Assembly (NCBI RefSeq): GCF_000420725.1
Contig: NZ_ATVM01000009.1
Location: forward strand, 1 to 64,000
DNA: 64,000 nt
Origin: Marinococcus halotolerans DSM 16375
GTDB lineage: Bacteria; Bacillota; Bacilli; Bacillales; Marinococcaceae
Reading direction: 5' to 3'
Below the pieces are notes generated by a model. The model saw only the letters and a program-made list of their open reading frames with translations, had not been told where the DNA came from and made no database searches. Shown here in pieces: positions 1 to 64,000 of this stretch. The first letter of the stretch is position 1. Every line of letters begins with the position of its first letter. A program made the position numbers and the translations under genes.

Positions 1-300
1 ACGATGTTGCACAGCGACCAGGGCTGCCAGTACACGTCGTATGCCTTTCAGGAGGCTGCCCACAAAAAAGGCATTATCACAAGCATGTCGCGCCGAGGCA
101 ACTGCTTTGATAATGCCGTCATTGAATCCTTCCATTCCTCGCTAAAGTCGGAAGGATTCCGCACCCCGAAAGGGGTGCCCCTAACATTTCCAATTATACT
201 AGAAAACGTGCAGACGTACATGTATTATTACAACTATCAGCGACCCTTGACGAAATTAGCCTTCCACACGCCGGTGGAATACCGGACGGCAGAAGGCTAA
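1..300 (+). CDS. IS3-family transposase (OrfB), C-terminal part, cut by window start
   Basis: This is the last 99 codons of an integrase-core transposase. The reading frame is already open at base 1, so the gene begins outside the window. HSDQGCQYTS contains the second Asp of the DDE triad, and the segment NCFDNAVIESFHSSLKSE contains the catalytic Glu. The end, with YNYQRP and a following TPVEYR, is the usual C-terminus of IS3/IS150-group OrfB. The protein cuts and joins the element ends. Whether the copy is intact cannot be judged because the first two thirds are not visible; the visible part has no frameshift. Confidence 0.9.
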   Translation, partial: TMLHSDQGCQYTSYAFQEAAHKKGIITSMSRRGNCFDNAVIESFHSSLKSEGFRTPKGVPLTFPIILENVQTYMYYYNYQRPLTKLAFHTPVEYRTAEG

Positions 301-317
301 CGGCTAGGTGCTTTATC

Positions 318-343
318 TTGTCTCATATTTCTAGGTCAGTGCA
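318..343. mobile_element. possible right terminal end of the IS3-family element
   Basis: Just downstream of the transposase stop is a non-coding stretch ending in GTCAGTGCA. IS3-family elements usually end in CA within an inverted repeat a few tens of bases past the transposase stop, so the element probably ends near base 343. The left repeat is outside the window, so this cannot be confirmed here. Confidence 0.3.
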
Positions 344-365
344 CGTTCAGGGAGGTTTTTTCGTA

Positions 366-1616
366 TTAACAGAACGTGTCTTTTGGCTTTGGTACAGAAA
401 GCCCGAACAACGGCCGCAAAAACAAAGCAAGGAATGTGCCGGCTAATGCAAATACTGCCCATACATAACCGTGTACACTAAAGGAAGCAATGCCTCCAAA
501 GTAAGCACCGATGTTGCACCCAAAAGCGAGCCGCGCCCCGTAGCCCATTAAGAGGCCGCCGATAATGGAAGCAGAAGCATTACCCACCGTTACTTTCGTA
601 AACTTAAACAGTCCGCCCGCGGCTGAAGCAATAAATGCGCCTAAAATAACGCCAAAGTTCAGCACAGTAGTGGAGTCAGCAAAAATTGTCGTCTGCAGCG
701 CCTGCGCACTTTCTCCGCTCCAGTAGTCCCAGCCCGAAGCATTGATACCTACAGCTTCAGCAGCTTTGGACCCCCAGAGTGCAAAGGCGGAAGTAATGCC
801 CCACGGCTGACCGCGCGTAAGCAGAGTTAACGCATTTAATACAGCAAGTACTACTGCCGCAATCATCATTGGCCACGAACCGCGGAAAATGCGTTTCCAA
901 CCGCTCGCTGTCGGCAGAGTAGCCATTGCCGGCGGATTTTTCTTTTTATCAATAATTAATGTTACTGCAATTACAGCAGCGAAAATGAGTAAAGATACTA
1001 TCCAGGCTCCCGTGTAGCCAAGGCCAGTCGAGGTAGCCAGTGAAATCGAACCAAAGGAAGGAGTTTCATCTGTCCAGAACGAAAGGTGATATGCTCCCAC
1101 GGTAGATCCAACGATAAAAAAGAGCAGCGTAATGAACATGTTCGTCCGACCGCCGCCTACCGCGTATAACGTTCCGGAAGCACAGCCTCCTCCGAGCTGC
1201 ATCCCGAGACCGAACATGAACGATCCAACGACCACACTCACACCGACTGGGCTGACATATCCGGCCACGTCCCCGCCAAAAAAGGTCGAGCCAACAGCAA
1301 GAATTGGTGCAAACAAGGTCACCGCTGCTGCAAGCATTACCATATGGGCCCGGAGCGCCTGCCCGTTACCGACGGACATTAAGCGGCGAAACGCCGAGGT
1401 AAATCCAAACCTGGCATGAAAAAGTGTATATCCCAGAAGCAGGCCGATCGTAAGCAGAAGTGGCTGCACGATTGACTGGGTTAATGCAAGATATAACGTT
1501 AAAATAGCAAATACGATCAACCCGCCAGTAACCAGCTTATTCTGCGGTGCTCCCAGTTTCTTGGAAGCTTTTTCGGCAGTCTCCTGCTGGGAAACGGGCT
1601 GTACTGTTACTGCCAT
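366..1616 (-). CDS. YeeE/YedE-family (TsuA-like) sulfur-compound transporter
   Basis: A 416-residue polytopic membrane protein with many hydrophobic helices. Two cysteine motifs typical of the family are intact: GGGCASGT (Cys145) and FGCNIGAYFGG (Cys367). In the studied YeeE/TsuA proteins such membrane cysteines pass thiosulfate into the cell. The start is an ATG with a GGGGG-rich RBS close upstream. The gene is divergent from the TetR gene and has its own sigma-A-like promoter. The small TusA/YeeD partner often encoded next to yeeE is absent on the visible side; the IS element lies directly downstream. The substrate is inferred from the family only. Confidence 0.85.
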   Translation of the reverse strand: MAVTVQPVSQQETAEKASKKLGAPQNKLVTGGLIVFAILTLYLALTQSIVQPLLLTIGLLLGYTLFHARFGFTSAFRRLMSVGNGQALRAHMVMLAAAVTLFAPILAVGSTFFGGDVAGYVSPVGVSVVVGSFMFGLGMQLGGGCASGTLYAVGGGRTNMFITLLFFIVGSTVGAYHLSFWTDETPSFGSISLATSTGLGYTGAWIVSLLIFAAVIAVTLIIDKKKNPPAMATLPTASGWKRIFRGSWPMMIAAVVLAVLNALTLLTRGQPWGITSAFALWGSKAAEAVGINASGWDYWSGESAQALQTTIFADSTTVLNFGVILGAFIASAAGGLFKFTKVTVGNASASIIGGLLMGYGARLAFGCNIGAYFGGIASFSVHGYVWAVFALAGTFLALFLRPLFGLSVPKPKDTFC

Positions 1617-1660
1617 GATAATCCCCCATTCCTATCTTTTTAGTCAGTTTTACGTTATTT

Positions 1661-1689
1661 ATCTTAAATATATTTTTAAAGATAGTCAA
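1661..1689 (-). promoter_or_regulatory. sigma-A-like promoter of the YeeE-family gene
   Basis: On the minus strand TTGACT (1689-1684) is followed after 17 bp by TAAGAT (1666-1661), 45 bp before the start codon. Confidence 0.55.
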
Positions 1690-1694
1690 AGATC

Positions 1695-1723
1695 TTGCTT
1701 TTCTAATTAAAATCTACTATTAT
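1695..1723 (+). promoter_or_regulatory. sigma-A-like promoter of the TetR gene
   Basis: TTGCTT (1695-1700), 17-bp spacer, TATTAT (1718-1723), placed 58 bp before the ATG. It is almost back to back with the divergent yeeE promoter, so one regulator could affect both. Confidence 0.5.
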
Positions 1724-1781
1724 TAAACAGTTGAAACTTAAAGGTACTAAAAAAACTCGATCGTTTTAAGGTGGTGTGGTC

Positions 1782-2657
1782 ATGGATGAAAAGAAAATAT
1801 ACATTCAGCAGACCGCGATGCAGCTTTTCTCCAGTCAAGGCTTTTTTCACACCTCAGTTCAGGATATTGCTGAAGCGTGCCGAATGTCTAAAGCTTCGAT
1901 TTATAAAATCTTTCAATCCAAGGAAGACATCCTCGCGCAAATTGTAAGAGACAATTTAAATCATATTATTCACCGTGCCAATTACGCCCGCAATGAGCAG
2001 TCCAAGCAGCCGAGGGACCAGCTTATTGCCAAGCTCTCAAGAGAAATCGAAGGTCTCGTTGAGCACCGGGAATACGTATGGATGCTTTATCAATCGGCTT
2101 CCATTAACAAGCAGTCTGATGATATCAAGGCCCTTCTAAAGCAAGGACAGCTCATTATGGTGAACTGGCATAAAGATACCCTTCTCGAGACGTTTGGTGC
2201 CGATATAGAGCCCTTCGTGTGGGATCTTGCCATATGCATGCAGGGGATGAGCAGAGAAATGATTGCATTCGCTGAGAAAGTTGACCGTTACAATTTTGAT
2301 TTCGAACAGCTCGCCGAAGTATTGGTTACTAATATTGAAAGTATTATCAAACACAAATCCTCCTATGCTTCTGTATTTTCGAGCGAAGATATGGAACCAT
2401 TTAATCTTCAGGGGCATTACGGGGAGATCGATCAGAAGGAGCTCTGGGACCGGACTATTCAGCAGGTGCGGGCCTTTATTCATTACCGCTTTCCCTCCTA
2501 TGAAAAAAAGCAGTGGGTGGAAGCAGTAGACCGCTTAAACCAGGAGTTCTACGAATCTAAGCCTGAAATGATTGTTATGGAATCCCTGTTTTGTTTTCTT
2601 GAAAAAAAGGAAGACCTACAAATTAATATTAATATCCTGCGGGAAATTATTCAGTAA
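1782..2657 (+). CDS. TetR/AcrR-family transcriptional regulator
   Basis: A 291-residue regulator. The N-terminal HTH covers about residues 8-55, with the TetR signature FHTSVQDIAEACRMSKASIY followed by FQSKEDIL. The C-terminal ligand and dimer domain is longer than the usual 140-150 residues of the family. I chose the ATG at 1782 because AAGGTGG (1768-1774) sits 7 bp before it; a GTG at 1776 overlaps that RBS. The next gene on the same strand is a DHA2 drug exporter 247 bp away with its own promoter. This suggests local repression of the exporter, induced by a toxic compound. The ligand is unknown. Confidence 0.85.
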   Translation: MDEKKIYIQQTAMQLFSSQGFFHTSVQDIAEACRMSKASIYKIFQSKEDILAQIVRDNLNHIIHRANYARNEQSKQPRDQLIAKLSREIEGLVEHREYVWMLYQSASINKQSDDIKALLKQGQLIMVNWHKDTLLETFGADIEPFVWDLAICMQGMSREMIAFAEKVDRYNFDFEQLAEVLVTNIESIIKHKSSYASVFSSEDMEPFNLQGHYGEIDQKELWDRTIQQVRAFIHYRFPSYEKKQWVEAVDRLNQEFYESKPEMIVMESLFCFLEKKEDLQININILREIIQ

Positions 2658-2783
2658 CTCCCCAGTCCCGGTATCGTTCATTTGTTACGGTTTTCTTGCT
2701 ATACCGGCTTTTATAACTGCACAGTCAAGCCTCAAACCGTCAGCACAAAAAATCAGATGCTTGTTTTCTTCAAAACAACTTTC

Positions 2784-2812
2784 TTGATTTTTCCTGTAGC
2801 TGGCGTTATTAT
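2784..2812 (+). promoter_or_regulatory. sigma-A-like promoter of the MFS exporter
   Basis: TTGATT (2784-2789), 17-bp spacer, TATTAT (2807-2812). It lies 92 bp before the start of the MFS gene and allows transcription independent of the TetR gene. Confidence 0.5.
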
Positions 2813-2821
2813 ATGCTGATG

Positions 2822-2856
2822 AAAACTAAAAAGTTCTTTAAAAACCAATTAGTTTT
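2822..2856. promoter_or_regulatory. inverted repeat in the MFS exporter leader, possible operator
   Basis: AAAACTAA (2822-2829) and its exact complement TTAGTTTT (2849-2856) are separated by 19 bp, just downstream of the predicted transcription start. This is where a repressor such as the neighbouring TetR protein could bind. It could also be only a weak AT-rich hairpin. Confidence 0.3.
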
Positions 2857-2904
2857 ATAAAAATTGATAATCATGAAATGTATTACACTGAAGGAGGGCT
2901 TGTC

Positions 2905-4377
2905 ATGCCTGAAGAAGCAGCTACACAAGTACCTGCGAAAACAAGAAATTTAATTATCGCAGTATTTCTTACTGGCGCGTTTATCGCTATTTTAAACCAA
3001 ACTCTGCTGGCTGTGGCCATTCCAAGCATTATGGCTGATTTAAACGTGAGCGCCAACACAGCTCAGTGGGTAACGACCGTTTTTATGCTCGTTAACGGGA
3101 TTATGATTCCAATCACCGCTTTTCTCATTGAAAAATTCACCACCCGGGGCCTGTTTTTGTTCGCTATGGGTTCCTTTGCAATTGGGACCCTGTTTGCAGC
3201 CCTGTCTCCAACCTTCGGACTGCTTATGGCCGGCCGGGTTATTCAGGGCGTCGGCGCCGGAATTATGATTCCGTTGATGCAGACGTCCATCATGACCATG
3301 TTTCCTATTTCCCAGCGTGGCCAGGCTATGGGACTCGCCGGACTCGCCATTGCTTTCGCACCGGCATTCGGCCCTACCCTTTCCGGGTGGGTTGTGGATT
3401 CATATTCCTGGAATACGCTATTTTATATTATTCTTCCAATCGCCATTGTGGACATTATTTTAGCGTACTTTTTGCTGAAAAACGTGACGGAGCTTAAACA
3501 TCCAAAGCTCGACTTACTATCGATTATGCTTTCAACTGCCGGGTTCGGAGGCTTATTGTATGGATTCAGCGCTGCCGGAAACAGCGGCTGGGGAAGTGCC
3601 ACCGTGCTCACCACTCTTGCCGTGGGCGCTGTTGCCCTGTTCCTGTTTATATGGAGACAGCTGCATGTGGAACGGCCAATACTTGAGTTTCGTGTATTAA
3701 AGAACCCTATCTTTACGCTGACCGTTGTGGTTGCCATGGCCTGTTTTGTTTCTATGGTTGGCTCTCAGACTCTTATTCCTCTTTATGTTCAAAACGCACG
3801 TGGCTTTTCCGCCCTGGATTCCGGTCTGATGCTTTTACCGGGGGCTCTTTTAATGGGCCTGATGAGTCCTATTACCGGCCGCATTTTCGACAAAGTCGGC
3901 GGAAGAGGACTTGCGATTACCGGACTTTCCTTGTTAACGGTCGGCACCATACCGTATATGTTTTTAACAGACGACTCTTCCATCGCGTTTTTAACGGCTA
4001 TGTTTGCGCTTCGTATGCTCGGCGTTGCCATGGTTATGATGCCGATGACTACTGCCGGACTGAATCAGCTTCCTAATTCGCTGATTGCCCACGGTACGGC
4101 GATGACGAACACGCTTCGCCAGGTAGCAGGCTCAATTGGAACAGCCGTACTGATTACTGTCATGTCCCAGAGCGCTTCCGGCGCGGCGAGGGCAGGAGAA
4201 GTATCAAGCCAGACCGGCGCTTTGATTCATGGCATTAATGTAGCTTTCTTTGTAGCTTTAATTGCAGCCATAGTCGGCCTTGTGCTTTCGTTCTTTCTTA
4301 AAAACACCAGACCCGATACGATGGAAAAGCGCGAAGTGCGCGGAAGCAAAAGCAACACGAAGGAAAGCAAAGCATAG
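2905..4377 (+). CDS. MFS transporter, DHA2 family (EmrB/QacA type)
   Basis: A 490-residue protein with about 14 membrane helices, the topology of DHA2 drug/H+ antiporters. The motif LNQTLLAVAIPSI in helix 1 and GRVIQGVGAG near helix 4 are typical of EmrB/QacA/LmrB proteins. The start at 2905 is preceded by AAGGAGGG (2891-2898), which overrules the upstream in-frame ATG at 2878. There is no membrane fusion partner (EmrA-like) beside it, as expected in a Gram-positive cell. A charged, Ser/Lys-rich tail ends the protein. Together with the preceding TetR gene it looks like a multidrug or toxic-compound efflux unit. The substrate cannot be read from the sequence. Confidence 0.88.
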   Translation: MPEEAATQVPAKTRNLIIAVFLTGAFIAILNQTLLAVAIPSIMADLNVSANTAQWVTTVFMLVNGIMIPITAFLIEKFTTRGLFLFAMGSFAIGTLFAALSPTFGLLMAGRVIQGVGAGIMIPLMQTSIMTMFPISQRGQAMGLAGLAIAFAPAFGPTLSGWVVDSYSWNTLFYIILPIAIVDIILAYFLLKNVTELKHPKLDLLSIMLSTAGFGGLLYGFSAAGNSGWGSATVLTTLAVGAVALFLFIWRQLHVERPILEFRVLKNPIFTLTVVVAMACFVSMVGSQTLIPLYVQNARGFSALDSGLMLLPGALLMGLMSPITGRIFDKVGGRGLAITGLSLLTVGTIPYMFLTDDSSIAFLTAMFALRMLGVAMVMMPMTTAGLNQLPNSLIAHGTAMTNTLRQVAGSIGTAVLITVMSQSASGAARAGEVSSQTGALIHGINVAFFVALIAAIVGLVLSFFLKNTRPDTMEKREVRGSKSNTKESKA

Positions 4378-4394
4378 CCACTGCTATTTTAAGC

Positions 4395-4430
4395 AAAAAC
4401 ACTCTCAGCACTGACTGAGGGTGTTTTTTA
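4395..4430 (+). terminator. rho-independent terminator after the MFS gene
   Basis: A 14-bp stem (4395-4408 with 4415-4428, one G-T pair), 6-nt loop CACTGA and a T run. It lies between the MFS stop and the metE promoter. Confidence 0.85.
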
Positions 4431-4464
4431 CTGCTCTAAACGTGAAAATATTCTGTAAAATACC

Positions 4465-4494
4465 TTGACACTTTAACTCAGAAAAAGATATAGT
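4465..4494 (+). promoter_or_regulatory. metE: sigma-A promoter of metE
   Basis: TTGACA (4465-4470), 18-bp spacer, TATAGT (4489-4494). The predicted start near 4501 leaves only about 68 nt of leader. That leader holds a 7-bp hairpin (CCTCTTA 4510-4516 with TAAGAGG 4526-4532) but no recognisable S-box (SAM riboswitch) or T-box. Confidence 0.7.
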
Positions 4495-4568
4495 TTGGCT
4501 ACATGACTGCCTCTTACATAAAGAATAAGAGGACACTCGAGTACTACTGGAAGGGAGAAAAGAATTTA

Positions 4569-6845
4569 ATGACGACATGGACCAGCAGCAACCTGGGCTA
4601 TCCACGCTTAGGCGAAAAACGCGAATGGAAAAAAGCATTGGAATCATACTGGAAAGGAAAGCTCGATGAGGGATCTTTTCAACATCAAATCCGAGAACTC
4701 CGATTGGATTTCTTGAAAAAGCAAAAGGAACGCGGTGTGGATTCAATTCCTGTGGGCGATTTCTCTCTGTACGATCATGTACTCGATACGTCCGTGATGT
4801 TCGGACTTGTCCCGGAGCGTTTTGACGCTTCTGCGGGCTACTCTTCCCTATCTACATATTTTGCAGTAGCCCGGGGCACGAAGGCATCGCCGGCAAGCGA
4901 GATGACAAAGTGGTTTAACACCAACTATCACTACATCGTGCCGGAGCTTCAAAACGCAAAGCCGCGCCTTGTAGATAACTACCCATTAAAAGCCTATCAG
5001 GAAGCAGCTTCTGAATTAGGTATTGAAGGACGTCCATACCTAATCGGTCCATATACGTTCCTGAAGCTTTCTAAAGGCTACGAAGAACATCAGTTTGAAC
5101 AGCTGTTTAACGACCTTTTGCCGCTTTACCAGAAAGTGCTGCAGCAGCTGCAGGATGCAGGAGCGAAAAGTGTCCAAATCGATGAGCCGGCTTTTGTTCA
5201 GTCTTTTCCTGAAACAGATATTCCGTTAATTCGGAAGGCATATGAATTGTTCAATCGCGAAGTACCTGAACTGGATTTGTTTGTGCAAACGTATTTCGAC
5301 AGCGTTTCTCATTATAAAGACATTATTGCTCTTCCGATCGCAGGACTTGGTCTTGATTTTGTTCACGGCAAGGATGGCAACTGGGCGAACGTGCAAAACC
5401 ACGGCTTCCCTTCAGACAAAGTGCTGGGTGCAGGCGTTATTGACGGACGCAACATCTGGAAAGCGGATGTGAGTGCCACTGTCGCTTTCGCCAAGGATAT
5501 TCAGGCAGAAACAGGCAGTGAACATATTGAAATCCAGCCTTCCTGCAGTCTTCTGCATACACCGGTTACAACCAGACATGAAACCCAGCTTGATTCGCTT
5601 TTGCTGGATGCTCTTTCTTTTGCGGACCAAAAGCTTGAAGAAATCAACCTTGTTACACGCACATTAAATGGGGAAGATACGAAGGCAGAGCTTGAACAAA
5701 ACACTGCCCAGCTTGATCGCGTTAAAAACGCCCCGTGGCGTCAGGAGTCAGCTGGCAGCACTGCAGCAGACATTCCTTCGTCCCGCCCGCTTTCGTTCGA
5801 AGAAAGAAGTCCGCTTCAGCAGGAAAAGTTTCAGCTGCCGAAGCTTCCAACCACTACAATTGGAAGCTTCCCGCAGACGCGTGAAGTCCGGGTCGAACGA
5901 CGCCGGGTGAGAAAGGGTGAAATTTCCGCAGAAGAATACGAAACGTACATTCAAAATAAAATGGAGGAATGGGTCGATATCCAGGAAGAAATTGGTCTCG
6001 ATGTTCTCGTGCACGGGGAGTTTGAACGTACCGATATGGTAGAATTCTTCGGAGAAAAACTTGGCGGTTTTGCATTCACTTCCAACGGCTGGGTGCAGTC
6101 CTATGGTTCCCGATGTGTCAAACCGCCGGTGATTTACGGAAATGTTGAGTTTAAGGAACCAATGACCGTGAAAGAAACCAAGTACGCGCAGACCCTGACC
6201 GAAAAACCGATGAAGGGGATGCTTACCGGTCCGGTGACGATTTTGAACTGGAGCTTTGAACGCAATGACATTCCGAAAAAAGAAGTAGCCTTTCAGATTG
6301 CCCGGGCTCTTAATGACGAAGTGCTTGCGCTTGAAAACGAAGGCATTGAAATGATCCAGGTGGACGAACCGGCAATTCGTGAAGGCCTTCCGCTAAAAAG
6401 AGCAGAATGGGACGAATACCTGGAATGGACCGTACACGCCTTCCGGCTTTCTACTTCTTCTGTCAAGGATACCACCCAGATCCATACGCACATGTGCTAC
6501 AGCGAATTTCAGGACATGATTGAGTCAATCCGCGCGCTCGACGCTGATGTTATTTCAATTGAAACGTCCCGTAGCCACGGGGAGCTTATCGAAACGTTTG
6601 AAACTGCTGTTTATGACAAAGGCATCGGCCTTGGCGTTTATGATATTCACAGCCCGCGCGTACCAGAAGTCGAAGAAATGACTCAAATGATCGACCGGGC
6701 CCTGCGCGTACTTCCGAGCAATTTGTTCTGGGTTAACCCGGACTGCGGACTTAAAACACGTGATGTGCCCGAAACGATTGAAGCCCTTAAAAACATGGTC
6801 CGTGCTGCAGAAGAAGCCAGAAAAAACTTAGAGCAGCACGCATAA
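4569..6845 (+). CDS. metE: cobalamin-independent methionine synthase
   Basis: A 758-residue, full-length 5-methyltetrahydropteroyltriglutamate-homocysteine methyltransferase. It transfers the methyl group of folate to homocysteine in the last step of methionine synthesis. The N-terminal half begins with SNLGYPRLGEKREWKKALE. The C-terminal catalytic barrel carries the zinc ligands in HTHMCYSEF and NPDCGLKTR, and the folate-binding GSFPQTREVR. I chose the ATG at 4569 because AAGGGAG lies 11 bp upstream and the N-terminus then matches the family. An upstream in-frame ATG at 4503 nearly coincides with the predicted transcription start. The gene is monocistronic, with a terminator on either side. 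Confidence 0.95.
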   Translation: MTTWTSSNLGYPRLGEKREWKKALESYWKGKLDEGSFQHQIRELRLDFLKKQKERGVDSIPVGDFSLYDHVLDTSVMFGLVPERFDASAGYSSLSTYFAVARGTKASPASEMTKWFNTNYHYIVPELQNAKPRLVDNYPLKAYQEAASELGIEGRPYLIGPYTFLKLSKGYEEHQFEQLFNDLLPLYQKVLQQLQDAGAKSVQIDEPAFVQSFPETDIPLIRKAYELFNREVPELDLFVQTYFDSVSHYKDIIALPIAGLGLDFVHGKDGNWANVQNHGFPSDKVLGAGVIDGRNIWKADVSATVAFAKDIQAETGSEHIEIQPSCSLLHTPVTTRHETQLDSLLLDALSFADQKLEEINLVTRTLNGEDTKAELEQNTAQLDRVKNAPWRQESAGSTAADIPSSRPLSFEERSPLQQEKFQLPKLPTTTIGSFPQTREVRVERRRVRKGEISAEEYETYIQNKMEEWVDIQEEIGLDVLVHGEFERTDMVEFFGEKLGGFAFTSNGWVQSYGSRCVKPPVIYGNVEFKEPMTVKETKYAQTLTEKPMKGMLTGPVTILNWSFERNDIPKKEVAFQIARALNDEVLALENEGIEMIQVDEPAIREGLPLKRAEWDEYLEWTVHAFRLSTSSVKDTTQIHTHMCYSEFQDMIESIRALDADVISIETSRSHGELIETFETAVYDKGIGLGVYDIHSPRVPEVEEMTQMIDRALRVLPSNLFWVNPDCGLKTRDVPETIEALKNMVRAAEEARKNLEQHA

Positions 6846-6860
6846 TTAATATTACGTAAT

Positions 6861-6890
6861 AAGGCCCGGCCTTCCGGGTCTTATTTTCGT
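6861..6890 (+). terminator. terminator after metE
   Basis: Stem AAGGCCCGG / CCGGGTCTT (6861-6869, 6874-6882) with a 4-nt loop and a TTATTTT tail. Confidence 0.75.
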
Positions 6891-6910
6891 GCAGAAAGGA
6901 TATCTCACTT

Positions 6911-7330
6911 ATGGCTGTGACTACTACATTTTTAAATAAACGATCCGATTACAAAAAAGCATTTGAAGTTATTCAATCCCTGCGGCCTTCTCTCAGCTGG
7001 GAAGCCTTCAATGATTATCTTTCCCGCCACCCTTCGTATCAGCTGTTCGCGTTAAAAGAAGACGGAGCGGTAGTCTCAGTAGCCGGACTCGAGCTTTTGG
7101 AAAGCCTCGCCTGGGGCAGACACGCATGGGTTCATGAACTTGTGACGGCGGAAAGCGCCCGGTCGAACGGCCACGGCGAAACTCTGCTCCAGGCTGTTCA
7201 TCAATACGCAGAAAAACACGGATGCTCGGAAGTGATTCTAGCCTCCGGCCTGCAGCGCACTGACGCCCATCGCTTTTATGAACGGCTTGACTACAAGGCA
7301 TCCAGCTACGTTTTCCGCCATACTTTATAA
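6911..7330 (+). CDS. GNAT-family N-acetyltransferase
   Basis: A 139-residue single GNAT domain. Motif A, RSNGHGETLLQ at about residues 93-103, is the acetyl-CoA pyrophosphate loop, and HRFYERLDYK near the C-terminus is motif B. This is the size of small stand-alone GNATs of unknown substrate. An AAAGGA RBS lies 11 bp before the ATG. The gene sits between two terminators, so it is probably transcribed alone or by read-through from metE. Confidence 0.8.
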   Translation: MAVTTTFLNKRSDYKKAFEVIQSLRPSLSWEAFNDYLSRHPSYQLFALKEDGAVVSVAGLELLESLAWGRHAWVHELVTAESARSNGHGETLLQAVHQYAEKHGCSEVILASGLQRTDAHRFYERLDYKASSYVFRHTL

Positions 7331-7333
7331 CGC

Positions 7334-7373
7334 AAAAGAAACTCTGCCCCGTTTGAAAGGCAGAGTTTCTTTT
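7334..7373. terminator. bidirectional terminator between the GNAT and MMPL genes
   Basis: A 15-bp perfect stem (7334-7348 with 7359-7373) with A and T runs on the two sides. It serves the + strand GNAT gene and the - strand MMPL gene that converge on it. Confidence 0.85.
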
Positions 7374-10037
7374 TTATCGCTGCTGCTTTTGTTTTTTCTT
7401 TGGATTCTTTTCTTCCGAGTTGAAGCTGATCAGCGCCGGTATTAACAGCGGCAGTACAATCAGCCCAAACAGCAGCAGTCCGGTAATAACAACCGTAGCT
7501 ACTTCGAGAAGCGTAAGCACTCCCGACGGAAGCATTGCTGCGAACGTGCCTGACAAAATGATTGCTGCGGTAATAATTACCGTGCCCATTTTAATCATTG
7601 CCGTCTGCATGCCTGTGCGCACGCCGGCTTTTGCTTCTTCGTTATACCTGCTTAACAGAAAGATGGAATAGTCCACTCCGAGTGCTACAAGCATAACAAA
7701 TCCGAAGAACGGTACCGGCCAGGCGATACCTGGATACCCAAGCCCGTTTACAAATATCAACTCTGTTACAGCCATCGCTGTAAAATACGCTAGTACAAGC
7801 CCGCCGATAATATAAAGCGGCTGAATAATATTACGGAGCAGAATAATGAGTATCGCAAAAATACCGACAAGAACGATGAGCACTGTCCGGTCAAAATCAC
7901 TGGAGCTGACCGACTGCAAATCACTGTTCACGCTTGGGACGCCTCCGTATTCAATCGTCGCATCCTCCAGCGGCGTGCCCTGCGTATTCATTTCTACAAC
8001 CTCTTTAACTTCTTCTGCACTTTGGATTGCTTTTTTGGAATAAGGGTCTGCGTTCAAGCCCACTTCAATGGTCATGCCGTTTTCATTGTCGAATACATAA
8101 TTGGATGCACCATCCTGAAAATCTTCATCCTCGATGGTATCCTCCGGAAGGTACACGCCGGTGCCCTCAACATAGTTTGCTTCAGAAACCTCGCCGGTAA
8201 AGGTTTCAGCACTTTCCAGGCCATCACTGATTTCAGTCAGCCCGTCACGGGAGTCTGACACCCCGTTTTCGAGTTCGCCGAGCGTTTCAGCGAGCTGGTC
8301 AAGCTCTTCTGTCTGCTGGTCAAGCTCCTGCTGACCTTCTTCAAGACCACTTTGAATCTCGGTAATCTGCTGACTGATCCCGGTCAGCTGCTCCGAAGCA
8401 GCTGACGCTTCTTGAGGGGAAGATGCATTCGCCAGCTGAGTGCTCACCTGCCCGAGCGCCGTATTCACCTCGCCGAGGCCATCAGCCGCATCCTGCAGGG
8501 AGGAGTTTTCCGTGTCGCTGCTTCCAAGCTGTTCCTGAATCGCGGCCAGACCGTCTTCAACATCCTGCAGTCCATTTTCAGTCTCTTCAATGCCATCGCG
8601 GGCATCACTAATACCCGTGCTCACATCTTCGATCTGATTGTTTACATAAAAATCCTCGATAACATCTCCGGCAGGCCGGGTCGCACTGCGTACTGCCTCT
8701 ACTTCATCCAAATTGGAAACAGAGCGGTTCAAGTCCTCCACATACGCAAGTGTCTCCGGCTCCATCACCGATGCATCTGATTCAATAACAATCTGCATCG
8801 GAAGCGCCTGTCCGGAACCGAGGCCTTCCTCAATTAAGTTCAGACCGGTAACTTCTTCTGTATCCTGGTCAATTTCATCAATTGTATCGTAAGACCGCGA
8901 ATTATCAAATGTTAATAATAGCGGCACAGTCACGACAGCAACAATGAGAATGGCAAGCAGCGGCCGGAAGACGGACACGCGGCTCAGCCATTTCCATATT
9001 TTACTGTCAGCATGACCGTTGTGAAGCTTCGATGGCCAAAACAAAGCCTTCTTCAATGTCAGCATAAAGAACGGCAGAATCGTCCAAAGAACGCCTGTTA
9101 ATACGACGATACCAACCGCCACACCAACACCGGACTGAAAAACGGAAAAGTTTGCAAAGCCAATCGCCGTAAAGCCTACAAGCACGGCAAGCGCACTGTA
9201 AACCATCGTTTTACCGGCTGTTTTATACGTCCGTATGATGGCTTTTTTGTAATCAAGCCCGGCAGCCAGCTCCTCACGGTATCTGCTCAAAAGAAGTATA
9301 CAGTAATCTGTACCGATCCCAAACAGAACCGCTACAAGGAAAATCTGCGTATAGTTGGAAACCGGAAAGTTAAACCAGTCTACTAAATAAGCGATAATCG
9401 ACTGACTGATCAAATACGTAAGGCCAACTGCCACAAGCGGTACAAATGGAGTAATAACCGCACGGAACACAACAAACAACAGCGCAAGAATCAGCACTAC
9501 TGTAATAACTTCCGTACGCTCCAGCCCTTCCTGGCTAGCTTCATTTACCTGCTGGTTTAAAAGTGATTCTCCGGTGACATACATTTCCATGTCCGAAGCT
9601 TCGTTCAAATCACGAATTTCTTCGGCGGCATTAACCGCCGTGTCACTGTTTCCTTCAATGGAGATCGGAATAACGACAACATTTTCGCCCGAGGCAACCA
9701 GCTGTTCTTCTGTCTCCTCACTGCCAAATGGATCCGTGACCTCTGATACACCTTCAATGTCTTCGTCTTCGATGGAGGTAATCAGCGATTGAATATTCTC
9801 CTGTTCCTCTCCATCCACCTGGTTCTCTGTTTGGATTACCGCACTGATGGTGTTACCACCCTCCCCATTATCATCCAGTATCTCCTGGGCCTGGGAGGAT
9901 GTTTCCTCTTCCGGTATTTGCAGCGTTTCTTTGTCAGCTGCCAAATTCGATAAACTCGGGGAAACGACCGTAAGTACCACGGTGAAGATTAATATTAAAG
10001 AAGCTATCCACCAGCGAAACTGTAGTATTGTTTTCAT
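7374..10037 (-). CDS. MMPL/RND-superfamily exporter (YdfJ/YdgH-like)
   Basis: An 887-residue membrane protein with the two-fold RND layout. One helix (about 8-28) precedes an extracellular domain, and a five-to-six helix block runs from about 178 to 335. A second large outer domain at about 375-715 is followed by the last helix block at about 718-875. The second outer domain is very acidic and contains a Gly/Asp/Glu/Gln-rich coiled-coil stretch at about 480-615. The motifs GTDYCILLLSRYREE and GVDYSIFLLSRYNEE mark the two proton-relay helix blocks. In Gram-positives such proteins export lipids, surfactants or drugs. Its ATG overlaps the MarR stop by 4 bp, so the two are co-translated, and it is probably induced when MarR is released. 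Confidence 0.88.
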   Translation of the reverse strand: MKTILQFRWWIASLILIFTVVLTVVSPSLSNLAADKETLQIPEEETSSQAQEILDDNGEGGNTISAVIQTENQVDGEEQENIQSLITSIEDEDIEGVSEVTDPFGSEETEEQLVASGENVVVIPISIEGNSDTAVNAAEEIRDLNEASDMEMYVTGESLLNQQVNEASQEGLERTEVITVVLILALLFVVFRAVITPFVPLVAVGLTYLISQSIIAYLVDWFNFPVSNYTQIFLVAVLFGIGTDYCILLLSRYREELAAGLDYKKAIIRTYKTAGKTMVYSALAVLVGFTAIGFANFSVFQSGVGVAVGIVVLTGVLWTILPFFMLTLKKALFWPSKLHNGHADSKIWKWLSRVSVFRPLLAILIVAVVTVPLLLTFDNSRSYDTIDEIDQDTEEVTGLNLIEEGLGSGQALPMQIVIESDASVMEPETLAYVEDLNRSVSNLDEVEAVRSATRPAGDVIEDFYVNNQIEDVSTGISDARDGIEETENGLQDVEDGLAAIQEQLGSSDTENSSLQDAADGLGEVNTALGQVSTQLANASSPQEASAASEQLTGISQQITEIQSGLEEGQQELDQQTEELDQLAETLGELENGVSDSRDGLTEISDGLESAETFTGEVSEANYVEGTGVYLPEDTIEDEDFQDGASNYVFDNENGMTIEVGLNADPYSKKAIQSAEEVKEVVEMNTQGTPLEDATIEYGGVPSVNSDLQSVSSSDFDRTVLIVLVGIFAILIILLRNIIQPLYIIGGLVLAYFTAMAVTELIFVNGLGYPGIAWPVPFFGFVMLVALGVDYSIFLLSRYNEEAKAGVRTGMQTAMIKMGTVIITAAIILSGTFAAMLPSGVLTLLEVATVVITGLLLFGLIVLPLLIPALISFNSEEKNPKKKQKQQR

Positions 10038-10486
10038 TTTTGCTGTCCACCTTTTTGTAGTATGCTTCGTATTTTATGAAAGGTCTGGATAAACTGCTCC
10101 ACTTCCTCTTCATTTATGTCCTGAAGCAGATCAGACACATATTCATTTACAAGACGTGTATGCCGCTCATGAGATTTTTTGCCTTCATCCGTAATTTCTA
10201 CATATTTTACCCGCTGGTCCTCGCTGCTGGGTACAAATTTCACATAGCCATTGTTTTCCATCTTTTTCAGGCGGTTGGACAAAGCACTCTTTCCGACGAG
10301 CATCCTGTTTTGTATTTCTGTTGATGTCATCGCTCCGTATTTCATTAAAAAATCCAGCAGCTCCACCTGTTCCGGAGAAATCTGGTTTAGTAAATTATCG
10401 GGTATTTCATTTGTTATACGGTTCCTTCCGAGAATCATCACTTCTGCGAACAGTTCCACCGCTTCTTCCATTTTTTGATCCTTCAT
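10034..10486 (-). CDS. MarR-family transcriptional repressor
   Basis: A 150-residue winged-helix regulator. The recognition region MTSTEIQNRMLVGKSALSNR is followed by the wing with SSEDQRVKYVEIT, as in MarR/YusO-type proteins. I chose the ATG at 10486 because AGGGGG lies about 8 bp upstream; the longer reading frame would extend through the operator region. The gene directly precedes the MMPL exporter (ATGA overlap). Two copies of a 12-bp motif lie in front of the start codon, which suggests autoregulation of the whole operon. The inducer is unknown. Confidence 0.88.
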   Translation of the reverse strand: MKDQKMEEAVELFAEVMILGRNRITNEIPDNLLNQISPEQVELLDFLMKYGAMTSTEIQNRMLVGKSALSNRLKKMENNGYVKFVPSSEDQRVKYVEITDEGKKSHERHTRLVNEYVSDLLQDINEEEVEQFIQTFHKIRSILQKGGQQK

Positions 10487-10492
10487 TAGTAC

Positions 10493-10528
10493 ACCCCCTG
10501 AACTATATAGTAGTTTACCCCCTGAACT
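10493..10528. promoter_or_regulatory. tandem operator candidates of the MarR-MMPL operon
   Basis: ACCCCCTGAACT occurs twice, at 10493-10504 and 10517-10528, 24 bp apart. Each copy has AGT-type sequence on its left that complements the right AACT, giving weak dyads. The first copy overlaps the marR ribosome binding site. This fits two MarR dimers bound side by side for autorepression. Confidence 0.55.
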
Positions 10529-10579
10529 TTTACTCGTCAAGTATTAAAGGCTTGAGAGCTTAAAATTCCCCATTCATAC

Positions 10580-10604
10580 AAAAAAAACGTCCGGATCCGG
10601 ACGC
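10580..10604 (-). terminator. terminator of the GntR gene
   Basis: A 16-nt perfect palindrome, CGTCCGGATCCGGACG (10588-10603), followed on the minus strand by eight T, just past the stop codon. Confidence 0.8.
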
Positions 10605-10605
10605 C

Positions 10606-11331
10606 TTAGTCGTTCATATGCTCAATGCCTTTGGACAGCACTTTTTCCACGTTCGTTAAATGAGCGCTCATTGCTTCAGCAGCTTCTTCCGGATCCTTTT
10701 CATTTATAGCTTTATAAATCCGCTGGTGCTCGTCAAGAAGCCGCCGGAATGAACGTTTTTCTGAAAAGAGCCATGCTTTTCTTGTTTCATACATTGTTTT
10801 TTGCATCGTGTCGGAGAGGCGGCCCATCATCTGTGTTAATAAAGTATTTCCGGAGGCCTCCACGATTGCAAGGTGAAAACGGACATCTGCCTGTTCTCCG
10901 AGATCATCAGTCCCGCCTGCTGCCTGCATCATCTGCTCCAGCGCAGTACGCATCCGCTCAAGATCCTCCTCTGAACGCCGGACTGCCGCAAGCTCGGAAG
11001 CCCCTTTTTCAAGGACATGCCGGACTTCAAACAACTCTTTCATTTCCTGTTTTGAAATGAGGGTACGGCTGTTCATCATTTCTGTAATAGTGGAAAAATC
11101 ATACTGATTCACAAATGTCCCTTCGCCCTGCCTTATCGTTACAATTCCTACGGCACGCAGGGCACTTAATGCTTCCCGGACGGCCGAACGGCTGACGTCA
11201 AATTTTTCCGAGAGTGCGACGACAGAGTCCAGCTTTTCGCCAGGCTTCACTTCGCCCCGCTTGATCATTTCCTCAATCTTTTCCCGGATGACTTCAGCTA
11301 TTTTTTTTGTTTCAATACGGTCCATGGTCAT
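10606..11331 (-). CDS. GntR-family (FadR subfamily) transcriptional regulator
   Basis: A 241-residue regulator. The N-terminal winged helix (about residues 8-75) has RGEVKPGEKLDS, SEKFDVSRSAVREAL and RQGEGTFV. The C-terminal all-helical FCD ligand domain carries the likely metal and acid-binding residues in DVRFHLAIVEAS and DEHQRIYKAI. LutR/LldR/PdhR-type members respond to lactate, pyruvate or other organic acids. The start is either the ATG at 11331 or that at 11325, both near GGAAGG and GGTGAT. The gene is divergent from cstA, whose pyruvate or peptide transport role would suit such a regulator; the link is inferred. Confidence 0.85.
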   Translation of the reverse strand: MTMDRIETKKIAEVIREKIEEMIKRGEVKPGEKLDSVVALSEKFDVSRSAVREALSALRAVGIVTIRQGEGTFVNQYDFSTITEMMNSRTLISKQEMKELFEVRHVLEKGASELAAVRRSEEDLERMRTALEQMMQAAGGTDDLGEQADVRFHLAIVEASGNTLLTQMMGRLSDTMQKTMYETRKAWLFSEKRSFRRLLDEHQRIYKAINEKDPEEAAEAMSAHLTNVEKVLSKGIEHMND

Positions 11332-11512
11332 CACCCGCCCTTCCTTCCGTTCATTATTTACCGCTATTGTACCACCCATAGGACACTCATACTACGGTTT
11401 ACCCCTATTATAGGTAAGGTCATCACATGGGTAAGACTTGCTTCATTTGAACATGGTTAAAATCGCTTTTCATTGCTATGTGAAAAAAGTTTTGTTTTTT
11501 CCATATAGACGA

Positions 11513-11541
11513 TTGTCATTTTGGAAAGAACAAGTTAGAAT
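11513..11541 (+). promoter_or_regulatory. cstA: sigma-A promoter of cstA
   Basis: TTGTCA (11513-11518), 17-bp spacer, TAGAAT (11536-11541), 50 bp before the cstA start. I saw no clear GntR-type dyad or cre box in the 11380-11590 intergenic region. Confidence 0.6.
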
Positions 11542-11590
11542 TTATAACAATGGTTTTCTCTAGTACATTGCAGCAAAGGTGGAACGTTTT

Positions 11591-13027
11591 ATGTTATCTT
11601 TCTTTATCGCTATTATCCTGCTGATTGCCGGCTACATCGTTTACGGATCTTTCGTGGAGAAAACGTTCGGCATCAATGACCGCAACAAAACGCCTGCTTA
11701 TCATAATGAAGGGCATATCGACTACGCTCCTCTCAGCTGGTGGCGCGGCAGCCTTATCCAGCTGTTAAATATTGCTGGTCTCGGGCCGATTTTCGGGGCG
11801 CTGCTCGGAGCACTGTACGGGCCAATCGTATTTTTCTGGATCGTCCTCGGTACCATTTTCGCTGGAGCCGTACACGACTATTTTTCCGGCATGCTTTCTC
11901 TTCGCCACAATGGCGCCCAGTTTCCCTCCCTCGTAGGTAGATATCTTGGCCGCCCGATGAAGAGCTTTATCAATATCGTAAGCATTTGTTTAATGATCCT
12001 CGTAGCCGCCGCCTTTATCGCCGGGCCGGCCGAATTAATTGCAAGCCTGACACCGCTCAGTTTTCTCACCGCCATTTTTGCTATTTTTGCATATTTTTTA
12101 CTGGCTGCCCTGCTTCCAATTCAGCGGGTGATCGGAAAGATATATCCTCTTTTTGGAGCGGTACTTATCTTTATGGCAGTCAGTATTGCCGGCGCCCTGG
12201 TGTTTTCTGACGTAACGATTCCAAACGTTACACTTGCCAATCTTCATCCCGATGAGCTGCCGGTATGGCCAATGGTAATGGTGACTATTTCCTGCGGGGC
12301 CATTTCCGGGTTTCACAGCACCCAGAGCCCGATTATTGCCCGCACCCTGAAAAAGGAATCAGAAGGGCGGAAAGTATTTTACGGAGCTATGATTGCCGAA
12401 GGCATCATTACCCTCATATGGGCCGCAGCCGGTATGGCCTTCTTTGGAGGTACTGGCGGGCTTCAGGCAGCCATAGCCGCCGGAGGCCCGGCCGGCGCCG
12501 TCAACGAAATTTCTACGAGCCTTCTTGGCACACTCGGCGGGGTACTTGCCGTTCTTGGCGTTATTTTGCTTCCTATTACTACAGGCGACACAGCCCTTCG
12601 TTCTTCAAGGATGATGCTTGCAGAGCTCGTGGCAAACACTGTATCTCTAAAAGGAAAACCGCTTTTAATTCTTACTATTATTCCGGTCGTTATCCCGGCC
12701 CTGTTTTTATCCATGATCGATTACTCATTTTTGTGGAGATATGTAGGGTGGACCAATCAGCTCGTCGCTACTGTGATGCTTTGGACCGGCTGCATGTACC
12801 TGCTCTATGCCGGCAAAAACCATTTCATCTGCGGCGTGCCGGCGATGTTTATGACAGCTGTCGTCTGCTCCTACATCTTTTACGCCCCGGAAGGTCTTGG
12901 TCTTCCGTACGGCCTTTCCATGACGATCGGGGCCGTACTGACTGTGTTCGTGCTTGCCTGGTACGTTTTTAAAGTAATCTCCGTTAAACGGCAGGCAGCA
13001 TATGAACAGGTCGAAAAATCTATATAA
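11591..13027 (+). CDS. cstA: CstA-family carbon starvation transporter
   Basis: A 478-residue protein with about 12-13 membrane helices. Family motifs are NIAGLGPIFGA, the following AVHDYFSGML, and SGFHSTQSPIIARTL. E. coli CstA and its relative BtsT import peptides and pyruvate during carbon limitation. This protein belongs to the shorter Gram-positive form, against roughly 600-700 residues in E. coli and B. subtilis. The start at 11591 has AAAGGTGG 8 bp upstream; an in-frame GTG at 11579 overlaps that RBS. Its own promoter and the divergent GntR regulator point to control by a carbon metabolite. Confidence 0.88.
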   Translation: MLSFFIAIILLIAGYIVYGSFVEKTFGINDRNKTPAYHNEGHIDYAPLSWWRGSLIQLLNIAGLGPIFGALLGALYGPIVFFWIVLGTIFAGAVHDYFSGMLSLRHNGAQFPSLVGRYLGRPMKSFINIVSICLMILVAAAFIAGPAELIASLTPLSFLTAIFAIFAYFLLAALLPIQRVIGKIYPLFGAVLIFMAVSIAGALVFSDVTIPNVTLANLHPDELPVWPMVMVTISCGAISGFHSTQSPIIARTLKKESEGRKVFYGAMIAEGIITLIWAAAGMAFFGGTGGLQAAIAAGGPAGAVNEISTSLLGTLGGVLAVLGVILLPITTGDTALRSSRMMLAELVANTVSLKGKPLLILTIIPVVIPALFLSMIDYSFLWRYVGWTNQLVATVMLWTGCMYLLYAGKNHFICGVPAMFMTAVVCSYIFYAPEGLGLPYGLSMTIGAVLTVFVLAWYVFKVISVKRQAAYEQVEKSI

Positions 13028-13036
13028 ATGCTTTTG

Positions 13037-13064
13037 GCTGCCTGCTGTTGCGGGCAGCTTTTTT
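13037..13064 (+). terminator. cstA: terminator after cstA
   Basis: Stem GCTGCCTG / CGGGCAGC (13037-13044, 13051-13058) with a 6-nt loop, followed by six T. Confidence 0.8.
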
Positions 13065-13149
13065 GGTGCAGGAGAGGCTGATGAAAACGCTGCACGTTCA
13101 TGCTACACTAAATAAAGACTTGAAATTTTTATAAAGAAGGCGGCTTACC

Positions 13150-14223
13150 ATGCACTACTGGAGAAAAATTAAGCGGCGGTTCATCGGTGGCAGACTGATC
13201 AAGACTGGTATAGCTGTTCTGCTCACTGCCTTTATATGCGGCATTTTTGATCTCCCGCAGGCTTTTGCCGTTATAACAGCCATAGTAACTCTTGAACCGA
13301 CAGCAGCAGCTTCCATACGTAAAGGTGCCCAGCGGCTTCCTGCCACCGTCATTGGGGCAGCTCTTGCGATGATGACCGTTTATTTATTCGGGCCCACCCC
13401 GGTAACGTATATGATTGCTTCTGTATTAACACTTTATTTCTGTAATATGCTGCGGCTCCGGGACGGAATGCTCGTCGCAACAATTACGGCAGTGGCAATG
13501 ATTCCCACAGCGAGCGATCATTATTTTTTAACTTTTGTAGAGCGTGTCGGCACGACATTTATCGGCCTTGCGATTTCTACAGTTATTAATTTAACGATTC
13601 TGCCTCCAAAATTCTCTTCTCTGCTCGCAGAACAGAATCGAAAAATGTTTGTGGAGACCGCTGAAATTTTTGAGCTGCGGCTTGAAGAAGTAATGAACGG
13701 CCGGCGTCCGTCTGCACAGGTAATGGAAAAGTATCATCAGCTCGAAAGTGACCTGGAGCGGGCCATTCAGCTTTCTTATTACCAGCAGGAAGAATGGAAA
13801 TACCATAAGAAAAAGGATACAGAGGCAAGAAGGTTCACCCAGGAGCAGCGCCAGCTCCATTTTTTAGAGCGCATAAGCTATCACATTAATCGTTTATTTA
13901 ATTTCGAAACAGATGACTACACGTTCACAAAAGAAGAGGTCCAGCTGATCGGCGACATTATTCCGGCGATGTCACAAACGATTCATCACTTTGGAGAACG
14001 CATCTCCGATGAGCAGTTCAGGCTGATTGAACGTCTTGACCGGTGCTTCTGGAAAAAACGCCAGCATGCATCGCGGCCGAACATAAAAAAATATCATCAT
14101 CATTTTTCTACAGACGTTATTATTATCTTTGCCCTTTTATCTATTCACGATGTCCTCGAAGAGCTCGAAGAACTTCATTTTCCCGAACAGCCCGAACCAC
14201 AGCAAACGCCCCGGCCTTCATAA
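13150..14223 (+). CDS. aromatic acid exporter (ArAE_1/FUSC-like) family membrane protein
   Basis: A 357-residue protein with four to five membrane helices in residues 15-155. A long soluble helical C-terminal domain follows, as in B. subtilis YqjA-type ArAE_1 proteins. Typical features are the family-like LEPTAAASIRKGAQRLPATV and the short TM pairs. The C-terminal part is rich in Glu, Gln and His. Members are linked to export of aromatic or other acids, but function is mostly unproven. The RBS GAAGGCGG lies just before the ATG. The 3' end forms part of a hairpin shared with the convergent TPP-enzyme gene. Confidence 0.75.
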   Translation: MHYWRKIKRRFIGGRLIKTGIAVLLTAFICGIFDLPQAFAVITAIVTLEPTAAASIRKGAQRLPATVIGAALAMMTVYLFGPTPVTYMIASVLTLYFCNMLRLRDGMLVATITAVAMIPTASDHYFLTFVERVGTTFIGLAISTVINLTILPPKFSSLLAEQNRKMFVETAEIFELRLEEVMNGRRPSAQVMEKYHQLESDLERAIQLSYYQQEEWKYHKKKDTEARRFTQEQRQLHFLERISYHINRLFNFETDDYTFTKEEVQLIGDIIPAMSQTIHHFGERISDEQFRLIERLDRCFWKKRQHASRPNIKKYHHHFSTDVIIIFALLSIHDVLEELEELHFPEQPEPQQTPRPS

Positions 14224-14234
14224 GGCACGGGGCG
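14207..14234. terminator. hairpin between the convergent ArAE and TPP-enzyme genes
   Basis: CGCCCCG and CCTT pair with AAGG and CGGGGCG around a 3-nt loop, with one small mismatch. T-rich sequence is present on both sides but no long T run, so termination is probable rather than sure. Confidence 0.5.
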
Positions 14235-14254
14235 CTTCGTTTATCAGTGTTTTT

Positions 14255-15895
14255 TTAAATTTTGCTGAAGGAGGATAAAAATTTCACCCTGTCTCCCATC
14301 GGAGGTGTCTGTTCATCAACAAGCTGGATTTCCAGTACCGCCGGGCAATTGTCTGAACAGAGACTTTCGTAAAGCCCGGGGGTGATATCATCCATGGAAC
14401 GGACCGTGGCATACTTTACCCCCATCTGTTCTGCGATAGCTGCCACAGGCACCATCGATTGTTCAAACCGGTCATGCATTCTTCCGTATTGAAGCCGGTG
14501 CCCGTGATACACCATCCCGAGCCTTGCATTGTTCATCACAATAAAAAGAATGGGCAGCTGATACTCTTTGGCGGTCAGTACTTCCATCCCATGCATAAAA
14601 AAGCATCCATCTCCGGTAATACTTGTAACAGGACGGTGTGGTTCGGCGAGTTTTGCGCCAAGCGCATTGGAAATTCCCGAACCCATGGCACCAAAATGGA
14701 CGTTGATGTCATACGTATCCGGTTTTTTCACTTCCATGTAATGGATCACATAGCTCATAAACTCCCCAATATCCACCGTAAAAAGCGTGTCCTCCGGCAT
14801 ATGGGACTGGAGCTGCTGAAGCACGTTCTGGGTTTCGAATTTTTCGTTTACAGTTTTCGGCGGCCCCCCTGTCTGCTGACGCCCGGATTTGCCTTCTGCT
14901 GGAAGACGAAGCCGCCTGTTTATTTCTCCGATCGTTGTGCGCACATCCCCAAGCAGGGAAATATCCACTTTATATTTGCGGTCAAATACCGTGGGATCAT
15001 AGTCAAGCTGAATCATAAAACGATCAGCGGCCAAAGCTGGATTCCAGTTATTCGTAGCTGTTTCTCCGAGACTTGAGCCTATAACGAATATAATGGAGTG
15101 ATCGCTGTTTTCCATTACTTCCGTAGCTGATTCGTGCCCGGCAAATCCGTACACGCCACGCGCGTTTGGGTGATCTGACGGTATAAGCCCTTTCGCCTGA
15201 GGCGTAGTAACGACCGGCCAGTCCAGATAATCCACCAGATTCATAACCTCAGGCAGGGCATCTTTTGCCCCCTGTCCAAGGAAAACGATCCCCTGGCGAT
15301 TACTGGAGAGTATGCGGGTGGTTTCCGATACATTGCTTTCCACCGGAGACAGCCGGCGCTTGGCCGGATATTCGAGCAGCTCAGTGCTCCCTTCGAGCGT
15401 AGATAATTGAATATTGATCGGGATCGCTACGTGCACTGGTCCGGGTATGCCGGCGAATGCTTTACATACTGCCTCCTTGAACACTTCGCGTACTTCATGG
15501 ATACTTTCCACCCGGCGGCTGTATTTGGTCACCGGAGTAAACATCGGAACAACATCAAGCTCCTGGGAAGCATTCAGGCCAACCGTTGATGTCGGCACAG
15601 AGCCGGTAATAAAAAGCACGGGAGTCTGCTCTCTCATTGCATTAGCTGCTCCGGAAAGAAGGTTTGTCGCTCCGGGTCCGCTGCTTGCTATACACACTCC
15701 AAGCTTATCCGAACGCTTCGCGTAGGCGGAAGCCATATAGCCGGCCGCGCCTTCATGCTTGGTAATAACCGGCGTAATATCGCCATGTTCATACATCTTA
15801 TCAAAAAGTGCGTTCACCGATCCCGCTGGTATACCAAAAACATAGTCCAGGCCGTCCTGCCGCAAATAATCAATTATCCACTGAGCTGCTTTCAT
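14255..15895 (-). CDS. thiamine-diphosphate enzyme, acetolactate synthase/pyruvate oxidase type
   Basis: A 546-residue, complete TPP enzyme with PYR, central and PP domains. The catalytic Glu is in KHEGAAGYMASAYAK (about residue 47). The Mg-TPP binding motif GDGCFFMHGMEVLTA is followed by NNARLGM in the PP domain. It resembles acetolactate synthase large subunits and pyruvate oxidases, and the exact reaction is not settled. No regulatory small subunit (ilvH) or acetolactate decarboxylase (alsD) gene is adjacent, which argues against an ordinary branched-chain or acetoin operon. RBS GGGGGGAA lies 9 bp before the ATG. Confidence 0.8.
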   Translation of the reverse strand: MKAAQWIIDYLRQDGLDYVFGIPAGSVNALFDKMYEHGDITPVITKHEGAAGYMASAYAKRSDKLGVCIASSGPGATNLLSGAANAMREQTPVLFITGSVPTSTVGLNASQELDVVPMFTPVTKYSRRVESIHEVREVFKEAVCKAFAGIPGPVHVAIPINIQLSTLEGSTELLEYPAKRRLSPVESNVSETTRILSSNRQGIVFLGQGAKDALPEVMNLVDYLDWPVVTTPQAKGLIPSDHPNARGVYGFAGHESATEVMENSDHSIIFVIGSSLGETATNNWNPALAADRFMIQLDYDPTVFDRKYKVDISLLGDVRTTIGEINRRLRLPAEGKSGRQQTGGPPKTVNEKFETQNVLQQLQSHMPEDTLFTVDIGEFMSYVIHYMEVKKPDTYDINVHFGAMGSGISNALGAKLAEPHRPVTSITGDGCFFMHGMEVLTAKEYQLPILFIVMNNARLGMVYHGHRLQYGRMHDRFEQSMVPVAAIAEQMGVKYATVRSMDDITPGLYESLCSDNCPAVLEIQLVDEQTPPMGDRVKFLSSFSKI

Positions 15896-15923
15896 TCTGT
15901 TTTATTCCCCCCACTAAATTTTA

Positions 15924-18728
15924 CTAGTTATTACAAAATCCAGGTATTTTACTCGCCTGTACTGGTTTACTATACAGGAAACCCTGAACTAAATCACATT
16001 TATTCGCCTGCAAAAACTTCTGCTGTTCAAGCGTTTCCACCCCTTCAGCGATCACGTGAAGGTCCAGGCTGTGAGCAAGAGCAATAATCGTAGTTGTAAT
16101 AGGGGCGGAGCTGTTTTCTGTCTTAATGTCATCAATGAATACTTTATCAATTTTAAGCGTATCAATCGGAAATTCCCTAAGATACTGCAGTGAACAGTAC
16201 CCGGTGCCAAAATCGTCTATTGAAATACGGACTCCGATATTTTTCAGCCTTTTCATGGTCGTGACCGTTTCTTCAGTATTTAACAGCAGAGTGTTTTCCG
16301 TGATTTCTATTTCTAAAAACTCGGGTGCAAGCCCTGTCCGGTCAAGTACCTCTCTCACGGTATCGACCAGGCATTCACGCTGAAACTGCTGGGCGGAAAT
16401 ATTTACCGCTACGCGCAGGCTGCAGTGGCCCTGCTCCTGCCAGCTTTTCGCCTGGGAGCAGGCCTCCTCCAAAATCCATTCGCCGATGGTTGTAATTAAG
16501 CCGGTGTCTTCAGCTATTGGAATGAACTCTGAAGGAGATATTTTTCCGTGAACCGGATGATTCCAACGTACAAGTGCTTCCACGCCGATAACAATGTTTT
16601 TACTTAAACGCACCTGCGGCTGGTAAAACAGTTCAAGTTCCTTGTTTTCGAGCGCCCGGTACAAATCATTTTCAAGCCGGATTTTTTTCATGTCCGGCCC
16701 CATCTGCTCAGACGAAAACGCCCGGTACGTATTGCCGTTCATTTCTTTCGCTTTATGCATGGCCGAATTGGCATTCTGAATCAAGTCATCTGCTAAATGG
16801 CCGTCCAATGGGAAGAAGCTGATACCGATACTCGGTTTTACATACACTTCCTCCCCTTCGAGATAAAACGGGTTGCGGAATACGCGCAGAATCTGTTCTG
16901 CAGTTGTCGTAGCCTGCGCCATGTTTTCAAGCCTTGGAAGAATTAAAATAAACTCATCTCCTCCCTGGCGGGCCACAGTCGCTGCACCGCTTACCATCTC
17001 CTGAAGGCGGTAGGCAACTTCAGTTAATAATTCGTCTCCCCCGGCATGGCCGAAACGGTCATTGATTTGTTTGAAACGGTCCAGGTCGAGAAATAATACA
17101 GCAATTTCCTGGTCATGCTCTTTGGCTTCCCGAAGCGTCTGACTCAGGCGGTCATGCACGAGCATCCGGTTTGGAAGCCCGGTCGTTCCATCATAATATG
17201 CATAGTATTCAATCCGCTGCTCCATTTCTTTTCGTACCGTCACGTCTCTGACCGTTAATACGTACCCGACCACAACGCCTTCTTCAATCTGGCTCGAAAT
17301 AGTGTATTCAAGCGTCACCAGCCCTTTTTCAGGATGGCTCATATACGCTTCCCCGCTCACCGGCTGCACGGCATCCGAGGACAGGTAAGAGGCAAAAATA
17401 TCAGAAAGGGCTCCTTCATCGTTTTCTATATGCTCCAGAATCTCCTCGTAGGACTGAATGCTGTGAAATAGCTGGGTGTCTGCTTCAAGCATGTGCTCAG
17501 CTGCTTCATTGGAAAACATGACAATTCCTTCCAGCGAAAAACCGATGATGCCTTCATCCACCGTGTTCATAATCAATTCTTTTTCCGTATTGATTTTGCG
17601 CATCTCTAAAATCAGCCGCTGGAGCTCTTCATTCTTGCTTTGTATTTCTTCAGTCCTTCGTGCAATGATGCTTTCCTGACTCTCAAGGTTGTATAAATGA
17701 ATCAGCACTGGCGCAGTGGCATTAACGATGGACTCCACCCGGCGCTGCTGGGCTTTTGTGTACTCGGCCGGCTGTTCGCCAAGATGAGCAACTACGATCA
17801 CACCAAGAACACGGCCGACAGAAATCATCGGTACCATAAAAATACTCTTGATATTAAACACGTCGCAGATTTCCTGAAATATTCTATTTTCTTTTGCAAC
17901 ATCCTCGACAAAAAGCGGCTGTTTTGTTTGAACGACCTGCTGAAAAAGCTTGTCGTTCGTCTGATCCATCTGCATTCGTTCGTGAATGTTTAACCATTCA
18001 TTCTGCTCAAAGTCGCTTCTTCGGCTGAGCTTTGAAGGCATGACTGTTTCTTTGGAAACAGGATCAATGATATGAAGACTCACATTATGATTGTTCAGCT
18101 CATCGCCGATATGACTAAAGCAGACATCAATCGCCGAGTCAGACGTCTGTGAATGGGCAAGCAGTTCCATCACCTCGATGAGAGTCTGCTTTTCATGCAG
18201 GAGCTCCTCAATGTTATGCATTGCCTGGCTGTTACGAATAGCTACAGCAGCCATGTGTACATAAGCTTCCACTGTTTCAATTTCAGATTCTGTTAAATTC
18301 ATCGGCACCCCGTAATCAAACAAATAAACGAGTCCGAATAATTCGTCCCCGTGGGAGATCGGGACTGTAAGCACCGACCGGATCTGGAAGAAATCAATTG
18401 TTCTGGCATCCGGTCTGTTATCTTTAGACGTATCAGCAATATAGATGGACTGCCGGGAGTCGATCACTTCGCGGGCCAGATGGTCCACCTGTGGATCGAC
18501 GACATGCTGGTCTATAGTCATGCCGCTCAGCACTTCCGGCTTACTGACATAGCCTCTGTAACGCTCCCTGTCTTCCGGGAGATAAATACCAACCGCATCG
18601 CATTGGATAATTTCTTCTGATATAGCTGTTACGACGTGTTCAAGAAGTGTTTTAATGTCTAAATTGGCATTAATCAGTCGTGTAATCCTAGCAAGACGCG
18701 TATAACGATTGTGTTGTCCGTTTGACAT
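15924..18728 (-). CDS. GAF-GAF-PAS-GGDEF-EAL cyclic-di-GMP enzyme
   Basis: A 934-residue cytosolic sensor without membrane helices. Two GAF domains (about 20-165 and 195-355) are followed by a short coiled coil, a PAS domain (about 385-500), GGDEF (about 505-665) and EAL (about 680-925). The diguanylate cyclase signature GGDEF is exact. The EAL domain keeps EALVRW, EITENTLL, DDFGTGY, the Lys of LKIDKVF and AEGVETLEQ. Both synthesis and breakdown of c-di-GMP are therefore possible, with the GAF and PAS domains likely setting the balance. The start at 18728 follows AGGGGCG; an in-frame ATG ten codons earlier is the alternative. Confidence 0.9.
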   Translation of the reverse strand: MSNGQHNRYTRLARITRLINANLDIKTLLEHVVTAISEEIIQCDAVGIYLPEDRERYRGYVSKPEVLSGMTIDQHVVDPQVDHLAREVIDSRQSIYIADTSKDNRPDARTIDFFQIRSVLTVPISHGDELFGLVYLFDYGVPMNLTESEIETVEAYVHMAAVAIRNSQAMHNIEELLHEKQTLIEVMELLAHSQTSDSAIDVCFSHIGDELNNHNVSLHIIDPVSKETVMPSKLSRRSDFEQNEWLNIHERMQMDQTNDKLFQQVVQTKQPLFVEDVAKENRIFQEICDVFNIKSIFMVPMISVGRVLGVIVVAHLGEQPAEYTKAQQRRVESIVNATAPVLIHLYNLESQESIIARRTEEIQSKNEELQRLILEMRKINTEKELIMNTVDEGIIGFSLEGIVMFSNEAAEHMLEADTQLFHSIQSYEEILEHIENDEGALSDIFASYLSSDAVQPVSGEAYMSHPEKGLVTLEYTISSQIEEGVVVGYVLTVRDVTVRKEMEQRIEYYAYYDGTTGLPNRMLVHDRLSQTLREAKEHDQEIAVLFLDLDRFKQINDRFGHAGGDELLTEVAYRLQEMVSGAATVARQGGDEFILILPRLENMAQATTTAEQILRVFRNPFYLEGEEVYVKPSIGISFFPLDGHLADDLIQNANSAMHKAKEMNGNTYRAFSSEQMGPDMKKIRLENDLYRALENKELELFYQPQVRLSKNIVIGVEALVRWNHPVHGKISPSEFIPIAEDTGLITTIGEWILEEACSQAKSWQEQGHCSLRVAVNISAQQFQRECLVDTVREVLDRTGLAPEFLEIEITENTLLLNTEETVTTMKRLKNIGVRISIDDFGTGYCSLQYLREFPIDTLKIDKVFIDDIKTENSSAPITTTIIALAHSLDLHVIAEGVETLEQQKFLQANKCDLVQGFLYSKPVQASKIPGFCNN

Positions 18729-18899
18729 CGAATCGCCCCTGTCTGTCGATGATTCCAAAGCTTTTATCTATATTATGCACTAATATTTCAATAGCAGGAA
18801 AATTTTTTCTTTATTAAAGTCCTATTTTTCTCTGCTATCCCCCTGTTATGTAGAGGCCGTTTTGTCTCTCTCAGGAAACAGAAACGCCCCATTAAATCT

Positions 18900-19835
18900 C
18901 TAGCGGACCTTAATGACTATTTTACCACGGGCACGCCCTTCTTCGCTTTCTCTATGTGCTGCCCTCAGACCTTTTTCTGAAAATTTGTGCTTGCTGTTAA
19001 TTTCCACACGCAATGCACCTTTATTATACAGTGACGTTAAGCGCCGGAGCTTTTCGCCCTCTTCCTGCAGCCACACAAACCCGGCAGTAATACCGGCTTC
19101 TTCTGCTTTTTCCTGAGAAGGCGGGGCAGCAACCGAAGCAAATTTTCCACCGGTACGAAGCACCCGGAAGCTTTCCTCATGGACACTTTCTCCCACTGTA
19201 TCTAATACCATATCATAGTCTGAAAGTATATCCACTACATTTTCTTCTTCATAATTGATTGCCACATCGGCACCCATCTGCTTCAAAAATTCCTGATTTC
19301 TGCCGCTTGCTGTAGCCGCTACATAGGCTCCCATATCTTTAGCCACCTGTATCGCAAAATGCCCGACGCCGCCAGAGCCGCCCTGAATAAGCACTTTACT
19401 CCCTTCAGTGATTTCTCCAAATTCGAGCAGGCACTGCTGGGCGGTCATTCCGGCGAGCGGGATCCCGGCAGCCTCTTCATAGGACATAGGCTCAGGAATA
19501 GCTACTAACAGGTCTTCATCCACCAATGTCTGTTCTGCATAAGTACCGCGTCCTGTTAATTTCGGCCGCGCAAACACCCTGTCTCCTGGCCCAAAGGCCG
19601 TGACATCTTTTCCTGCTGTCCGGACAACGCCTGCTACGTCCCATCCTAAAATGATAGGAAATTCGAAAGGGATGTCATCTTTCATGTAGCCTTCCCGAAG
19701 TTTCCAGTCAATTGGGTTGATGGAAGTGGCGTACACATCCACAAGCACCTGTCTGTCCCCGGGTGTTTCCGTTTCCATTTCTTTTTCCACAAGCTGTTCA
19801 GCACTTCCGTATTGTTCGATCACAATTGCTTTCAT
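18900..19835 (-). CDS. NADP-dependent quinone oxidoreductase-like (zinc-independent MDR)
   Basis: A 311-residue medium-chain dehydrogenase/reductase. The N-terminal GroES-like domain has SINPIDWKLREGY, and GWDVAGVV follows. The nucleotide motif is GGSGGVGHFAIQVAK at about residues 152-166. The Cys/His ligands of catalytic and structural zinc are missing, as in quinone oxidoreductases. It probably reduces quinones or enones with NADPH. RBS GAGGAGG precedes the ATG. It is monocistronic by spacing. Confidence 0.85.
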   Translation of the reverse strand: MKAIVIEQYGSAEQLVEKEMETETPGDRQVLVDVYATSINPIDWKLREGYMKDDIPFEFPIILGWDVAGVVRTAGKDVTAFGPGDRVFARPKLTGRGTYAEQTLVDEDLLVAIPEPMSYEEAAGIPLAGMTAQQCLLEFGEITEGSKVLIQGGSGGVGHFAIQVAKDMGAYVAATASGRNQEFLKQMGADVAINYEEENVVDILSDYDMVLDTVGESVHEESFRVLRTGGKFASVAAPPSQEKAEEAGITAGFVWLQEEGEKLRRLTSLYNKGALRVEINSKHKFSEKGLRAAHRESEEGRARGKIVIKVR

Positions 19836-19898
19836 TATGAGCCTCCTCTCCTACATTCCTCATACCTTTTACTCCTTTAAATGAAACACGTAATAAAA

Positions 19899-19928
19899 TG
19901 ACCGCTGTATCTAAGAGCACAGCGGTCA
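19899..19928 (-). terminator. terminator of the excalibur gene
   Basis: A 10-bp perfect stem, TGACCGCTGT / ACAGCGGTCA (19899-19908, 19919-19928), followed on the minus strand by TTTTATT. Confidence 0.75.
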
Positions 19929-19952
19929 GGGAATAGGATATGTGATTATTTA

Positions 19953-20507
19953 TTAGTGGGACGTCACCCGTCTGCGTACAAGTAAAAGAGCTCCCAGACC
20001 AGCTACTGCAGCTCCTGCTAAAGCCCAGGCCGGTTGATTTGTAGCTGTTTCCGGCATCTCGCCGCCTTCTTCTGCAGATTCTTCAGTCATATTTTCATCA
20101 GAAGCTTCTGTGGAAGCAGCTTCTTCTTCAGCGTTCGTTTCTTCTGTAGTGCCTTCGTCGGAGGAAGAGGATTCTTCTTCTGTCACTTCTTCTTCCGTAG
20201 TAGAAGTCGTATCTTCTGAAGTGTCAGCGGAGGAACTGTCATCTGTTGTTTCATCATTATTTGAGACTGCGGCGTCAAATTCACCTTCCATGCCTTCCGT
20301 CAAATTTTCACATGGCAGGTTATCGTTATCTGCGTCTAAGTTATGTGGATCGTTTTCTGGTCCGTAGTTATTTTCTTCCCAAAAGGCCAAAACTTCTTCT
20401 CCATCACTAAAATCCGCACAGTTCTCATCGTCTGCAGACACGGGCGCAGTGATCCCCAATGAAATTATCCCGGCGCTAAACAGACTCACTAACCATTTTT
20501 TCGACAC
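19953..20507 (-). CDS. secreted excalibur-domain protein with a C-terminal wall-sorting-like signal
   Basis: A 184-residue protein with a signal peptide (residues 1-25, cut likely near VSA-DD). An excalibur calcium-binding domain follows at about 28-68, where CADF and the DADNDNLPCE loop carry the conserved Cys pair and Asp residues. Next is a linker of about 80 residues made almost only of Glu, Ser, Thr, Ala and Asp. The end has MPETATNQ, a hydrophobic helix and the RRRVTSH tail. This resembles an LPxTG sortase signal with Met for Leu and Ala for Gly, so wall anchoring is likely but not certain. The start is GTG with GGAGG 7 bp upstream. It is probably displayed on the cell surface. Confidence 0.82.
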   Translation of the reverse strand: MSKKWLVSLFSAGIISLGITAPVSADDENCADFSDGEEVLAFWEENNYGPENDPHNLDADNDNLPCENLTEGMEGEFDAAVSNNDETTDDSSSADTSEDTTSTTEEEVTEEESSSSDEGTTEETNAEEEAASTEASDENMTEESAEEGGEMPETATNQPAWALAGAAVAGLGALLLVRRRVTSH

Positions 20508-20585
20508 ACAAATTCCTCCTCGTTTAAGTACATATACCCATCCCCTACTATTATATTAGGCAATAACTTGTGAAATAACAACATT

Positions 20586-20628
20586 TTTTTGTATTATATG
20601 TAAATTTAATTTACATATAATACAAAAA
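20586..20628. repeat. 43-bp perfect AT-rich palindrome
   Basis: A 20-bp arm (20586-20605) and its exact reverse complement (20609-20628) flank the loop TTA. It directly abuts the terminator of the esterase operon and lies upstream of the excalibur gene. It could be a second termination hairpin, a protein-binding site or a cruciform-forming element. Confidence 0.75.
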
Positions 20629-20655
20629 CCTCCTGTATAAAGATTATACAGGAGG
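20629..20655 (-). terminator. terminator of the esterase-UPF0158-GNAT operon
   Basis: A perfect 12-bp stem (20629-20640 with 20644-20655) with a 3-nt loop, followed on the minus strand by TTTTT. Confidence 0.8.
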
Positions 20656-20675
20656 AATTCCTTATTATTTTTCAG

Positions 20676-21611
20676 TTATTCCGCCAGGACGTCTTTTACA
20701 GGCTCTAACGCGGCGAGAAGCTCTTCGTCAACTTCCGGAAATGCCCTTGTCCAATGAAGAAAACCGTGGATCATGCCTTCCGCCCGGCGAAGGCTTACCC
20801 TTCCGCCTTCCTGGTCAATAGCTTTAGCGAATGCCTCTCCTTCATCCCGGAGCACATCATTTTCAGCAGTAACGATATGAGTAGGCGGAAGTTCCCCAAG
20901 GCGGTCAAAGGCGAGCGGCGCAAGATAAGGATTCTCCTCATCTTCCCCATCGGCATACTGCTCCATAAACCATTCCAGATCCCGGAGCGACAAGCCGTAG
21001 CCACCAGCAAACATATCAACCGAAGGAAAATCATGTTCCCCACTGACGCTTGGGTAAAAAAGCAGCAGCGTAGCCACCCTCGGACCGTTTTCCTTCAGCG
21101 CACGTATAGCAGTTACTGCCGCCAGATTACCACCGGCGCTGTCTCCGGCCAGAGCGATTCTTTTTGCATCCAGATGGTGCGGTTCCGCGTTTTCGACCAG
21201 CCAAAGCAGCGCATTGTACGCATCCTCCGGCGCTGCCGGAAACGGATGCTCCGGAGCCAGCCGGTAATCCACGCTCACCACTGCGCAGTCCGACTCTTTG
21301 GCAATAGCACGGCAGATGTGGTCGTGGGTCCCGATATTTCCAATCACAAATCCTCCGCCGTGGTAGTAAACCATAGTTGGGTAGCGGTCCATCTCAGTAT
21401 CCGGATAATATATCCGAAGCGGTATTTCCCCGTATTCCCCGGTGGTCATCACATCCCGGAGACCGCCGGCTTCATCGACGTTAACATGGGAGGTGATAAC
21501 GTCAATACTGTCATTGAACTGGCCCCGGGCCTCGACCGGCGTCAGCTCATGCATCTGCATCATGCTTTCCTGCTCTTCTAAAATTGCCTGCAGTTCTTCG
21601 TGCACAGCCAT
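20676..21611 (-). CDS. alpha/beta hydrolase, hormone-sensitive-lipase (family IV) esterase
   Basis: A 311-residue esterase. The oxyanion-hole motif HGGGF (84-88) and the nucleophile motif GDSAGG (Ser158) are those of the HSL family. The Asp of ENDVLRDEG and the His of GMIHGFLHW complete the triad. There is no signal peptide, so it acts in the cytosol on short acyl esters. The N-terminal helix region is acidic, as in other HSL caps. It is the last gene of a three-gene operon (GNAT, UPF0158, esterase) with gaps of 1 and 15 bp; the functional link between them is unclear. Confidence 0.88.
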   Translation of the reverse strand: MAVHEELQAILEEQESMMQMHELTPVEARGQFNDSIDVITSHVNVDEAGGLRDVMTTGEYGEIPLRIYYPDTEMDRYPTMVYYHGGGFVIGNIGTHDHICRAIAKESDCAVVSVDYRLAPEHPFPAAPEDAYNALLWLVENAEPHHLDAKRIALAGDSAGGNLAAVTAIRALKENGPRVATLLLFYPSVSGEHDFPSVDMFAGGYGLSLRDLEWFMEQYADGEDEENPYLAPLAFDRLGELPPTHIVTAENDVLRDEGEAFAKAIDQEGGRVSLRRAEGMIHGFLHWTRAFPEVDEELLAALEPVKDVLAE

Positions 21612-21626
21612 ATTATCTGCCCCCGC

Positions 21627-22058
21627 TTACTCATCTGCTGCATGAATCGCATGTTTTTCGTTCAGCTCATTGTAATCGAGCTGGAGCAGCTGAAGCCAGT
21701 CCTGTACGTATTTTTTGGCATTATCCCGTTCGAACTGCTCCCATTCATTTTCGAGTCCGAATTCTTCCACTTGTTTTTCAAAGGATAAAAAACGATCCTC
21801 TTGTTCCAATGCTTTTTTTAGGGACTCTTCTTTATCATCCGGCTGCTTCGAGGCAAAGTCCTGCATCAGCCGTGTGCTTTCTGCTTTTGTAATCGTCGGG
21901 ATAGCCACAAGATTCGCGCTTTCCTCTGAACTCCAGGAAAGCGGTGTGTCTTCAGACACCGTTTCTACAAAAACGAGTCCTAGCTTTTTATCCAAAACGA
22001 ACATAAATTCATCAAACTGCTGCAGGTATGCTTCTACTAAATCATCCATCAATGCCAT
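21627..22058 (-). CDS. UPF0158-family protein
   Basis: A 143-residue, acidic, uncharacterised protein. The N-terminus MALMDDLVEAY with FMFVLDKKLG, the RF/F..FE..VEEFGLENEWEQFE block and the C-terminal AxxWLQ helix match UPF0158 proteins. I chose the ATG at 22058 because AAGGGGC lies 8 bp before it; it follows the stop of the GNAT gene by one base, so the two are translationally coupled. No catalytic residues can be named. Confidence 0.7.
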   Translation of the reverse strand: MALMDDLVEAYLQQFDEFMFVLDKKLGLVFVETVSEDTPLSWSSEESANLVAIPTITKAESTRLMQDFASKQPDDKEESLKKALEQEDRFLSFEKQVEEFGLENEWEQFERDNAKKYVQDWLQLLQLDYNELNEKHAIHAADE

Positions 22059-22059
22059 A

Positions 22060-22647
22060 TTATTCGTGCCCCTTTTTCTTGATTTCAATTCTTTCCGTTA
22101 ATTTCGCTTTTACCTCCGGCCATTCCTCTTTTATAATGCTGTAGACAGCTGCATTGCGCACACGCCCATCCGGTAGCTTGCGCTCATTACGCAGAATGCC
22201 TTCTTCGGAGGCGCCCAGTTTTTGAATGGCTTTTCTGGCGGCTTTGTTTTGTTCATCTGTTTTAAACTGTACACGAACAACCCCCAGGGTTTCAAACGCA
22301 TATGTGAGAAGTAAATATTTGCATTCCGTATTTACGCCGGTCGAACGCACACTTTCACTGTAATACGTAGATCCAATCTCTGCTGTTTTCCGCTGCGGGG
22401 AAATATCATAAAGCCTGGTCGACCCCACAATTGCGCCGTCTTTTTTCCGTTTCACAATAAATGGCATCGTATCTCCCTGCTGATGCAGCTTCAAAGCTTC
22501 TTCAATAATCCGCTTCATATCATGTTTATTATGCATCTTTCTCGTCATGTATGTCCAATTGGACGGCTCTGAAGCTATTTCAAACAATGAGTCTGTATGT
22601 TTTTCCTGCAGCAATTCCAAGTCAAACTGTTCTCCTGTCAACCGCAA
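22060..22647 (-). CDS. GNAT N-acetyltransferase, RimJ/RimL type
   Basis: A 195-residue acetyltransferase of the Acetyltransf_3 group. The motifs EIGSTYYSESVRSTGVNTE, GVVRVQFKTDEQNKAARKAIQKLG and GILRNERKLPDG follow the RimL pattern. The acetyl-CoA loop has RSTGVN rather than the usual GxGxG/A, seen also in other members of this subgroup. The start is TTG with GGAG 8 bp upstream. It is the first gene of the operon with UPF0158 and the esterase. The substrate is unknown. Confidence 0.8.
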   Translation of the reverse strand: MRLTGEQFDLELLQEKHTDSLFEIASEPSNWTYMTRKMHNKHDMKRIIEEALKLHQQGDTMPFIVKRKKDGAIVGSTRLYDISPQRKTAEIGSTYYSESVRSTGVNTECKYLLLTYAFETLGVVRVQFKTDEQNKAARKAIQKLGASEEGILRNERKLPDGRVRNAAVYSIIKEEWPEVKAKLTERIEIKKKGHE

Positions 22648-22712
22648 TGTATTAGCTCCATTCCCTTTAATGAGATGTGTTCATCATATCACTCCAGGCC
22701 CTGGGCCAAAAG

Positions 22713-22741
22713 CAAAAAGCAGCACCGCCCGGGATGCTGCT
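22713..22741 (-). terminator. terminator after tagH
   Basis: AGCAGCA pairs with TGCTGCT (22718-22724, 22735-22741), and TTTTTGCTTTT follows on the minus strand. Confidence 0.65.
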
Positions 22742-23547
22742 TACTGTGTTACTGCCCGGACAGCGCTCTGCTTTTCAAAGCCCCGGTTCCGGAATGCTTT
22801 TTTCTCTTTCGGGGTAAAAGCATTATATTCTTTAAGGAAAGCTTCATATTGTTTTAATATTTCGGAGGCTTCTCCTTCAGCTTTTACTTCGCCAAATTCA
22901 AGCCACAGTATTTTATTGCAGAATTCTTTCATCTGCGTCAATGAATGACTGACAAAAAACATCGTTTTGCCACGCTGCTTAAATTCGTGCATTTTATCCA
23001 GGCATTTTTGCGCAAAGGCTTTGTCCCCTACTGATAAAGCTTCGTCTACAATAAAAATATCCGGATTGACTGTAATCGAAATAGCGAAGCCAAGCCTTGA
23101 CTTCATACCGCTTGAATACGACTTTACCGGCTGATCAATGAACTGCTCAAGCTCGGAAAACTCGATAATATCCGGCTCCATCTCCCGTATCTTCCGCTTG
23201 GAAAAACCGAGCATCAGGCATTTAAGCTCGATATTTTCCCGTCCGGAGAGCTTTCCGTTCAGCCCGGTGGAAACAGATATCATCGCCGCCTCCCCATTCG
23301 TCTTTACCGAACCCTTCGTCGGCGGAATGGTCCCGGCGATAATATTGGAAAGCGTCGACTTTCCGGAGCCGTTGACTCCTACAAGTCCGATAATATCCCC
23401 TTTGTCTGCTTTAAACGAAACATTACGCAGTGCGTAAAACTCTTCCCCGTAGCTTTTTGGCAGCAGCAGGTCCTTCAGCCGTTCGGCATGCGTATCATAC
23501 AGCTTATATTTTTTTGAGACATTTTTGACTACGACGGATTTTTTCAT
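22741..23547 (-). CDS. tagH: teichoic acid ABC exporter, ATP-binding subunit TagH
   Basis: A 268-residue ABC ATPase that drives export of finished wall teichoic acid across the membrane. Walker A is GVNGSGKS (57-64), the signature is SSGMKS (145-150) and Walker B is IFIVDEA (164-170). The leader DTHAERLKDLLLP (18-30) is typical of polysaccharide and teichoic-acid exporters. It lacks the long C-terminal extension of B. subtilis TagH (about 527 residues), so it is a short version like S. aureus TarH. It follows tagG by 60 bp in the same operon. Confidence 0.92.
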   Translation of the reverse strand: MKKSVVVKNVSKKYKLYDTHAERLKDLLLPKSYGEEFYALRNVSFKADKGDIIGLVGVNGSGKSTLSNIIAGTIPPTKGSVKTNGEAAMISVSTGLNGKLSGRENIELKCLMLGFSKRKIREMEPDIIEFSELEQFIDQPVKSYSSGMKSRLGFAISITVNPDIFIVDEALSVGDKAFAQKCLDKMHEFKQRGKTMFFVSHSLTQMKEFCNKILWLEFGEVKAEGEASEILKQYEAFLKEYNAFTPKEKKAFRNRGFEKQSAVRAVTQ

Positions 23548-23607
23548 TTGTTCTCCCCCGTCTCTATCCTCAATTGTGTGATTAATAAAACTCTTCGTCC
23601 TGCCGGT

Positions 23608-24417
23608 TTACAGAAAATCCACAAAGTGCCGGCGGAAACGCACATGCAGCACAGCTCCGATACTAAAAAGCACAAAAACCAATGCCCAGAAATAAAGGGT
23701 GTAGCTGACGTTTGTGATGAAGTACCATTCCCCGTAAAAGAAGCTTGCCCGGTAGCCCTCCACCAGGTAGTACATCGGATTAATCTTCATCACAGGAATC
23801 AGCCAGTCAGGCAACCGGTTATCCATCGGCCACAGTATTGGGGTTAAATATAAAAACACCCGGATAGAAGATTGTATAAATACTTGAAAATCCCGGACAA
23901 TCACCGTAAGCGTCGAGGTGATCATTACCACGCTGATCACAAGCAGAATAGCCGCCAGAAGAAAATACGGAATTTGAATATAGTACACGCTGATCGGATG
24001 TCCGGCAAACTGCATGTAAACAATCGTAATCCCAAGCAGCGCCAAATGCGGAAAAAGTCGCGAGATCACCACATAGGCTGGAATGATGCTTGTTGGGAAA
24101 TTCATTTTGGAAATCATTTTTATCTTTGAAAAAATAGCTTTTGACCCATTGGTTACTCCCGGCTGGATAAAAAACCACAAAATAATGCCCGCAAGCATCC
24201 AGGTAAGAAAAGGAATACCATCTACGTCGCTCCGCTGGCGGATCCCATAGCCAAATGCAAACCAATAGATGGCGATAAACAGAAGCGGACTGATAATTTC
24301 CCAGAAGGATCCAAGGTAATTGCTTTTGTTTTTAATTTTTGTTTCATATACCGCCAGCCGATTGATCAGCGGAATGCTCGTCCATAATTCTTTCGCCACG
24401 GTTCGTACTGCATTCAT
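23608..24417 (-). CDS. tagG: teichoic acid ABC exporter, permease TagG
   Basis: A 269-residue ABC-2 type permease with six membrane helices. The N-terminal YETKIKNKSNYLGSFWEI is the usual amphipathic lead-in, and LYLTPILWPM and NPMYYLVEGYR are conserved in TagG/TarG. With TagH it forms the wall teichoic acid flippase. It lies 33 bp downstream of the tagB-like gene and 60 bp upstream of tagH, with GAGGG as RBS. Confidence 0.92.
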   Translation of the reverse strand: MNAVRTVAKELWTSIPLINRLAVYETKIKNKSNYLGSFWEIISPLLFIAIYWFAFGYGIRQRSDVDGIPFLTWMLAGIILWFFIQPGVTNGSKAIFSKIKMISKMNFPTSIIPAYVVISRLFPHLALLGITIVYMQFAGHPISVYYIQIPYFLLAAILLVISVVMITSTLTVIVRDFQVFIQSSIRVFLYLTPILWPMDNRLPDWLIPVMKINPMYYLVEGYRASFFYGEWYFITNVSYTLYFWALVFVLFSIGAVLHVRFRRHFVDFL

Positions 24418-24450
24418 ATTGTTTCCCTCTTTTATCCTCTGCCCAACTAA

Positions 24451-25713
24451 TTAATTTGCGTTGAACACTTTTTCCACCACACGCTTAGCCGCATAGCCAT
24501 CTTCCCACTGATTGAACTGGTCTTCAAAATCGGCAACTTCTTTGTGGTAACGTTCACGGATAGTGCCACTGTTTTCTACTTCTTCGATGATTTCTTCAGT
24601 GTTCATGACAAGCGGCCCCGGGGCTTCCTGTTCAAAATCAAAATAGAAGCCTCGCAGCTTGTCCCGGTAGCTGTCAATGTCATACGTATAAAATATCATC
24701 GGGCGCTTTAAAATGCCATAGTCAAACATCACAGAGGAATAATCTGTAATAAGCACATCGCTGGCCACGTAAAGGTCCCGGATGTCCTCATACGCAGAAG
24801 CATCAATCGCAAAATCTTCATACCCGGTAACATCCAGATGATCAGCTACAAGATAATGCAGACGCAGAAGCAGTACGTATTCGTCTCCGAGGCGACGGCG
24901 CATTTCCTCAAGATCCATCGAAAGGGTAAATTTGTATTTCCCAATAAAATGGTATTCATTGTCCCGCCAGGTCGGAGCATACAGAATGACCTTTTTGTCT
25001 TCCGGAATGCCCAGGTTTTCCTTGACCTGCTCTACGTCTGAATGTGAATAATGATGAAGATAGTCATTTCTTGGATATCCGGTTTCAAGCAGATTATGCC
25101 TGAATTCAAACGCCCTCCGGAAAATTTGGGCGGAATAAGGGTTCGGGGCTACAAGATAGTCCCAGCGCCCGGCCTCAAACAGGAAGTTCCTTTTGTATTT
25201 TTCCGTCGTCGTACCCGGCATTGTCACTTCATTCATATCCTTGGCGAGTTTTTTGAGCGGTGTGCCGTGCCACGTTTGAATATAAACCGTTTTGTCCGGC
25301 TTCGGAATCCATTTTGGCAGCCGGCTGTTGAACACCCAGTACCTGGCACGCATCAAAACAATAAACCAGCGGAAAGAAAAGCGTTTGATTGTCTTCAGGC
25401 CCCGTTCATCAAAAAGCTCTTTGTACCGGTGATCAATGCTCCAGTAAAACCGGAGCTTTGGATAATCCTGCTGCATTTGTTCATAAATCGCACGCGGATT
25501 ACAGCTGTACTGCTTACCGAAAAAGCTCTCAAAAACGATAATGTTTTCATTTTTAGGAAGCTTTCCAAGTACGGAAAGAACCGCTTTATAAAAGTTTTTA
25601 CCGTTACGCAGCCTTTTAATCTTTTTCCATCGTTTCGTTACCCGTTTTTTCGCATTTTTCCATGAGCGTTTAAATTTCTTTTTGTATTTTTTCGTCCATT
25701 TCTTTTTTGCCAT
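24451..25713 (-). CDS. tagB: CDP-glycerol glycerophosphotransferase, TagB-like
   Basis: A 420-residue enzyme of the Glyphos_transf family, which adds glycerol phosphate from CDP-glycerol to the lipid-linked teichoic acid primer. Conserved blocks are IQTWHGTPLKKL, YAPTWRDNEY, LLRLHYLV and ITDYSSVMFDYGILKRP. The length and its place before tagGH suit the primase TagB rather than the polymerase TagF. The first 35 residues are unusually basic (about 20 Lys or Arg), which would bind the acidic membrane surface. RBS GAGGGAC lies close to the ATG. TagB versus TagF or TarF cannot be fully decided from sequence. Confidence 0.82.
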   Translation of the reverse strand: MAKKKWTKKYKKKFKRSWKNAKKRVTKRWKKIKRLRNGKNFYKAVLSVLGKLPKNENIIVFESFFGKQYSCNPRAIYEQMQQDYPKLRFYWSIDHRYKELFDERGLKTIKRFSFRWFIVLMRARYWVFNSRLPKWIPKPDKTVYIQTWHGTPLKKLAKDMNEVTMPGTTTEKYKRNFLFEAGRWDYLVAPNPYSAQIFRRAFEFRHNLLETGYPRNDYLHHYSHSDVEQVKENLGIPEDKKVILYAPTWRDNEYHFIGKYKFTLSMDLEEMRRRLGDEYVLLLRLHYLVADHLDVTGYEDFAIDASAYEDIRDLYVASDVLITDYSSVMFDYGILKRPMIFYTYDIDSYRDKLRGFYFDFEQEAPGPLVMNTEEIIEEVENSGTIRERYHKEVADFEDQFNQWEDGYAAKRVVEKVFNAN

Positions 25714-25860
25714 TATCGTCCCTCAATTTTTTAAAAGTTCATATTTTGGATGCTTTGCAGCGCATCTTGTTCCATTCTATCAAAAAAGAGCTTAACAAAA
25801 ACGACAAACTTACAAAACAGGCTAAAGTTTTTGTAAATCATTGTTAATTTTGATGGCAAC

Positions 25861-25887
25861 AAAAAAAGGGAGAGAACATCTCTCCCT
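25861..25887 (-). terminator. terminator after tagD
   Basis: A 9-bp stem around a 3-nt loop (25867-25875 with 25879-25887) with seven T following on the minus strand. It separates tagD from tagBGH. Confidence 0.85.
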
Positions 25888-25940
25888 CCCCGGCTGCTCA
25901 GGTTCTCCGCTTAGGCAGGCGAAGCCTCTTTGAGTGAAGA

Positions 25941-26336
25941 TTAATAGTTTACGAGCAGTAATTCTTTTTTGATTTTTGTTGTCGAGATGTCAGCTGTACG
26001 CGGCAGATATACTACTTCACAGTATGGGCGGAGAAAATCGAATTTCCCGTGCCAGTCGTCACCCATTACAAAGGTAGTAATGTCGTGGTCGAGTACGTCG
26101 TCGATTTTCTGCTCCCAATTTTCTTCCGGGATGACCTCATCTACATAGCGAACCGCTTCCAAAATCAGCTTACGCTGTTCATACGTATAGTAGGCTTTTT
26201 TGGATTTCAAGTCATTGAATTCGTCAGTCGATATTGCTACCACCAAGTAATCTCCAAGCTCTTTAGCTCTGCGGAGAAGATTAATGTGCCCCCAATGCAG
26301 CAAATCGAACGTGCCGTAAGTCAATACTTTTTTCAT
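25941..26336 (-). CDS. tagD: glycerol-3-phosphate cytidylyltransferase
   Basis: A 131-residue enzyme that makes CDP-glycerol from CTP and sn-glycerol-3-phosphate, the donor for both glycerophosphotransferases in this block. GTFDLLHWGH (8-17) holds the HxGH nucleotide motif, and the RTADISTTKIK segment matches the RTxGISTT motif with Ala for Gly. Length equals that of B. subtilis TagD (129 residues). RBS GGGGGG lies before the ATG. It has its own terminator, so it is a separate transcript from tagBGH. Confidence 0.95.
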   Translation of the reverse strand: MKKVLTYGTFDLLHWGHINLLRRAKELGDYLVVAISTDEFNDLKSKKAYYTYEQRKLILEAVRYVDEVIPEENWEQKIDDVLDHDITTFVMGDDWHGKFDFLRPYCEVVYLPRTADISTTKIKKELLLVNY

Positions 26337-26600
26337 AGTAGTGCCCCCCTATATTCCGTTAATTTTATTCTGTATTTTATTCTTCTACGCAAATAATTTT
26401 CTCAACAAATTCTTCATTAAAAATTTACATTTATCAACTTGACGCGTTAATTGTAACACATATATCCGGCCAAATATGTCGTCTAATCATGGGAAGTGAA
26501 AGGAACTTTCTATAAAACTATGTGACAGCAGTGATAACCTTCACATTTTTTCACACATTTAAAGATATTTTAATATAGTTTATGAACTGCTATTACTCAC
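26337..26600. other. AT-rich intergenic region upstream of tagD
   Basis: About 265 bp without a convincing ORF on either strand. It must hold the tagD promoter. I could not pick a convincing -35/-10 pair, and saw no riboswitch or repeat. Confidence 0.5.
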
Positions 26601-26628
26601 AAAAAATGGAGCAGAATGGTTCTGCCCC
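26601..26628 (-). terminator. terminator of the TagF-like gene
   Basis: Stem GGAGCAGAA / TTCTGCCCC (26608-26616, 26620-26628, one mismatch) with a 3-nt loop, followed on the minus strand by six T. Confidence 0.75.
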
Positions 26629-26629
26629 T

Positions 26630-29584
26630 TCATCTGTTTTCTTGTTCAAGCTCTTCTGCAGCCTGGAAAATGCGTGCTGCATTCTGCTTATCTGAATGAG
26701 TGAAAATCATTTCTCTGTTTTCGCTTACTGTTTTCTTTTCGGTCCATCCATGCTTCAAATGACGCCTCAGACTTTTTAGAAGCTCTTCCTCCGAATGCAC
26801 AACATCTCCAAGAAAAGTCTCTTCAAGTGGCCGCAGGCTTCCACTCTGGAAAAATCGTTTCGTATCGAAATGATAGTAGATGACCGGCTTCTGCATATAC
26901 GTGAAATCAAAGGAGACACTCGAGTAGTCGGTGATCATCAGCGTGCTTTCCTTTAACAACTGCTGGACTGTTTTTTTACCCAGTTTGACTACTTCGATTT
27001 TATTACTGTTGATTTTATCAAAGGCGTCCGTGTACTGCTGCATCCGGTAATGCGGGTAGAACTGCAGCAATACGTCATTTTTCTCCAAAAACCGGTGCAG
27101 CTTCGGGTTTTCCAGAAAGCTTTTGTACCGGCGGTAATATTCCGACTCCAGAAAGGTCTCTTTGGAATGCAGCCATTCCCGCCAGGTCGGAATAAAAATA
27201 ATTTTCCGCTCCGCCGGCGGTCCCTCAAGGAGATTATCAAATCTTGAAAGGCCCGTCACCTGCACTGTTTCATCGTCGTAATGCATCTTTTTCATTACCA
27301 TTTTCTTTTCACTTTTCGAGCTGACACAAAACAGGTGAAACGGGTACTTATAGTATTCCCGGTTGTATTCCACGCGTTTTCGTCCAAGCACGCCGTGCTG
27401 CAGGAAGACACGCAGGCCGCTTCGGTAGGATTCCATTAGCGACCCTTTAAACGGCAGAAAATATTCAATATCATGTGATCCGAAAAAGGCAGTTGCCTTA
27501 AGACAAACGTCCACGTGCTCATCGCTTCCGATAATCAGCACGTTCCCAAGCCTCTCCACAGCTTCCCGGTCCATGGAATCTTCCTCAATCGCGTAGTATA
27601 CCGCCATTTCGGGATAGGCAGTACGGCAGTATTTGAAAAAATGATACCCCGTATCCTGTGCAGTATCCGGCCGCTCCCCGATAACCCACACTGCTGGCTT
27701 TTTCCCGGCCCTTTGCATTCTGGCATTTTCTTCCCGGAGCTTCAGGAAATGCTTACGAGGATAAGTGGTCGTTTCTATTTTCACATTTCCCCGCGGCGTA
27801 TAGGTGACATACCAGGAAACCGCCCGATCTCCTTCTTCAAGCACCCACGAATGCAGGATTTCATCTTTATAATAAATAAAATCTTTTTTTCCAAGCTTTC
27901 GTTCGTGTACAAACTCCCCTGCATGCAGGCGGATATAGATGTCCAGCACAGCCTTATCACCGTGAAGCGAGCGGAAATCTTTGAATGCCGCTTCCGCTTC
28001 AAATTGTACCCAGCTATCTTTCAGGTGCTGGTTTCTGATAGTTAAGTGATGCTCTTCATTTGTTTCCCTGTTTTTCACCACTACCGTTACCCGCTGTCTC
28101 GGCCGCAGGTTACGTGTCAAAGTTGTAAAACGGGCCTGCCCTTCAATAATAAATTTCCCATTCTTCACCTTCATCGATGTAATGTCCTTGGCAATGTCGA
28201 TTTCATCTATGGAGAATGCGACACGTTTACTTGTCGTCCGGTAAAATTGGTGGCGGTAGATTTTGTCCTGGTGGTACCATTCAAGCTTTGTATTTTTCAC
28301 CAGATTCCTGCTGTTGGAACGCAGCCGGTAGTCAATCTTCTCCCCATCCCTGGTAACACGAAGGTAGAGGTCCGACCGCCCAAGCCGGTAGGGATGTTTT
28401 CCTCTCCCGGTTTCATTTTTAAATAAATTCGTCATTTTTCCATGAAAAACGTATTGCGCCTGCTTGGAATGCAGCTTGTATACACGCACTGGCACAGAAG
28501 CTTCTTCATTAGTGTCTCTGTTTTTCCATACGAGCTCCCATGCGTCCGGGCTGTAGCGGTTCCAGTAAAGCGTACCCCGGAAATGGATGATATTCTGTTC
28601 ATAACTGGCGCGCACCGTATACAGTTTGACGTTTTCTGTCTGAATCATAACTGAAGCCGAATAATTCTGGGTACGGTACACTCGGAAGCTGACCGCCCCT
28701 TTTTCATAATGAGGGGCGTACCACTTGGATGCTTTTGCCATATCCCTGGCCGGCATATGAAGACGATGCCGCCATAATGGCTTCGCGCTGGCGTCTGCGA
28801 TATAAAAATCCCATACACCTGTAAAATGACTTGAAGCATCCAGTTCTACAGTCGATGACCACCATTTATCGTCCTGCCATTCAACGGGGTAGTAATATTT
28901 CTTTGACTCTCCACGCTTTTTCAGAATCAATTGAAGCTTTGACGGCCATCCGTTTGCTTCAAGCAGCTTTTTTGAAGCTGTGCCGAGCAATAACCAACCG
29001 TGGTCGACTGCTTCTATGTCCATCAGATATGCAGGAAAGAGCTTCACTTTTTTTCCGGAGGGCCTGGTGACTTTCAGCTCCAGGTTATTAAATTTATTGA
29101 GTACAGGCCTGAACAAACAGCCCTTTTCGTTTACACTAATTGTCCCCTTCTGCAGCCAGGTTGTCCCGCTTCTTCCGGTTTTCAGGCGAAAACGAATTCC
29201 TTCCTTCCTATTTGAAAGCACCGCCCAGCCAATCGCTTTAAAAGGAATATCAGTCGCCAGCTTTTCAAGCAGTACATAAGGCACATAGCCTTCAAACGTC
29301 GAAAAGCTCCGTCCGTTTCTCACATCTGCCGCGAAAAAACGAAGCGGTACTCTGATCCGGTTTTCCCATTCCCGTCCCGCTGCCCATTCGATAAAAGAGT
29401 ACTCTTCTTCAATACGCTTTGGCAGCCGGTCATCTCCAATTTCAATGCGGATGGTTATGCCATGGTCGTCTCCGAGCCATTCCCTTGTACGGCAGCTGTA
29501 CTGTTTTTCTTTCCACGGGGACTGTCTTTTCTTCAACTGCTGCACCGGTGCCCGGTAATGTGTTTTTATCGCTGGTGCCTTCAT
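26630..29584 (-). CDS. very large TagF-like CDP-glycerol glycerophosphotransferase with N-terminal beta-rich region
   Basis: A 984-residue protein. The C-terminal third (about 610-980) is a Glyphos_transf domain with LQHGVLGRKRVEYN, IFIPTWREW, LLQFYPHYR and ITDYSSVSFDFTYMQKPVIYY, so it should polymerise or add glycerol (or another polyol) phosphate to teichoic acid. The first 600 residues are rich in Trp, Tyr, Arg and Lys in a pattern of several beta-sandwich repeats. I do not recognise them as a named family. B. subtilis TagF is 746 residues, so this protein is clearly longer. The start at 29584 has GAGGAGAG about 9 bp upstream; an upstream TTG at 29608 is less likely. It is upstream of tagD on the same strand but separately terminated. 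Confidence 0.82.
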   Translation of the reverse strand: MKAPAIKTHYRAPVQQLKKRQSPWKEKQYSCRTREWLGDDHGITIRIEIGDDRLPKRIEEEYSFIEWAAGREWENRIRVPLRFFAADVRNGRSFSTFEGYVPYVLLEKLATDIPFKAIGWAVLSNRKEGIRFRLKTGRSGTTWLQKGTISVNEKGCLFRPVLNKFNNLELKVTRPSGKKVKLFPAYLMDIEAVDHGWLLLGTASKKLLEANGWPSKLQLILKKRGESKKYYYPVEWQDDKWWSSTVELDASSHFTGVWDFYIADASAKPLWRHRLHMPARDMAKASKWYAPHYEKGAVSFRVYRTQNYSASVMIQTENVKLYTVRASYEQNIIHFRGTLYWNRYSPDAWELVWKNRDTNEEASVPVRVYKLHSKQAQYVFHGKMTNLFKNETGRGKHPYRLGRSDLYLRVTRDGEKIDYRLRSNSRNLVKNTKLEWYHQDKIYRHQFYRTTSKRVAFSIDEIDIAKDITSMKVKNGKFIIEGQARFTTLTRNLRPRQRVTVVVKNRETNEEHHLTIRNQHLKDSWVQFEAEAAFKDFRSLHGDKAVLDIYIRLHAGEFVHERKLGKKDFIYYKDEILHSWVLEEGDRAVSWYVTYTPRGNVKIETTTYPRKHFLKLREENARMQRAGKKPAVWVIGERPDTAQDTGYHFFKYCRTAYPEMAVYYAIEEDSMDREAVERLGNVLIIGSDEHVDVCLKATAFFGSHDIEYFLPFKGSLMESYRSGLRVFLQHGVLGRKRVEYNREYYKYPFHLFCVSSKSEKKMVMKKMHYDDETVQVTGLSRFDNLLEGPPAERKIIFIPTWREWLHSKETFLESEYYRRYKSFLENPKLHRFLEKNDVLLQFYPHYRMQQYTDAFDKINSNKIEVVKLGKKTVQQLLKESTLMITDYSSVSFDFTYMQKPVIYYHFDTKRFFQSGSLRPLEETFLGDVVHSEEELLKSLRRHLKHGWTEKKTVSENREMIFTHSDKQNAARIFQAAEELEQENR

Positions 29585-29624
29585 CTCGACGCTCTCCTCT
29601 GCGGTCAAACTCTTTTTACTATGT

Positions 29625-29655
29625 AAAATGCGGACGCTCTGAAAGTGTCCGCATT
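29625..29655 (-). terminator. terminator after the carboxylesterase gene
   Basis: AATGCGGAC pairs exactly with GTCCGCATT (29627-29635, 29647-29655); TTTTAC follows on the minus strand. Confidence 0.7.
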
Positions 29656-29684
29656 ACGTTTCATATTAGTATAGCATACGCGCA

Positions 29685-31232
29685 CTAGTAGCTTCTATAC
29701 GCAGATGGACGTGTATAGGTTTCGGCAAGCCGGGCTCTCCAGGCAAAATCATCCTCTGCATGGTCATGACGTTTGGGCACCCATTTTTTCCCGATAATCA
29801 TTGTCTCCGGCCGCTCCTTTGTGTACTGTTTCCATTCCGGAATATCTCCATGCCCGGGATCTCCCTCCCTCGCAAACCGAATCCAGGCGTCCTGCATCCG
29901 CCGGGTGAGCGCCGGGCTTTCATTTATGCCTAAAAGTGTCCGGTTCCGGAGGGAAAAAGCTGTTTTAACTGTATTAAACAAATACCCGAGCTCCAGGCCG
30001 TGGCAGGCTTTCAGCCAGCGCGCTTCCACGTTGAAACGGTATTGATATACTTTTCCCCCTGCCCGGGAATACAGCTCGCTGAGTTCTGTATGATATAAAC
30101 GAAACGCCCGGTCTGTAAACATCTGCATAAAAATCTGCGAGCGGCTCCAATTCGGGTATCTTTTCTTATAGTCCTGGTAAACTGCCATCGTTGTTTCTTC
30201 TGACATATGCTCGTATTTTCGAAGATAAAATAATACATACGTATCCACCGATTTTTTCTTGCGCAGCTCTGGAATCAGCAGCTTGAAAAAATGCATTTCG
30301 TTCGCATTGGAGCCGTGAAGGAGCTTTACCTTTCCCGCGTTTTCCTGAATCGCCTGCTCTACGTCAAACAGGATAATTTCTCCATCTGGTGTGGGGGCAA
30401 ACATTCTCGAGCCGTTATATGGGCCGTTTGAGGTAAAGTTTTTATCCACGAACGACACCGTCGTTTTTACAAGGTTTTCTGCCGGAGTGGTGCAGATGTC
30501 ATTCATGGAATGCAGGCCGAGCTTATAAATAAGCTGGTCAGAAATATTCACTGCATCCTCCACCGAACGTGCCAGGCCGGTAATTACTCCGCTTTGAGCA
30601 ATGACCTTCTGAAAAAGCCCGCGGGCAGCCGGAGCAGCGAGCAGGGCTGTTACACTGATGCTGCCGGCTGACTCTCCAAAAATTGTGACATTGCCCGGGT
30701 CTCCGCCGAAGCTTTCAATATTTGACTGTACCCAGCGGAGTGCTTCCATTTGGTCCAGCAGACCAAGATTTTTCATATAGGCGCATTCCGCTCCGCAAAT
30801 GTTTTCTGCATCCAAAAAACCAAACATCCCCAGCCGGTAATTAATACTCACCATCACTACTTCTCCCCGGGCAGCTAACGATGTCCCATCATATAGCGCC
30901 TCCCGGTTCGAACCGCTGTTAAAACCGCCGCCGTGAATAAACACCATCACCGGCCGGCGGTGCACTGGTTCTTCGTCCGGCCTCCAGATGTTTACATGCA
31001 GGCAGTCTTCCGATTCCGTACCTTTTTTGAGACCTTCTACACTCTGCGGGCAGGCAGGGCCATAATCCAAGGCACTGTACACTTCTGTAGATTCCCCTAA
31101 ACGCTGCGGCTTTTTAAAACGCTCCGCTTCCGCATATTTTATTCCGAGATACTCCTGAACATGTTTGTATAAACGGCCTTCGTAAATTCCTGCCGGTGCA
31201 TGCAGCCGGACAGTTCCTTTTGATTTTTTCAT
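29685..31232 (-). CDS. type B carboxylesterase (para-nitrobenzyl esterase-like)
   Basis: A 515-residue carboxylesterase. The oxyanion motif HGGGFNSGS, the nucleophile elbow GESAGS (around residue 190), the acid in HGSNANEMHFF and the His in CHGLELGYLF complete the catalytic set. EDCLHVNIW is the usual family block. There is no signal peptide, so it is cytosolic. The start at 31232 has GGAGG 7 bp upstream; the ATG at 31244 overlaps that RBS. It stands alone between terminators. The natural substrate is unknown. Confidence 0.9.
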   Translation of the reverse strand: MKKSKGTVRLHAPAGIYEGRLYKHVQEYLGIKYAEAERFKKPQRLGESTEVYSALDYGPACPQSVEGLKKGTESEDCLHVNIWRPDEEPVHRRPVMVFIHGGGFNSGSNREALYDGTSLAARGEVVMVSINYRLGMFGFLDAENICGAECAYMKNLGLLDQMEALRWVQSNIESFGGDPGNVTIFGESAGSISVTALLAAPAARGLFQKVIAQSGVITGLARSVEDAVNISDQLIYKLGLHSMNDICTTPAENLVKTTVSFVDKNFTSNGPYNGSRMFAPTPDGEIILFDVEQAIQENAGKVKLLHGSNANEMHFFKLLIPELRKKKSVDTYVLFYLRKYEHMSEETTMAVYQDYKKRYPNWSRSQIFMQMFTDRAFRLYHTELSELYSRAGGKVYQYRFNVEARWLKACHGLELGYLFNTVKTAFSLRNRTLLGINESPALTRRMQDAWIRFAREGDPGHGDIPEWKQYTKERPETMIIGKKWVPKRHDHAEDDFAWRARLAETYTRPSAYRSY

Positions 31233-31423
31233 TTTATCCTCCATAAATACAAAGCATCATATTTATTTTTCAGTAAGAAAATATGTATATTTTAATTCTT
31301 ACTGATATTAGTCGCCGGAACAAATAACAGGTTACGTCTAAACAGCTACATATTTTTACAAATTTTTACTTATCATCATGATATTTATACATCGAGCAAC
31401 TGTATCCTGCATCATACAAATAG

Positions 31424-31463
31424 TAAAAAACTGCAATACCCCGAAGCCGGGGCCTGCAGTTTT
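31424..31463 (-). terminator. glpF: terminator after glpF
   Basis: A two-part stem (AACTGCA with TGCAGTT and CCCCG with CGGGG, small internal loop), followed by a T run on the minus strand. Confidence 0.8.
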
Positions 31464-31469
31464 CAGCTA

Positions 31470-32291
31470 TTAGTTTTTCACGTCGGGATTACTGACCTCT
31501 GTATCACGTTTATTCATCACATAAAGAACGCCAAGAATGATGAAGACAAAAACACTGAATAGCGTAAGCACCCCGTAGCCTTCTCCTAAAAAGCCGGCCC
31601 GGTAAACGAGAGAGCCAAAAACGCCTCCCAGCGCTGGACCCACTACCGGAATCCAGGCATATGGCCAGTTGGAATCCCGTTTCCCTGCAATAGGAAGCAG
31701 GGCGTGCGCAATACGCGGACCCAAATCCCTGGCGGGGTTGATCGCGTAGCCGGTCGTACCGCCAAGCGACAGCCCTATAGCACCAACAAGGAAACCGACA
31801 ATAAGCGGGTTCAGGCCTTCCGTAAATTCGTTTGCCCCTATACTGTTTAATACGAGTAAAAATACGGCTGTCGCAATAAACTCACTTAAAAAGTTCGCAA
31901 ACCGGTTGGGAATCGCCGGATCTGTTGAAAATGCCGCCAGCTTCACATCGGCATTCTCTGTTTCCTTCCAGTGCCCAAGAAAATGCAAGTATACAACGGC
32001 CCCGCCGATGCCCGCTCCTATAATTTGTGAAACGATATAGCCGGGCACGTCTGCCCATGGGAACGCCCCGATAGACGCAAAGCCGAGAGTAACAGCTGGA
32101 TTTAAATGCGCGCCGGAGAACTGCCCGACTGCATACACCCCCATTGCTACGGCAAACGCCCAGCCGAGCGCAACAACAATCCACCCTCCTCCTTCTGCTT
32201 TCGATTTGTTTAAGTTAACGTTTGCAACAACACCGCCGCCAAAAATAATAAGTATCATCGTACCAATGACTTCCGCTAAGTATATTGACAT
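31470..32291 (-). CDS. glpF: glycerol uptake facilitator (aquaglyceroporin)
   Basis: A 273-residue MIP-family channel with six helices and two half-helices. The pore motifs are SGAHLNPAV (NPA 64-66) and GYAINPARD (NPA 185-187). Asp189 directly after NPAR is the mark of glycerol facilitators rather than water channels. It lets glycerol diffuse in; no glycerol kinase (glpK) follows, unlike B. subtilis glpFK. The promoter, a leader terminator and a cre-like site upstream suggest glycerol antitermination and carbon catabolite control. RBS AAAGGAGC is directly before the ATG. Confidence 0.92.
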   Translation of the reverse strand: MSIYLAEVIGTMILIIFGGGVVANVNLNKSKAEGGGWIVVALGWAFAVAMGVYAVGQFSGAHLNPAVTLGFASIGAFPWADVPGYIVSQIIGAGIGGAVVYLHFLGHWKETENADVKLAAFSTDPAIPNRFANFLSEFIATAVFLLVLNSIGANEFTEGLNPLIVGFLVGAIGLSLGGTTGYAINPARDLGPRIAHALLPIAGKRDSNWPYAWIPVVGPALGGVFGSLVYRAGFLGEGYGVLTLFSVFVFIILGVLYVMNKRDTEVSNPDVKN

Positions 32292-32305
32292 CTTTCCAGC
32301 TCCTT

Positions 32306-32319
32306 TGTAAGCGTTTGTA
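32306..32319. promoter_or_regulatory. cre-like site in front of glpF
   Basis: On the minus strand TACAAACGCTTACA matches the CcpA cre consensus TGNAARCGNWWWCA at all but one position. It lies between the leader terminator and the glpF RBS, where bound CcpA would block elongation. A weaker second match (two mismatches) overlaps the -35 box. Confidence 0.5.
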
Positions 32320-32366
32320 ATTTACAGACATAAGTATTTACAGCCATTTCGTTTCTTCAAACGACT

Positions 32367-32415
32367 AAAAAACCGCACACCTCGCTCCCTGTAGAACGTT
32401 TTAGTGTGCGGCTTT
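32367..32415 (-). promoter_or_regulatory. glpF: intrinsic terminator in the glpF leader (likely attenuator)
   Basis: On the minus strand CCGCACAC and GTGTGCGG (32411-32404 and 32380-32373) form an 8-bp GC-rich stem extended by A-T pairs, followed by TTTTTT. It lies between the glpF promoter and the glpF start codon. In B. subtilis, GlpP bound to glycerol-3-phosphate prevents termination in glp leaders; the same control is inferred here. Confidence 0.6.
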
Positions 32416-32449
32416 CATTCGACTCAGCCCGATATATTAACTTAAAAAG

Positions 32450-32478
32450 ACTTTAGCACGAAAAGAAAACGCTGTCAA
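32450..32478 (-). promoter_or_regulatory. glpF: sigma-A promoter of glpF
   Basis: On the minus strand TTGACA (32478-32473), 17-bp spacer, TAAAGT (32455-32450). It yields a leader of about 150 nt before the start codon. Confidence 0.65.
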
Positions 32479-32608
32479 TTTGAAATGTTATCTTACGTTT
32501 CGTTTTCCCCGTTACCGGTTATCATACATAGTAGATTCATGTTATCAAGCTGGAGACTCAAATAAATATATTATCGGTGATAACGGTTGGAAATAAAGCT
32601 GACCTGTG

Positions 32609-32650
32609 AGCCGGAAAAGATGCCTATTCTTTTCCGGCTTTTTGTTTTTA
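32609..32650 (+). terminator. strong terminator with no gene before it
   Basis: A perfect 11-bp stem, AGCCGGAAAAG / CTTTTCCGGCT (32609-32619, 32629-32639), 9-nt loop and a long T-rich tail on the + strand. No coding region on the + strand precedes it, as glpF is divergent. It could end a small RNA or be a leader attenuator for the DUF2512 gene 50 bp downstream. Confidence 0.75.
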
Positions 32651-32696
32651 TAAACACATCGTCTCTGGCTAATTTCACATTAGGAGGTAAACCATT

Positions 32697-33068
32697 TTGC
32701 CGCATCTACTTCCACTTTTCATTAAATTTGTTGCAATGGCGGTTTCGCTCGGTCTGCTGCTCGGTCCTATTCTTTCGCTTTTATCCGGCTGGACTATTAT
32801 TGTGTTAGCTGTAGTGCTCACTATGCTTTCCTACGGGGGCGACCTCGTGATGATCCCCCGGGTGAAAAATCCTACGGCCGTAGCCGCAGATTTCGGTCTC
32901 GTCTTTGTATTAGTACTGCTGACCGTGCTTATCTTCGCCGGGAACAGTGCAGCAGCATGGACAGGAGCTGTTATTGCGGGAATTGTGGTAGGGTTAATTG
33001 AATTCCCTTACCATAGTTATCTACGAAGTAAGTTAATGAGTATGAAAGGAAATAAACTGGTAAATTAG
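32697..33068 (+). CDS. DUF2512-family membrane protein (YndM-like)
   Basis: A 123-residue protein made of four membrane helices, ending in a short basic tail. The order of helices and the central YGGDLVMIPRVKNPTAVAADFG match DUF2512. The start is TTG with TAGGAGGT 8 bp upstream. Members are found in Bacillaceae and have no proven role. It is preceded by an orphan terminator. Confidence 0.75.
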   Translation: MPHLLPLFIKFVAMAVSLGLLLGPILSLLSGWTIIVLAVVLTMLSYGGDLVMIPRVKNPTAVAADFGLVFVLVLLTVLIFAGNSAAAWTGAVIAGIVVGLIEFPYHSYLRSKLMSMKGNKLVN

Positions 33069-33099
33069 TATTTTGGCAGATGAATGTTTATTGCATGAA

Positions 33100-33133
33100 A
33101 AATGGCAGCCCTTCATTAAGCGGGCTGCCATTT
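33100..33133. terminator. bidirectional terminator between DUF2512 and YteA-like genes
   Basis: A 12-bp perfect stem (33100-33111 with 33122-33133), 10-nt loop, with A/T runs on both sides, between convergent genes. Confidence 0.8.
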
Positions 33134-33135
33134 GT

Positions 33136-33846
33136 TTATTTTTTATTTTTCGAATTACTACTCTCATCCTTGGACTGCCGAGCGGAATTCCTGCTTCCCT
33201 GCCACTGTTCCTTCTGATCGGCTGTATTTCCGGTGTCTTCTCCTTCCATATCAGCGACGGAGGCATCTTCTACTTTTTCCACCCGTCCTTCCTGCTCTTC
33301 CTCTTCTTCCTGTTCACTCGTATATCCGCTCATTTCCGGATCATCGGAAGGCGTCTCGGAAGTACTGTGCTCGCTTACTGCTTCCCACGTATCTTCTTTA
33401 TCAAAAGCTACATTTTCTTCCCTTTTTTCACGCTCCGGCCCGGGATTGACTACATCTTCTTCCACGGGGTGATCCTGGGCTGGAGCCTCGCTGCCTGCAT
33501 GGTCTACACAGCGCGTAGTTTCCGGCACAATTTCCAGACGTTCATACGGAATTTCTCTGCCGCAAACTTCACACTTGCCGTAATTTCCGTTTTCCATTGC
33601 CTCAAGCGCATGATCAATGTTTTCAAGCTGCTCCCGGGCCTGATTATTGAGCGCTGCGTCTTTTTCCATTTCATGCAGCTCCGTGCCCTGATCACCCGGG
33701 TGGTTGCTGTACTCGGAAAGCTCACCGATCGTTTCTGTATTGTTATTAGCATTTCCTGTTTCTTCCGCTTCAATTTTTTCTTCATTTTCTTCTTTCATTT
33801 CCAAAAGCCGATTTTTTAATGCTTTTTCCTGTTCTGCCGTAATCAT
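33136..33846 (-). CDS. YteA/DksA-TraR-like zinc-finger protein with long acidic tail
   Basis: A 236-residue protein. The first 120 residues match the YteA group: GELSEYSNHPGDQGTE, an HEMEKDAALN helix, ENIDHALEAMENGNYGKCEVCG and IPYERLEIVPETTRC. The zinc finger has CEVC and a distal C-x2-H (CVDH) instead of four Cys. The last 110 residues are a low-complexity Glu/Asp/Ser tail that is unusual for the family. The start at 33846 follows GGAGGG. DksA/TraR proteins can act on RNA polymerase; YteA itself is unproven. Confidence 0.82.
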   Translation of the reverse strand: MITAEQEKALKNRLLEMKEENEEKIEAEETGNANNNTETIGELSEYSNHPGDQGTELHEMEKDAALNNQAREQLENIDHALEAMENGNYGKCEVCGREIPYERLEIVPETTRCVDHAGSEAPAQDHPVEEDVVNPGPEREKREENVAFDKEDTWEAVSEHSTSETPSDDPEMSGYTSEQEEEEEQEGRVEKVEDASVADMEGEDTGNTADQKEQWQGSRNSARQSKDESSNSKNKK

Positions 33847-34045
33847 TCGTATCCCTCCAGTTTTGTCTACTATCTCTTTACCCAATTAGCCTGTATATTG
33901 AAAATGCTTTTTTCTTCAAAAGCGTTCATACAAAATAAACCTCAAAGAGTAAAAGCTTTCTTTCCGGCTTTAAACCCCACCGTGATTGCCTAACAACTTT
34001 TCCCCCGGTTTACTGATGTGTAAACACCTGGATCTCTCTTAAAAT

Positions 34046-34594
34046 TTATCTGCTGTCCGCATCTTCTGTTTTCACCATTCCATAGACTACTTGATTTACA
34101 TAGCCTCCTGCGAGAAGCTCTGATTCCTTGAGTGTTCCTTCCAGTTGAAAGCCCGGCTTTTCCGGGACCGCCCTGCTTTTTTTATTTTTTTCAGCGCAGC
34201 GGATTTCTACGCGGTGCAAATCCATTTTATCGAAGGCGTAATGTGTAAAAGCTTCTACTGCCTGAGTCATGATGCCTTGGCCCTCGTGTTTCTTCCCAAG
34301 CCAGTAGCCGAGGCTTGTTTTTTTATTCCCCCAGTCCACTTCGTGGTAGTTAATAACGCCGACAAGTTCTCCTTTAAACCGTATCCCTGCGCGAAACCCA
34401 CCTCCAGCTGCCGCCTGCTCGAGCGTGCTTTCAATGTTTGCAGCAGTATCCTGGACCGACTGAACGTTGTCCACCCAGTTCATCCATTCTTTTAGATGTT
34501 CACGATTTTTATCAATCAGGGCGAACAACTCCCCCGCGTGCTCTTTTTGAAGCAGCAGCAGCTCCAGGCGCTCGTTAATTTTATATACAAACAT
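34046..34594 (-). CDS. GNAT N-acetyltransferase, RimL/YdaF type
   Basis: A 182-residue acetyltransferase of the ribosomal-protein type. LGYWLGKKHEGQGIMTQAVEA is the acetyl-CoA loop, and DLHRVEIRCAEKNKKSRAVPEKPGF is the next conserved block; Pro replaces the usual Leu in PEKLGF. It resembles the protein at 59439-60026, so the two are likely paralogues. No RimI-like peptide target can be deduced. It stands alone. Confidence 0.85.
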   Translation of the reverse strand: MFVYKINERLELLLLQKEHAGELFALIDKNREHLKEWMNWVDNVQSVQDTAANIESTLEQAAAGGGFRAGIRFKGELVGVINYHEVDWGNKKTSLGYWLGKKHEGQGIMTQAVEAFTHYAFDKMDLHRVEIRCAEKNKKSRAVPEKPGFQLEGTLKESELLAGGYVNQVVYGMVKTEDADSR

Positions 34595-34743
34595 AGAATA
34601 TCTCCTTTTTCTCCATAATCAGTATGTCCTGCCCGTCAAATTTCCAAAAATCAACATACAGTCCTTAATTTTTATTTCGCCGGGACCGTCCATTTTCCTT
34701 TTTCATCCCTTTAGTACGACCGATCCTTCTGGCGGCACTGAGC

Positions 34744-34769
34744 GTTTCGCCCTTCATTCAAACGGGAAC
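34744..34769 (+). promoter_or_regulatory. possible sigma-B-type promoter of the SDR gene
   Basis: GTTTCG (34744-34749), 14-bp spacer, GGGAAC (34764-34769), 43 bp before the ATG, resembles the general-stress consensus GTTTAA-N13-15-GGGTAT. The match is partial. Confidence 0.3.
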
Positions 34770-34811
34770 GGCCTATTACAACCACGATTTCCATAAGGAG
34801 GTAGAAGATTC

Positions 34812-35597
34812 ATGAGTAAAACAATATTTATTACCGGTGCCGGCACCGGCCTTGGGAAAGGCACAGCAATTGGCCTGGCGAAAAAAGGCCACCGCGTGAT
34901 CGCTGCAGTCGAGATAATGGCACAGATTACAAGTCTACGGGAAGAAGCAGAAGCTGCGGGGGCGGATCTCGAAGTGATTAAGCTTGATATCACCAATAAA
35001 CGGGACCAGCAGCTGATCGCCGACTACGACTATGACATTTTCGTCGCAAACGCAGCCATCGGTGAAGGTGGCCCTATCGCTGAAATACCGGTTGAACGCG
35101 TCCGCGAAATCTATGAAACCAACGTGTTCAGCACGCTTGAAAATGCGCAGATTGCCGCTAAAAAATTCGTAGACAAAAAACAGGGCAAAATAATTTTTCT
35201 CAGTTCGATCGCCGGCGTCGTCGCGATGCCTTACCTTGCCGCTTATGCCTCCACGAAACACGCTATCGAAGCTATCGCCAAAGCGATGAAAGCAGAGCTT
35301 GAAGAATTCAATGTCCAAGTGGCCACCATTAACCCCGGCCCATACGAAACGGGCTTTAATGACCGGATGTTTGAAGAAAAGTGGAAATGGTACGACCCAG
35401 AAAAAAACTTCACTCCGGAAAAATCAATCAGCAGCATGGAGCAAATGCTCGACAGCCAGTTTGACCCTGACGACATGATTAACAAGATGGTTGAAGTGAT
35501 CGAAGCAGATCATCACGCCTTCCGTACGGCTCATCCGCAGGATGCGGAGGATCAGATGAAGCAGGAGGAACAGCAGAACTGGGACGCCCGCATATAA
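34812..35597 (+). CDS. short-chain dehydrogenase/reductase (SDR)
   Basis: A 261-residue classical SDR. TGAGTGLG (9-16) is the cofactor loop and VANAA (78-82) follows. The Ser near 131 and YASTK (Tyr145, Lys149) are catalytic. The residues after beta-strand 2 do not clearly tell NADH from NADPH. The C-terminal 60 residues are acidic and rich in Gln. RBS AAGGAGG is optimally spaced. The substrate is unknown. A sigma-B-like motif upstream suggests stress induction. Confidence 0.87.
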   Translation: MSKTIFITGAGTGLGKGTAIGLAKKGHRVIAAVEIMAQITSLREEAEAAGADLEVIKLDITNKRDQQLIADYDYDIFVANAAIGEGGPIAEIPVERVREIYETNVFSTLENAQIAAKKFVDKKQGKIIFLSSIAGVVAMPYLAAYASTKHAIEAIAKAMKAELEEFNVQVATINPGPYETGFNDRMFEEKWKWYDPEKNFTPEKSISSMEQMLDSQFDPDDMINKMVEVIEADHHAFRTAHPQDAEDQMKQEEQQNWDARI

Positions 35598-35598
35598 A

Positions 35599-35627
35599 AA
35601 ATAAACCGGCCGCGTGCCGGTTTATTT
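35599..35627. terminator. bidirectional terminator between the SDR and C45 genes
   Basis: AAATAAACCGGC pairs with GCCGGTTTATTT around CGCGT, between convergent genes; the C45 stop codon lies inside the stem. Confidence 0.8.
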
Positions 35628-36674
35628 TACGTTCTGATCCATGTGAAGGAACTTCATATTAGTGTCTACCTGACCATACAAATACTGCTCGGGGTTGTCC
35701 TCCCCGCTCAGCCAGCGGGAGAAGTCAATTTCATACGGCTTGCGGTCTCCTCCAAGGGCGAACCATGCTTTTTGTTCCTGCAGCATGTAGCCGGAAGTAT
35801 GAATAGTGCCCGCCCAGCTGTGATAATTATCTGAAAACACCCCGCCGCCAGTATTATTCAGCAGCCGGTACGCCTCTTCTGCAGAAGGAAGTACCTGTTT
35901 TTTCTTCTCCATAACCGCCTGCCGGGCTTTCGAATCCACTAAGTAATGACGGTTTTCCTCCGGCATTTTTTCAAAATGATTTGTACATGTCTGATCGTCC
36001 CTTGCGATAACCCCGCGCGGCGATGCCTCTACTACTTTAGAACAGCCCTTCATGTCCTGGACCACATAGCTGAACGAATGACGGTGCGGAATTTCTTTCA
36101 GCATATCAACCGCCTCCTCCACCGATGCACACACCTCCAGGATTAAGCGGCCAATCATGGAGCAGATGAACCCATCCCCCGGCTTTTTCCGGTGCATAAA
36201 ATTGTAGCCCATCGCAAGCTGTTTTTCGTTCATGCCGTCCATCCGGCCTGTTACCCGCTGTGAGGGGCCAATCATCGCATAGCCCTGATCTGACGGCTGA
36301 AACAATGTGTACCTGCCCTCGTAGGTTTTTGGATGATAGTCGTAATTACGCACCAGATAATTGTCTCCGGTCATAATAGAGCAGCCCGATTTAGGTATTT
36401 CAAGGCGATAGCCGGAAAAATGCATAATGATTTTTTCCATATTCCATTTCAAACCGTCCTGCAGCCCTTCAAGCTCCTCCCAGATACCCGGGGCCACTTT
36501 CATAAGCGCTTCCTTCGTTTCCCCTATATCCACCTGAAACCTTGGTTTTCGTATTTTCCATTGCTTGTCCCGGTTCTCGACGGACAACGATCCGGCGAGA
36601 AGTTTTCCCTGGTGTTTGCCAAATTCGTAATGGGTGCCGCGAAACTGCACCACGCTGCTGTATATTTCCTTCAC
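35622..36674 (-). CDS. C45-type Ntn-hydrolase (acyl-CoA:6-APA acyltransferase-like)
   Basis: A 350-residue protein of the C45 peptidase/linear amide C-N hydrolase group. The likely N-terminal nucleophile is the Cys of SGCSIM at about residue 97, followed by the family-typical NYLVRNYDYHP. GRMDGMNEKQLAMGYNF and TNHF are further conserved blocks. Such enzymes mature by self-cleavage before the Cys and then cut or form amide bonds, for example in penicillins or N-acyl compounds. There is no signal peptide. The real substrate cannot be told. It stands alone, ending in a shared terminator. Confidence 0.82.
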   Translation of the reverse strand: MKEIYSSVVQFRGTHYEFGKHQGKLLAGSLSVENRDKQWKIRKPRFQVDIGETKEALMKVAPGIWEELEGLQDGLKWNMEKIIMHFSGYRLEIPKSGCSIMTGDNYLVRNYDYHPKTYEGRYTLFQPSDQGYAMIGPSQRVTGRMDGMNEKQLAMGYNFMHRKKPGDGFICSMIGRLILEVCASVEEAVDMLKEIPHRHSFSYVVQDMKGCSKVVEASPRGVIARDDQTCTNHFEKMPEENRHYLVDSKARQAVMEKKKQVLPSAEEAYRLLNNTGGGVFSDNYHSWAGTIHTSGYMLQEQKAWFALGGDRKPYEIDFSRWLSGEDNPEQYLYGQVDTNMKFLHMDQNVK

Positions 36675-36739
36675 ATTGTCACCTTCATTAAATGGTTATT
36701 TTCCCGCCGATACATAAAAACTAGTTCCGCAAAGTGAAA

Positions 36740-36761
36740 AACCGCCTGCAGCCAGGCGGTT
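36740..36761 (-). terminator. terminator of the GNAT-Cse60-like operon
   Basis: AACCGCCTG / CAGGCGGTT (36740-36748, 36753-36761), 4-nt loop, TTTTT on the minus strand. Confidence 0.75.
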
Positions 36762-37312
36762 CAGCGATGCTTTTCCCGGTATTCCTGTTCGAGTATGCTC
36801 ATCATTACGGCGTGATAGTACTGATGGTCGTAGTAACGGCACTCGCGCTTCATTCCTTCATGCACAAATCCAAGCTTTTCATATACGTGAATCGCCCGGG
36901 TGTTAAACGAAAACACCTCGAGTTCAATCCGGTGGAAATTCAATTTTCCGAACCCGTATTCAAGCATCAGCTTTGTCGCTTCAGTGCCGAAGCGCTGACC
37001 AATATAGTCGTCAAACACGACCATTTGAAACCTCGCCTGCCGGCTCGCCGGCGTGTCGATATCAATAAACGAAGTGTCCCCGATTAATTGGTCATTTCCC
37101 TGCATGAAAATGCCAAGACGAACATCTGCATGGGCGTCGGTGCCTTCAATATAGCGCTCCACATCCTCCAGGGAGTAGATACGGCTTGTGCCGGTAAACT
37201 GGCGGGCAATTTGATTATTGTTAAACGCTTCATACAGCGCCGGTATTTCTTCTTTCGTGTATGGACGCAGATACAGCTGCTCTCCTTCAATAGCTTTTAC
37301 TAATGGCTGCAT
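36761..37312 (-). CDS. GNAT N-acetyltransferase, RimJ/RimL type
   Basis: A 183-residue Acetyltransf_3 protein. FDDYIGQRFGTEATKLMLEYGF is the acetyl-CoA loop region, and NFHRIELEVFSFNTRAIHVYEKLGFVHEG is the signature that follows. Its ATG overlaps the stop of the small upstream gene (TAATG), so translation is coupled to it. The substrate is unknown. Confidence 0.85.
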   Translation of the reverse strand: MQPLVKAIEGEQLYLRPYTKEEIPALYEAFNNNQIARQFTGTSRIYSLEDVERYIEGTDAHADVRLGIFMQGNDQLIGDTSFIDIDTPASRQARFQMVVFDDYIGQRFGTEATKLMLEYGFGKLNFHRIELEVFSFNTRAIHVYEKLGFVHEGMKRECRYYDHQYYHAVMMSILEQEYREKHR

Positions 37313-37485
37313 TATTTATCCCCCATTTGTTCCCTATTATTCTGATATACAATCATCGCACTGAAATAAAAGAAGTTCATCCCAAACTGGATATCCGTTA
37401 CTTCAATGCCTGCATCGTCCAAAAAAGCATTCACCTTCTTGTCGAGTCCTTTATCGCTTATGGCGTAAAACGTTTTTATCCTCAC
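37312..37485 (-). CDS. small Cse60-like (DUF2758-like) protein
   Basis: A 57-residue protein not obvious without its GTG start. AGGAGG lies 6 bp before the GTG at 37485. The sequence has the pattern KTFYA, GLDKKVNAFLDD and FFYFSAMIVYQ, which resembles the small Bacillaceae Cse60/DUF2758 proteins (about 60 residues, two strands and a helix). The match is from memory of the pattern. The stop overlaps the start of the following GNAT gene by one base, which supports that it is translated. The function is unknown. Confidence 0.6.
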   Translation of the reverse strand: MRIKTFYAISDKGLDKKVNAFLDDAGIEVTDIQFGMNFFYFSAMIVYQNNREQMGDK

Positions 37486-37563
37486 GTCTCTCCTCCTCAG
37501 CATTTTCCTATTATCTATTGTACCAAAAGCAGGTATGATAAAAGGAGAACAGGAGGGAAAATT

Positions 37564-38379
37564 ATGGAACGAATTTATTATGGGGATCACCCGGAGCAGT
37601 TTGGAGACCTTCGTCTGCCCGAAGGAGAAGGCCCTTTTCCTTTAGCGATCGTTATTCACGGAGGCTTTTGGAGAATGCCCTTCGGCCTCGATATTATTCA
37701 GGACGCAGCGGAGGACTTAACCCGGGAGGGCATTGCCACATGGAACATCGAATACCGGCGAGTCGGCCACGCTGGCGGTGGATGGCCGGGAACGTTTAAC
37801 GACGTTGGCAGAGCCGCTGACTACGTCAGAGAACTCGCAGCCATTCATCCCATTGATATTCGACAGGTATTTACCATCGGCCATTCCGCAGGGGGACAGC
37901 TCGCCTTATGGCTCGCTGCCAGACCGTCCCTTCCGGCTACCAGCGAACTGTCCCATTTCGCTGAGCCGTTATCCATGTACGGGGCAGTGAGTCTCGCCGG
38001 AGTGCTCGATATGCATCTGATGCACGAAATACACGATTACCGCAACAAAATCACCGGCGCACAGGAACCCATGGACCCCGTCGCAGAGCTACTCGGCGGC
38101 TCCCCGGATGAATTCCCTGAGCGCTATACTGAAACATCGCCGTTTGATTTGATCCCTATTGATGTTCCCCAGATACTCGTGCACGGAGCGCTCGACGTGA
38201 ACGTGCCGGTCGGCATCAGCGCCCAGTACCACCAGGCAGCAAAAATCGGCTACCGCTCCATAAGGTATCTCGAACTCCCAGACGCAGAGCATTTTATGCT
38301 TACCGATATACAAACCGATGCCTGGAGCCTGATTAAAGAAGAAATCCATGAGATGCTTTCAAATTCCCATAAGAACTAA
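37564..38379 (+). CDS. alpha/beta hydrolase (BD-FAE/esterase-like)
   Basis: A 271-residue hydrolase. HGGFWRM is the oxyanion region, and the nucleophile is Ser in GHSAGGQ (about residue 103). Asp in HGALDVNVPV and His in DAEHF complete the triad. This fits small esterases or acyl-peptide-hydrolase-like enzymes such as the kynurenine formamidase-like group. I chose the ATG at 37564 because AGGAGG lies about 8 bp upstream; the reading frame runs open far upstream but over the divergent genes. There is no signal peptide. Confidence 0.85.
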   Translation: MERIYYGDHPEQFGDLRLPEGEGPFPLAIVIHGGFWRMPFGLDIIQDAAEDLTREGIATWNIEYRRVGHAGGGWPGTFNDVGRAADYVRELAAIHPIDIRQVFTIGHSAGGQLALWLAARPSLPATSELSHFAEPLSMYGAVSLAGVLDMHLMHEIHDYRNKITGAQEPMDPVAELLGGSPDEFPERYTETSPFDLIPIDVPQILVHGALDVNVPVGISAQYHQAAKIGYRSIRYLELPDAEHFMLTDIQTDAWSLIKEEIHEMLSNSHKN

Positions 38380-38415
38380 AACCAGCCCAAAGTTCTACTA
38401 TTTTGGGTTGGTTTT
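38377..38415 (+). terminator. terminator after the alpha/beta hydrolase gene
   Basis: AAAACCAGCCCAAA pairs with TTTGGGTTGGTTTT (one G-T pair) around a 9-nt loop. Confidence 0.7.
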
Positions 38416-38438
38416 ACCTTTATAAAAACAATGCAGCT

Positions 38439-38864
38439 TTATGATGCTTCACTGCATCTTTTCAGCCCTTTCAGTATATCTTTAGCAAGCTTATTCGTGA
38501 GTGGGCGTGCGAGTATGCCAACCAATCGTCCGAAAAGATTTTTTTGATAAGATTCGTACGTTTGCGTGACTGTTGTCCAGGCCGATTTTTCTTTCAATTC
38601 ATAGGTTATGACAATATGCATCTGCTTCAGAGTCAATTCGTAGCTGAAAATCGATGGTTCCTTCACGGCCAGATTTTTTCCTTTAAACATATAAGTAGAG
38701 CGTCCCGCCTTTTGGCTCTGAGTAAACAACGCTTCTTCTTTTCTCGGATCATCTTCATATGTAATATCGCTAATTTCCGGACTCCATACTGTCCGCTTCT
38801 TTGGATCCGTTAAACAATCGTATACTGTCTGCCTGGAGGCCTTTATCAGGATCTCATGTTTCAT
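38439..38864 (-). CDS. SRPBCC-family protein (polyketide cyclase/START-like)
   Basis: A 141-residue helix-grip protein. The opening KHEILIKASRQTVYDCLTDP and the WSPEISD block are the usual start of SRPBCC domains, and the C-terminal long helix is basic (RLVGILARPLTNKLAKDILK). Such proteins bind hydrophobic ligands in an inner cavity. There are no catalytic residues to name. It lies downstream of the GAF-STAS gene behind a terminator, so it may have its own promoter. Confidence 0.75.
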   Translation of the reverse strand: MKHEILIKASRQTVYDCLTDPKKRTVWSPEISDITYEDDPRKEEALFTQSQKAGRSTYMFKGKNLAVKEPSIFSYELTLKQMHIVITYELKEKSAWTTVTQTYESYQKNLFGRLVGILARPLTNKLAKDILKGLKRCSEAS

Positions 38865-38892
38865 TTTATTCCTCCTTTATCCTTTTGATAGC

Positions 38893-38920
38893 AAAAAAAC
38901 CGGCGCTCTGCCGGTTTTTT
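38893..38920 (-). terminator. terminator after the GAF-STAS gene
   Basis: AAAACCGGC / GCCGGTTTT with a 5-nt loop and T run on both strands. Confidence 0.8.
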
Positions 38921-39791
38921 ATTGAGACTGCAGGTGAAAACCAATGTGTTCGAGCGCAGCTTCAAGATTTCTTGAAATATGGATGTTCATTTTTAAAATT
39001 TCGTTGTTGCTTAACTCATGCTGGGCGATCGCCGGGGATATTCCTGTCAGCAAAATATTAACTCCCATGAGCTTCAGGGCATGAATGACGTTAATAAACA
39101 CGTGCGGAAATTCACCGTCCACAATCACAAGTCCGGACAAATCAATCACGAGGTGCTCAATTTTTTGGGCCGCGGCGTATTCGAGAACAGTCCGGGTAAT
39201 AATTTCAGCCCGTTTTTCATCGATAATTCCCTGAACCGGAAGAATCGAAATACCTTTTCTGACCGGGATGATCGGCACATTTAAAAACCCGAGGTTGTAC
39301 TGGGTGTGGTCAAGCTCGATAATATGGGCAAGTACCTCTCCCATGGCTTTTAAGTAATCCACATCCTCCTGGCTGAATACTTTTTCCTCCGGATCCATGA
39401 CGCAGAGCGTTCCGAAGACGTTGCCGTTCAGATCAGTCAGCGTGACACCAAGGAATCCCTTCATTTGCAGCTGGGAGGTCACCTCTAATTCCCTTGTCAT
39501 CACGTCTTTTGTCAGGTCCTCTGTACAGAGTGCGTCTTCCTCGTTCATAATAATTTTTCTGCAGTATGTGTCGCTGTATTCTACCGAAAAGCCCTCGGGA
39601 ATAATTTCTTCTTTTTTATTAAACGTGCTGATGACAGTCATTTCATTGCTGCCGCGCTTTGTAATATACGCTGTATTCACATCGAGTTGGTCGGCTATTA
39701 AATCAAACATTTTTTGCGAAACGGATTTCAACGATGGAAATTCGGTCGAATCCAGACTATATTCTTTTTGCAATTTTTGTTCCTCCAACAT
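38919..39791 (-). CDS. GAF-STAS signalling protein (RsbR-like)
   Basis: A 290-residue soluble protein. A GAF domain (about 20-160) is followed by a STAS domain (about 170-285), the architecture of stressosome-type RsbR sensors or blue-light/GAF relatives. In the STAS part, VIDLSGL stands where RsbR has a DITG phosphorylation site, with Ser for Thr. LLTGISPAIAQ keeps the second, TGI-type Thr. It could therefore still be a kinase substrate. Partner rsbS or rsbT genes are not in the window. It probably feeds the general stress response; this is inferred. Confidence 0.8.
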   Translation of the reverse strand: MLEEQKLQKEYSLDSTEFPSLKSVSQKMFDLIADQLDVNTAYITKRGSNEMTVISTFNKKEEIIPEGFSVEYSDTYCRKIIMNEEDALCTEDLTKDVMTRELEVTSQLQMKGFLGVTLTDLNGNVFGTLCVMDPEEKVFSQEDVDYLKAMGEVLAHIIELDHTQYNLGFLNVPIIPVRKGISILPVQGIIDEKRAEIITRTVLEYAAAQKIEHLVIDLSGLVIVDGEFPHVFINVIHALKLMGVNILLTGISPAIAQHELSNNEILKMNIHISRNLEAALEHIGFHLQSQ

Positions 39792-39828
39792 TTAGTTTAA
39801 TTGCGGGGGCGATTTGCACATTAGAATT

Positions 39829-39857
39829 ATTATAATACTTTTCCTTTTCCCAAACAA
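39829..39857 (-). promoter_or_regulatory. sigma-A promoter of the GAF-STAS gene
   Basis: On the minus strand TTGTTT (39857-39852), 17-bp spacer, TATAAT (39834-39829). Confidence 0.6.
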
Positions 39858-39889
39858 TACATGTGTCTTTAGTATGGTATAAATGTTTA

Positions 39890-39930
39890 TTTGGTATGTA
39901 TTTTCATACAAATAATCGTTTTCATACAAA
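39890..39930. repeat. triple TTTGTATG/CATACAAA motif upstream of the GAF-STAS gene
   Basis: CATACAAA occurs at 39905-39912 and 39923-39930, and an inverted copy with one extra G (TTTGGTATG) at 39890-39898. The cluster lies about 30-75 bp upstream of the -35 box of the GAF-STAS promoter, as an activator site might. Confidence 0.5.
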
Positions 39931-39950
39931 AAAGCCAGGGGAATCCCCTG
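39927..39950 (-). terminator. terminator of the siderophore operon
   Basis: CAGGGG / CCCCTG around a 3-nt loop with TTTTTT on the minus strand, directly after the last gene. Confidence 0.75.
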
Positions 39951-39952
39951 AC

Positions 39953-41752
39953 TTAAGTGTAAAGCGTATGGACTGTAAAGAGCGCGTTTTCCACGAATCC
40001 ATGCTCTGAAGCGTGCGGGCGGTCATCTCCGTCTCCGTATCCGTAATCAAGCATGCGGTTTCGATTCAGGCAAAGCTTCACCATGGCTGGCTGAAAAAGA
40101 TTAAAGAGCTCAAAGCGTCCGGCGAGCTCCGGGAAACGTTTTTGATACGCTTCAATTGTTTCCACTGTCATTTTCCAGAATGTATGCTCTGCAAGTAAAT
40201 TTTCCCGGGCAAGCAGATCCGACAGGTAGCGGAAGTGGCAGATGAACAGTCCCGTGAAGATAAACTGTACGAGCCCTTCCGGCGGTTCGCACCGCAGAAC
40301 CTGCTTTAAGTCCTCCGGAAGACCTTCAAGCTCCGGCAGCTGCTGATCGCTCACATTTACGTCATCTACGAAGTCTTTCATAATAAGCCGTTGCGGCTCG
40401 TAGTTCTTTAATACCACGATCGTATTCTGGCCGTGCGGTGAAAAAACGGTACCGTATTTATACATGTAATGCAGCAGCGGAGGAAGCACGGAATCAAACA
40501 GCTGTTTGATCCACGCTTCTGTACTTAATCCCGACCGCTCCACGTATTCCAGCACCAAAGGCTTTCCATTCGCATCTTCGTGCAGAAGGGCCGCCAGCGT
40601 TACTGGTTTTTCCTCCTCTTCCACAGCCGTATAAATACTTTCTCTCCAGACAGCCCCCAGCATTTCTGTATACTGGTACGGCACTCCCTGCAGATGATGA
40701 AACGCGGGGTGCGGCACATCGATCGTTTCTGTTTCCCCGAGCAGTCCCACCCTGCACGTATCTCTCAGGAACGGGTCTTTGTCCTTGACCGTCTGAATCC
40801 ACTTCGTCACTTCCGGAGCAACCATTGTCCGCTCACTGGGCAGTCCCCGGTACACCAGCGTATTCAAAATACTTACCGGAAGCTTCACATGTTTTTTTGT
40901 TTTATGCTCTGTATTTACGAACGTACGAATCGATTGCTGCGGAAGGTACGTGTCTTCTGAATACTGCAATGGAATAATCCATCCTTTGGCAATGTACTCA
41001 GCGTAAAGCGTCACAATGTGATTGTCCCACTGCCAGGCATGCACCGGCATGTAATAATAGTTCTCCGCTTCTCTTCCGGCCCGGTTTATAAGATCACGAA
41101 AATGTTTTCGTTCAGTCTCCTTCAGTTCCTCTTCTATTAAACGATAGTAACCATCAGCGTGTACCGTTTGAAACGAGGCTGTTTTCTTGTGGACCGCTAT
41201 CCAGAACAAACGAACCTTCTGCTTGTGTTCAGGGGCATAAGAAAGGTAATCCTGAAAGCTGAAGCCAATGCGGCCTTTATTGTAAGTGATCCATGGATGC
41301 CCGCCCATTTCTCCTTCAAGCCGCAAATAATCCATTTCCGCAAGCTCGGCAGCTGTCGTTTGTTTGTCCAGCAAATAGCAGTCCGCGGTCAGGGTATGGT
41401 AATATTCTTTCAGTAAATGGCCGGCTGTCTCACTCGAGATCGGTGCCATTTGCTGAAGTTCAAGCAGAAAAGCATCTGCCCGCACAGGTACTTCTACATC
41501 ATGTTCTTTTTTTACGATGCTTTTTGGGTACACATGGACACTGTCAAAGAGCCGCTTGCGTGCAGAAAATGTATAAACCGCTCCAGGGACTTCTACTTGA
41601 AGCGTTTGGGGGTCGCCTTCCTTTACAATATCTGCTTCTATAATAGCTTCATACAAAAATTCCTGCAGCATCTTCGCTGTTAATCGCTGGTTCGCTTCCT
41701 CCCAGTGCCGCTGTTGGGCGACCCCAAAGGATTCCTCCGTATATGGATTCAT
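39953..41752 (-). CDS. IucC-type NIS siderophore synthetase (RhbF-like)
   Basis: A 599-residue IucA/IucC-family enzyme. It joins an activated carboxylate of citrate (or its monoamide) to an amine such as N-hydroxy-N-acetyl-diaminopropane, using ATP. Conserved blocks are GGHPWITYNKGRIGFS, YMPVHAWQWDN, the ATP-site segment QSIRTF and SPHGQNTIVVLKNYEPQR. The FhuF-like C-terminal part covers about 430-590. As the second synthetase of the operon it likely closes the molecule. It starts 39 bp after the hydroxylase stop with AAGGGAAG as RBS. Confidence 0.9.
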   Translation of the reverse strand: MNPYTEESFGVAQQRHWEEANQRLTAKMLQEFLYEAIIEADIVKEGDPQTLQVEVPGAVYTFSARKRLFDSVHVYPKSIVKKEHDVEVPVRADAFLLELQQMAPISSETAGHLLKEYYHTLTADCYLLDKQTTAAELAEMDYLRLEGEMGGHPWITYNKGRIGFSFQDYLSYAPEHKQKVRLFWIAVHKKTASFQTVHADGYYRLIEEELKETERKHFRDLINRAGREAENYYYMPVHAWQWDNHIVTLYAEYIAKGWIIPLQYSEDTYLPQQSIRTFVNTEHKTKKHVKLPVSILNTLVYRGLPSERTMVAPEVTKWIQTVKDKDPFLRDTCRVGLLGETETIDVPHPAFHHLQGVPYQYTEMLGAVWRESIYTAVEEEEKPVTLAALLHEDANGKPLVLEYVERSGLSTEAWIKQLFDSVLPPLLHYMYKYGTVFSPHGQNTIVVLKNYEPQRLIMKDFVDDVNVSDQQLPELEGLPEDLKQVLRCEPPEGLVQFIFTGLFICHFRYLSDLLARENLLAEHTFWKMTVETIEAYQKRFPELAGRFELFNLFQPAMVKLCLNRNRMLDYGYGDGDDRPHASEHGFVENALFTVHTLYT

Positions 41753-41791
41753 CTGCTTTCTTCCCTTCTTTTTAAGATTAGGCTTACAGGT

Positions 41792-43108
41792 TTACACGAA
41801 AACCCCGGTCTTTTCTCTCTCAAATTGCTGGAAAACATTTTTAGTCCGGACAGGGTAAACCTCCCGGCCTACGATTTGATTAATAATGACCGCGTTCCGA
41901 TGCGCTCCAAGCCCGAGATCCGGCGCCCCGACACCATGCGTGTGCATTTCACCGTTTTGAATAAACACATGACGGTTCCTTTCAGTCTGGACAGCGCGGT
42001 ATTTTTCATCAATCTGCAGACGCCCGTGTTTATCACGCTGCAGGCCTGCTTCGATACCCTTTAAAAACGGCTGTGGTGACGGCTGATAGCCTGTAGCCGC
42101 GATCAGCGCTTCCGTTTCTTCTGTGTACTCCGTACCGTAGTTAATCTCTTTCAAACACAGCTTCATTTTGCCGGCCGGCGTTCTCTCCATGCTCATCACT
42201 TCCGTATTCGCCTGCAGAATGATGTCCTCGCTCTCCCCTCCGATCGTCTGCTCATAAAGCTCATCGTACACCGCAGCAATGGTGTCAGCGCTGATCCCTT
42301 TATACAGAAGATCCTGCTTTTGAAGCAGCTGCTCCTTTGTGTAAGAATCAAGGTGGTAGAAATAACTAATATATTCCGGCGAAAAATGCTCCAGGCCGAG
42401 CTTGGAATACTCCATCGGGAAAAATCCTGAAGACCTTGTATACCAGCGCAGACTGTATCCATATTCAGGCCGGTGCTTTAGCAGATCGTAAAAGACTTCA
42501 GCGGCGCTCTGTCCGGAGCCTGCCACTGTAATACTCTTCTTTTGGAGCAGCTCCTTCCGGCGGTACCGGTAATCAGCAGAATGACAGACATCTTCTCCCT
42601 TTTCTGCCCAGAGGGGAAGCGACGGTTTCGTGCCCGTACCTGTCACGATGTGCCGGGTATAGTAGTATTCGGTTGTCTTAGCATCTGAACGTACCGCTTC
42701 CACTTTATACAGGCTGCTTTCTTCTAAAAAGGATACATTGGTCACGCGCCGGCCAAACCGGCAGGAGGAAAGCTTTTCCGCTGCCCACTGGCAGTAGTCA
42801 TTGTATTCGCGACGCGGAATATGAAATTTTTCATAGAAATAAAAAGCATACAGCCGGTCCTTTTCCTGCAAATACTGCAAAAAGGAGTAGGGATTTTTTG
42901 GGTCTGCCATCGTGACCAGATCAGCAAGAAAAGGAACCTGCAGGCTGGTGCCATCGAGCAGCATGCCGCCGTGCCATTCAAAAGCTTCATTTTCATCCAG
43001 AAATACGCCTTGTATTTCCGGCACGTTTTCCACGAGCGCTGCCATACCAAGGTTGAATGGCCCAACGCCTATGCCAATTACGTCATATACTTCTGTTTCA
43101 GCTGTCAC
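41792..43108 (-). CDS. siderophore amine N-monooxygenase (IucD/RhbE-like)
   Basis: A 438-residue flavin N-hydroxylase. The FAD motif GIGVGPFNLG is near residue 12, the NADPH motif GSGQSAAEVF lies in the middle, and the C-terminal ATGY motif is present as IAATGYQPSP. This enzyme hydroxylates a terminal amine of lysine, ornithine, cadaverine or diaminopropane before acetylation. The start is GTG at 43108 with AAGGAGG upstream, and it overlaps the acetyltransferase gene by 11 bp. Which amine is used depends on the decarboxylase product. Confidence 0.9.
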   Translation of the reverse strand: MTAETEVYDVIGIGVGPFNLGMAALVENVPEIQGVFLDENEAFEWHGGMLLDGTSLQVPFLADLVTMADPKNPYSFLQYLQEKDRLYAFYFYEKFHIPRREYNDYCQWAAEKLSSCRFGRRVTNVSFLEESSLYKVEAVRSDAKTTEYYYTRHIVTGTGTKPSLPLWAEKGEDVCHSADYRYRRKELLQKKSITVAGSGQSAAEVFYDLLKHRPEYGYSLRWYTRSSGFFPMEYSKLGLEHFSPEYISYFYHLDSYTKEQLLQKQDLLYKGISADTIAAVYDELYEQTIGGESEDIILQANTEVMSMERTPAGKMKLCLKEINYGTEYTEETEALIAATGYQPSPQPFLKGIEAGLQRDKHGRLQIDEKYRAVQTERNRHVFIQNGEMHTHGVGAPDLGLGAHRNAVIINQIVGREVYPVRTKNVFQQFEREKTGVFV

Positions 43109-43688
43109 CGTCTGTCCCTCCTTCAAATGTCTCCCGTCTGCAAACCATTAGAAGCCCCCGTTTATCCGGCAGATTCACCGACTTCACAGGCTCAAACCCC
43201 GCTTTTTTAAACACATGAATCATTTTGTCGTTGGTGATATCGGGCTCTGCAATAATCCGGGCTGTCCGGGCGTATTGGAACTGCATCGAAAGCATAGCCT
43301 TTAAAAGCGGCAGGGCGTAGCCTCTGCCTGTTTCTTCCGGAGGCCCAATCAAGAGGTGTACGCCCTGATCTGCAGGCTCCGCCCTGTAATAGGAACCGAT
43401 CACGTCATCTGCTGCCCAATACACTTCCCAGTAGCTGACCGGACGCCCGTCGAGCTCTCCAATGTAAAGTGTCTGATGGGCATCAGTGAGCGCCTTGTAC
43501 AGATGGGTTTGATATTTACTTTCACTTATATTCAGCTGCCAAAATGGCACCACGTGGGCCTGGTGCATCCAGCCGTGCAGCAGGTGAAAGTCGGCTGTTT
43601 CATCAACTGCACGGAATTGAATGCGTTCACCTTCCTGCCCGTCCGGCTCCCGGATAAACATATGAGAATTAGATTGCTGGGCTTTCAT
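43098..43688 (-). CDS. siderophore N-hydroxylamine acetyltransferase (IucB/RhbD-like)
   Basis: A 196-residue GNAT of the siderophore group (AlcB/IucB/RhbD type). HGWMHQAHVVPFW matches the conserved N-terminal HxW...FW block of these proteins. GVHLLIGPPEETGRGYALPLLKA is the acetyl-CoA region. It acetylates the hydroxylated amine to give the hydroxamate iron ligand. It overlaps the preceding synthetase gene by 20 bp and the hydroxylase by 11 bp, so the operon is tightly coupled. Confidence 0.88.
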   Translation of the reverse strand: MKAQQSNSHMFIREPDGQEGERIQFRAVDETADFHLLHGWMHQAHVVPFWQLNISESKYQTHLYKALTDAHQTLYIGELDGRPVSYWEVYWAADDVIGSYYRAEPADQGVHLLIGPPEETGRGYALPLLKAMLSMQFQYARTARIIAEPDITNDKMIHVFKKAGFEPVKSVNLPDKRGLLMVCRRETFEGGTDGDS

Positions 43689-45426
43689 GCTGCAAACACT
43701 CCTTTGCGGTCAACGGGTTTGAAATATGAATATAAACGGACTGTTCAGCAAGGGAGCCGATTAATTCGTCCATATCAAAAAAGCGGGTCAGCAGATTACC
43801 CTTGGAAGGGATTGTTTCGTGTTCAAGAAGGCTTTCGGTTAAAGCGGAACGGCCGAATGATTTTTCTGCATCTTCAAGCTCTTCGCGCAGTATTCGCAGC
43901 AGCTCCGCCTCTTCAATCAATCCTGAAGCTCCGAAGCCGTTAATCAGTCCAAACAAATGGTTGATAAAAAAGTAGTAACGAAAGCGTTCGTCTGCAATGT
44001 CATCTGCGCATACCGTATCGCTTGAAGCGTTCAGCTCCGGTACGTACTCCTTTAAGTGGGCTTCCTTCGAGCGCGCAAAATAGTAGCCCTGGTTGTCCCG
44101 GTAATAAAACACCTGCGGATAGCCGCCGGTAAAACGCACGACGGAATTCTGCTGGTGGGCTTCAAGCGCAATGCCGTGGGTCATATACAGCCAAAGCATC
44201 GGATGCAGGGAGATTGATAAGTACCGCCGGAACCAGTCCCGGCTTACTTCGGCAGTGCTCCGGTTTTCTGCCTGGGCAAGGCTTCGGATCAGATTGCCGA
44301 GCATACTGCCTTCTCCGTAAGCATCATGCACTAGCCCTGCGGCCAGTGACACCTGGTCGTCCATAGTTTCCTGAAAAGAGTTTTGCCGGATAATCGTTTC
44401 AAAGCCTGTTTCTTCTTCACCTTTAAAGGCGATGTACGCTGGATCACGAACAATTTCAAATCCCGGGAAAAACCGTGCTGCCTCTTTTCCAATCCGGCTC
44501 TGCATCAGCTTTTCCACTTCTACGCCGCGCGCCAGTTCTTTTTTTTGATTTACACGCAGGGAATTGGTAACCTTCACCGGAATAGAGACTTTGAACATAT
44601 AAGGTGACTGCTCATGGTAAAGTGTCCGAATGGAGGAGGTCGCTGTAAAGCTCCGGCCAGCCGGGCCAAGGTACGCTAATTCTCCCCGGTCTATCTTCTG
44701 CCGAATGGATTTCTGCCGGAGCATGGCCTCTGCCTGAAGCGGATGCACCGGCAGCAGGGCATATCCATCATCCAAGCGACAATAGTCCTCTTTAAATAAT
44801 TCTTCTGTCTCCGGGGCGTTTTGGAGCTCGTTTTTCACGATAGCCGACGCACTTTCTTTTTCCATCGATGCTTCCTCCACCTGCTCTGATGGCGCCCGGA
44901 AGAAATGCATCTGAAAACGTCCGCCGGTTTCCGGGGAATACAGGTCTCTTTCCTCTTCGCGTTCCATTCCCTGACGGCTTTTAGGGGTCGGGTGCAGCAG
45001 ATGCCCGAGCAGAAGGCCCTGTTCTGAATCAATGTAGCGGGAGACGATTTCTCCCTTCTGCTCCTTGCGTGCTTCCAAAAACAGCTCTGTAAGCTCAAAG
45101 CTTTGCAGCACCCGCTGCATCATCTCTTCTTTCCCTCCGTTATCACCGTATTCAAGCGAAAGCTCCTTCAAAAGCAAAGCCCCGGTGGTCAGCACATCAA
45201 GCTCAAGCAGGGAGCCGCTTTCCAGGGTTTTATAATAAAGCGGAAAACGAAAGATATGCCGGTGGGTCAACGACCGGTATTTCACTGGAAGAATCAGCTC
45301 GATTTTCTGATGGGAGAGCTCCACGCGGCATTGCTCCTCTCCCCAGACACCGCTTCCGGTTTCACGCAAATAACAATTGATAAAGCTCTGCATCGAAGCT
45401 TCTGCTGCTTTCTGTTTAAAATTCAA
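43669..45426 (-). CDS. IucA-type NIS siderophore synthetase (RhbC-like)
   Basis: A 585-residue IucA/IucC-family enzyme, first of the two synthetases. LLHPTPKSRQGM, YALLPVHPLQAE, the ATP-site TSSIRTLY, KVTNSLRVNQKKELARGVE and LEAHQQNSVVRF are the family blocks. It probably attaches the first hydroxamate arm to citrate. The start is uncertain: TTG at 45426 with AAGGAGG 7 bp upstream is favoured over GTG at 45429. Either overlaps the decarboxylase end by 11-14 bp. Confidence 0.9.
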   Translation of the reverse strand: MNFKQKAAEASMQSFINCYLRETGSGVWGEEQCRVELSHQKIELILPVKYRSLTHRHIFRFPLYYKTLESGSLLELDVLTTGALLLKELSLEYGDNGGKEEMMQRVLQSFELTELFLEARKEQKGEIVSRYIDSEQGLLLGHLLHPTPKSRQGMEREEERDLYSPETGGRFQMHFFRAPSEQVEEASMEKESASAIVKNELQNAPETEELFKEDYCRLDDGYALLPVHPLQAEAMLRQKSIRQKIDRGELAYLGPAGRSFTATSSIRTLYHEQSPYMFKVSIPVKVTNSLRVNQKKELARGVEVEKLMQSRIGKEAARFFPGFEIVRDPAYIAFKGEEETGFETIIRQNSFQETMDDQVSLAAGLVHDAYGEGSMLGNLIRSLAQAENRSTAEVSRDWFRRYLSISLHPMLWLYMTHGIALEAHQQNSVVRFTGGYPQVFYYRDNQGYYFARSKEAHLKEYVPELNASSDTVCADDIADERFRYYFFINHLFGLINGFGASGLIEEAELLRILREELEDAEKSFGRSALTESLLEHETIPSKGNLLTRFFDMDELIGSLAEQSVYIHISNPLTAKECLQHESPAI

Positions 45427-46930
45427 CACTTTTCCTCCTTCGTAAAATTTCAATTTCCCGTCCTGCTTCAATGATCGACTGGATTACATGATCAATATCT
45501 TTTTCTGTCGTTAAAGGGTTCAGCAGCGTGCATTTTAAAAACTGTCTGCCTTCTATTTTCGTTTTGGCAATGACCGCTTCGCCTGAAGCATATAACTGCT
45601 GCTGAATTTCTCTATTGATCTCATCCTCCTCCACTTTTTCAAAGGGATGCTCTGTGCAGTATTTAAACACCACTGCATTCATTTCCGGCTTCATTACCAG
45701 GTACAGCGCCGGCTCGTCGTTAATTTTTTCCGCGAGACGTTCGGCTTGTTTTAACCCATGGCCTATCATTTTCGCCCATTTTTCCGTGCCGAGAGTACGG
45801 AGCGTCATCAATATTTTAAGTGCATCGAAGCGGCGGGTCGTCTGCATCGAATAATCCACAAGGTTCGTAAAGCCCTCATCTCTGTCATCCTCCGGATTCA
45901 AATACTCCGCCCCATGCCTGATAAAACGAAAACTATTCCGGCTCCTGACCAAAAAAGCCCCGCAGCTGACCGGCTGATAAAATAATTTGTGAAGATCCAC
46001 CGCCAAAGAATCTGCGTGCTGCACCCCTTCAAGTTTGGCAGTTTGATCACTGCAGAGCGCTAATGCCCCGCCAAATGCTGCGTCCACATGCATCCACAGA
46101 TTCTCTTTATTGGCCGTATGCTGAATATCCCAGAGCGGGTCAATGCTTCCAAAATCAGTAGTGCCGGCAGTAGCTACTACGGCAATCGGATGATCACCTG
46201 CTTCCCTTGCCTCCTGTATGAAGGCTTCTAGCTTTCCCGCGCTCATCTTTTTATGCTCATCTGTCGGCACGCCTACTACTGACCGCTCTCCCAGGCCAAG
46301 CTGAACTGCCGATTTTTTGACTGTAAAGTGTGCTTCCTCTGAACAGAAAATTTTAAATCGAGCTGCTTCCGGAGGAAGGCCGTTGGCTTTGACATCATGT
46401 GACAATCTCCGTGCGCAGTACTCGTCTCTTGCAAGCATCAGCCCCATAAAATTCGACTGAGTGCCTCCAGTCGTAAACGTTCCCGCAGCAGTTTGAGGCA
46501 GCTGGTACAATTCACACAGCCAATTCACTACTTCTGTCTCCACTGTTGTTGCTGCCGGACTTTGATCCCAGGAATCCATTGATTGATTTAAAGCACTCAC
46601 AATTACATCCGCGCACACCCCGGACAAAAGCGGTGGACAATGCAGATGCGCCATTGCATGAGGGTGGCTGATGTTTAAAGAGGGTTTCATAATATGTTCC
46701 ATTACTTCCTTAAGCACACTATCAAAAGCATGTTCATTCTCTGTGCCGTGAAAGAACTGCTTTACCTGCGGCTCTGCTGCTGCAGGCACAGGCCTTTCAC
46801 TTTCATTGAAAAATTCCGCTATATAGGCAGAAGTCTGGCTTAACATTTCAAGAATTTTGCCCTTATCACCAACGTTGGTTAGAAATTCATTATCAAATGC
46901 GGTGTGTGACTCTTCCTTTACAACCGGCAT
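45416..46930 (-). CDS. PLP-dependent decarboxylase for the siderophore diamine (RhbB/DesA-like)
   Basis: A 504-residue group II decarboxylase. The PLP lysine is in VDLHKLFYQP, the cofactor Asp is in HVDAAFGG, and the stacking His is in EEAHFTVKKSA. TTGGTQSN and SWDQSPAATTVE are typical of L-2,4-diaminobutyrate, lysine and aromatic amino acid decarboxylases. In a siderophore operon it should supply 1,3-diaminopropane (from diaminobutyrate) or cadaverine (from lysine). No diaminobutyrate aminotransferase gene (rhbA) is adjacent. RBS GGAGGAG precedes the ATG. It is the first gene of the five-gene operon, behind Fur boxes. Confidence 0.85.
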   Translation of the reverse strand: MPVVKEESHTAFDNEFLTNVGDKGKILEMLSQTSAYIAEFFNESERPVPAAAEPQVKQFFHGTENEHAFDSVLKEVMEHIMKPSLNISHPHAMAHLHCPPLLSGVCADVIVSALNQSMDSWDQSPAATTVETEVVNWLCELYQLPQTAAGTFTTGGTQSNFMGLMLARDEYCARRLSHDVKANGLPPEAARFKIFCSEEAHFTVKKSAVQLGLGERSVVGVPTDEHKKMSAGKLEAFIQEAREAGDHPIAVVATAGTTDFGSIDPLWDIQHTANKENLWMHVDAAFGGALALCSDQTAKLEGVQHADSLAVDLHKLFYQPVSCGAFLVRSRNSFRFIRHGAEYLNPEDDRDEGFTNLVDYSMQTTRRFDALKILMTLRTLGTEKWAKMIGHGLKQAERLAEKINDEPALYLVMKPEMNAVVFKYCTEHPFEKVEEDEINREIQQQLYASGEAVIAKTKIEGRQFLKCTLLNPLTTEKDIDHVIQSIIEAGREIEILRRRKSVEF

Positions 46931-46959
46931 ATCGTCTCCTCCATTATCTGTTATTTATA

Positions 46960-46979
46960 GATAATGAAAATCATTATCA
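46960..46979. promoter_or_regulatory. Fur box 1 of the siderophore operon
   Basis: GATAATGAAAATCATTATC at 46960-46978 differs at one base from the classical 19-bp Fur box. Read as the 7-1-7 form, TGAAAATCATTATCA (46965-46979) has one mismatch. It lies about 30 bp upstream of the decarboxylase ATG, inside a candidate promoter (TTGATA and TATAAA on the minus strand, short 15-bp spacer). Confidence 0.85.
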
Positions 46980-47038
46980 ATTAATCCAAAAAAATAAAAG
47001 CTTCTTTCCAAGCTCTTAATTACAATTTACACACTAAT

Positions 47039-47053
47039 TGAAAATGATTATCA
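47039..47053. promoter_or_regulatory. Fur box 2
   Basis: TGAAAATGATTATCA, 74 bp from the first box and of the same 7-1-7 pattern with one mismatch. It may serve the siderophore operon, the divergent PRC-barrel gene, or both. The remainder of the 317-bp gap (46931-47247) holds no other gene that I can support. Confidence 0.75.
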
Positions 47054-47247
47054 AAGTCAACAACTGCTGCGGAATTGATTCAAAGGTTGGTGATGGCCGA
47101 TGAAACAGTTTAGGTCTATTACCCTTTCCTTCGTCCAGATCGTGACTTAATAGCCACATGCCTTTGACCGTTCATGTCGTTAGTTTAAAAACCCCCCTCT
47201 CAGGTAATAAGCCGGGTATCAATAACTATTATCAGGAGGTGCAGCAA

Positions 47248-48060
47248 TTGCTCGTACGTACAAAGGATTTTCAGGCATTTTGGATCTCAGCTACCGATGA
47301 AGAAGCGATAGGCTCCATTTCCGACGTCTATTTCGACTCCAGAGGCGAATGGAAGGTACGGTTTCTCGTCGCTGACACCCGTACGTGGTTTGTCGGCGGA
47401 AAGGTTCTGCTCAGTCCCCAGCTGATTAACCGCCTTAATCTGGCCGGCCAGGCCATTCAGATGAATGCTTCGAGAGACCAGATTAAAGACAGTCCGAAGC
47501 CGGATGAACACGAACCTATTTCCCGTTCCTATGAAGCTTCAGTGCTAAATTATTACAACCTGGAGCCTTATTGGATCCCAACAGCCGGAAGCACTGGCAC
47601 CGGACCTGTCATGCCCGTAGGCGGGCCGTTTGCCCCAATGGATGACGACGATAGTAACGCACGTCCTGCCCATGACACAGCTGTCACCGGTCCGGAAGAA
47701 AATGAAATGGAAGCTGCCCGGAACAAAGAAGACTACTATCTGCAGAGTACGAAGGATCTCCGCGGCTATGATATCGATGTGAGCGGTGAAAACATCGGCA
47801 CTATCTCTGACGTGGTGTTTGATACAAACGACTGGAGCGTTCAGTTTATTGAAGTCGATACCGCTGGTGCCCTGTCAAGTAACCACTCTCTTGTGCCGGT
47901 GGAATGGTTTAATCAATTCAATGCCCTGGATGAAAGTGCCACCGCCAGTGTGAGCCGTGAAGCCGTGGAAAATTCGCCTGATTACGAAACGTCCATGACG
48001 CTGACCGATGATTACGGCGAAGAAATCCGCCGTCACTTCGGCAGCCCGTCGAACAGATAA
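47248..48060 (+). CDS. tandem PRC-barrel domain protein
   Basis: A 270-residue protein with two PRC-barrel domains, at about 1-80 (EEAIGSISDVYFDSRGEWKVRFLVAD) and 165-255 (GENIGTISDVVFDTNDWSVQFIEVD). An acidic, Pro/Gly-rich linker joins them. The start is TTG at 47248, chosen for AGGAGGTG 8 bp upstream; the longer frame upstream lacks an RBS. PRC-barrel proteins of this kind are common in salt- or stress-adapted bacteria, but their function is unproven. The gene is divergent from the siderophore operon and near Fur box 2. Confidence 0.78.
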   Translation: MLVRTKDFQAFWISATDEEAIGSISDVYFDSRGEWKVRFLVADTRTWFVGGKVLLSPQLINRLNLAGQAIQMNASRDQIKDSPKPDEHEPISRSYEASVLNYYNLEPYWIPTAGSTGTGPVMPVGGPFAPMDDDDSNARPAHDTAVTGPEENEMEAARNKEDYYLQSTKDLRGYDIDVSGENIGTISDVVFDTNDWSVQFIEVDTAGALSSNHSLVPVEWFNQFNALDESATASVSREAVENSPDYETSMTLTDDYGEEIRRHFGSPSNR

Positions 48061-48182
48061 ACGCCAGACTCCCGCTGCTTAACTGCAGCGGGCTTTTTTA
48101 TGCGTGCCGGAACCAGAACCTCTGTGATATGTTAAAATAAATAAGCTAATAATCCTTCAAACAGCTCAGGAGTGGACTACCA

Positions 48183-49358
48183 ATGGATAAAAAAGATATC
48201 GCCGATCTTCGCAGGCAGTTAAAGACAGACAATGACCTGCTCACAATCTCCGACATTTTTAACGTTTACATAATGAAAGAAACAACCGATATTTATCACC
48301 ACCAGAGCCAGCCGTTCGAAATGCTCGACAGCGACCAGCAGGAGCTGTTTATGGCCAATTTCAAAAAGGTTCTCACCGGGCAGCTGGATGAAAAGCTGTT
48401 CGAACTGAAATTCCAGCAGGACGCAGAAGACTCCAGTCAGTTCATTCTTCATAAAGGCCTCTTAAGCCGCAATGTTGAAGACTGGAAGGAACAAATGCTT
48501 CGCATGACCGAGAAAATGATCGAAGACCATCCGTATGAAAAGGACACCGTTATTACCTTTATCCGTGCCGAGTATTTAAAGCCGGCCAAACAGCGGAGCG
48601 AAGAGGCAGAAACGAGCGGACGCGATGCGGTGTATTCCAATGCTTTCATTCTCTGCAGTATTAATAAGACAGAAGAGCCGAAAAAAGAAATGCAGTTCGA
48701 CTACATTGAGAAGGAATTTAAATACAAGGTCGAGGCCGATCCAGTCATTGATCTTAAGCATCCGCTGGCCGGCTTTTTGTTCCCCGCAATGACCGAGGGA
48801 GCCGCTGACGTCAACCGTGTCCTTTATGCGGCATCAAAGCCCAACGAACCGGACTACCGGTTTATCGAAGACGTGCTGAACGGCGAAGAAATCGTCACGG
48901 CCAAAGAAAACAAAACCGTGTTCGAGGATATTGTAAGAGACGTAGTTGGCGATCAGATGAACCCCTCCACGCTTGCGAACGTCTACGGGGAAATCCACCG
49001 GGTCGTTGAAGAAAACGAAGAGGACACCCCGCCGATGCTTGACTATAAGGACGTCGAACGGGTACTGCAGCAGAGCGGCGAGCAGGTGGACACCGACAAA
49101 GTAAAAACGGCCTTTCAGCGGGTGACCGATAACGAAACGTATGAACTCAAAGCCAACAGCATCGTGCCGAAATACAACTCCAAATCCATTAAAATCAACA
49201 CGAAGATCGCCAATATTTCGATCAGCCCGCAGGATCTCGAATATGTGAGACAGGTCAACTATCAGGGAAAACGCTGCATTATGATTGAAATTGAAGAGGA
49301 CGCAGAGATCGAAGGCTTTAAAATGCTGCCGGAGGCCTTTGGCGAAGAGACTCCGTAA
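48183..49358 (+). CDS. DUF4317-family protein
   Basis: A 391-residue soluble, acidic protein. The opening MDKKDIADLRRQLK with ISDIFNVYIMKE and the block LTGQLDEKLFELKF are typical of DUF4317, a family in Firmicutes without known function. The C-terminal part has an alpha/beta pattern (INTKIANISISPQDLEYV). No catalytic motif is visible. It has an RBS with CAGGAG and ends in a strong terminator, so it is monocistronic. Confidence 0.8.
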   Translation: MDKKDIADLRRQLKTDNDLLTISDIFNVYIMKETTDIYHHQSQPFEMLDSDQQELFMANFKKVLTGQLDEKLFELKFQQDAEDSSQFILHKGLLSRNVEDWKEQMLRMTEKMIEDHPYEKDTVITFIRAEYLKPAKQRSEEAETSGRDAVYSNAFILCSINKTEEPKKEMQFDYIEKEFKYKVEADPVIDLKHPLAGFLFPAMTEGAADVNRVLYAASKPNEPDYRFIEDVLNGEEIVTAKENKTVFEDIVRDVVGDQMNPSTLANVYGEIHRVVEENEEDTPPMLDYKDVERVLQQSGEQVDTDKVKTAFQRVTDNETYELKANSIVPKYNSKSIKINTKIANISISPQDLEYVRQVNYQGKRCIMIEIEEDAEIEGFKMLPEAFGEETP

Positions 49359-49362
49359 TAAC

Positions 49363-49401
49363 ACAAGGAAGGCCCCGGGCGCGGGACCTTCCTTGTTTTT
49401 T
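49363..49401 (+). terminator. terminator after the DUF4317 gene
   Basis: ACAAGGAAGG / CCTTCCTTGT (49363-49372, 49387-49396) with a GC-rich loop, T run on the + strand. Confidence 0.8.
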
Positions 49402-49445
49402 AGTATACTGTTGAGCGGCCGGTATGCTTTCTGCATCGTTCCCTC

Positions 49446-50834
49446 TTACTTTCTCACTAATTTTGTGGCTACTTCCACATGCGTTGTCTGCGGGAACATG
49501 TCCACCGGCTGGGCCTCTACAACCTCGTACCCGCCTTCCACGAGATGCTTTAAATCCCGGGCGAGTGTCGCCGGGTTACAGGAGACGTATACGATACGTT
49601 CGGGAGATACCTCAAGCATTGTATCCAGCAGCTGTTCGTCGCAGCCCTTCCGCGGCGGATCCACAACAACGACGTCCGGGCGCAGCCCGTTTGCTTTTAC
49701 CCACCACGGCATCACTTCCTCTGCTTTTCCTGTCGCAAAGGTTACGTTATCAAAGTGATTCAGCTGGGCGTTTCGCTTTGCATCACTCACGGCCTGCGGC
49801 ACTACCTCCACGCCGTACACCTGCCGGGCTTTTTCTGCGAGAAACAGCGAAATGGTACCAATGCCGCAATAAGCATCAATGACCGTTTCATGACCGCGCA
49901 GGTCTGCGTACTCCAGCGCTTTATCGTACAGCGTTTTTGTCTGGACCGGATTCACCTGGTAAAAGGACCGCGCGGAGATCGCAAACTTCACGCCGCCAAT
50001 GTGATCGTAAATGTAGTCTTCGCCCCACAGCGTTTTTGTCTTATCGCCAAAGATGACATTCGTGCGTTTTGTATTCACGTTTTGAACGATGCTTGCGGTA
50101 TCCTTTACTTCGTCTCGAACAGCTTCGATAAACGCCTGTTCGTCCGGAATTTTTTTGCCGTTTGTAATAAGGACGATCATCAGCTGGCCGGTGGTCGGTG
50201 CGTAACGCGTTACGACGTGTCGGAGAAAGCCGCGTCCACTTTCTTCATCATAGGCGCTCATGCCAAACCGGCCGGCGATATCCTTTACCTGCTGGACGGC
50301 AGCGTCGTTTTCCTTCTGCTGAATAATGCACTCATCCATATCAATAATGTTATGTGTACGCTTCTGGTAAAACCCTGCTTTCAGCCGGCCGTCCTCTTTT
50401 ACACCGATCGGCACCTGGGCCTTATTGCGGTAGCGCCACGGGGCCTCCATGCCGATCGTATCACGGACCGCTGCTTCGTCGAGGCCGCCAATCCGTTCGA
50501 ACGCATCCTTTACCTGTTTATGCTTATAGCGGAGCTGGGCATCGTAGGTCATATGCTGCAGCTGGCAGCCGCCGCATTTTACGTAAATCGGGCACGGCGC
50601 TTCCGTGCGTTCACTGCTTTCTTCAAGAACGGTAATAAGCTTTCCAAAGCCGTAGCCTTTTTTTGTTTTAATCACCTTCGCCTCTACGCGCTCGCCGGGC
50701 AGGGCGTACGGAATAAACATCGCATATCCGTCGATTCTCCCGACTCCGTGTCCTTCATGGGTTAAATCTTCAATTGTCGTCTCTATTAATTCATTTTTTT
50801 CTACCGGGGCTTCCGGCTTATTTTGCTTACTCAT
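49446..50834 (-). CDS. rlmD: 23S rRNA (uracil-5-)-methyltransferase, RlmD/RlmCD family
   Basis: A 462-residue SAM-dependent enzyme that makes 5-methyluridine in 23S rRNA. An N-terminal TRAM domain (about 15-75) precedes the iron-sulfur Cys cluster (C-x5-C-x2-C in CPIYVKCGGC, plus a later Cys). The methyltransferase domain has DAYCGIGTISLFLA and VVDPPRKGC, with the catalytic Cys in YVSCNPATLARD. B. subtilis has one such enzyme (YefA/RlmCD) for both U747 and U1939. The start at 50834 has GGAAGG upstream. In B. subtilis the gene lies next to dgkB, as it does within 6 kb here. Confidence 0.93.
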   Translation of the reverse strand: MSKQNKPEAPVEKNELIETTIEDLTHEGHGVGRIDGYAMFIPYALPGERVEAKVIKTKKGYGFGKLITVLEESSERTEAPCPIYVKCGGCQLQHMTYDAQLRYKHKQVKDAFERIGGLDEAAVRDTIGMEAPWRYRNKAQVPIGVKEDGRLKAGFYQKRTHNIIDMDECIIQQKENDAAVQQVKDIAGRFGMSAYDEESGRGFLRHVVTRYAPTTGQLMIVLITNGKKIPDEQAFIEAVRDEVKDTASIVQNVNTKRTNVIFGDKTKTLWGEDYIYDHIGGVKFAISARSFYQVNPVQTKTLYDKALEYADLRGHETVIDAYCGIGTISLFLAEKARQVYGVEVVPQAVSDAKRNAQLNHFDNVTFATGKAEEVMPWWVKANGLRPDVVVVDPPRKGCDEQLLDTMLEVSPERIVYVSCNPATLARDLKHLVEGGYEVVEAQPVDMFPQTTHVEVATKLVRK

Positions 50835-50963
50835 TATTTCGTTCCTTCCGTTCATTCTAGTCTGTCAGCAAAATTGTAACACAGGAGCGGTTTGGCGTCC
50901 GTCTGTTCGCACGCTATAATGTAGGAATACACAAAGCAAACAGCTTGGAACGGAGAGATACAT

Positions 50964-51461
50964 ATGAATATTCGGCTGATCGAGCCGCCCGATGCCAACG
51001 ATCACCTGGCGTTTACGCAGCAGCTCGATAACGAAACTTCGTATATGCTGCTCGAGCCGGGGGAGCGCAGGCCTACGGCCGAACAGCACCAGCATATGGT
51101 GAACGAGTTTATTATGAAGGATCATCTTGTACTGTTTATTGTGGAGGATGCGGGTGCGGTCGTTGGACACGCGATGGGCGTCGGGGGCAGCACCACCCGT
51201 AACTGTCGGACCGCCTCTGTCGTTATCGGCATCCTGCCGGCCTATCACCGCCTGGGCATTGGCAGCCGGCTGCTCGGGCGTATCGAAGCGTGGGCTGTAG
51301 AACGAAGCCTCCACCGCCTGGAGCTGACCGTAATCGAAGAAAATACGGGAGCGCGGGCCCTCTACGAACGCTTTGGCTTTCAGGAGGAGGGTGTCAAAAG
51401 AAATTCGCTTTTTGCCCACGGAGCGTATGTTAACGAAATAATGATGGCCAAGCTGCTGTAG
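50964..51461 (+). CDS. GNAT N-acetyltransferase
   Basis: A 165-residue single GNAT domain. ILPAYHRLGIGSRLLGRIEAWA is the acetyl-CoA loop with the RxxGxG pattern, followed by LHRLELTVIEENTGARALYERFGFQEEG. It is similar to many small Bacillus acetyltransferases with unknown amine substrates. An RBS (GGAGAG) precedes the ATG, and the gene may be co-transcribed with the potassium channel 14 bp downstream. Confidence 0.85.
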   Translation: MNIRLIEPPDANDHLAFTQQLDNETSYMLLEPGERRPTAEQHQHMVNEFIMKDHLVLFIVEDAGAVVGHAMGVGGSTTRNCRTASVVIGILPAYHRLGIGSRLLGRIEAWAVERSLHRLELTVIEENTGARALYERFGFQEEGVKRNSLFAHGAYVNEIMMAKLL

Positions 51462-51475
51462 AAAGGAGCAACACT

Positions 51476-52201
51476 GTGCGTATTTCATTTGAAGCGATTT
51501 ATGAGCTGATTCTTGCCGCTCTTCTAATATTTTCTTTAACGGTGGATCTGCCGCCGGATCAGTCGCGGGCACTCGATATATTTATTTACGTACTCTTTGT
51601 GATTGATTTTGGCGTCCGCTTTGTTGCGAGCGACAATAAGTGGCAGTACATTAAAAGCAACCCGCTCGAGCTGATCGCCATTCTGCCGCTCGGGGAAATT
51701 TTCCGAGCTGCCCGGCTCGTTCGTCTCTTAAAAGTTCTGCGTTTGATTGTACTTTTCAGTCGGAAGCATTCTCCGTTCGACGTGTTTTTTTCTAAATACC
51801 ATATAGACAGAGCTGTCATTATTGTCGGCGTGCTCCTGTTTGCGGCCAGTCTTTCCATGCGCTGGATTGAACCTGACTTTCACACATATGAGGAGGCCCT
51901 ATGGTGGGCAATTGTCACGACTACCACAGTCGGGTACGGAGATTTTTACCCCGTCACCACTGCCGGCCGGATTATTGCAAGCATTCTGATGATCGTCGGC
52001 ATCGGCCTGATAGGCGTGATCACCGGAACTGTAGCAGCCTTCTTCTCTCAGAACCAACGCACGCTGCCACCCGAAGCCCGGCACGTCCAGGAAACGCTGA
52101 ACCGCTACCCGAAGATTACACCCAAAGAAATGGATGACATGATTGCTTCACTCGAAAAGTGGAAGGAGCGCTACAAAAAAGAGGAAGATCAATCATCATA
52201 A
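51476..52201 (+). CDS. Kv-like six-helix potassium channel
   Basis: A 241-residue channel with S1 (about 8-25), S2 (33-50), S3/S4 region (62-98), S5 (112-128), pore loop and S6 (160-188). The selectivity filter TTVGYGD is exact. The S4-like stretch RAARLVRLLKVLRLIVLFSR has Arg/Lys every third residue, so voltage sensing is likely. The short cytosolic C-terminus carries no RCK/TrkA-N domain. The start is GTG with AAAGGAG 7 bp upstream, 14 bp after the GNAT gene. The 3' end overlaps the convergent acetyltransferase by 13 bp. Confidence 0.88.
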   Translation: MRISFEAIYELILAALLIFSLTVDLPPDQSRALDIFIYVLFVIDFGVRFVASDNKWQYIKSNPLELIAILPLGEIFRAARLVRLLKVLRLIVLFSRKHSPFDVFFSKYHIDRAVIIVGVLLFAASLSMRWIEPDFHTYEEALWWAIVTTTTVGYGDFYPVTTAGRIIASILMIVGIGLIGVITGTVAAFFSQNQRTLPPEARHVQETLNRYPKITPKEMDDMIASLEKWKERYKKEEDQSS

Positions 52202-52719
52202 TTGTCTTCCTCTTCCACGCCGACCACCTGGCTGCGGCGCTCAAGCAGCACCACGTCGCGCCAGCGTCCCTGCATTTTACCGATACGCTCCCGTACACCT
52301 ACTTCACGGAATCCTTTACGCCGGTGAATGCGCAGGCTGTAATCATTTTCAGGAAAAATGCCGGCCTGAAGCATCCAGTAGCCTTCTGCTTCTGCTTTTT
52401 CAATTAATGCTTCCAGAAGCGTCCCTCCTACACCCCGTCCGCGCTCATCCTGGTGAATGTAAACACTCGTCTCGCCTACGCCTTCATATACTTCCCTTCC
52501 GGAAATCGGCGCAAGGGCGGCCCACCCAATCACTTTTTCAGTCGTACTGTCAATGGCAACGAGCCGGCACGCCAGGTCATGCGTCGCTGACCACAGCTCC
52601 CATGATGGTGCCTCCGTTTCAAATGTCGCATGCTCACTCATGATTCCCATTTCATATATGTCCCGGACCTCGGGCCAATGCTCCTTTTGCATCCTTGTTA
52701 TGTAATAGTCCACGTACAT
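52189..52719 (-). CDS. PAT/Bar-type GNAT acetyltransferase
   Basis: A 176-residue acetyltransferase of the phosphinothricin/methionine sulfone group. MGIMSEHATFETEAPSWE, GWAALAPISGREVYEGVGE, the loop DERGRGVGGTLLEALI and IHRRKGFREVGVRERIGK match this group closely. Members acetylate methionine sulfoximine, phosphinothricin or related amino acids; the native substrate here is unknown. It ends tail-to-tail with the channel gene, overlapping 13 bp. The acidic extension at the C-terminus (EEEDNYDD) is beyond the usual fold. Confidence 0.85.
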   Translation of the reverse strand: MYVDYYITRMQKEHWPEVRDIYEMGIMSEHATFETEAPSWELWSATHDLACRLVAIDSTTEKVIGWAALAPISGREVYEGVGETSVYIHQDERGRGVGGTLLEALIEKAEAEGYWMLQAGIFPENDYSLRIHRRKGFREVGVRERIGKMQGRWRDVVLLERRSQVVGVEEEDNYDD

Positions 52720-52885
52720 CTACCCCTTATCCTGCTTTTTTTCCTAGAATAACATACCTGTTTTTCTTTTGTTTGTTTCATTGCCCTCCTGCAGATTGTT
52801 TACAATTTCATAAACAAAGGAATAATTCTGAAGTAACCTGTCTCTTTGCCGCAGTGCATTATACTTATGAAAAGGACGTGTTCGC

Positions 52886-53866
52886 ATGAAGTATCGTCGA
52901 TTAGGAAACTCCGGGGTAAAAGTAAGTGAAATCGGCCTTGGCAGCTGGCTTACCTACGGCTCCTCCGTGGAGGATCAGACCGCCGGGAATATTATCCACC
53001 ACGCGTATGAAAACGGCATCAATTTCTTTGACACAGCGAACGCCTATAACCGTGGCGAAGCGGAAAAGGTCGTAGGCAAAGCTTTAAGCTCCTACAACCG
53101 GGACAGCTACGTGCTTGCTTCGAAGGTATATTTTCCGATGGGAGACGGACCGAATGACCGCGGACTCTCCCGTAAGCACATCATGGAGCAGTGCGATGCC
53201 AGCCTGCAGCGGCTCGGTACGAATTATATGGACCTGTATCAGTGCCATCGCTATGACCCTGACACTCCGCTCGAAGAGACGCTGATGGCGCTTGATGATC
53301 TTGTTCGCCAGGGTAAAATTTTGTACTACGGCTTCAGCGAATGGTCCGGCGCCCAGATCAGCGACGCAGCACATATTGCCGATAAACGAAACCTTCACCG
53401 GCCGGTATCGAACCAGCCGATCTACAATATGCTCGTACGCTACATTGAAAAAGAGGTGCTTCCGATCAGCGAACGCGAAGGGCTCGGACAGGTCGTCTTT
53501 TCCCCCCTCGCCCAGGGCATCTTAACCGGTAAGTACCGTCCGGGCGAGCAGCCTCCGGCTGACAGCCGTGCTGCCAATTCAGATATTAATTTTGCGATGG
53601 AACGCTTCATGGACGACCGCATTCTCGAAAATGTCGTCAAATTGGAGAATTTAGCCCGTAACGAGCTCGGCGTCAAGCTTTCCCAGCTCGCCCTTGCCTG
53701 GATTCTCCGTAAGCCGGGCGTAAGCTCTACAATCGTCGGAGCGAGCCGTCCCGAACAGCTTGAAGAAAACTTAAAAGCTGCAGAGCTGGAGCTTCCGGAC
53801 AATCTGCTTGATGAAATCGACAGCACCCTTCAGGAAATCGAACATGTTACCTCGGGGCTTCATTAA
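52886..53866 (+). CDS. aldo/keto reductase, Kv-beta (AKR6)-like
   Basis: A 326-residue NADPH-dependent TIM-barrel reductase. The catalytic tetrad is Asp49, Tyr54, Lys80 and His121. LGNSGVKVSEIGLGSWLTYG, DRGLSRKHI and SEWSGAQISDAA follow the pattern of Kv-channel beta subunits. The NADPH-binding C-terminus has TIVGASRPEQLEENL. It reduces aldehydes or ketones; the physiological substrate is unknown. It is interesting that a Kv-like channel is encoded 0.7 kb upstream on the same strand. Confidence 0.88.
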   Translation: MKYRRLGNSGVKVSEIGLGSWLTYGSSVEDQTAGNIIHHAYENGINFFDTANAYNRGEAEKVVGKALSSYNRDSYVLASKVYFPMGDGPNDRGLSRKHIMEQCDASLQRLGTNYMDLYQCHRYDPDTPLEETLMALDDLVRQGKILYYGFSEWSGAQISDAAHIADKRNLHRPVSNQPIYNMLVRYIEKEVLPISEREGLGQVVFSPLAQGILTGKYRPGEQPPADSRAANSDINFAMERFMDDRILENVVKLENLARNELGVKLSQLALAWILRKPGVSSTIVGASRPEQLEENLKAAELELPDNLLDEIDSTLQEIEHVTSGLH

Positions 53867-53941
53867 ATACTTTCCCGCCGCACTCGGCGGGATTATTTTT
53901 ATATACAGAACTTCTATATTTTCTTTATTTTTAAATGGTGC

Positions 53942-53968
53942 TATAATGAACTTGTGTAAGCGTTTCCA
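53942..53968 (+). promoter_or_regulatory. aldehyde dehydrogenase promoter -10 box with cre site
   Basis: TATAAT at 53942-53947 is followed directly by TGTAAGCGTTTCCA (53955-53968), which matches the cre consensus except at one position. No good -35 is visible. CcpA bound here would cover the transcription start and repress in the presence of glucose. Confidence 0.65.
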
Positions 53969-53998
53969 ATTTTTCTCTAATACGAAGGAGGATTTTGT

Positions 53999-55522
53999 AT
54001 GAGATACGACGCACCAAACACCCCTGAAAGCCTGGTACATTTTAAAAACAAATACGACAACTTTATTGGAGGCGAATACAGGCCGCCGGCCCAGGGCGAA
54101 TATTTCGATAACGTCAGCCCGGTTACCGGTACCGTTTTTTGCCAGATTGCCCGTTCAACGAAAGAGGACGTTGATGCGGCAGTGGCAGCAGCAAATAAAG
54201 CGAAAGAAGCCTGGGGCAAAACGTCCACGACAGAACGCTCCAATATTTTAAATAAAATGGCGAACCGGATGGAAGAAAACCTTGAAATGCTTGCCGTGGC
54301 CGAAACATGGGAAAACGGCAAGGCTGTCCGGGAAACGCTGAACGCTGATATACCGCTTGCCATCGATCACCTGCGCTACTTTGCAGGCGTTATCCGTGCC
54401 CAGGAAGGAACGATTGGACAAATTGACGATGATACCGTAGCGTATCATTTCCACGAGCCGCTCGGCGTCGTCGGCCAGATTATCCCGTGGAACTTCCCGA
54501 TCCTTATGGGCATCTGGAAGATCGCTCCGGCGCTTGCTGCCGGCAACTGCATCGTGCTAAAACCGGCCGAGCAGACACCAGCGTCGATTTACAAAGTGCT
54601 TGAGCTCGTCGAAGACCTTCTGCCGCCGGGCGTTCTGAACGTAGTGAGCGGATTCGGGGTTGAAGCCGGCAAACCGCTTGCCCAGCATGAGGGCATTGAT
54701 AAAGTGGCATTCACCGGGGAAACGACGACCGGCCGCCTGATCATGCAGTACGCTTCGGAAAATATTATTCCGGTAACGCTCGAGCTTGGCGGCAAATCGC
54801 CGAATATTTTCTTTGAGGACGTCATGGCTGAGGACGATTCGTATCTCGATAAAGCGATCGAAGGCTTCGTTATGTTTGCCTTGAACCAGGGGGAAGTGTG
54901 CACGTGCCCATCCCGTGCTCTCATTCAGGAATCCATTTATGACAAATTTATCGAACGGGCCATTGAACGCGTCAAAGCCATCAACGTCGGCCACCCGCTC
55001 GACACCGACACTATGATGGGCGCCCAGGCCTCCAAGGAACAGCTCGATAAAATTCTTTCGTATCTCGATATTGGAAAGCAGGAAGGCGCGGAGGTTCTCG
55101 TCGGCGGCGAAGCAGCCCAGGTCGACGATGAAGACCGTTCGCAGGGGTATTATGTACAGCCGACCGTATTTAAAGGCCACAATAAAATGCGCGTGTTCCA
55201 GGAAGAAATCTTCGGACCAGTGCTGAGTGTAACTACCTTTAAAACGAAAGAAGAAGCGATGGAAATTGCCAACGATACGCTGTATGGACTTGGCGCCGGT
55301 GTATGGTCCCGCGATATGAACACCGCGTACCGGTTCGGGCGTGCGATCCAGGCCGGCCGTGTATGGACCAACTGCTTCCACGACTACCCGGCTCATGCAG
55401 CCTTTGGCGGCTATAAAAAATCGGGTATTGGCCGGGAGAACCATAAAATGATGCTCGACCATTACCAGCAGACGAAAAACCTTCTGGTCAGCTACAGCGA
55501 ACAGCCGAAAGGATTCTTTTAA
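53999..55522 (+). CDS. NAD-dependent aldehyde dehydrogenase (acetaldehyde type)
   Basis: A 507-residue aldehyde dehydrogenase. The NAD-binding PWNFP (163-167), the general base Glu262 in LELGGKSPN and the nucleophile Cys301 in GEVCTCPS are intact. The length and the presence of a DUF779 gene right behind match the AcoD/ExaC type that oxidises acetaldehyde and related aldehydes. RBS AAGGAGG lies 9 bp before the ATG. It is the first gene of a two-gene operon. Confidence 0.92.
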
Positions 55523-55562
55523 GAATCCGCTGGCCGGAAGCATTTAAAAAGGAGGATTTATC

Positions 55563-55934
55563 ATGGCAGTAGAGCGTGTAACCGCTACTGACGCTGCCCT
55601 TGAACTGATTAACCGACTGACAAAGCGACACGGCCCGTTAATGTTTCACCAGTCCGGGGGCTGCTGCGACGGCAGCGCCCCGATGTGCTATCCGGAAGGT
55701 GACTTTAAAACCGGCAACAGTGACATGTATATGGGCGATATTGGCGGGGCCCCGTTTTATATGTCGAAGGATCAATTTGAATACTGGAAGCATACGCAGC
55801 TGATTATTGATGTTGTCGACGGCCGGGGCGGAATGTTTTCTCTTGAAGGTCCGGAGGGCAAACGATTTTTAACCCGCTCACGTGTATTTTCTGAGGAAGA
55901 ACGTACAGAGCTCGAACAAAATTCTACTGTTTAA
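55563..55934 (+). CDS. DUF779-family protein, partner of the aldehyde dehydrogenase
   Basis: A 123-residue protein with the family's cysteine cluster GGCCDGSAPMC (about 32-42) and the conserved TRSRVF near the C-terminus. DUF779 proteins are nearly always encoded with aldehyde dehydrogenases of the AcoD/ExaC kind; a chaperone or metal role is guessed but unproven. AGGAGG precedes the ATG, 40 bp after the dehydrogenase stop. Confidence 0.85.
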   Translation: MAVERVTATDAALELINRLTKRHGPLMFHQSGGCCDGSAPMCYPEGDFKTGNSDMYMGDIGGAPFYMSKDQFEYWKHTQLIIDVVDGRGGMFSLEGPEGKRFLTRSRVFSEEERTELEQNSTV

Positions 55935-55941
55935 ACGTCCA

Positions 55942-55973
55942 GGCATTCTGCATTTGCGCAGAATGCCTTTTTT
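55942..55973 (+). terminator. terminator of the aldehyde dehydrogenase operon
   Basis: A perfect 10-bp stem, GGCATTCTGC / GCAGAATGCC (55942-55951, 55958-55967), 6-nt loop, then six T. Confidence 0.9.
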
Positions 55974-56077
55974 CTGCCTCGTGTGCCTATTGTCATTTCG
56001 GGTATTTCTTATTATTCTATAATTAACAAAGAAATAAGCACCGTTTGAGGGCGCGCTACAGTAAAGGATGAAGGCCT

Positions 56078-56650
56078 ATGCATCATTCATCAACATCACC
56101 ATTCAGACCCTTCCCCACCCTGGAGACGGCAAGGCTCCGGCTCCGGGCCCTGCGTTATTCAGACCTTGAAGATATTTACGAATACGCCTCCAACCCACTT
56201 GTCTCCCGCAACGTTCTGTGGGACACCCACAAAAGCCGCGGGGAAACAAAAGATTTTCTGGATATCACGATGAACTCCTATAAATACGGTGACCGGGCGC
56301 CGTTTGGCATCGAACGCAAGGATTCCGGAAAAGTAATCGGCACCATCGATTTTGTGCATTGGGACCGTGGCCATGCCAACGGGGAAATTGGCTACACGCT
56401 CGCCCCGGACCATTGGAATCAGGGATTCGGCTCGGAAGCAGCACGGGAAATTATCCGCTTTGGCTTCGAAGACATGGGCCTGCACCGAATTGAAGCCCGG
56501 TGTTTTATCGAAAATACAGCCTCAGCCAAGGTGATGGAAAAGGTCGGGATGGTACATGAAGGCACACTGCGCCGTTCCTTGTTGATTCAGGGGGAACGGC
56601 GGGATGTCATGATCTACGCAATTCTAAAAACAGAATGGAAAAATAATTAA
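56078..56650 (+). CDS. GNAT N-acetyltransferase, RimJ type
   Basis: A 190-residue Acetyltransf_3 protein. LETARLRLRALRYSDLEDIYEYA opens the domain, and GEIGYTLAPDHWNQGFGSEAAREI is the acetyl-CoA loop. LHRIEARCFIENTASAKVMEKVGMVHEGTLR is the signature of the RimJ/RimL group. It ends at a terminator shared with dagK. The substrate is unknown. Confidence 0.87.
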   Translation: MHHSSTSPFRPFPTLETARLRLRALRYSDLEDIYEYASNPLVSRNVLWDTHKSRGETKDFLDITMNSYKYGDRAPFGIERKDSGKVIGTIDFVHWDRGHANGEIGYTLAPDHWNQGFGSEAAREIIRFGFEDMGLHRIEARCFIENTASAKVMEKVGMVHEGTLRRSLLIQGERRDVMIYAILKTEWKNN

Positions 56651-56674
56651 AACAGCCGGCGATGCGGCTGTTTT
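56649..56674. terminator. bidirectional terminator between the GNAT and dagK genes
   Basis: AAAACAGCCG / CGGCTGTTTT (56649-56658, 56665-56674) with a 6-nt loop between convergent genes. Confidence 0.8.
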
Positions 56675-57562
56675 TTACGGACAGAACAATTCAATATGCT
56701 GGTATAAATTTTCAAACGTCGCCGGCAGATGGCCGCCGTATTCCCCGTCGAGGTTCAGCTGCATGTCTTCTTCTGCCTCTATACGAAGCTGTTTTGCTTT
56801 AAAATATTTGATTTTAGGATTCTCGAGATGCCTGCCGCGCAATGCCTGGCGAAGCAGCTGACTGAATTCAAACATCGTCATCTTCTGTACGATCATCACA
56901 TCAAAATAGCCGTCATTGTACTCTGCCTGCGGAAGAAGCTTTTCAAAACCGCCGACGGAATTGGTGTTGGACACAAGAAACATTGTAATTTCTTCCTCAA
57001 GAAACTTCCCATCGTATTCAACAGTGGTCATCTGCGGATGCAGGGACCAGAATTTCTCAAACCCTTTAATAAAATAGGCAGCCTGCCCCAGCGCCGTTTT
57101 CAGGCCCTTTGGAGTATCATAGGTGAGCTCCGTCAGCTTTCCGCCCGCAGCAATATTAATAAAGTACGAGCCGTTCGCCTTTCCTATATCAATACCCTGG
57201 GTGCGTCCGCGCGCAAATACATCGCAGACCTCTTTAATTTCTTTTCCCTGCAGTCCAAGGGCACGCGCAAAATCATTCGTCGTTCCGGCAGGAATAAGCC
57301 CTACCTTCGGGCGCCACTCCTGTTCGGCGATTCCGTTAATGACCTCAAAAATCGTGCCGTCCCCACCCGCAGCGACCACAGCTTCGAACCTGTCCTCGGA
57401 GGCGCGGCGTGCCTCATCCCGGGCATCCCCTTCCCCACGGGTCATAAATGCCGACGTTTCGTAACCCGCCTGCTCCATCCGGTCTAATATATAAGGCATC
57501 TGCCGCTCCATCTGTTCTCTTCCGGACGTTGGATTGTAGATCACTCTTGCTCGTTTTCGCAT
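56675..57562 (-). CDS. dagK: diacylglycerol kinase
   Basis: A 295-residue soluble lipid kinase of the DgkB/YegS type. The nucleotide motif GGDGT is at residues 66-70. PAGTTNDFARALG and the LNLDGEYGG metal and product loop follow. It phosphorylates diacylglycerol left over from lipoteichoic acid synthesis, returning it to phospholipid metabolism. In B. subtilis dgkB lies between gatCAB and rlmCD; the same order holds here with accessory genes inserted. Confidence 0.93.
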   Translation of the reverse strand: MRKRARVIYNPTSGREQMERQMPYILDRMEQAGYETSAFMTRGEGDARDEARRASEDRFEAVVAAGGDGTIFEVINGIAEQEWRPKVGLIPAGTTNDFARALGLQGKEIKEVCDVFARGRTQGIDIGKANGSYFINIAAGGKLTELTYDTPKGLKTALGQAAYFIKGFEKFWSLHPQMTTVEYDGKFLEEEITMFLVSNTNSVGGFEKLLPQAEYNDGYFDVMIVQKMTMFEFSQLLRQALRGRHLENPKIKYFKAKQLRIEAEEDMQLNLDGEYGGHLPATFENLYQHIELFCP

Positions 57563-57678
57563 ATTATAACCCCTATTACATCGAAGATTTCAATTCATTT
57601 GTATAATATATAAAAGAACTATCTTTTTCTCTCATTGTTACATGCGTTACTAATTAATTGTATACTATTGTTAATTCA

Positions 57679-58614
57679 TTAAACAGTAGCGGTTGTAGGG
57701 TCGATACTACCAGGTTGAAAATATGGACGCTGCGCCAAAGCGGCACGCTGAAAACGCAGATAGTTTTGGAGAATAAAGTCATAAAAAATTGTCTGTCCTT
57801 TTTCTTCTAAATAAAATAAGGATTTCTCCATACAACGAAGCGCTTCTTTTATATTACCTAAATAGTACAAACATATTCCTTTTTGATAATATAATTCTCC
57901 CAGTAAGTATAATGATTCTTGCTCATATACGTTTTTAATTCCTTCATCAACAACTTTCAACCCTTTTTTAAATTTATTAGAGTTTGCATAAACTACACAT
58001 GTATTAAAATATATTTTTGTTTGCATCGGCCCCCATTGATCTATAGGTAGTTTTTTATACAAAGTTCTTGCTTCGTCAAAATATTTAACTGCTTTATTAA
58101 ATTCTTTTGTGTCCATATAAATAGTGCCAAAATTTATAATAATACCTATGTCTTCTTCTGTAATACTCAACGTTTCCGTCTTAAGGTCTCTAGCTAATTG
58201 CAATAATTCTAAGGCTTCTTCTTTTTCATTTGTTAATTTAAAATGTAAAATAGCTCTTTTCCATAATAAAAACTTTTTGTGCACTGGCTTTCTGAAAAGA
58301 GGGTTTTTTAATTCCTCTCTTATGATATTCATAGCCTCAATAAAATCATAGTCACGGATTAACTTATCAATTTTATCTTTAGTGTCCCGAATATAATTAA
58401 ATCGTGGAGCTTCATGATCGTCAAAAAAATAACTTATCTTAACCCCTAATTTTATAGCTATCAAATTTAAAATTTCCGCAGTCGGTTGCATTTCATCTCT
58501 TTCAATTTTAGAAATAGCTTTTTGTGAACATATACTTTTAGCTAGTTCACTTTGGCTAACTTCATAGTATTGTCTTAGGTCCTTAAGTTTTGTACCCAAA
58601 GTTAATGTTTCCAT
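57679..58614 (-). CDS. PlcR-like HTH-TPR (RRNPP) quorum-sensing regulator
   Basis: A 311-residue regulator. An XRE-type HTH (about 6-62) with LGTKLKDLRQYYEVSQSELA and QKAISKIERDEMQPTAEIL is followed by helical TPR repeats from about 75 to 300. YLLGELYYQKGICLYYLG is very like the TPR blocks of PlcR. The length is close to that of PlcR (285) with an extra C-terminal tail of about 15 residues. In RRNPP proteins an imported oligopeptide binds the TPR groove. A 35-residue peptide gene is divergent, 172 bp away. The coding sequence is far more AT-rich than its neighbours. A near-palindrome covers its leader, so it may control itself. Confidence 0.85.
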   Translation of the reverse strand: METLTLGTKLKDLRQYYEVSQSELAKSICSQKAISKIERDEMQPTAEILNLIAIKLGVKISYFFDDHEAPRFNYIRDTKDKIDKLIRDYDFIEAMNIIREELKNPLFRKPVHKKFLLWKRAILHFKLTNEKEEALELLQLARDLKTETLSITEEDIGIIINFGTIYMDTKEFNKAVKYFDEARTLYKKLPIDQWGPMQTKIYFNTCVVYANSNKFKKGLKVVDEGIKNVYEQESLYLLGELYYQKGICLYYLGNIKEALRCMEKSLFYLEEKGQTIFYDFILQNYLRFQRAALAQRPYFQPGSIDPTTATV

Positions 58615-58625
58615 AACAACCTCCA

Positions 58626-58647
58626 GTTAAGTACTATAGTTCTTAAC
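58626..58647. promoter_or_regulatory. 22-bp near-perfect palindrome, likely operator of the RRNPP system
   Basis: GTTAAGTACT and AGTTCTTAAC flank a central AT, so arms of 11 bp differ at one pair only. It lies just upstream of the RBS of the regulator gene and downstream of a TACAAT -10-like box on the minus strand. A bound regulator would sit on its own leader. The peptide gene lies 140 bp on the other side. Confidence 0.6.
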
Positions 58648-58786
58648 ATTTCTATTGTATCATGAATACTGGATCTTAAAGCAGTTAATCACCTCTAAAG
58701 CCCGAATTCGCGGAATACACTTTTTTATTAATTGTGTAATAATATGGATAGAGCTTGATTAACTAGTCTTTAGGAGGAATGCAGTA

Positions 58787-58894
58787 ATGTCCAAAGCGTA
58801 TTTGTGTAAAATAGCAACTTTTGCCATAATGGCATCATTTGCAGCTGCTACTGGGGATTTCCAAACTCTAGTCAACCTGCCTGGAGTAGCTTAA
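58787..58894 (+). CDS. 35-residue putative secreted signalling peptide precursor
   Basis: A small gene not called by ordinary gene finding. The ATG at 58787 has AGGAGG (58772-58777) 9 bp upstream, and the frame runs to TAA at 58892. The product begins MSKAYLCK, continues with a hydrophobic stretch rich in Ala, Ile, Met and Phe (residues 9-22, ending in AAATG) and ends in DFQTLVNLPGVA. This is the layout of Phr/PapR precursors: export signal, then a short mature peptide at the C-terminus. The last seven residues, VNLPGVA, have Leu-Pro at positions 3 and 4, as in PapR heptapeptides such as ADLPFEF. It is divergent from the PlcR-like gene, so it is its likely ligand. Confidence 0.7.
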   Translation: MSKAYLCKIATFAIMASFAAATGDFQTLVNLPGVA

Positions 58895-58974
58895 TATCTA
58901 AGTTCTAAGTGTAAACCGTCACTCTCGACACTTTTCACACCATTAACCAAGCTTACCCCTGTTATATTTTTTGT

Positions 58975-59010
58975 ATCCCTTGCAGTTTAGCTGGCAGGGG
59001 ATTCTTTTTG
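58975..59010 (+). terminator. terminator downstream of the peptide gene
   Basis: ATCCCTTGC pairs with GCAGGGGAT (58975-58983, 58994-59002, one G-T pair), followed by TCTTTTTG on the + strand, 80 bp after the peptide stop. It supports an independent short transcript. The stretch 58895-58974 holds nothing else I recognise. Confidence 0.65.
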
Positions 59011-59053
59011 ATTACTTATTGCTTGACCATTCATCGACACAGGAGGCCCGGCC

Positions 59054-59365
59054 ATGCATTCCGACCAACATATTGCTTATTTTGTAGATCAATTTTTACA
59101 CCAGCTGGATCACGCGGATGATCCGGCTAAGCTCTGTGAGCTCCGCGACCGTGTTTTTGAACAGGGGACTCTTATCGGTACCCGCCTCCCTTACATTGAA
59201 ATGATGGGCACACTTTGGTATAAGCGCCCTTCTATCCTTCAGGAGGCGCTTGAGGATGAGCCTGTCTGCTACGGAGTTTTGGTTGATACGTTTGAGCATA
59301 TTTCTTCGAACCAGTTTGTATATATGCGCTGGCGGCTGCACGAATGGGCCAGGCTTTCTGCCTAA
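59054..59365 (+). CDS. hypothetical protein, helical, 103 residues
   Basis: Not recognised. AGGAGG lies 9 bp before the ATG, so it is probably expressed. The protein is soluble, acidic and mostly helical (HIAYFVDQFLHQLDHADDP, then LCELRDRVFEQGTLIGTRLPY). The conserved-looking LPYIEMMGTLWYKRPSILQEAL resembles no domain I can name. It lies downstream of the signalling cassette, but a terminator separates them. Confidence 0.65.
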   Translation: MHSDQHIAYFVDQFLHQLDHADDPAKLCELRDRVFEQGTLIGTRLPYIEMMGTLWYKRPSILQEALEDEPVCYGVLVDTFEHISSNQFVYMRWRLHEWARLSA

Positions 59366-59438
59366 ACAGAAAAAGAGTTATATTCAGCTGATTATCGGGA
59401 AAATACTCTCCACCTATAGTTTACGGAGGGGATAAAAA

Positions 59439-60026
59439 ATGGCTGAGTTTACCGTGGATTCCCAAATATACCTTCGCCCGTTTAAAGATCAGGACGCCGC
59501 CGATTATCTGCAGCTGGTGGAGGATAATCGTTCTTACCTGCGACACTGGCTCCCGTGGGTGGATAAAACGCGTGAGCTGCGCGATGTACTCCGTTTTTTT
59601 GAGCACCGGGCCAGACTCGCCCGTCGCGGCAAATCCTACACGTTTGGCATCTGGTACAAAGGCAGACTCGCCGGGGCGATCAGCTTCAACCACGTGTACC
59701 GGTGGACCCGGCGCACCGTTATTGGCTACTGGCTCGCCGCTCCTTTTCAGGGCAAAGGCATTATGACCCGGGCAGTACAGACATTGACTGATTACGCCTT
59801 TCGGGATATTCATCTCCGGCGTGTGGATATTTGTGTTGCTCCGGACAACCGGCCCAGTCGTTCGATCCCGGAGCGCCTCGGCTTTGAAAAATATAAATAT
59901 GTGCGCAATGCCGAATGGCTGTATGACCATTACGTCGATCATGTCGTCTATACCATGCGCTCGCGTTTTTGGTTTCCGGCCATCCTCGGTACTGGTATAG
60001 AGCATACAAAAACCCCGCAATTTTAA
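59439..60026 (+). CDS. GNAT N-acetyltransferase, RimL/YdaF type
   Basis: A 195-residue acetyltransferase. The opening IYLRPFKDQDAADYLQLVEDNRSYLRHWLPWVD, broken by the usual loop, is typical of the RimL/YdaF group. IGYWLAAPFQGKGIMTRAVQTL is the acetyl-CoA loop, and LRRVDICVAPDNRPSRSIPERLGFE follows. The C-terminal 25 residues extend beyond the domain. It resembles the protein at 34046-34594. RBS GGAGGGG precedes the ATG. It converges on gatB with a shared terminator. Confidence 0.86.
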   Translation: MAEFTVDSQIYLRPFKDQDAADYLQLVEDNRSYLRHWLPWVDKTRELRDVLRFFEHRARLARRGKSYTFGIWYKGRLAGAISFNHVYRWTRRTVIGYWLAAPFQGKGIMTRAVQTLTDYAFRDIHLRRVDICVAPDNRPSRSIPERLGFEKYKYVRNAEWLYDHYVDHVVYTMRSRFWFPAILGTGIEHTKTPQF

Positions 60027-60041
60027 CGTTGCGGGGTTTTT
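60008..60041. terminator. bidirectional terminator between the GNAT gene and gatB
   Basis: AAAAACCCCGCAA pairs with TTGCGGGGTTTTT (60008-60020, 60029-60041). The GNAT stop codon lies in the loop. Confidence 0.88.
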
Positions 60042-60045
60042 CGTA

Positions 60046-61482
60046 TTAGCGCTGTTCCATGCCTTCAAGAATTAAAGAGTTCACCATTTGCGGGTTGGCT
60101 TTCCCCTTCGTTTCCTTCATCACCTGGCCGACCAGGAAGCCGAGCGCTTTATCTTTTCCGTTTTTGTAGTCTTCGATCGACTGCGGATTGTTATCGAGTA
60201 TACCATCGACGACCTGCTTAAGTTCTCCTTCATCGGAGATCTGCATAAGTCCTTTGTCTTTTACGATCTGTTCCGGATCGCCGCCCTGCTCCATTACATC
60301 TGCAAAAACCTGCTTAGCGATTTTGCTTGAAATGGTGCCCTTTTCAATGAGTTCAATCAGCTTGGCGAGCGACTGCGGGGTGAGCGCCGTCTCTTCAATA
60401 TCCATATCGTTATTGTTTAAATAGCCGCTTACCTCGCCCATCAGCCAGTTGGCTGTGAGCTTGCTGTCCGCTCCGGCATCCACAGTTTCCTGGAAAAAGT
60501 CCGCGATTGCTTTGGACTGCACCAGCACTGATGCGTCGTATTCGGAAAGACCGAAATCCTCAATGTAACGCTTCTTCCGGGCGTCCGGGAGCTCGGGAAT
60601 TAATGAACGGATTCGTGATTTCCAGTCTTCGTTGATATAGTACGTAACCAGGTCCGGCTCCGGGAAGTAACGGTAATCGTCCGAGCCTTCTTTGATACGC
60701 ATCAGAACAGTTTCTTTTTTCGCGTCATCCCACCGGCGCGTTTCCTGCAGCACTTCCCCGCCGGCAAGCAGTTCTTTTTCCTGACGCTCTTCTTCAAACG
60801 CCAGCCCTTTTTGCACATTCGTAAACGAGTTCAAGTTTTTCAGCTCAGTTTTCGTACCGAATTCCTGCTGGCCTGCCGGACGGATGGAAATGTTCGCATC
60901 ACAACGGAGCGATCCTTCTTCCATTTTGCAGTCGGACACGTCGGTATACTGCAGAATCGCCTTTAGTTTTTCCAGATAGGCGTAGCCCTCCTCCGGTGTC
61001 GTAATATCCGGCTCGGACACAATTTCAATCAGCGGCGTCCCGACGCGGTTAAAATCGACAAGAGAGTGTCCTCCGTCTTCATCGTGCGTGAGCTTTCCGG
61101 CATCTTCTTCCATATGAATACGGGTGATACCGATACGCTTCCGCCCGTTTTCTTCTGTTTCAATGTCAATCCAGCCGTTTTCTCCGATCGGCTGGTCAAA
61201 CTGGGAAATTTGATAAGCCTTAGGATTGTCTGGATAAAAGTAGTTTTTCCGGTCGAATTTCGTTTCTGCAGCAATGTCGCAATTCAATGCGAGCGCTGCT
61301 TTCATGGCGAAGTTAACCGCCTGCTCATTCAAAACCGGCAGCACTCCCGGATGGCCCAGACAGACCGGGCACGTATGCGTATTCGGAGGAGCACCAAATT
61401 CGGTTGAGCAGTTGCAGAAGATCTTTGTGTTTGTTTTTAACTCTGCATGGACTTCGAGTCCAATGATTGTTTCAAAGTTCAT
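60046..61482 (-). CDS. gatB: Asp-tRNA(Asn)/Glu-tRNA(Gln) amidotransferase subunit B
   Basis: A 478-residue, full-length GatB. It phosphorylates the misacylated Glu-tRNA(Gln) or Asp-tRNA(Asn) and passes it to ammonia from GatA. The family blocks are [33 protein letters not shown] (zinc Cys) and [16 protein letters not shown]; the C-terminal YqeY-like tail binds tRNA. The start at 61482 has GGAGG upstream and gives the usual N-terminus [12 protein letters not shown]; the longer frame does not. It is third in the gatCAB operon, 16 bp after gatA. Confidence 0.96.
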
Positions 61483-61498
61483 GGTCCTGGTTCCTCCC

Positions 61499-62956
61499 CT
61501 ATAATTCCGGTCTGGCTTTATGGTGTTCAGTTGCCTGCTCAAAAGCGTGAGCAACTGTATAGATCGTTTCTTCAGCAAACGGCTTGGCTATAATCTGCAG
61601 GCCTACCGGCAGATTGTCCGAGAAGCCGCAAGGCACTGAAATCGCCGGAATGCCCGCCAGGTTTACAGGAATAGTCAGAATGTCGTTGGCGTACATGGTG
61701 AGCGGGTCATCGAGCTGTTCCCCAAGTTTAAACGCGGTCGTCGGTGCTGTCGGCCCGACGATGACGTCATAGTCGGCAAATACTTTTTCGAAATCCCGGC
61801 GGATGAGCGTCCGTACCTGCTGAGCCTTCTTGTAGTACGCATCATAATACCCGGCGCTCAAAGCAAAGGTTCCAAGCATAATCCGGCGCTTTACTTCTTC
61901 GCCGAAGCCTTTGCTTCTGGTTTCTTTATACATTTCCACCAGGTCCTTCGCGTTTTCATCGCGGACACCATAGCGGACACCGTCAAAGCGGGCCAGGTTG
62001 GCTGAAGCCTCTGAAGAAGCAATCAAATAGTATGCGGCAACTGCGTATTTTGAATGCGGCAGGGAGACTTCCTCCCATACAGCGCCCTGCTCCTCCAGAA
62101 CTTTCAGAGCTTCAAGCACTCGCTGTTTAACGCCTTCATCCACACCTTCTCCGATGTATTCGGACGGCACACCAATTTTCAGGCCTTTGACGTCCTTGCC
62201 AAGTGCTTCTAAATAATCTGGTACCTGCACGTCTGCAGATGTTGAGTCGTTCTCCGAATGGCCGGCGATCTGCTGCAATACATAAGCATTATCTTCCACC
62301 GAACGGGTAAGCGGCCCAATCTGATCGAGAGAAGAAGCAAATGCAACGAGACCGTACCGGGATACGCGGCCGTAGGTAGGCTTCAAGCCGACAACTCCGC
62401 AGTAGGACGCCGGCTGGCGGATGGATCCGCCCGTATCAGACCCTAACGAAAACAGCACTTCGCCGGCTGCCACAGAGGCTGCCGAACCACCGCTTGAGCC
62501 GCCTGGAACGTATTCAGTGTTCCACGGATTTCTCGTTTCCTGCACACCGGAGTTCTCTGTCGAGGATCCCATGGCGAATTCGTCCATGTTCAGCTTCCCG
62601 ATGGTCACCGTCTCTGCCTCTCCAAGCTTATCCATCACGGTCGCATTATGAACCGGATCAAAGTTTGCAAGCAGCTGGCTCGCGCAGGTGGTCCGCAGGT
62701 CCTCGGTGATAATATTGTCTTTAATGCCTGCTGGCATGCCAAACAAAAACGGTACCTCGCCGCCGTTTTGTATCTGCTTGTCGAGCTTTTCAGCCTGCTC
62801 GAGGGCCCGGTCTTCATTTAACGTTAAAAACGCTTTTACGTCTGTGTCTACTTCACGAATACGGGCAAATGAAGCTTTCACCAGTTCGGCGACAGTTACT
62901 TCCTGGTTTTTTAATTTCGTATGTAACGACGCTACACTTTCTTCCAAAATGGACAT
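61499..62956 (-). CDS. gatA: Asp-tRNA(Asn)/Glu-tRNA(Gln) amidotransferase subunit A
   Basis: A 485-residue amidase that frees ammonia from glutamine. The catalytic triad Lys79 (GIKDN), Ser154 (PGGSSGGS) and Ser178 (DTGGSIRQP) is intact and at the same numbers as in S. aureus GatA. It forms the GatCAB complex needed because Bacillaceae lack GlnRS. It lies 17 bp after gatC. Confidence 0.97.
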
Positions 62957-62973
62957 ACGTTATCTCCCTTCTT

Positions 62974-63264
62974 TTACTCCAGCACGGATGGTACTTTGAC
63001 CAGGCCGTCTTTTTGGTCCGGAGCATTTTTTAATGCTTCCTCCCGGTCAAGCGATGGTTGAATAGTGTCTTCACGCAGTACGTTGTGAATATCCAGTACG
63101 TGGGATGTCGGCTCCACGTCAGTCGTATCAAGTTCATCGAGCTGTTCAGCAAAACCAATGATCGCATCAAGCTCTTCGGTCAGCTTTTCCACATCCTCGT
63201 CTGAAACAGAAAGTCGTGCCAGATGGGCCACGTGCTCCACGTCTTCTTTTGAAATATGAGCCAT
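62974..63264 (-). CDS. gatC: Asp-tRNA(Asn)/Glu-tRNA(Gln) amidotransferase subunit C
   Basis: A 96-residue GatC, which wraps around GatA and GatB and stabilises them. The N-terminal [22 protein letters not shown] and the C-terminal [19 protein letters not shown] are typical. RBS AGGAGG precedes the ATG. It is the first gene of gatCAB. Confidence 0.95.
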
Positions 63265-63330
63265 CAGTTTTTCCTCCTTTAAATGCTTCTGTCGTTCTTC
63301 TGTCGTGACAATACTCTGATCATATCAAAG

Positions 63331-63358
63331 AAAAAGGAAAGCGGGCAACTGTGCCCAC
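63331..63358 (-). terminator. terminator after camS
   Basis: GCGGGCA / TGCCCAC (63341-63347, 63352-63358, one G-T pair) with a 4-nt loop and TTTCCTTTTT on the minus strand. Confidence 0.6.
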
Positions 63359-63374
63359 TTCCCGCGCTCACAAA

Positions 63375-64000
63375 TTACTCATTGTATACGTGAACGTACA
63401 TATCTTCTCCCGGTTCTTTTGTAATTAACGCTTCCTGGCCGGCAGAGGAATTAATATTTACTTCAACTTCAAGACCGTCCGGAAAAATGTCTTCTGTTTT
63501 ATCCGCCACGTGCTGGGTAAAGGCAATAATTTCTGTTTTACTGTAAAACTGAATTGGGATATCAATCGTCAGGCTGTCGAGTTCGCCGTTGACGTAATGA
63601 CCCTCTCCAACCACACCGACTGTAGTATCAAAAAAGCTGTTCACTTCATTACTAAACTCATCAAACATTTCGGAATCCGAACGGTTATTTTCCTCTGCTT
63701 CCGAGGACGGGAACAGATAGTTTGATTCATTTAACTCATTCCAGTTTCCGGGTTCCTGTCCCGGATCAGCCATACCAGTGGCAATAAACGTTCCCGGCAC
63801 GCTCGAATCCCGCGGCGCCTCCTGAAAGACAGTAAACATAATCGGTACTTCTTCAATCCGATCCGAATTCTCACGTTCATCGTTCCGCAGACGCTCGGTA
63901 ATTTCTTCTGCAATACGCTGTGCATCCTCGAGAGCATTCTCTTCACTGATGGACTCCTCAAGCCACGGGCCGTATGTACCGTCTTCATATTCTTCGCGGA
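63375..64000 (-). CDS. camS: CamS-family sex pheromone lipoprotein, C-terminal part, cut by window end
   Basis: The reading frame is open from 64000 to the stop at 63375, giving the last 208 residues. The segment EEVPIMFTVFQEAPRDSSVPGTFIATG and the C-terminal GLEVEVNINSSAGQEALI match CamS (YerH in B. subtilis). CamS is a lipoprotein whose signal peptide is the source of a sex pheromone in enterococci and staphylococci. The lipobox would be outside the window. The gene precedes gatCAB as in B. subtilis, where yerH is near gatC. Confidence 0.87.
   Translation of the reverse strand, partial: REEYEDGTYGPWLEESISEENALEDAQRIAEEITERLRNDERENSDRIEEVPIMFTVFQEAPRDSSVPGTFIATGMADPGQEPGNWNELNESNYLFPSSEAEENNRSDSEMFDEFSNEVNSFFDTTVGVVGEGHYVNGELDSLTIDIPIQFYSKTEIIAFTQHVADKTEDIFPDGLEVEVNINSSAGQEALITKEPGEDMYVHVYNE

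Follow-up and report, generated by a model that had tools for sequence, protein, structure and literature searches.

The window analyzed here is a 64,000-nucleotide stretch of Marinococcus halotolerans DSM 16375 (genome G000, 3.14 Mb). It carries a regulator gene and a 35-codon gene in divergent orientation, with a palindrome between them and the gene of an orphan protein beyond the small gene. The features of the locus are as follows.

57679 to 58614, minus strand: HTH and TPR regulator of 311 aa, a PlcR-like receptor by its matches (Pfam RNPP_C, E 3.9e-14)
57680 to 58905, no strand assigned: allelic block of receptor and peptide, the type of which varies between Marinococcus species
58630 to 58643, no strand assigned: palindrome AGTACTATAGTTCT, 15 nt 5' of the start codon of the regulator gene; candidate operator
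58735 to 58743, plus strand: conserved TGT(A/C)A(T/C)AAT, resembling an extended -10 of the peptide gene, seen by eye at eight loci, about 100 bp from the palindrome
58772 to 58777, plus strand: Shine-Dalgarno sequence AGGAGG, 9 nt 5' of the precursor ATG
58787 to 58894, plus strand: putative pheromone precursor gene of 35 codons, with a basic N-end, a hydrophobic core, a conserved GD[FV], and the C-terminal end VNLPGVA
58871 to 58891, plus strand: codons for VNLPGVA, the predicted mature heptapeptide, whose Leu-Pro is in the register of PapR7 in 8/8
58936 to 59008, plus strand: C-rich 3' stretch with a hairpin (58975 to 59002) and a T-run, a candidate terminator
59054 to 59365, plus strand: orphan 103-aa protein with a predicted six-helix fold (pLDDT 92.5), adjoining the pair

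A regulator gene and a divergent small gene

The regulator matches the Pfam families HTH_3 (E 2.6e-9), RNPP_C, and TPR, and PlcR (PDB 2qfc, E 1.2e-14) is its sole PDB sequence match at E values up to 0.001, in agreement with an earlier sequence-only reading of the locus that had placed an HTH-TPR gene of PlcR pattern opposite the small frame. A model built from eight orthologues (pLDDT 81.6) consists of helical repeats, and its best three structural matches are PlcR (Z 24.3, 23.1, and 22.2, with rmsd of 10.5, 6.0, and 8.6, respectively); the large rmsd perhaps reflects domains that are packed differently. Because further TPR proteins match the model at Z 21.1 and lower, the fold alone is unspecific for PlcR, and it is the sequence match that is specific. 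With 311 aa, TPRs, and RNPP_C, the protein falls within the bounds of RRNPP receptors (about 250 to 500 aa with TPRs).

The small frame opposite the regulator encodes MSKAYLCKIATFAIMASFAAATGDFQTLVNLPGVA and runs intact over 35 codons from ATG to stop as read in the window. Its 35-aa product and the 172 nt separating both start codons lie within the range of RRNPP propeptides, which is 10 to 100 aa and -60 to 400 bp from the receptor. A search of 101 genomes, 29 of them from the family, found the regulator clade in eight (54 to 100% identical; the next best match is 36%). These are the window genome, four other Marinococcus genomes (G001; G002, M. luteus; G003, M. halophilus; and G004, an uncultured Marinococcus), Sinobaca qinghaiensis (G005), G016, and an Alteribacillus (G022). 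A close dgk orthologue is present in 24 genomes, and the regulator adjoins it in eight; among the remaining 16, gatB lies within 1.5 kb of dgk in eight, and the regulator is there in none (0/16).

All eight clade loci carry a precursor orthologue of 34 to 36 codons with the same layout and a ribosome site, divergent from the regulator, and frameshifts and internal stops number zero in 8/8. Four orthologues (G001, G002, G016, and G022) start with GTG and the rest with ATG. From reading the sequences, a basic N-end and a hydrophobic core are present in every orthologue; the Gly-Asp that follows the core is invariant and leads to a V-x-Leu-Pro-x-x-x end. That end is VNLPGVA in G000 and G004, VHLPGAA in G003, and VNLPGIM in G001 and G002; outside Marinococcus it is VSLPHAY (G016 and G022) or VTLPHAY (G005). 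The Leu-Pro occupies -5/-4 in 8/8, so that the alignment of VNLPGVA with ADLPFEF of PapR, proposed from the window alone, is exact. In the propeptides of NprR and PlcR, a glycine that follows the hydrophobic helix is reported to be conserved (PMC9765709). Of 28 pairs of precursor genes, 2 have saturated dS; among the other 26, dN/dS falls below 1 in 25 and is 1.05 in the remaining one, G002-G022. This is weak evidence because of saturation and the short length of the gene. The retention of an intact small frame opposite homologous regulators confirms that the frame, with its ATG and AGGAGG, is a real gene and supports the claim of the sequence-only reading that it is one half of a new peptide-receptor pair.

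Receptor and peptide types within Marinococcus

Within the five Marinococcus genomes, receptor and peptide behave as a single allelic block of three types, with the peptide ends VNLPGVA, VHLPGAA, and VNLPGIM (G003 carries type B; the remaining two are types A and C), and both ends of the block lie near the two stop codons. We aligned about 20 kb of the five genomes and scanned identity at 500-base and then at 60-base resolution. In 500-base windows, G004 and G001 are 92 to 100% identical from 48500 to 68400 except at the cassette, where identity drops to 69 to 78% across 57500 to 59000. At 60-base resolution, the drop begins at about 57680, the regulator stop codon, and ends at about 58905, just beyond the peptide stop codon, with the lowest value (45%) within the peptide gene. 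Inside the block, G004 goes with G000 and G001 with G002. Trees of the flanks join G004 and G001 with a support of 100 on both sides (78 in the short 103-aa gene). The regulator tree instead joins G001 and G002 with a support of 100 and places G004 beside G000, and the tree of the peptide gene (108 bases) returns the same groupings with supports of 88 and 95.

Synonymous divergence gives the same picture: dS between types is 1.7 to 2.2 or saturated in the regulator versus 0.06 to 0.55 in gatB. Between types A and C, it is 1.7 to 1.9 or saturated versus 0.30 to 0.32 in gatB for the same pairs, and the gatB value for G004 and G001 is 0.06. The contrast with the flanks is weaker for G003, in whose pairs dgk dS is 1.1 to 1.4. 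Regulators of types A and C are 77% identical in the HTH part, 64% over residues 131 to 195, and 51% over residues 196 to 250. Toward its C-terminus, the type B regulator is close to type A (88 to 93% in DNA, windows 57710 to 57830), a likeness that suggests recombination within the regulator gene as well. The possibility that G004 and G001 are simply close sister genomes was rejected, as they are only 91.5% identical at a second regulator locus described below; their near-identical flanks here are therefore probably a recombined tract. Recombination of this G001/G004 tract, from 48500 to 68400, is probably recent.

The layout, with a short hydrophobic product encoded opposite an HTH gene, would also suit a membrane peptide or toxin whose repressor or antitoxin is the HTH gene, and a weak partial match to the antitoxin-like repressor model NF052239 was obtained (30.1 bits versus a cutoff of 335). 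We consider this very unlikely, given that the conservation of the small product lies at its C-terminus, with Leu-Pro in the PapR register, and not in its core, that the regulator carries RNPP_C and is PlcR-like, and that the small frame and the regulator switch type together.

Another explanation makes the small frame a leader or a spurious frame within a regulatory RNA, so that the RNA is the conserved entity. Downstream of the frame, the C-rich stretch with its hairpin is indeed highly conserved in Marinococcus (97 to 100% identity over 58936 to 59008 in the five genomes), and the hairpin is present in the consensus fold. However, this stretch lies outside the varying block, and although the DNA of the small frame is only about 40 to 60% identical between types, its reading frame and start, its ribosome site, and the residues at its C-terminus are retained in 8/8; we therefore hold this explanation to be less probable still. 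The C-rich stretch is taken as a terminator and possibly as the end of a regulatory RNA. The terminator scan, which permits loops of up to 8, did not call the hairpin, whose loop is 10. A larger role as a regulatory RNA, beyond that of a terminator or possible RNA, was set aside: the stretch has no match in Rfam, both-sided compensatory change affects 0 of the 9 hairpin pairs, three sequences gave folding z-scores of -2.1, -0.3, and -2.9, and in a ranking of the 70-column stretches that are invariant within Marinococcus, over the 20-kb region, it shares ranks four to six. By eye, none of the 10 wider loci viewed (see below) has such a stretch. Two other segments, 56004 to 56092 (89 columns, mostly 5' of a GNAT gene start at 56078) and 63307 to 63364 (58 columns), are invariant in the five Marinococcus genomes and have no Rfam match.

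The intergenic palindrome and the linked 103-aa protein

The palindrome between the genes is conserved. The pattern AGWACTATAGTWCT (where W is a variable base) matches exactly once in every one of the eight system-bearing genomes, each time at this locus, and four family genomes that lack the system have no exact match. If one mismatch is allowed, there are one or two sites per system-bearing genome versus zero to five for a reversed-pattern control, so that the exact match alone stands out; the one-mismatch sites of G001, G004, G016, and G022 fall in coding frames (two G010 sites lay outside this check). At two mismatches, G000 has 11 further sites versus 49 for the control. Ten of the 11 were checked: five are within frames of at least 100 codons and five are outside, four of these no more than 350 bases upstream of a frame of at least 100 codons. 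With 5/10 sites outside long frames, looser targets are possible. A two-mismatch copy at G000:C39:531-544 (L129) lies between frames, upstream of a 104-codon frame.

Autoregulation through one operator is the simplest reading, and the pair is probably autoregulatory; the palindrome may be bound by a different protein. On the side of the peptide gene, the conserved TGT(A/C)A(T/C)AAT is a possible extended -10. A consensus promoter scan did not call it, and the peptide promoter is not consensus sigma-70. A box like CCTAGAGTTAT was seen by eye in the same place at 5 of the 10 wider loci viewed. No PlcR box (TATGnAnnnnTnCATA) lies between the genes at up to one mismatch, the nearest being at 57817, within the regulator gene. 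Elsewhere in the window, TATGAAATTTTTCATA at 42820 to 42835 matches the PlcR-box consensus exactly.

The gene of the 103-aa protein lies outside the allelic block and is linked to the pair. The protein occurs in 8 of the 29 family genomes, the same eight as the regulator and always adjacent to it. Of 299 genomes sampled from the order, three encode it, each of which also has the system. Since the pair and this gene form one island between dgk and gatB, their co-occurrence is not independent evidence for a functional link. Searches of Pfam, NCBIfam, and PHROG gave no match (over the eight members, the best Pfam E value is 0.0075, in 2/8), and a profile search of the PDB gave no credible match (best E 0.49). 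With the structural model, the best Foldseek E value is 1.4, and the best VIA-align match (Z 6.7, rmsd 3.6, 84 residues) is in the range of unrelated helical bundles. The 103-aa protein may be the output of the system, by read-through of the terminator from the peptide promoter. A GNAT acetyltransferase gene (59439 to 60026) lies between it and gatB; the match listed for this gene in the Alteribacillus and Sinobaca regions is the other GNAT gene.

Related systems and the proposed circuit

Both flanks of 22 distant PlcR-like loci (L010 to L031; further regulator matches without loci were left out) were scanned for frames of 22 to 70 codons that have a ribosome site and whose product has a basic N-end and a hydrophobic core. 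Such a frame occurs at 16/22 loci versus a mean of 4.6 and a maximum of 10 in 60 sets of shuffled flanks. When Leu/Ile-Pro in the last nine residues is added, 14/22 loci have a candidate and 8/22 have none; the 60 shuffled sets average 0.3 such loci and reach 2 at most. Nine of the 14 candidates are divergent, four convergent, and one downstream on the same strand. The expectation that each homologous regulator would have a similar divergent small frame thus held throughout the clade (8/8) and only in part at the wider loci. At L025 (2546 to 2686), a distant precursor ends in ELPPLF twice, a doubled pheromone. When the second Marinococcus system is counted with the wider set, Leu/Ile-Pro stands exactly at -5/-4 in 12/15 candidates, which makes this register a common mark of the receptor group.

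That second system consists of another PlcR-like regulator, 27% identical (G000:C29:28065-28892, L072, and L082 to L085), with its own divergent frame of 40 to 41 codons that ends in ITRD(I/L)PHQY and hardly varies; both are present in 5/5 Marinococcus genomes. Its presence allows for an arrangement in which the regulator at 57679 to 58614 senses another peptide and the small frame described here encodes the signal for some other receptor. The second peptide, however, has a near-invariant end (ITRDIPHQY or ITRDLPHQY), whereas the small frame varies in step with the regulator beside it, and we find this the least probable of the alternatives.

We conclude, with a probability of about 0.88, that the two genes form an RRNPP-type pair of receptor and pheromone that is close to PlcR-PapR. 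papR lies downstream of its receptor gene on the same strand, whereas the peptide gene here is divergent from the receptor gene in 8/8. As in PlcR-PapR, the receptor combines HTH and TPR parts (PlcR, PDB 2qfc and 3u3w, being its nearest relative of solved structure), the short precursor has an x-x-Leu-Pro-x-x-x end comparable to ADLPFEF (PMC6568020), and there are several allelic pherotypes, of which four are described in the Bacillus cereus group (PMC6568020). Unlike in PlcR-PapR, an orphan 103-aa protein is linked, and in place of a PlcR box the genes are separated by a dissimilar palindrome with one exact match per genome; for PlcR, a list of 45 controlled genes has been given (PMC2464732). 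The positions of PlcR Lys87 and Lys89, which are thought to hold Glu6 of PapR (PMC6568020), are Arg87 and Tyr89 in the window regulator by an ungapped alignment, and the peptide residue in the place of Glu6 is Val, Ala, or Ile, none of them acidic. Both observations fit a changed pocket. Judged by the missing PlcR box, the divergent order, and the replaced lysines, the pair is PlcR-like and not PlcR itself.

Other families share some of these features. Allelic receptor-peptide types are also known for streptococcal ComR-ComS, where the pherotypes of Streptococcus suis are transferable (PMC4072589), but ComR belongs to another receptor subfamily, and its short peptides are exported by PptAB (PMC9765709). 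Diverged receptor-peptide alleles occur likewise in Rap-Phr of Bacillus, where they were horizontally acquired (PMC5199041), but the N-end of Rap is a three-helix bundle and not a DNA-binding HTH (PMC9765709). The arrangement resembles the candidate clusters of RRNPP_detector, in which a small precursor lies close to a TPR receptor of 250 to 500 aa (PMC10075063). RRNPP systems are well known, and large predicted catalogues exist (PMC10075063, PMC9765709, and PMC12700828). Among the literature matches listed, none describes a peptide signaling pair of Marinococcus, Sinobaca, or Alteribacillus, and to that extent, supplementary tables of predicted pairs apart, the description of the pair as new to the literature stands. 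PMC10764424, the one listed paper whose main subject is Marinococcus, mentions quorum sensing once, where archaeal genes are compared. We take the pair as a new, PlcR-like member of the known RRNPP systems, one whose circuit is unusually compact.

By analogy with PlcR-PapR, the 35-residue precursor would be exported by Sec and trimmed to approximately its last 5 to 8 residues, with the cut that would yield VNLPGVA placed by likeness to PapR7. The trimmed peptide would then be re-imported through an oligopeptide permease, and the window genome encodes one SBP_bac_5 (OppA-type) protein. Inside the cell, the peptide would bind the TPR groove of the regulator, which would act at the palindrome between the genes and so control the pair and, in all probability, the neighboring gene of the 103-aa protein; the sign of this regulation and its target are likewise modeled on PlcR-PapR.

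A more specific and doubtful extension is that the locus is a private quorum switch, in which a single receptor type is matched to a single peptide and has a single exact operator genome-wide. Its output would be the adjoining orphan protein of helical fold, perhaps together with the C-rich RNA end, and the receptor-peptide cassette would be exchanged between species while the output is kept. The looser palindrome sites in gaps between frames make this less probable. If it is true, the locus would sort cells into signaling groups with a common response. With its one exact operator and its linked orphan protein, the locus would represent a small, possibly complete circuit, as opposed to the broad PlcR regulon. 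The pair extends PlcR-like signaling and its Leu-Pro register to divergent gene pairs, and three Marinococcus types within one conserved locus offer a natural experiment on joint change of receptor and signal. For the halophilic Marinococcus, Alteribacillus, and Sinobaca, the peptide ends provide a testable peptide code.
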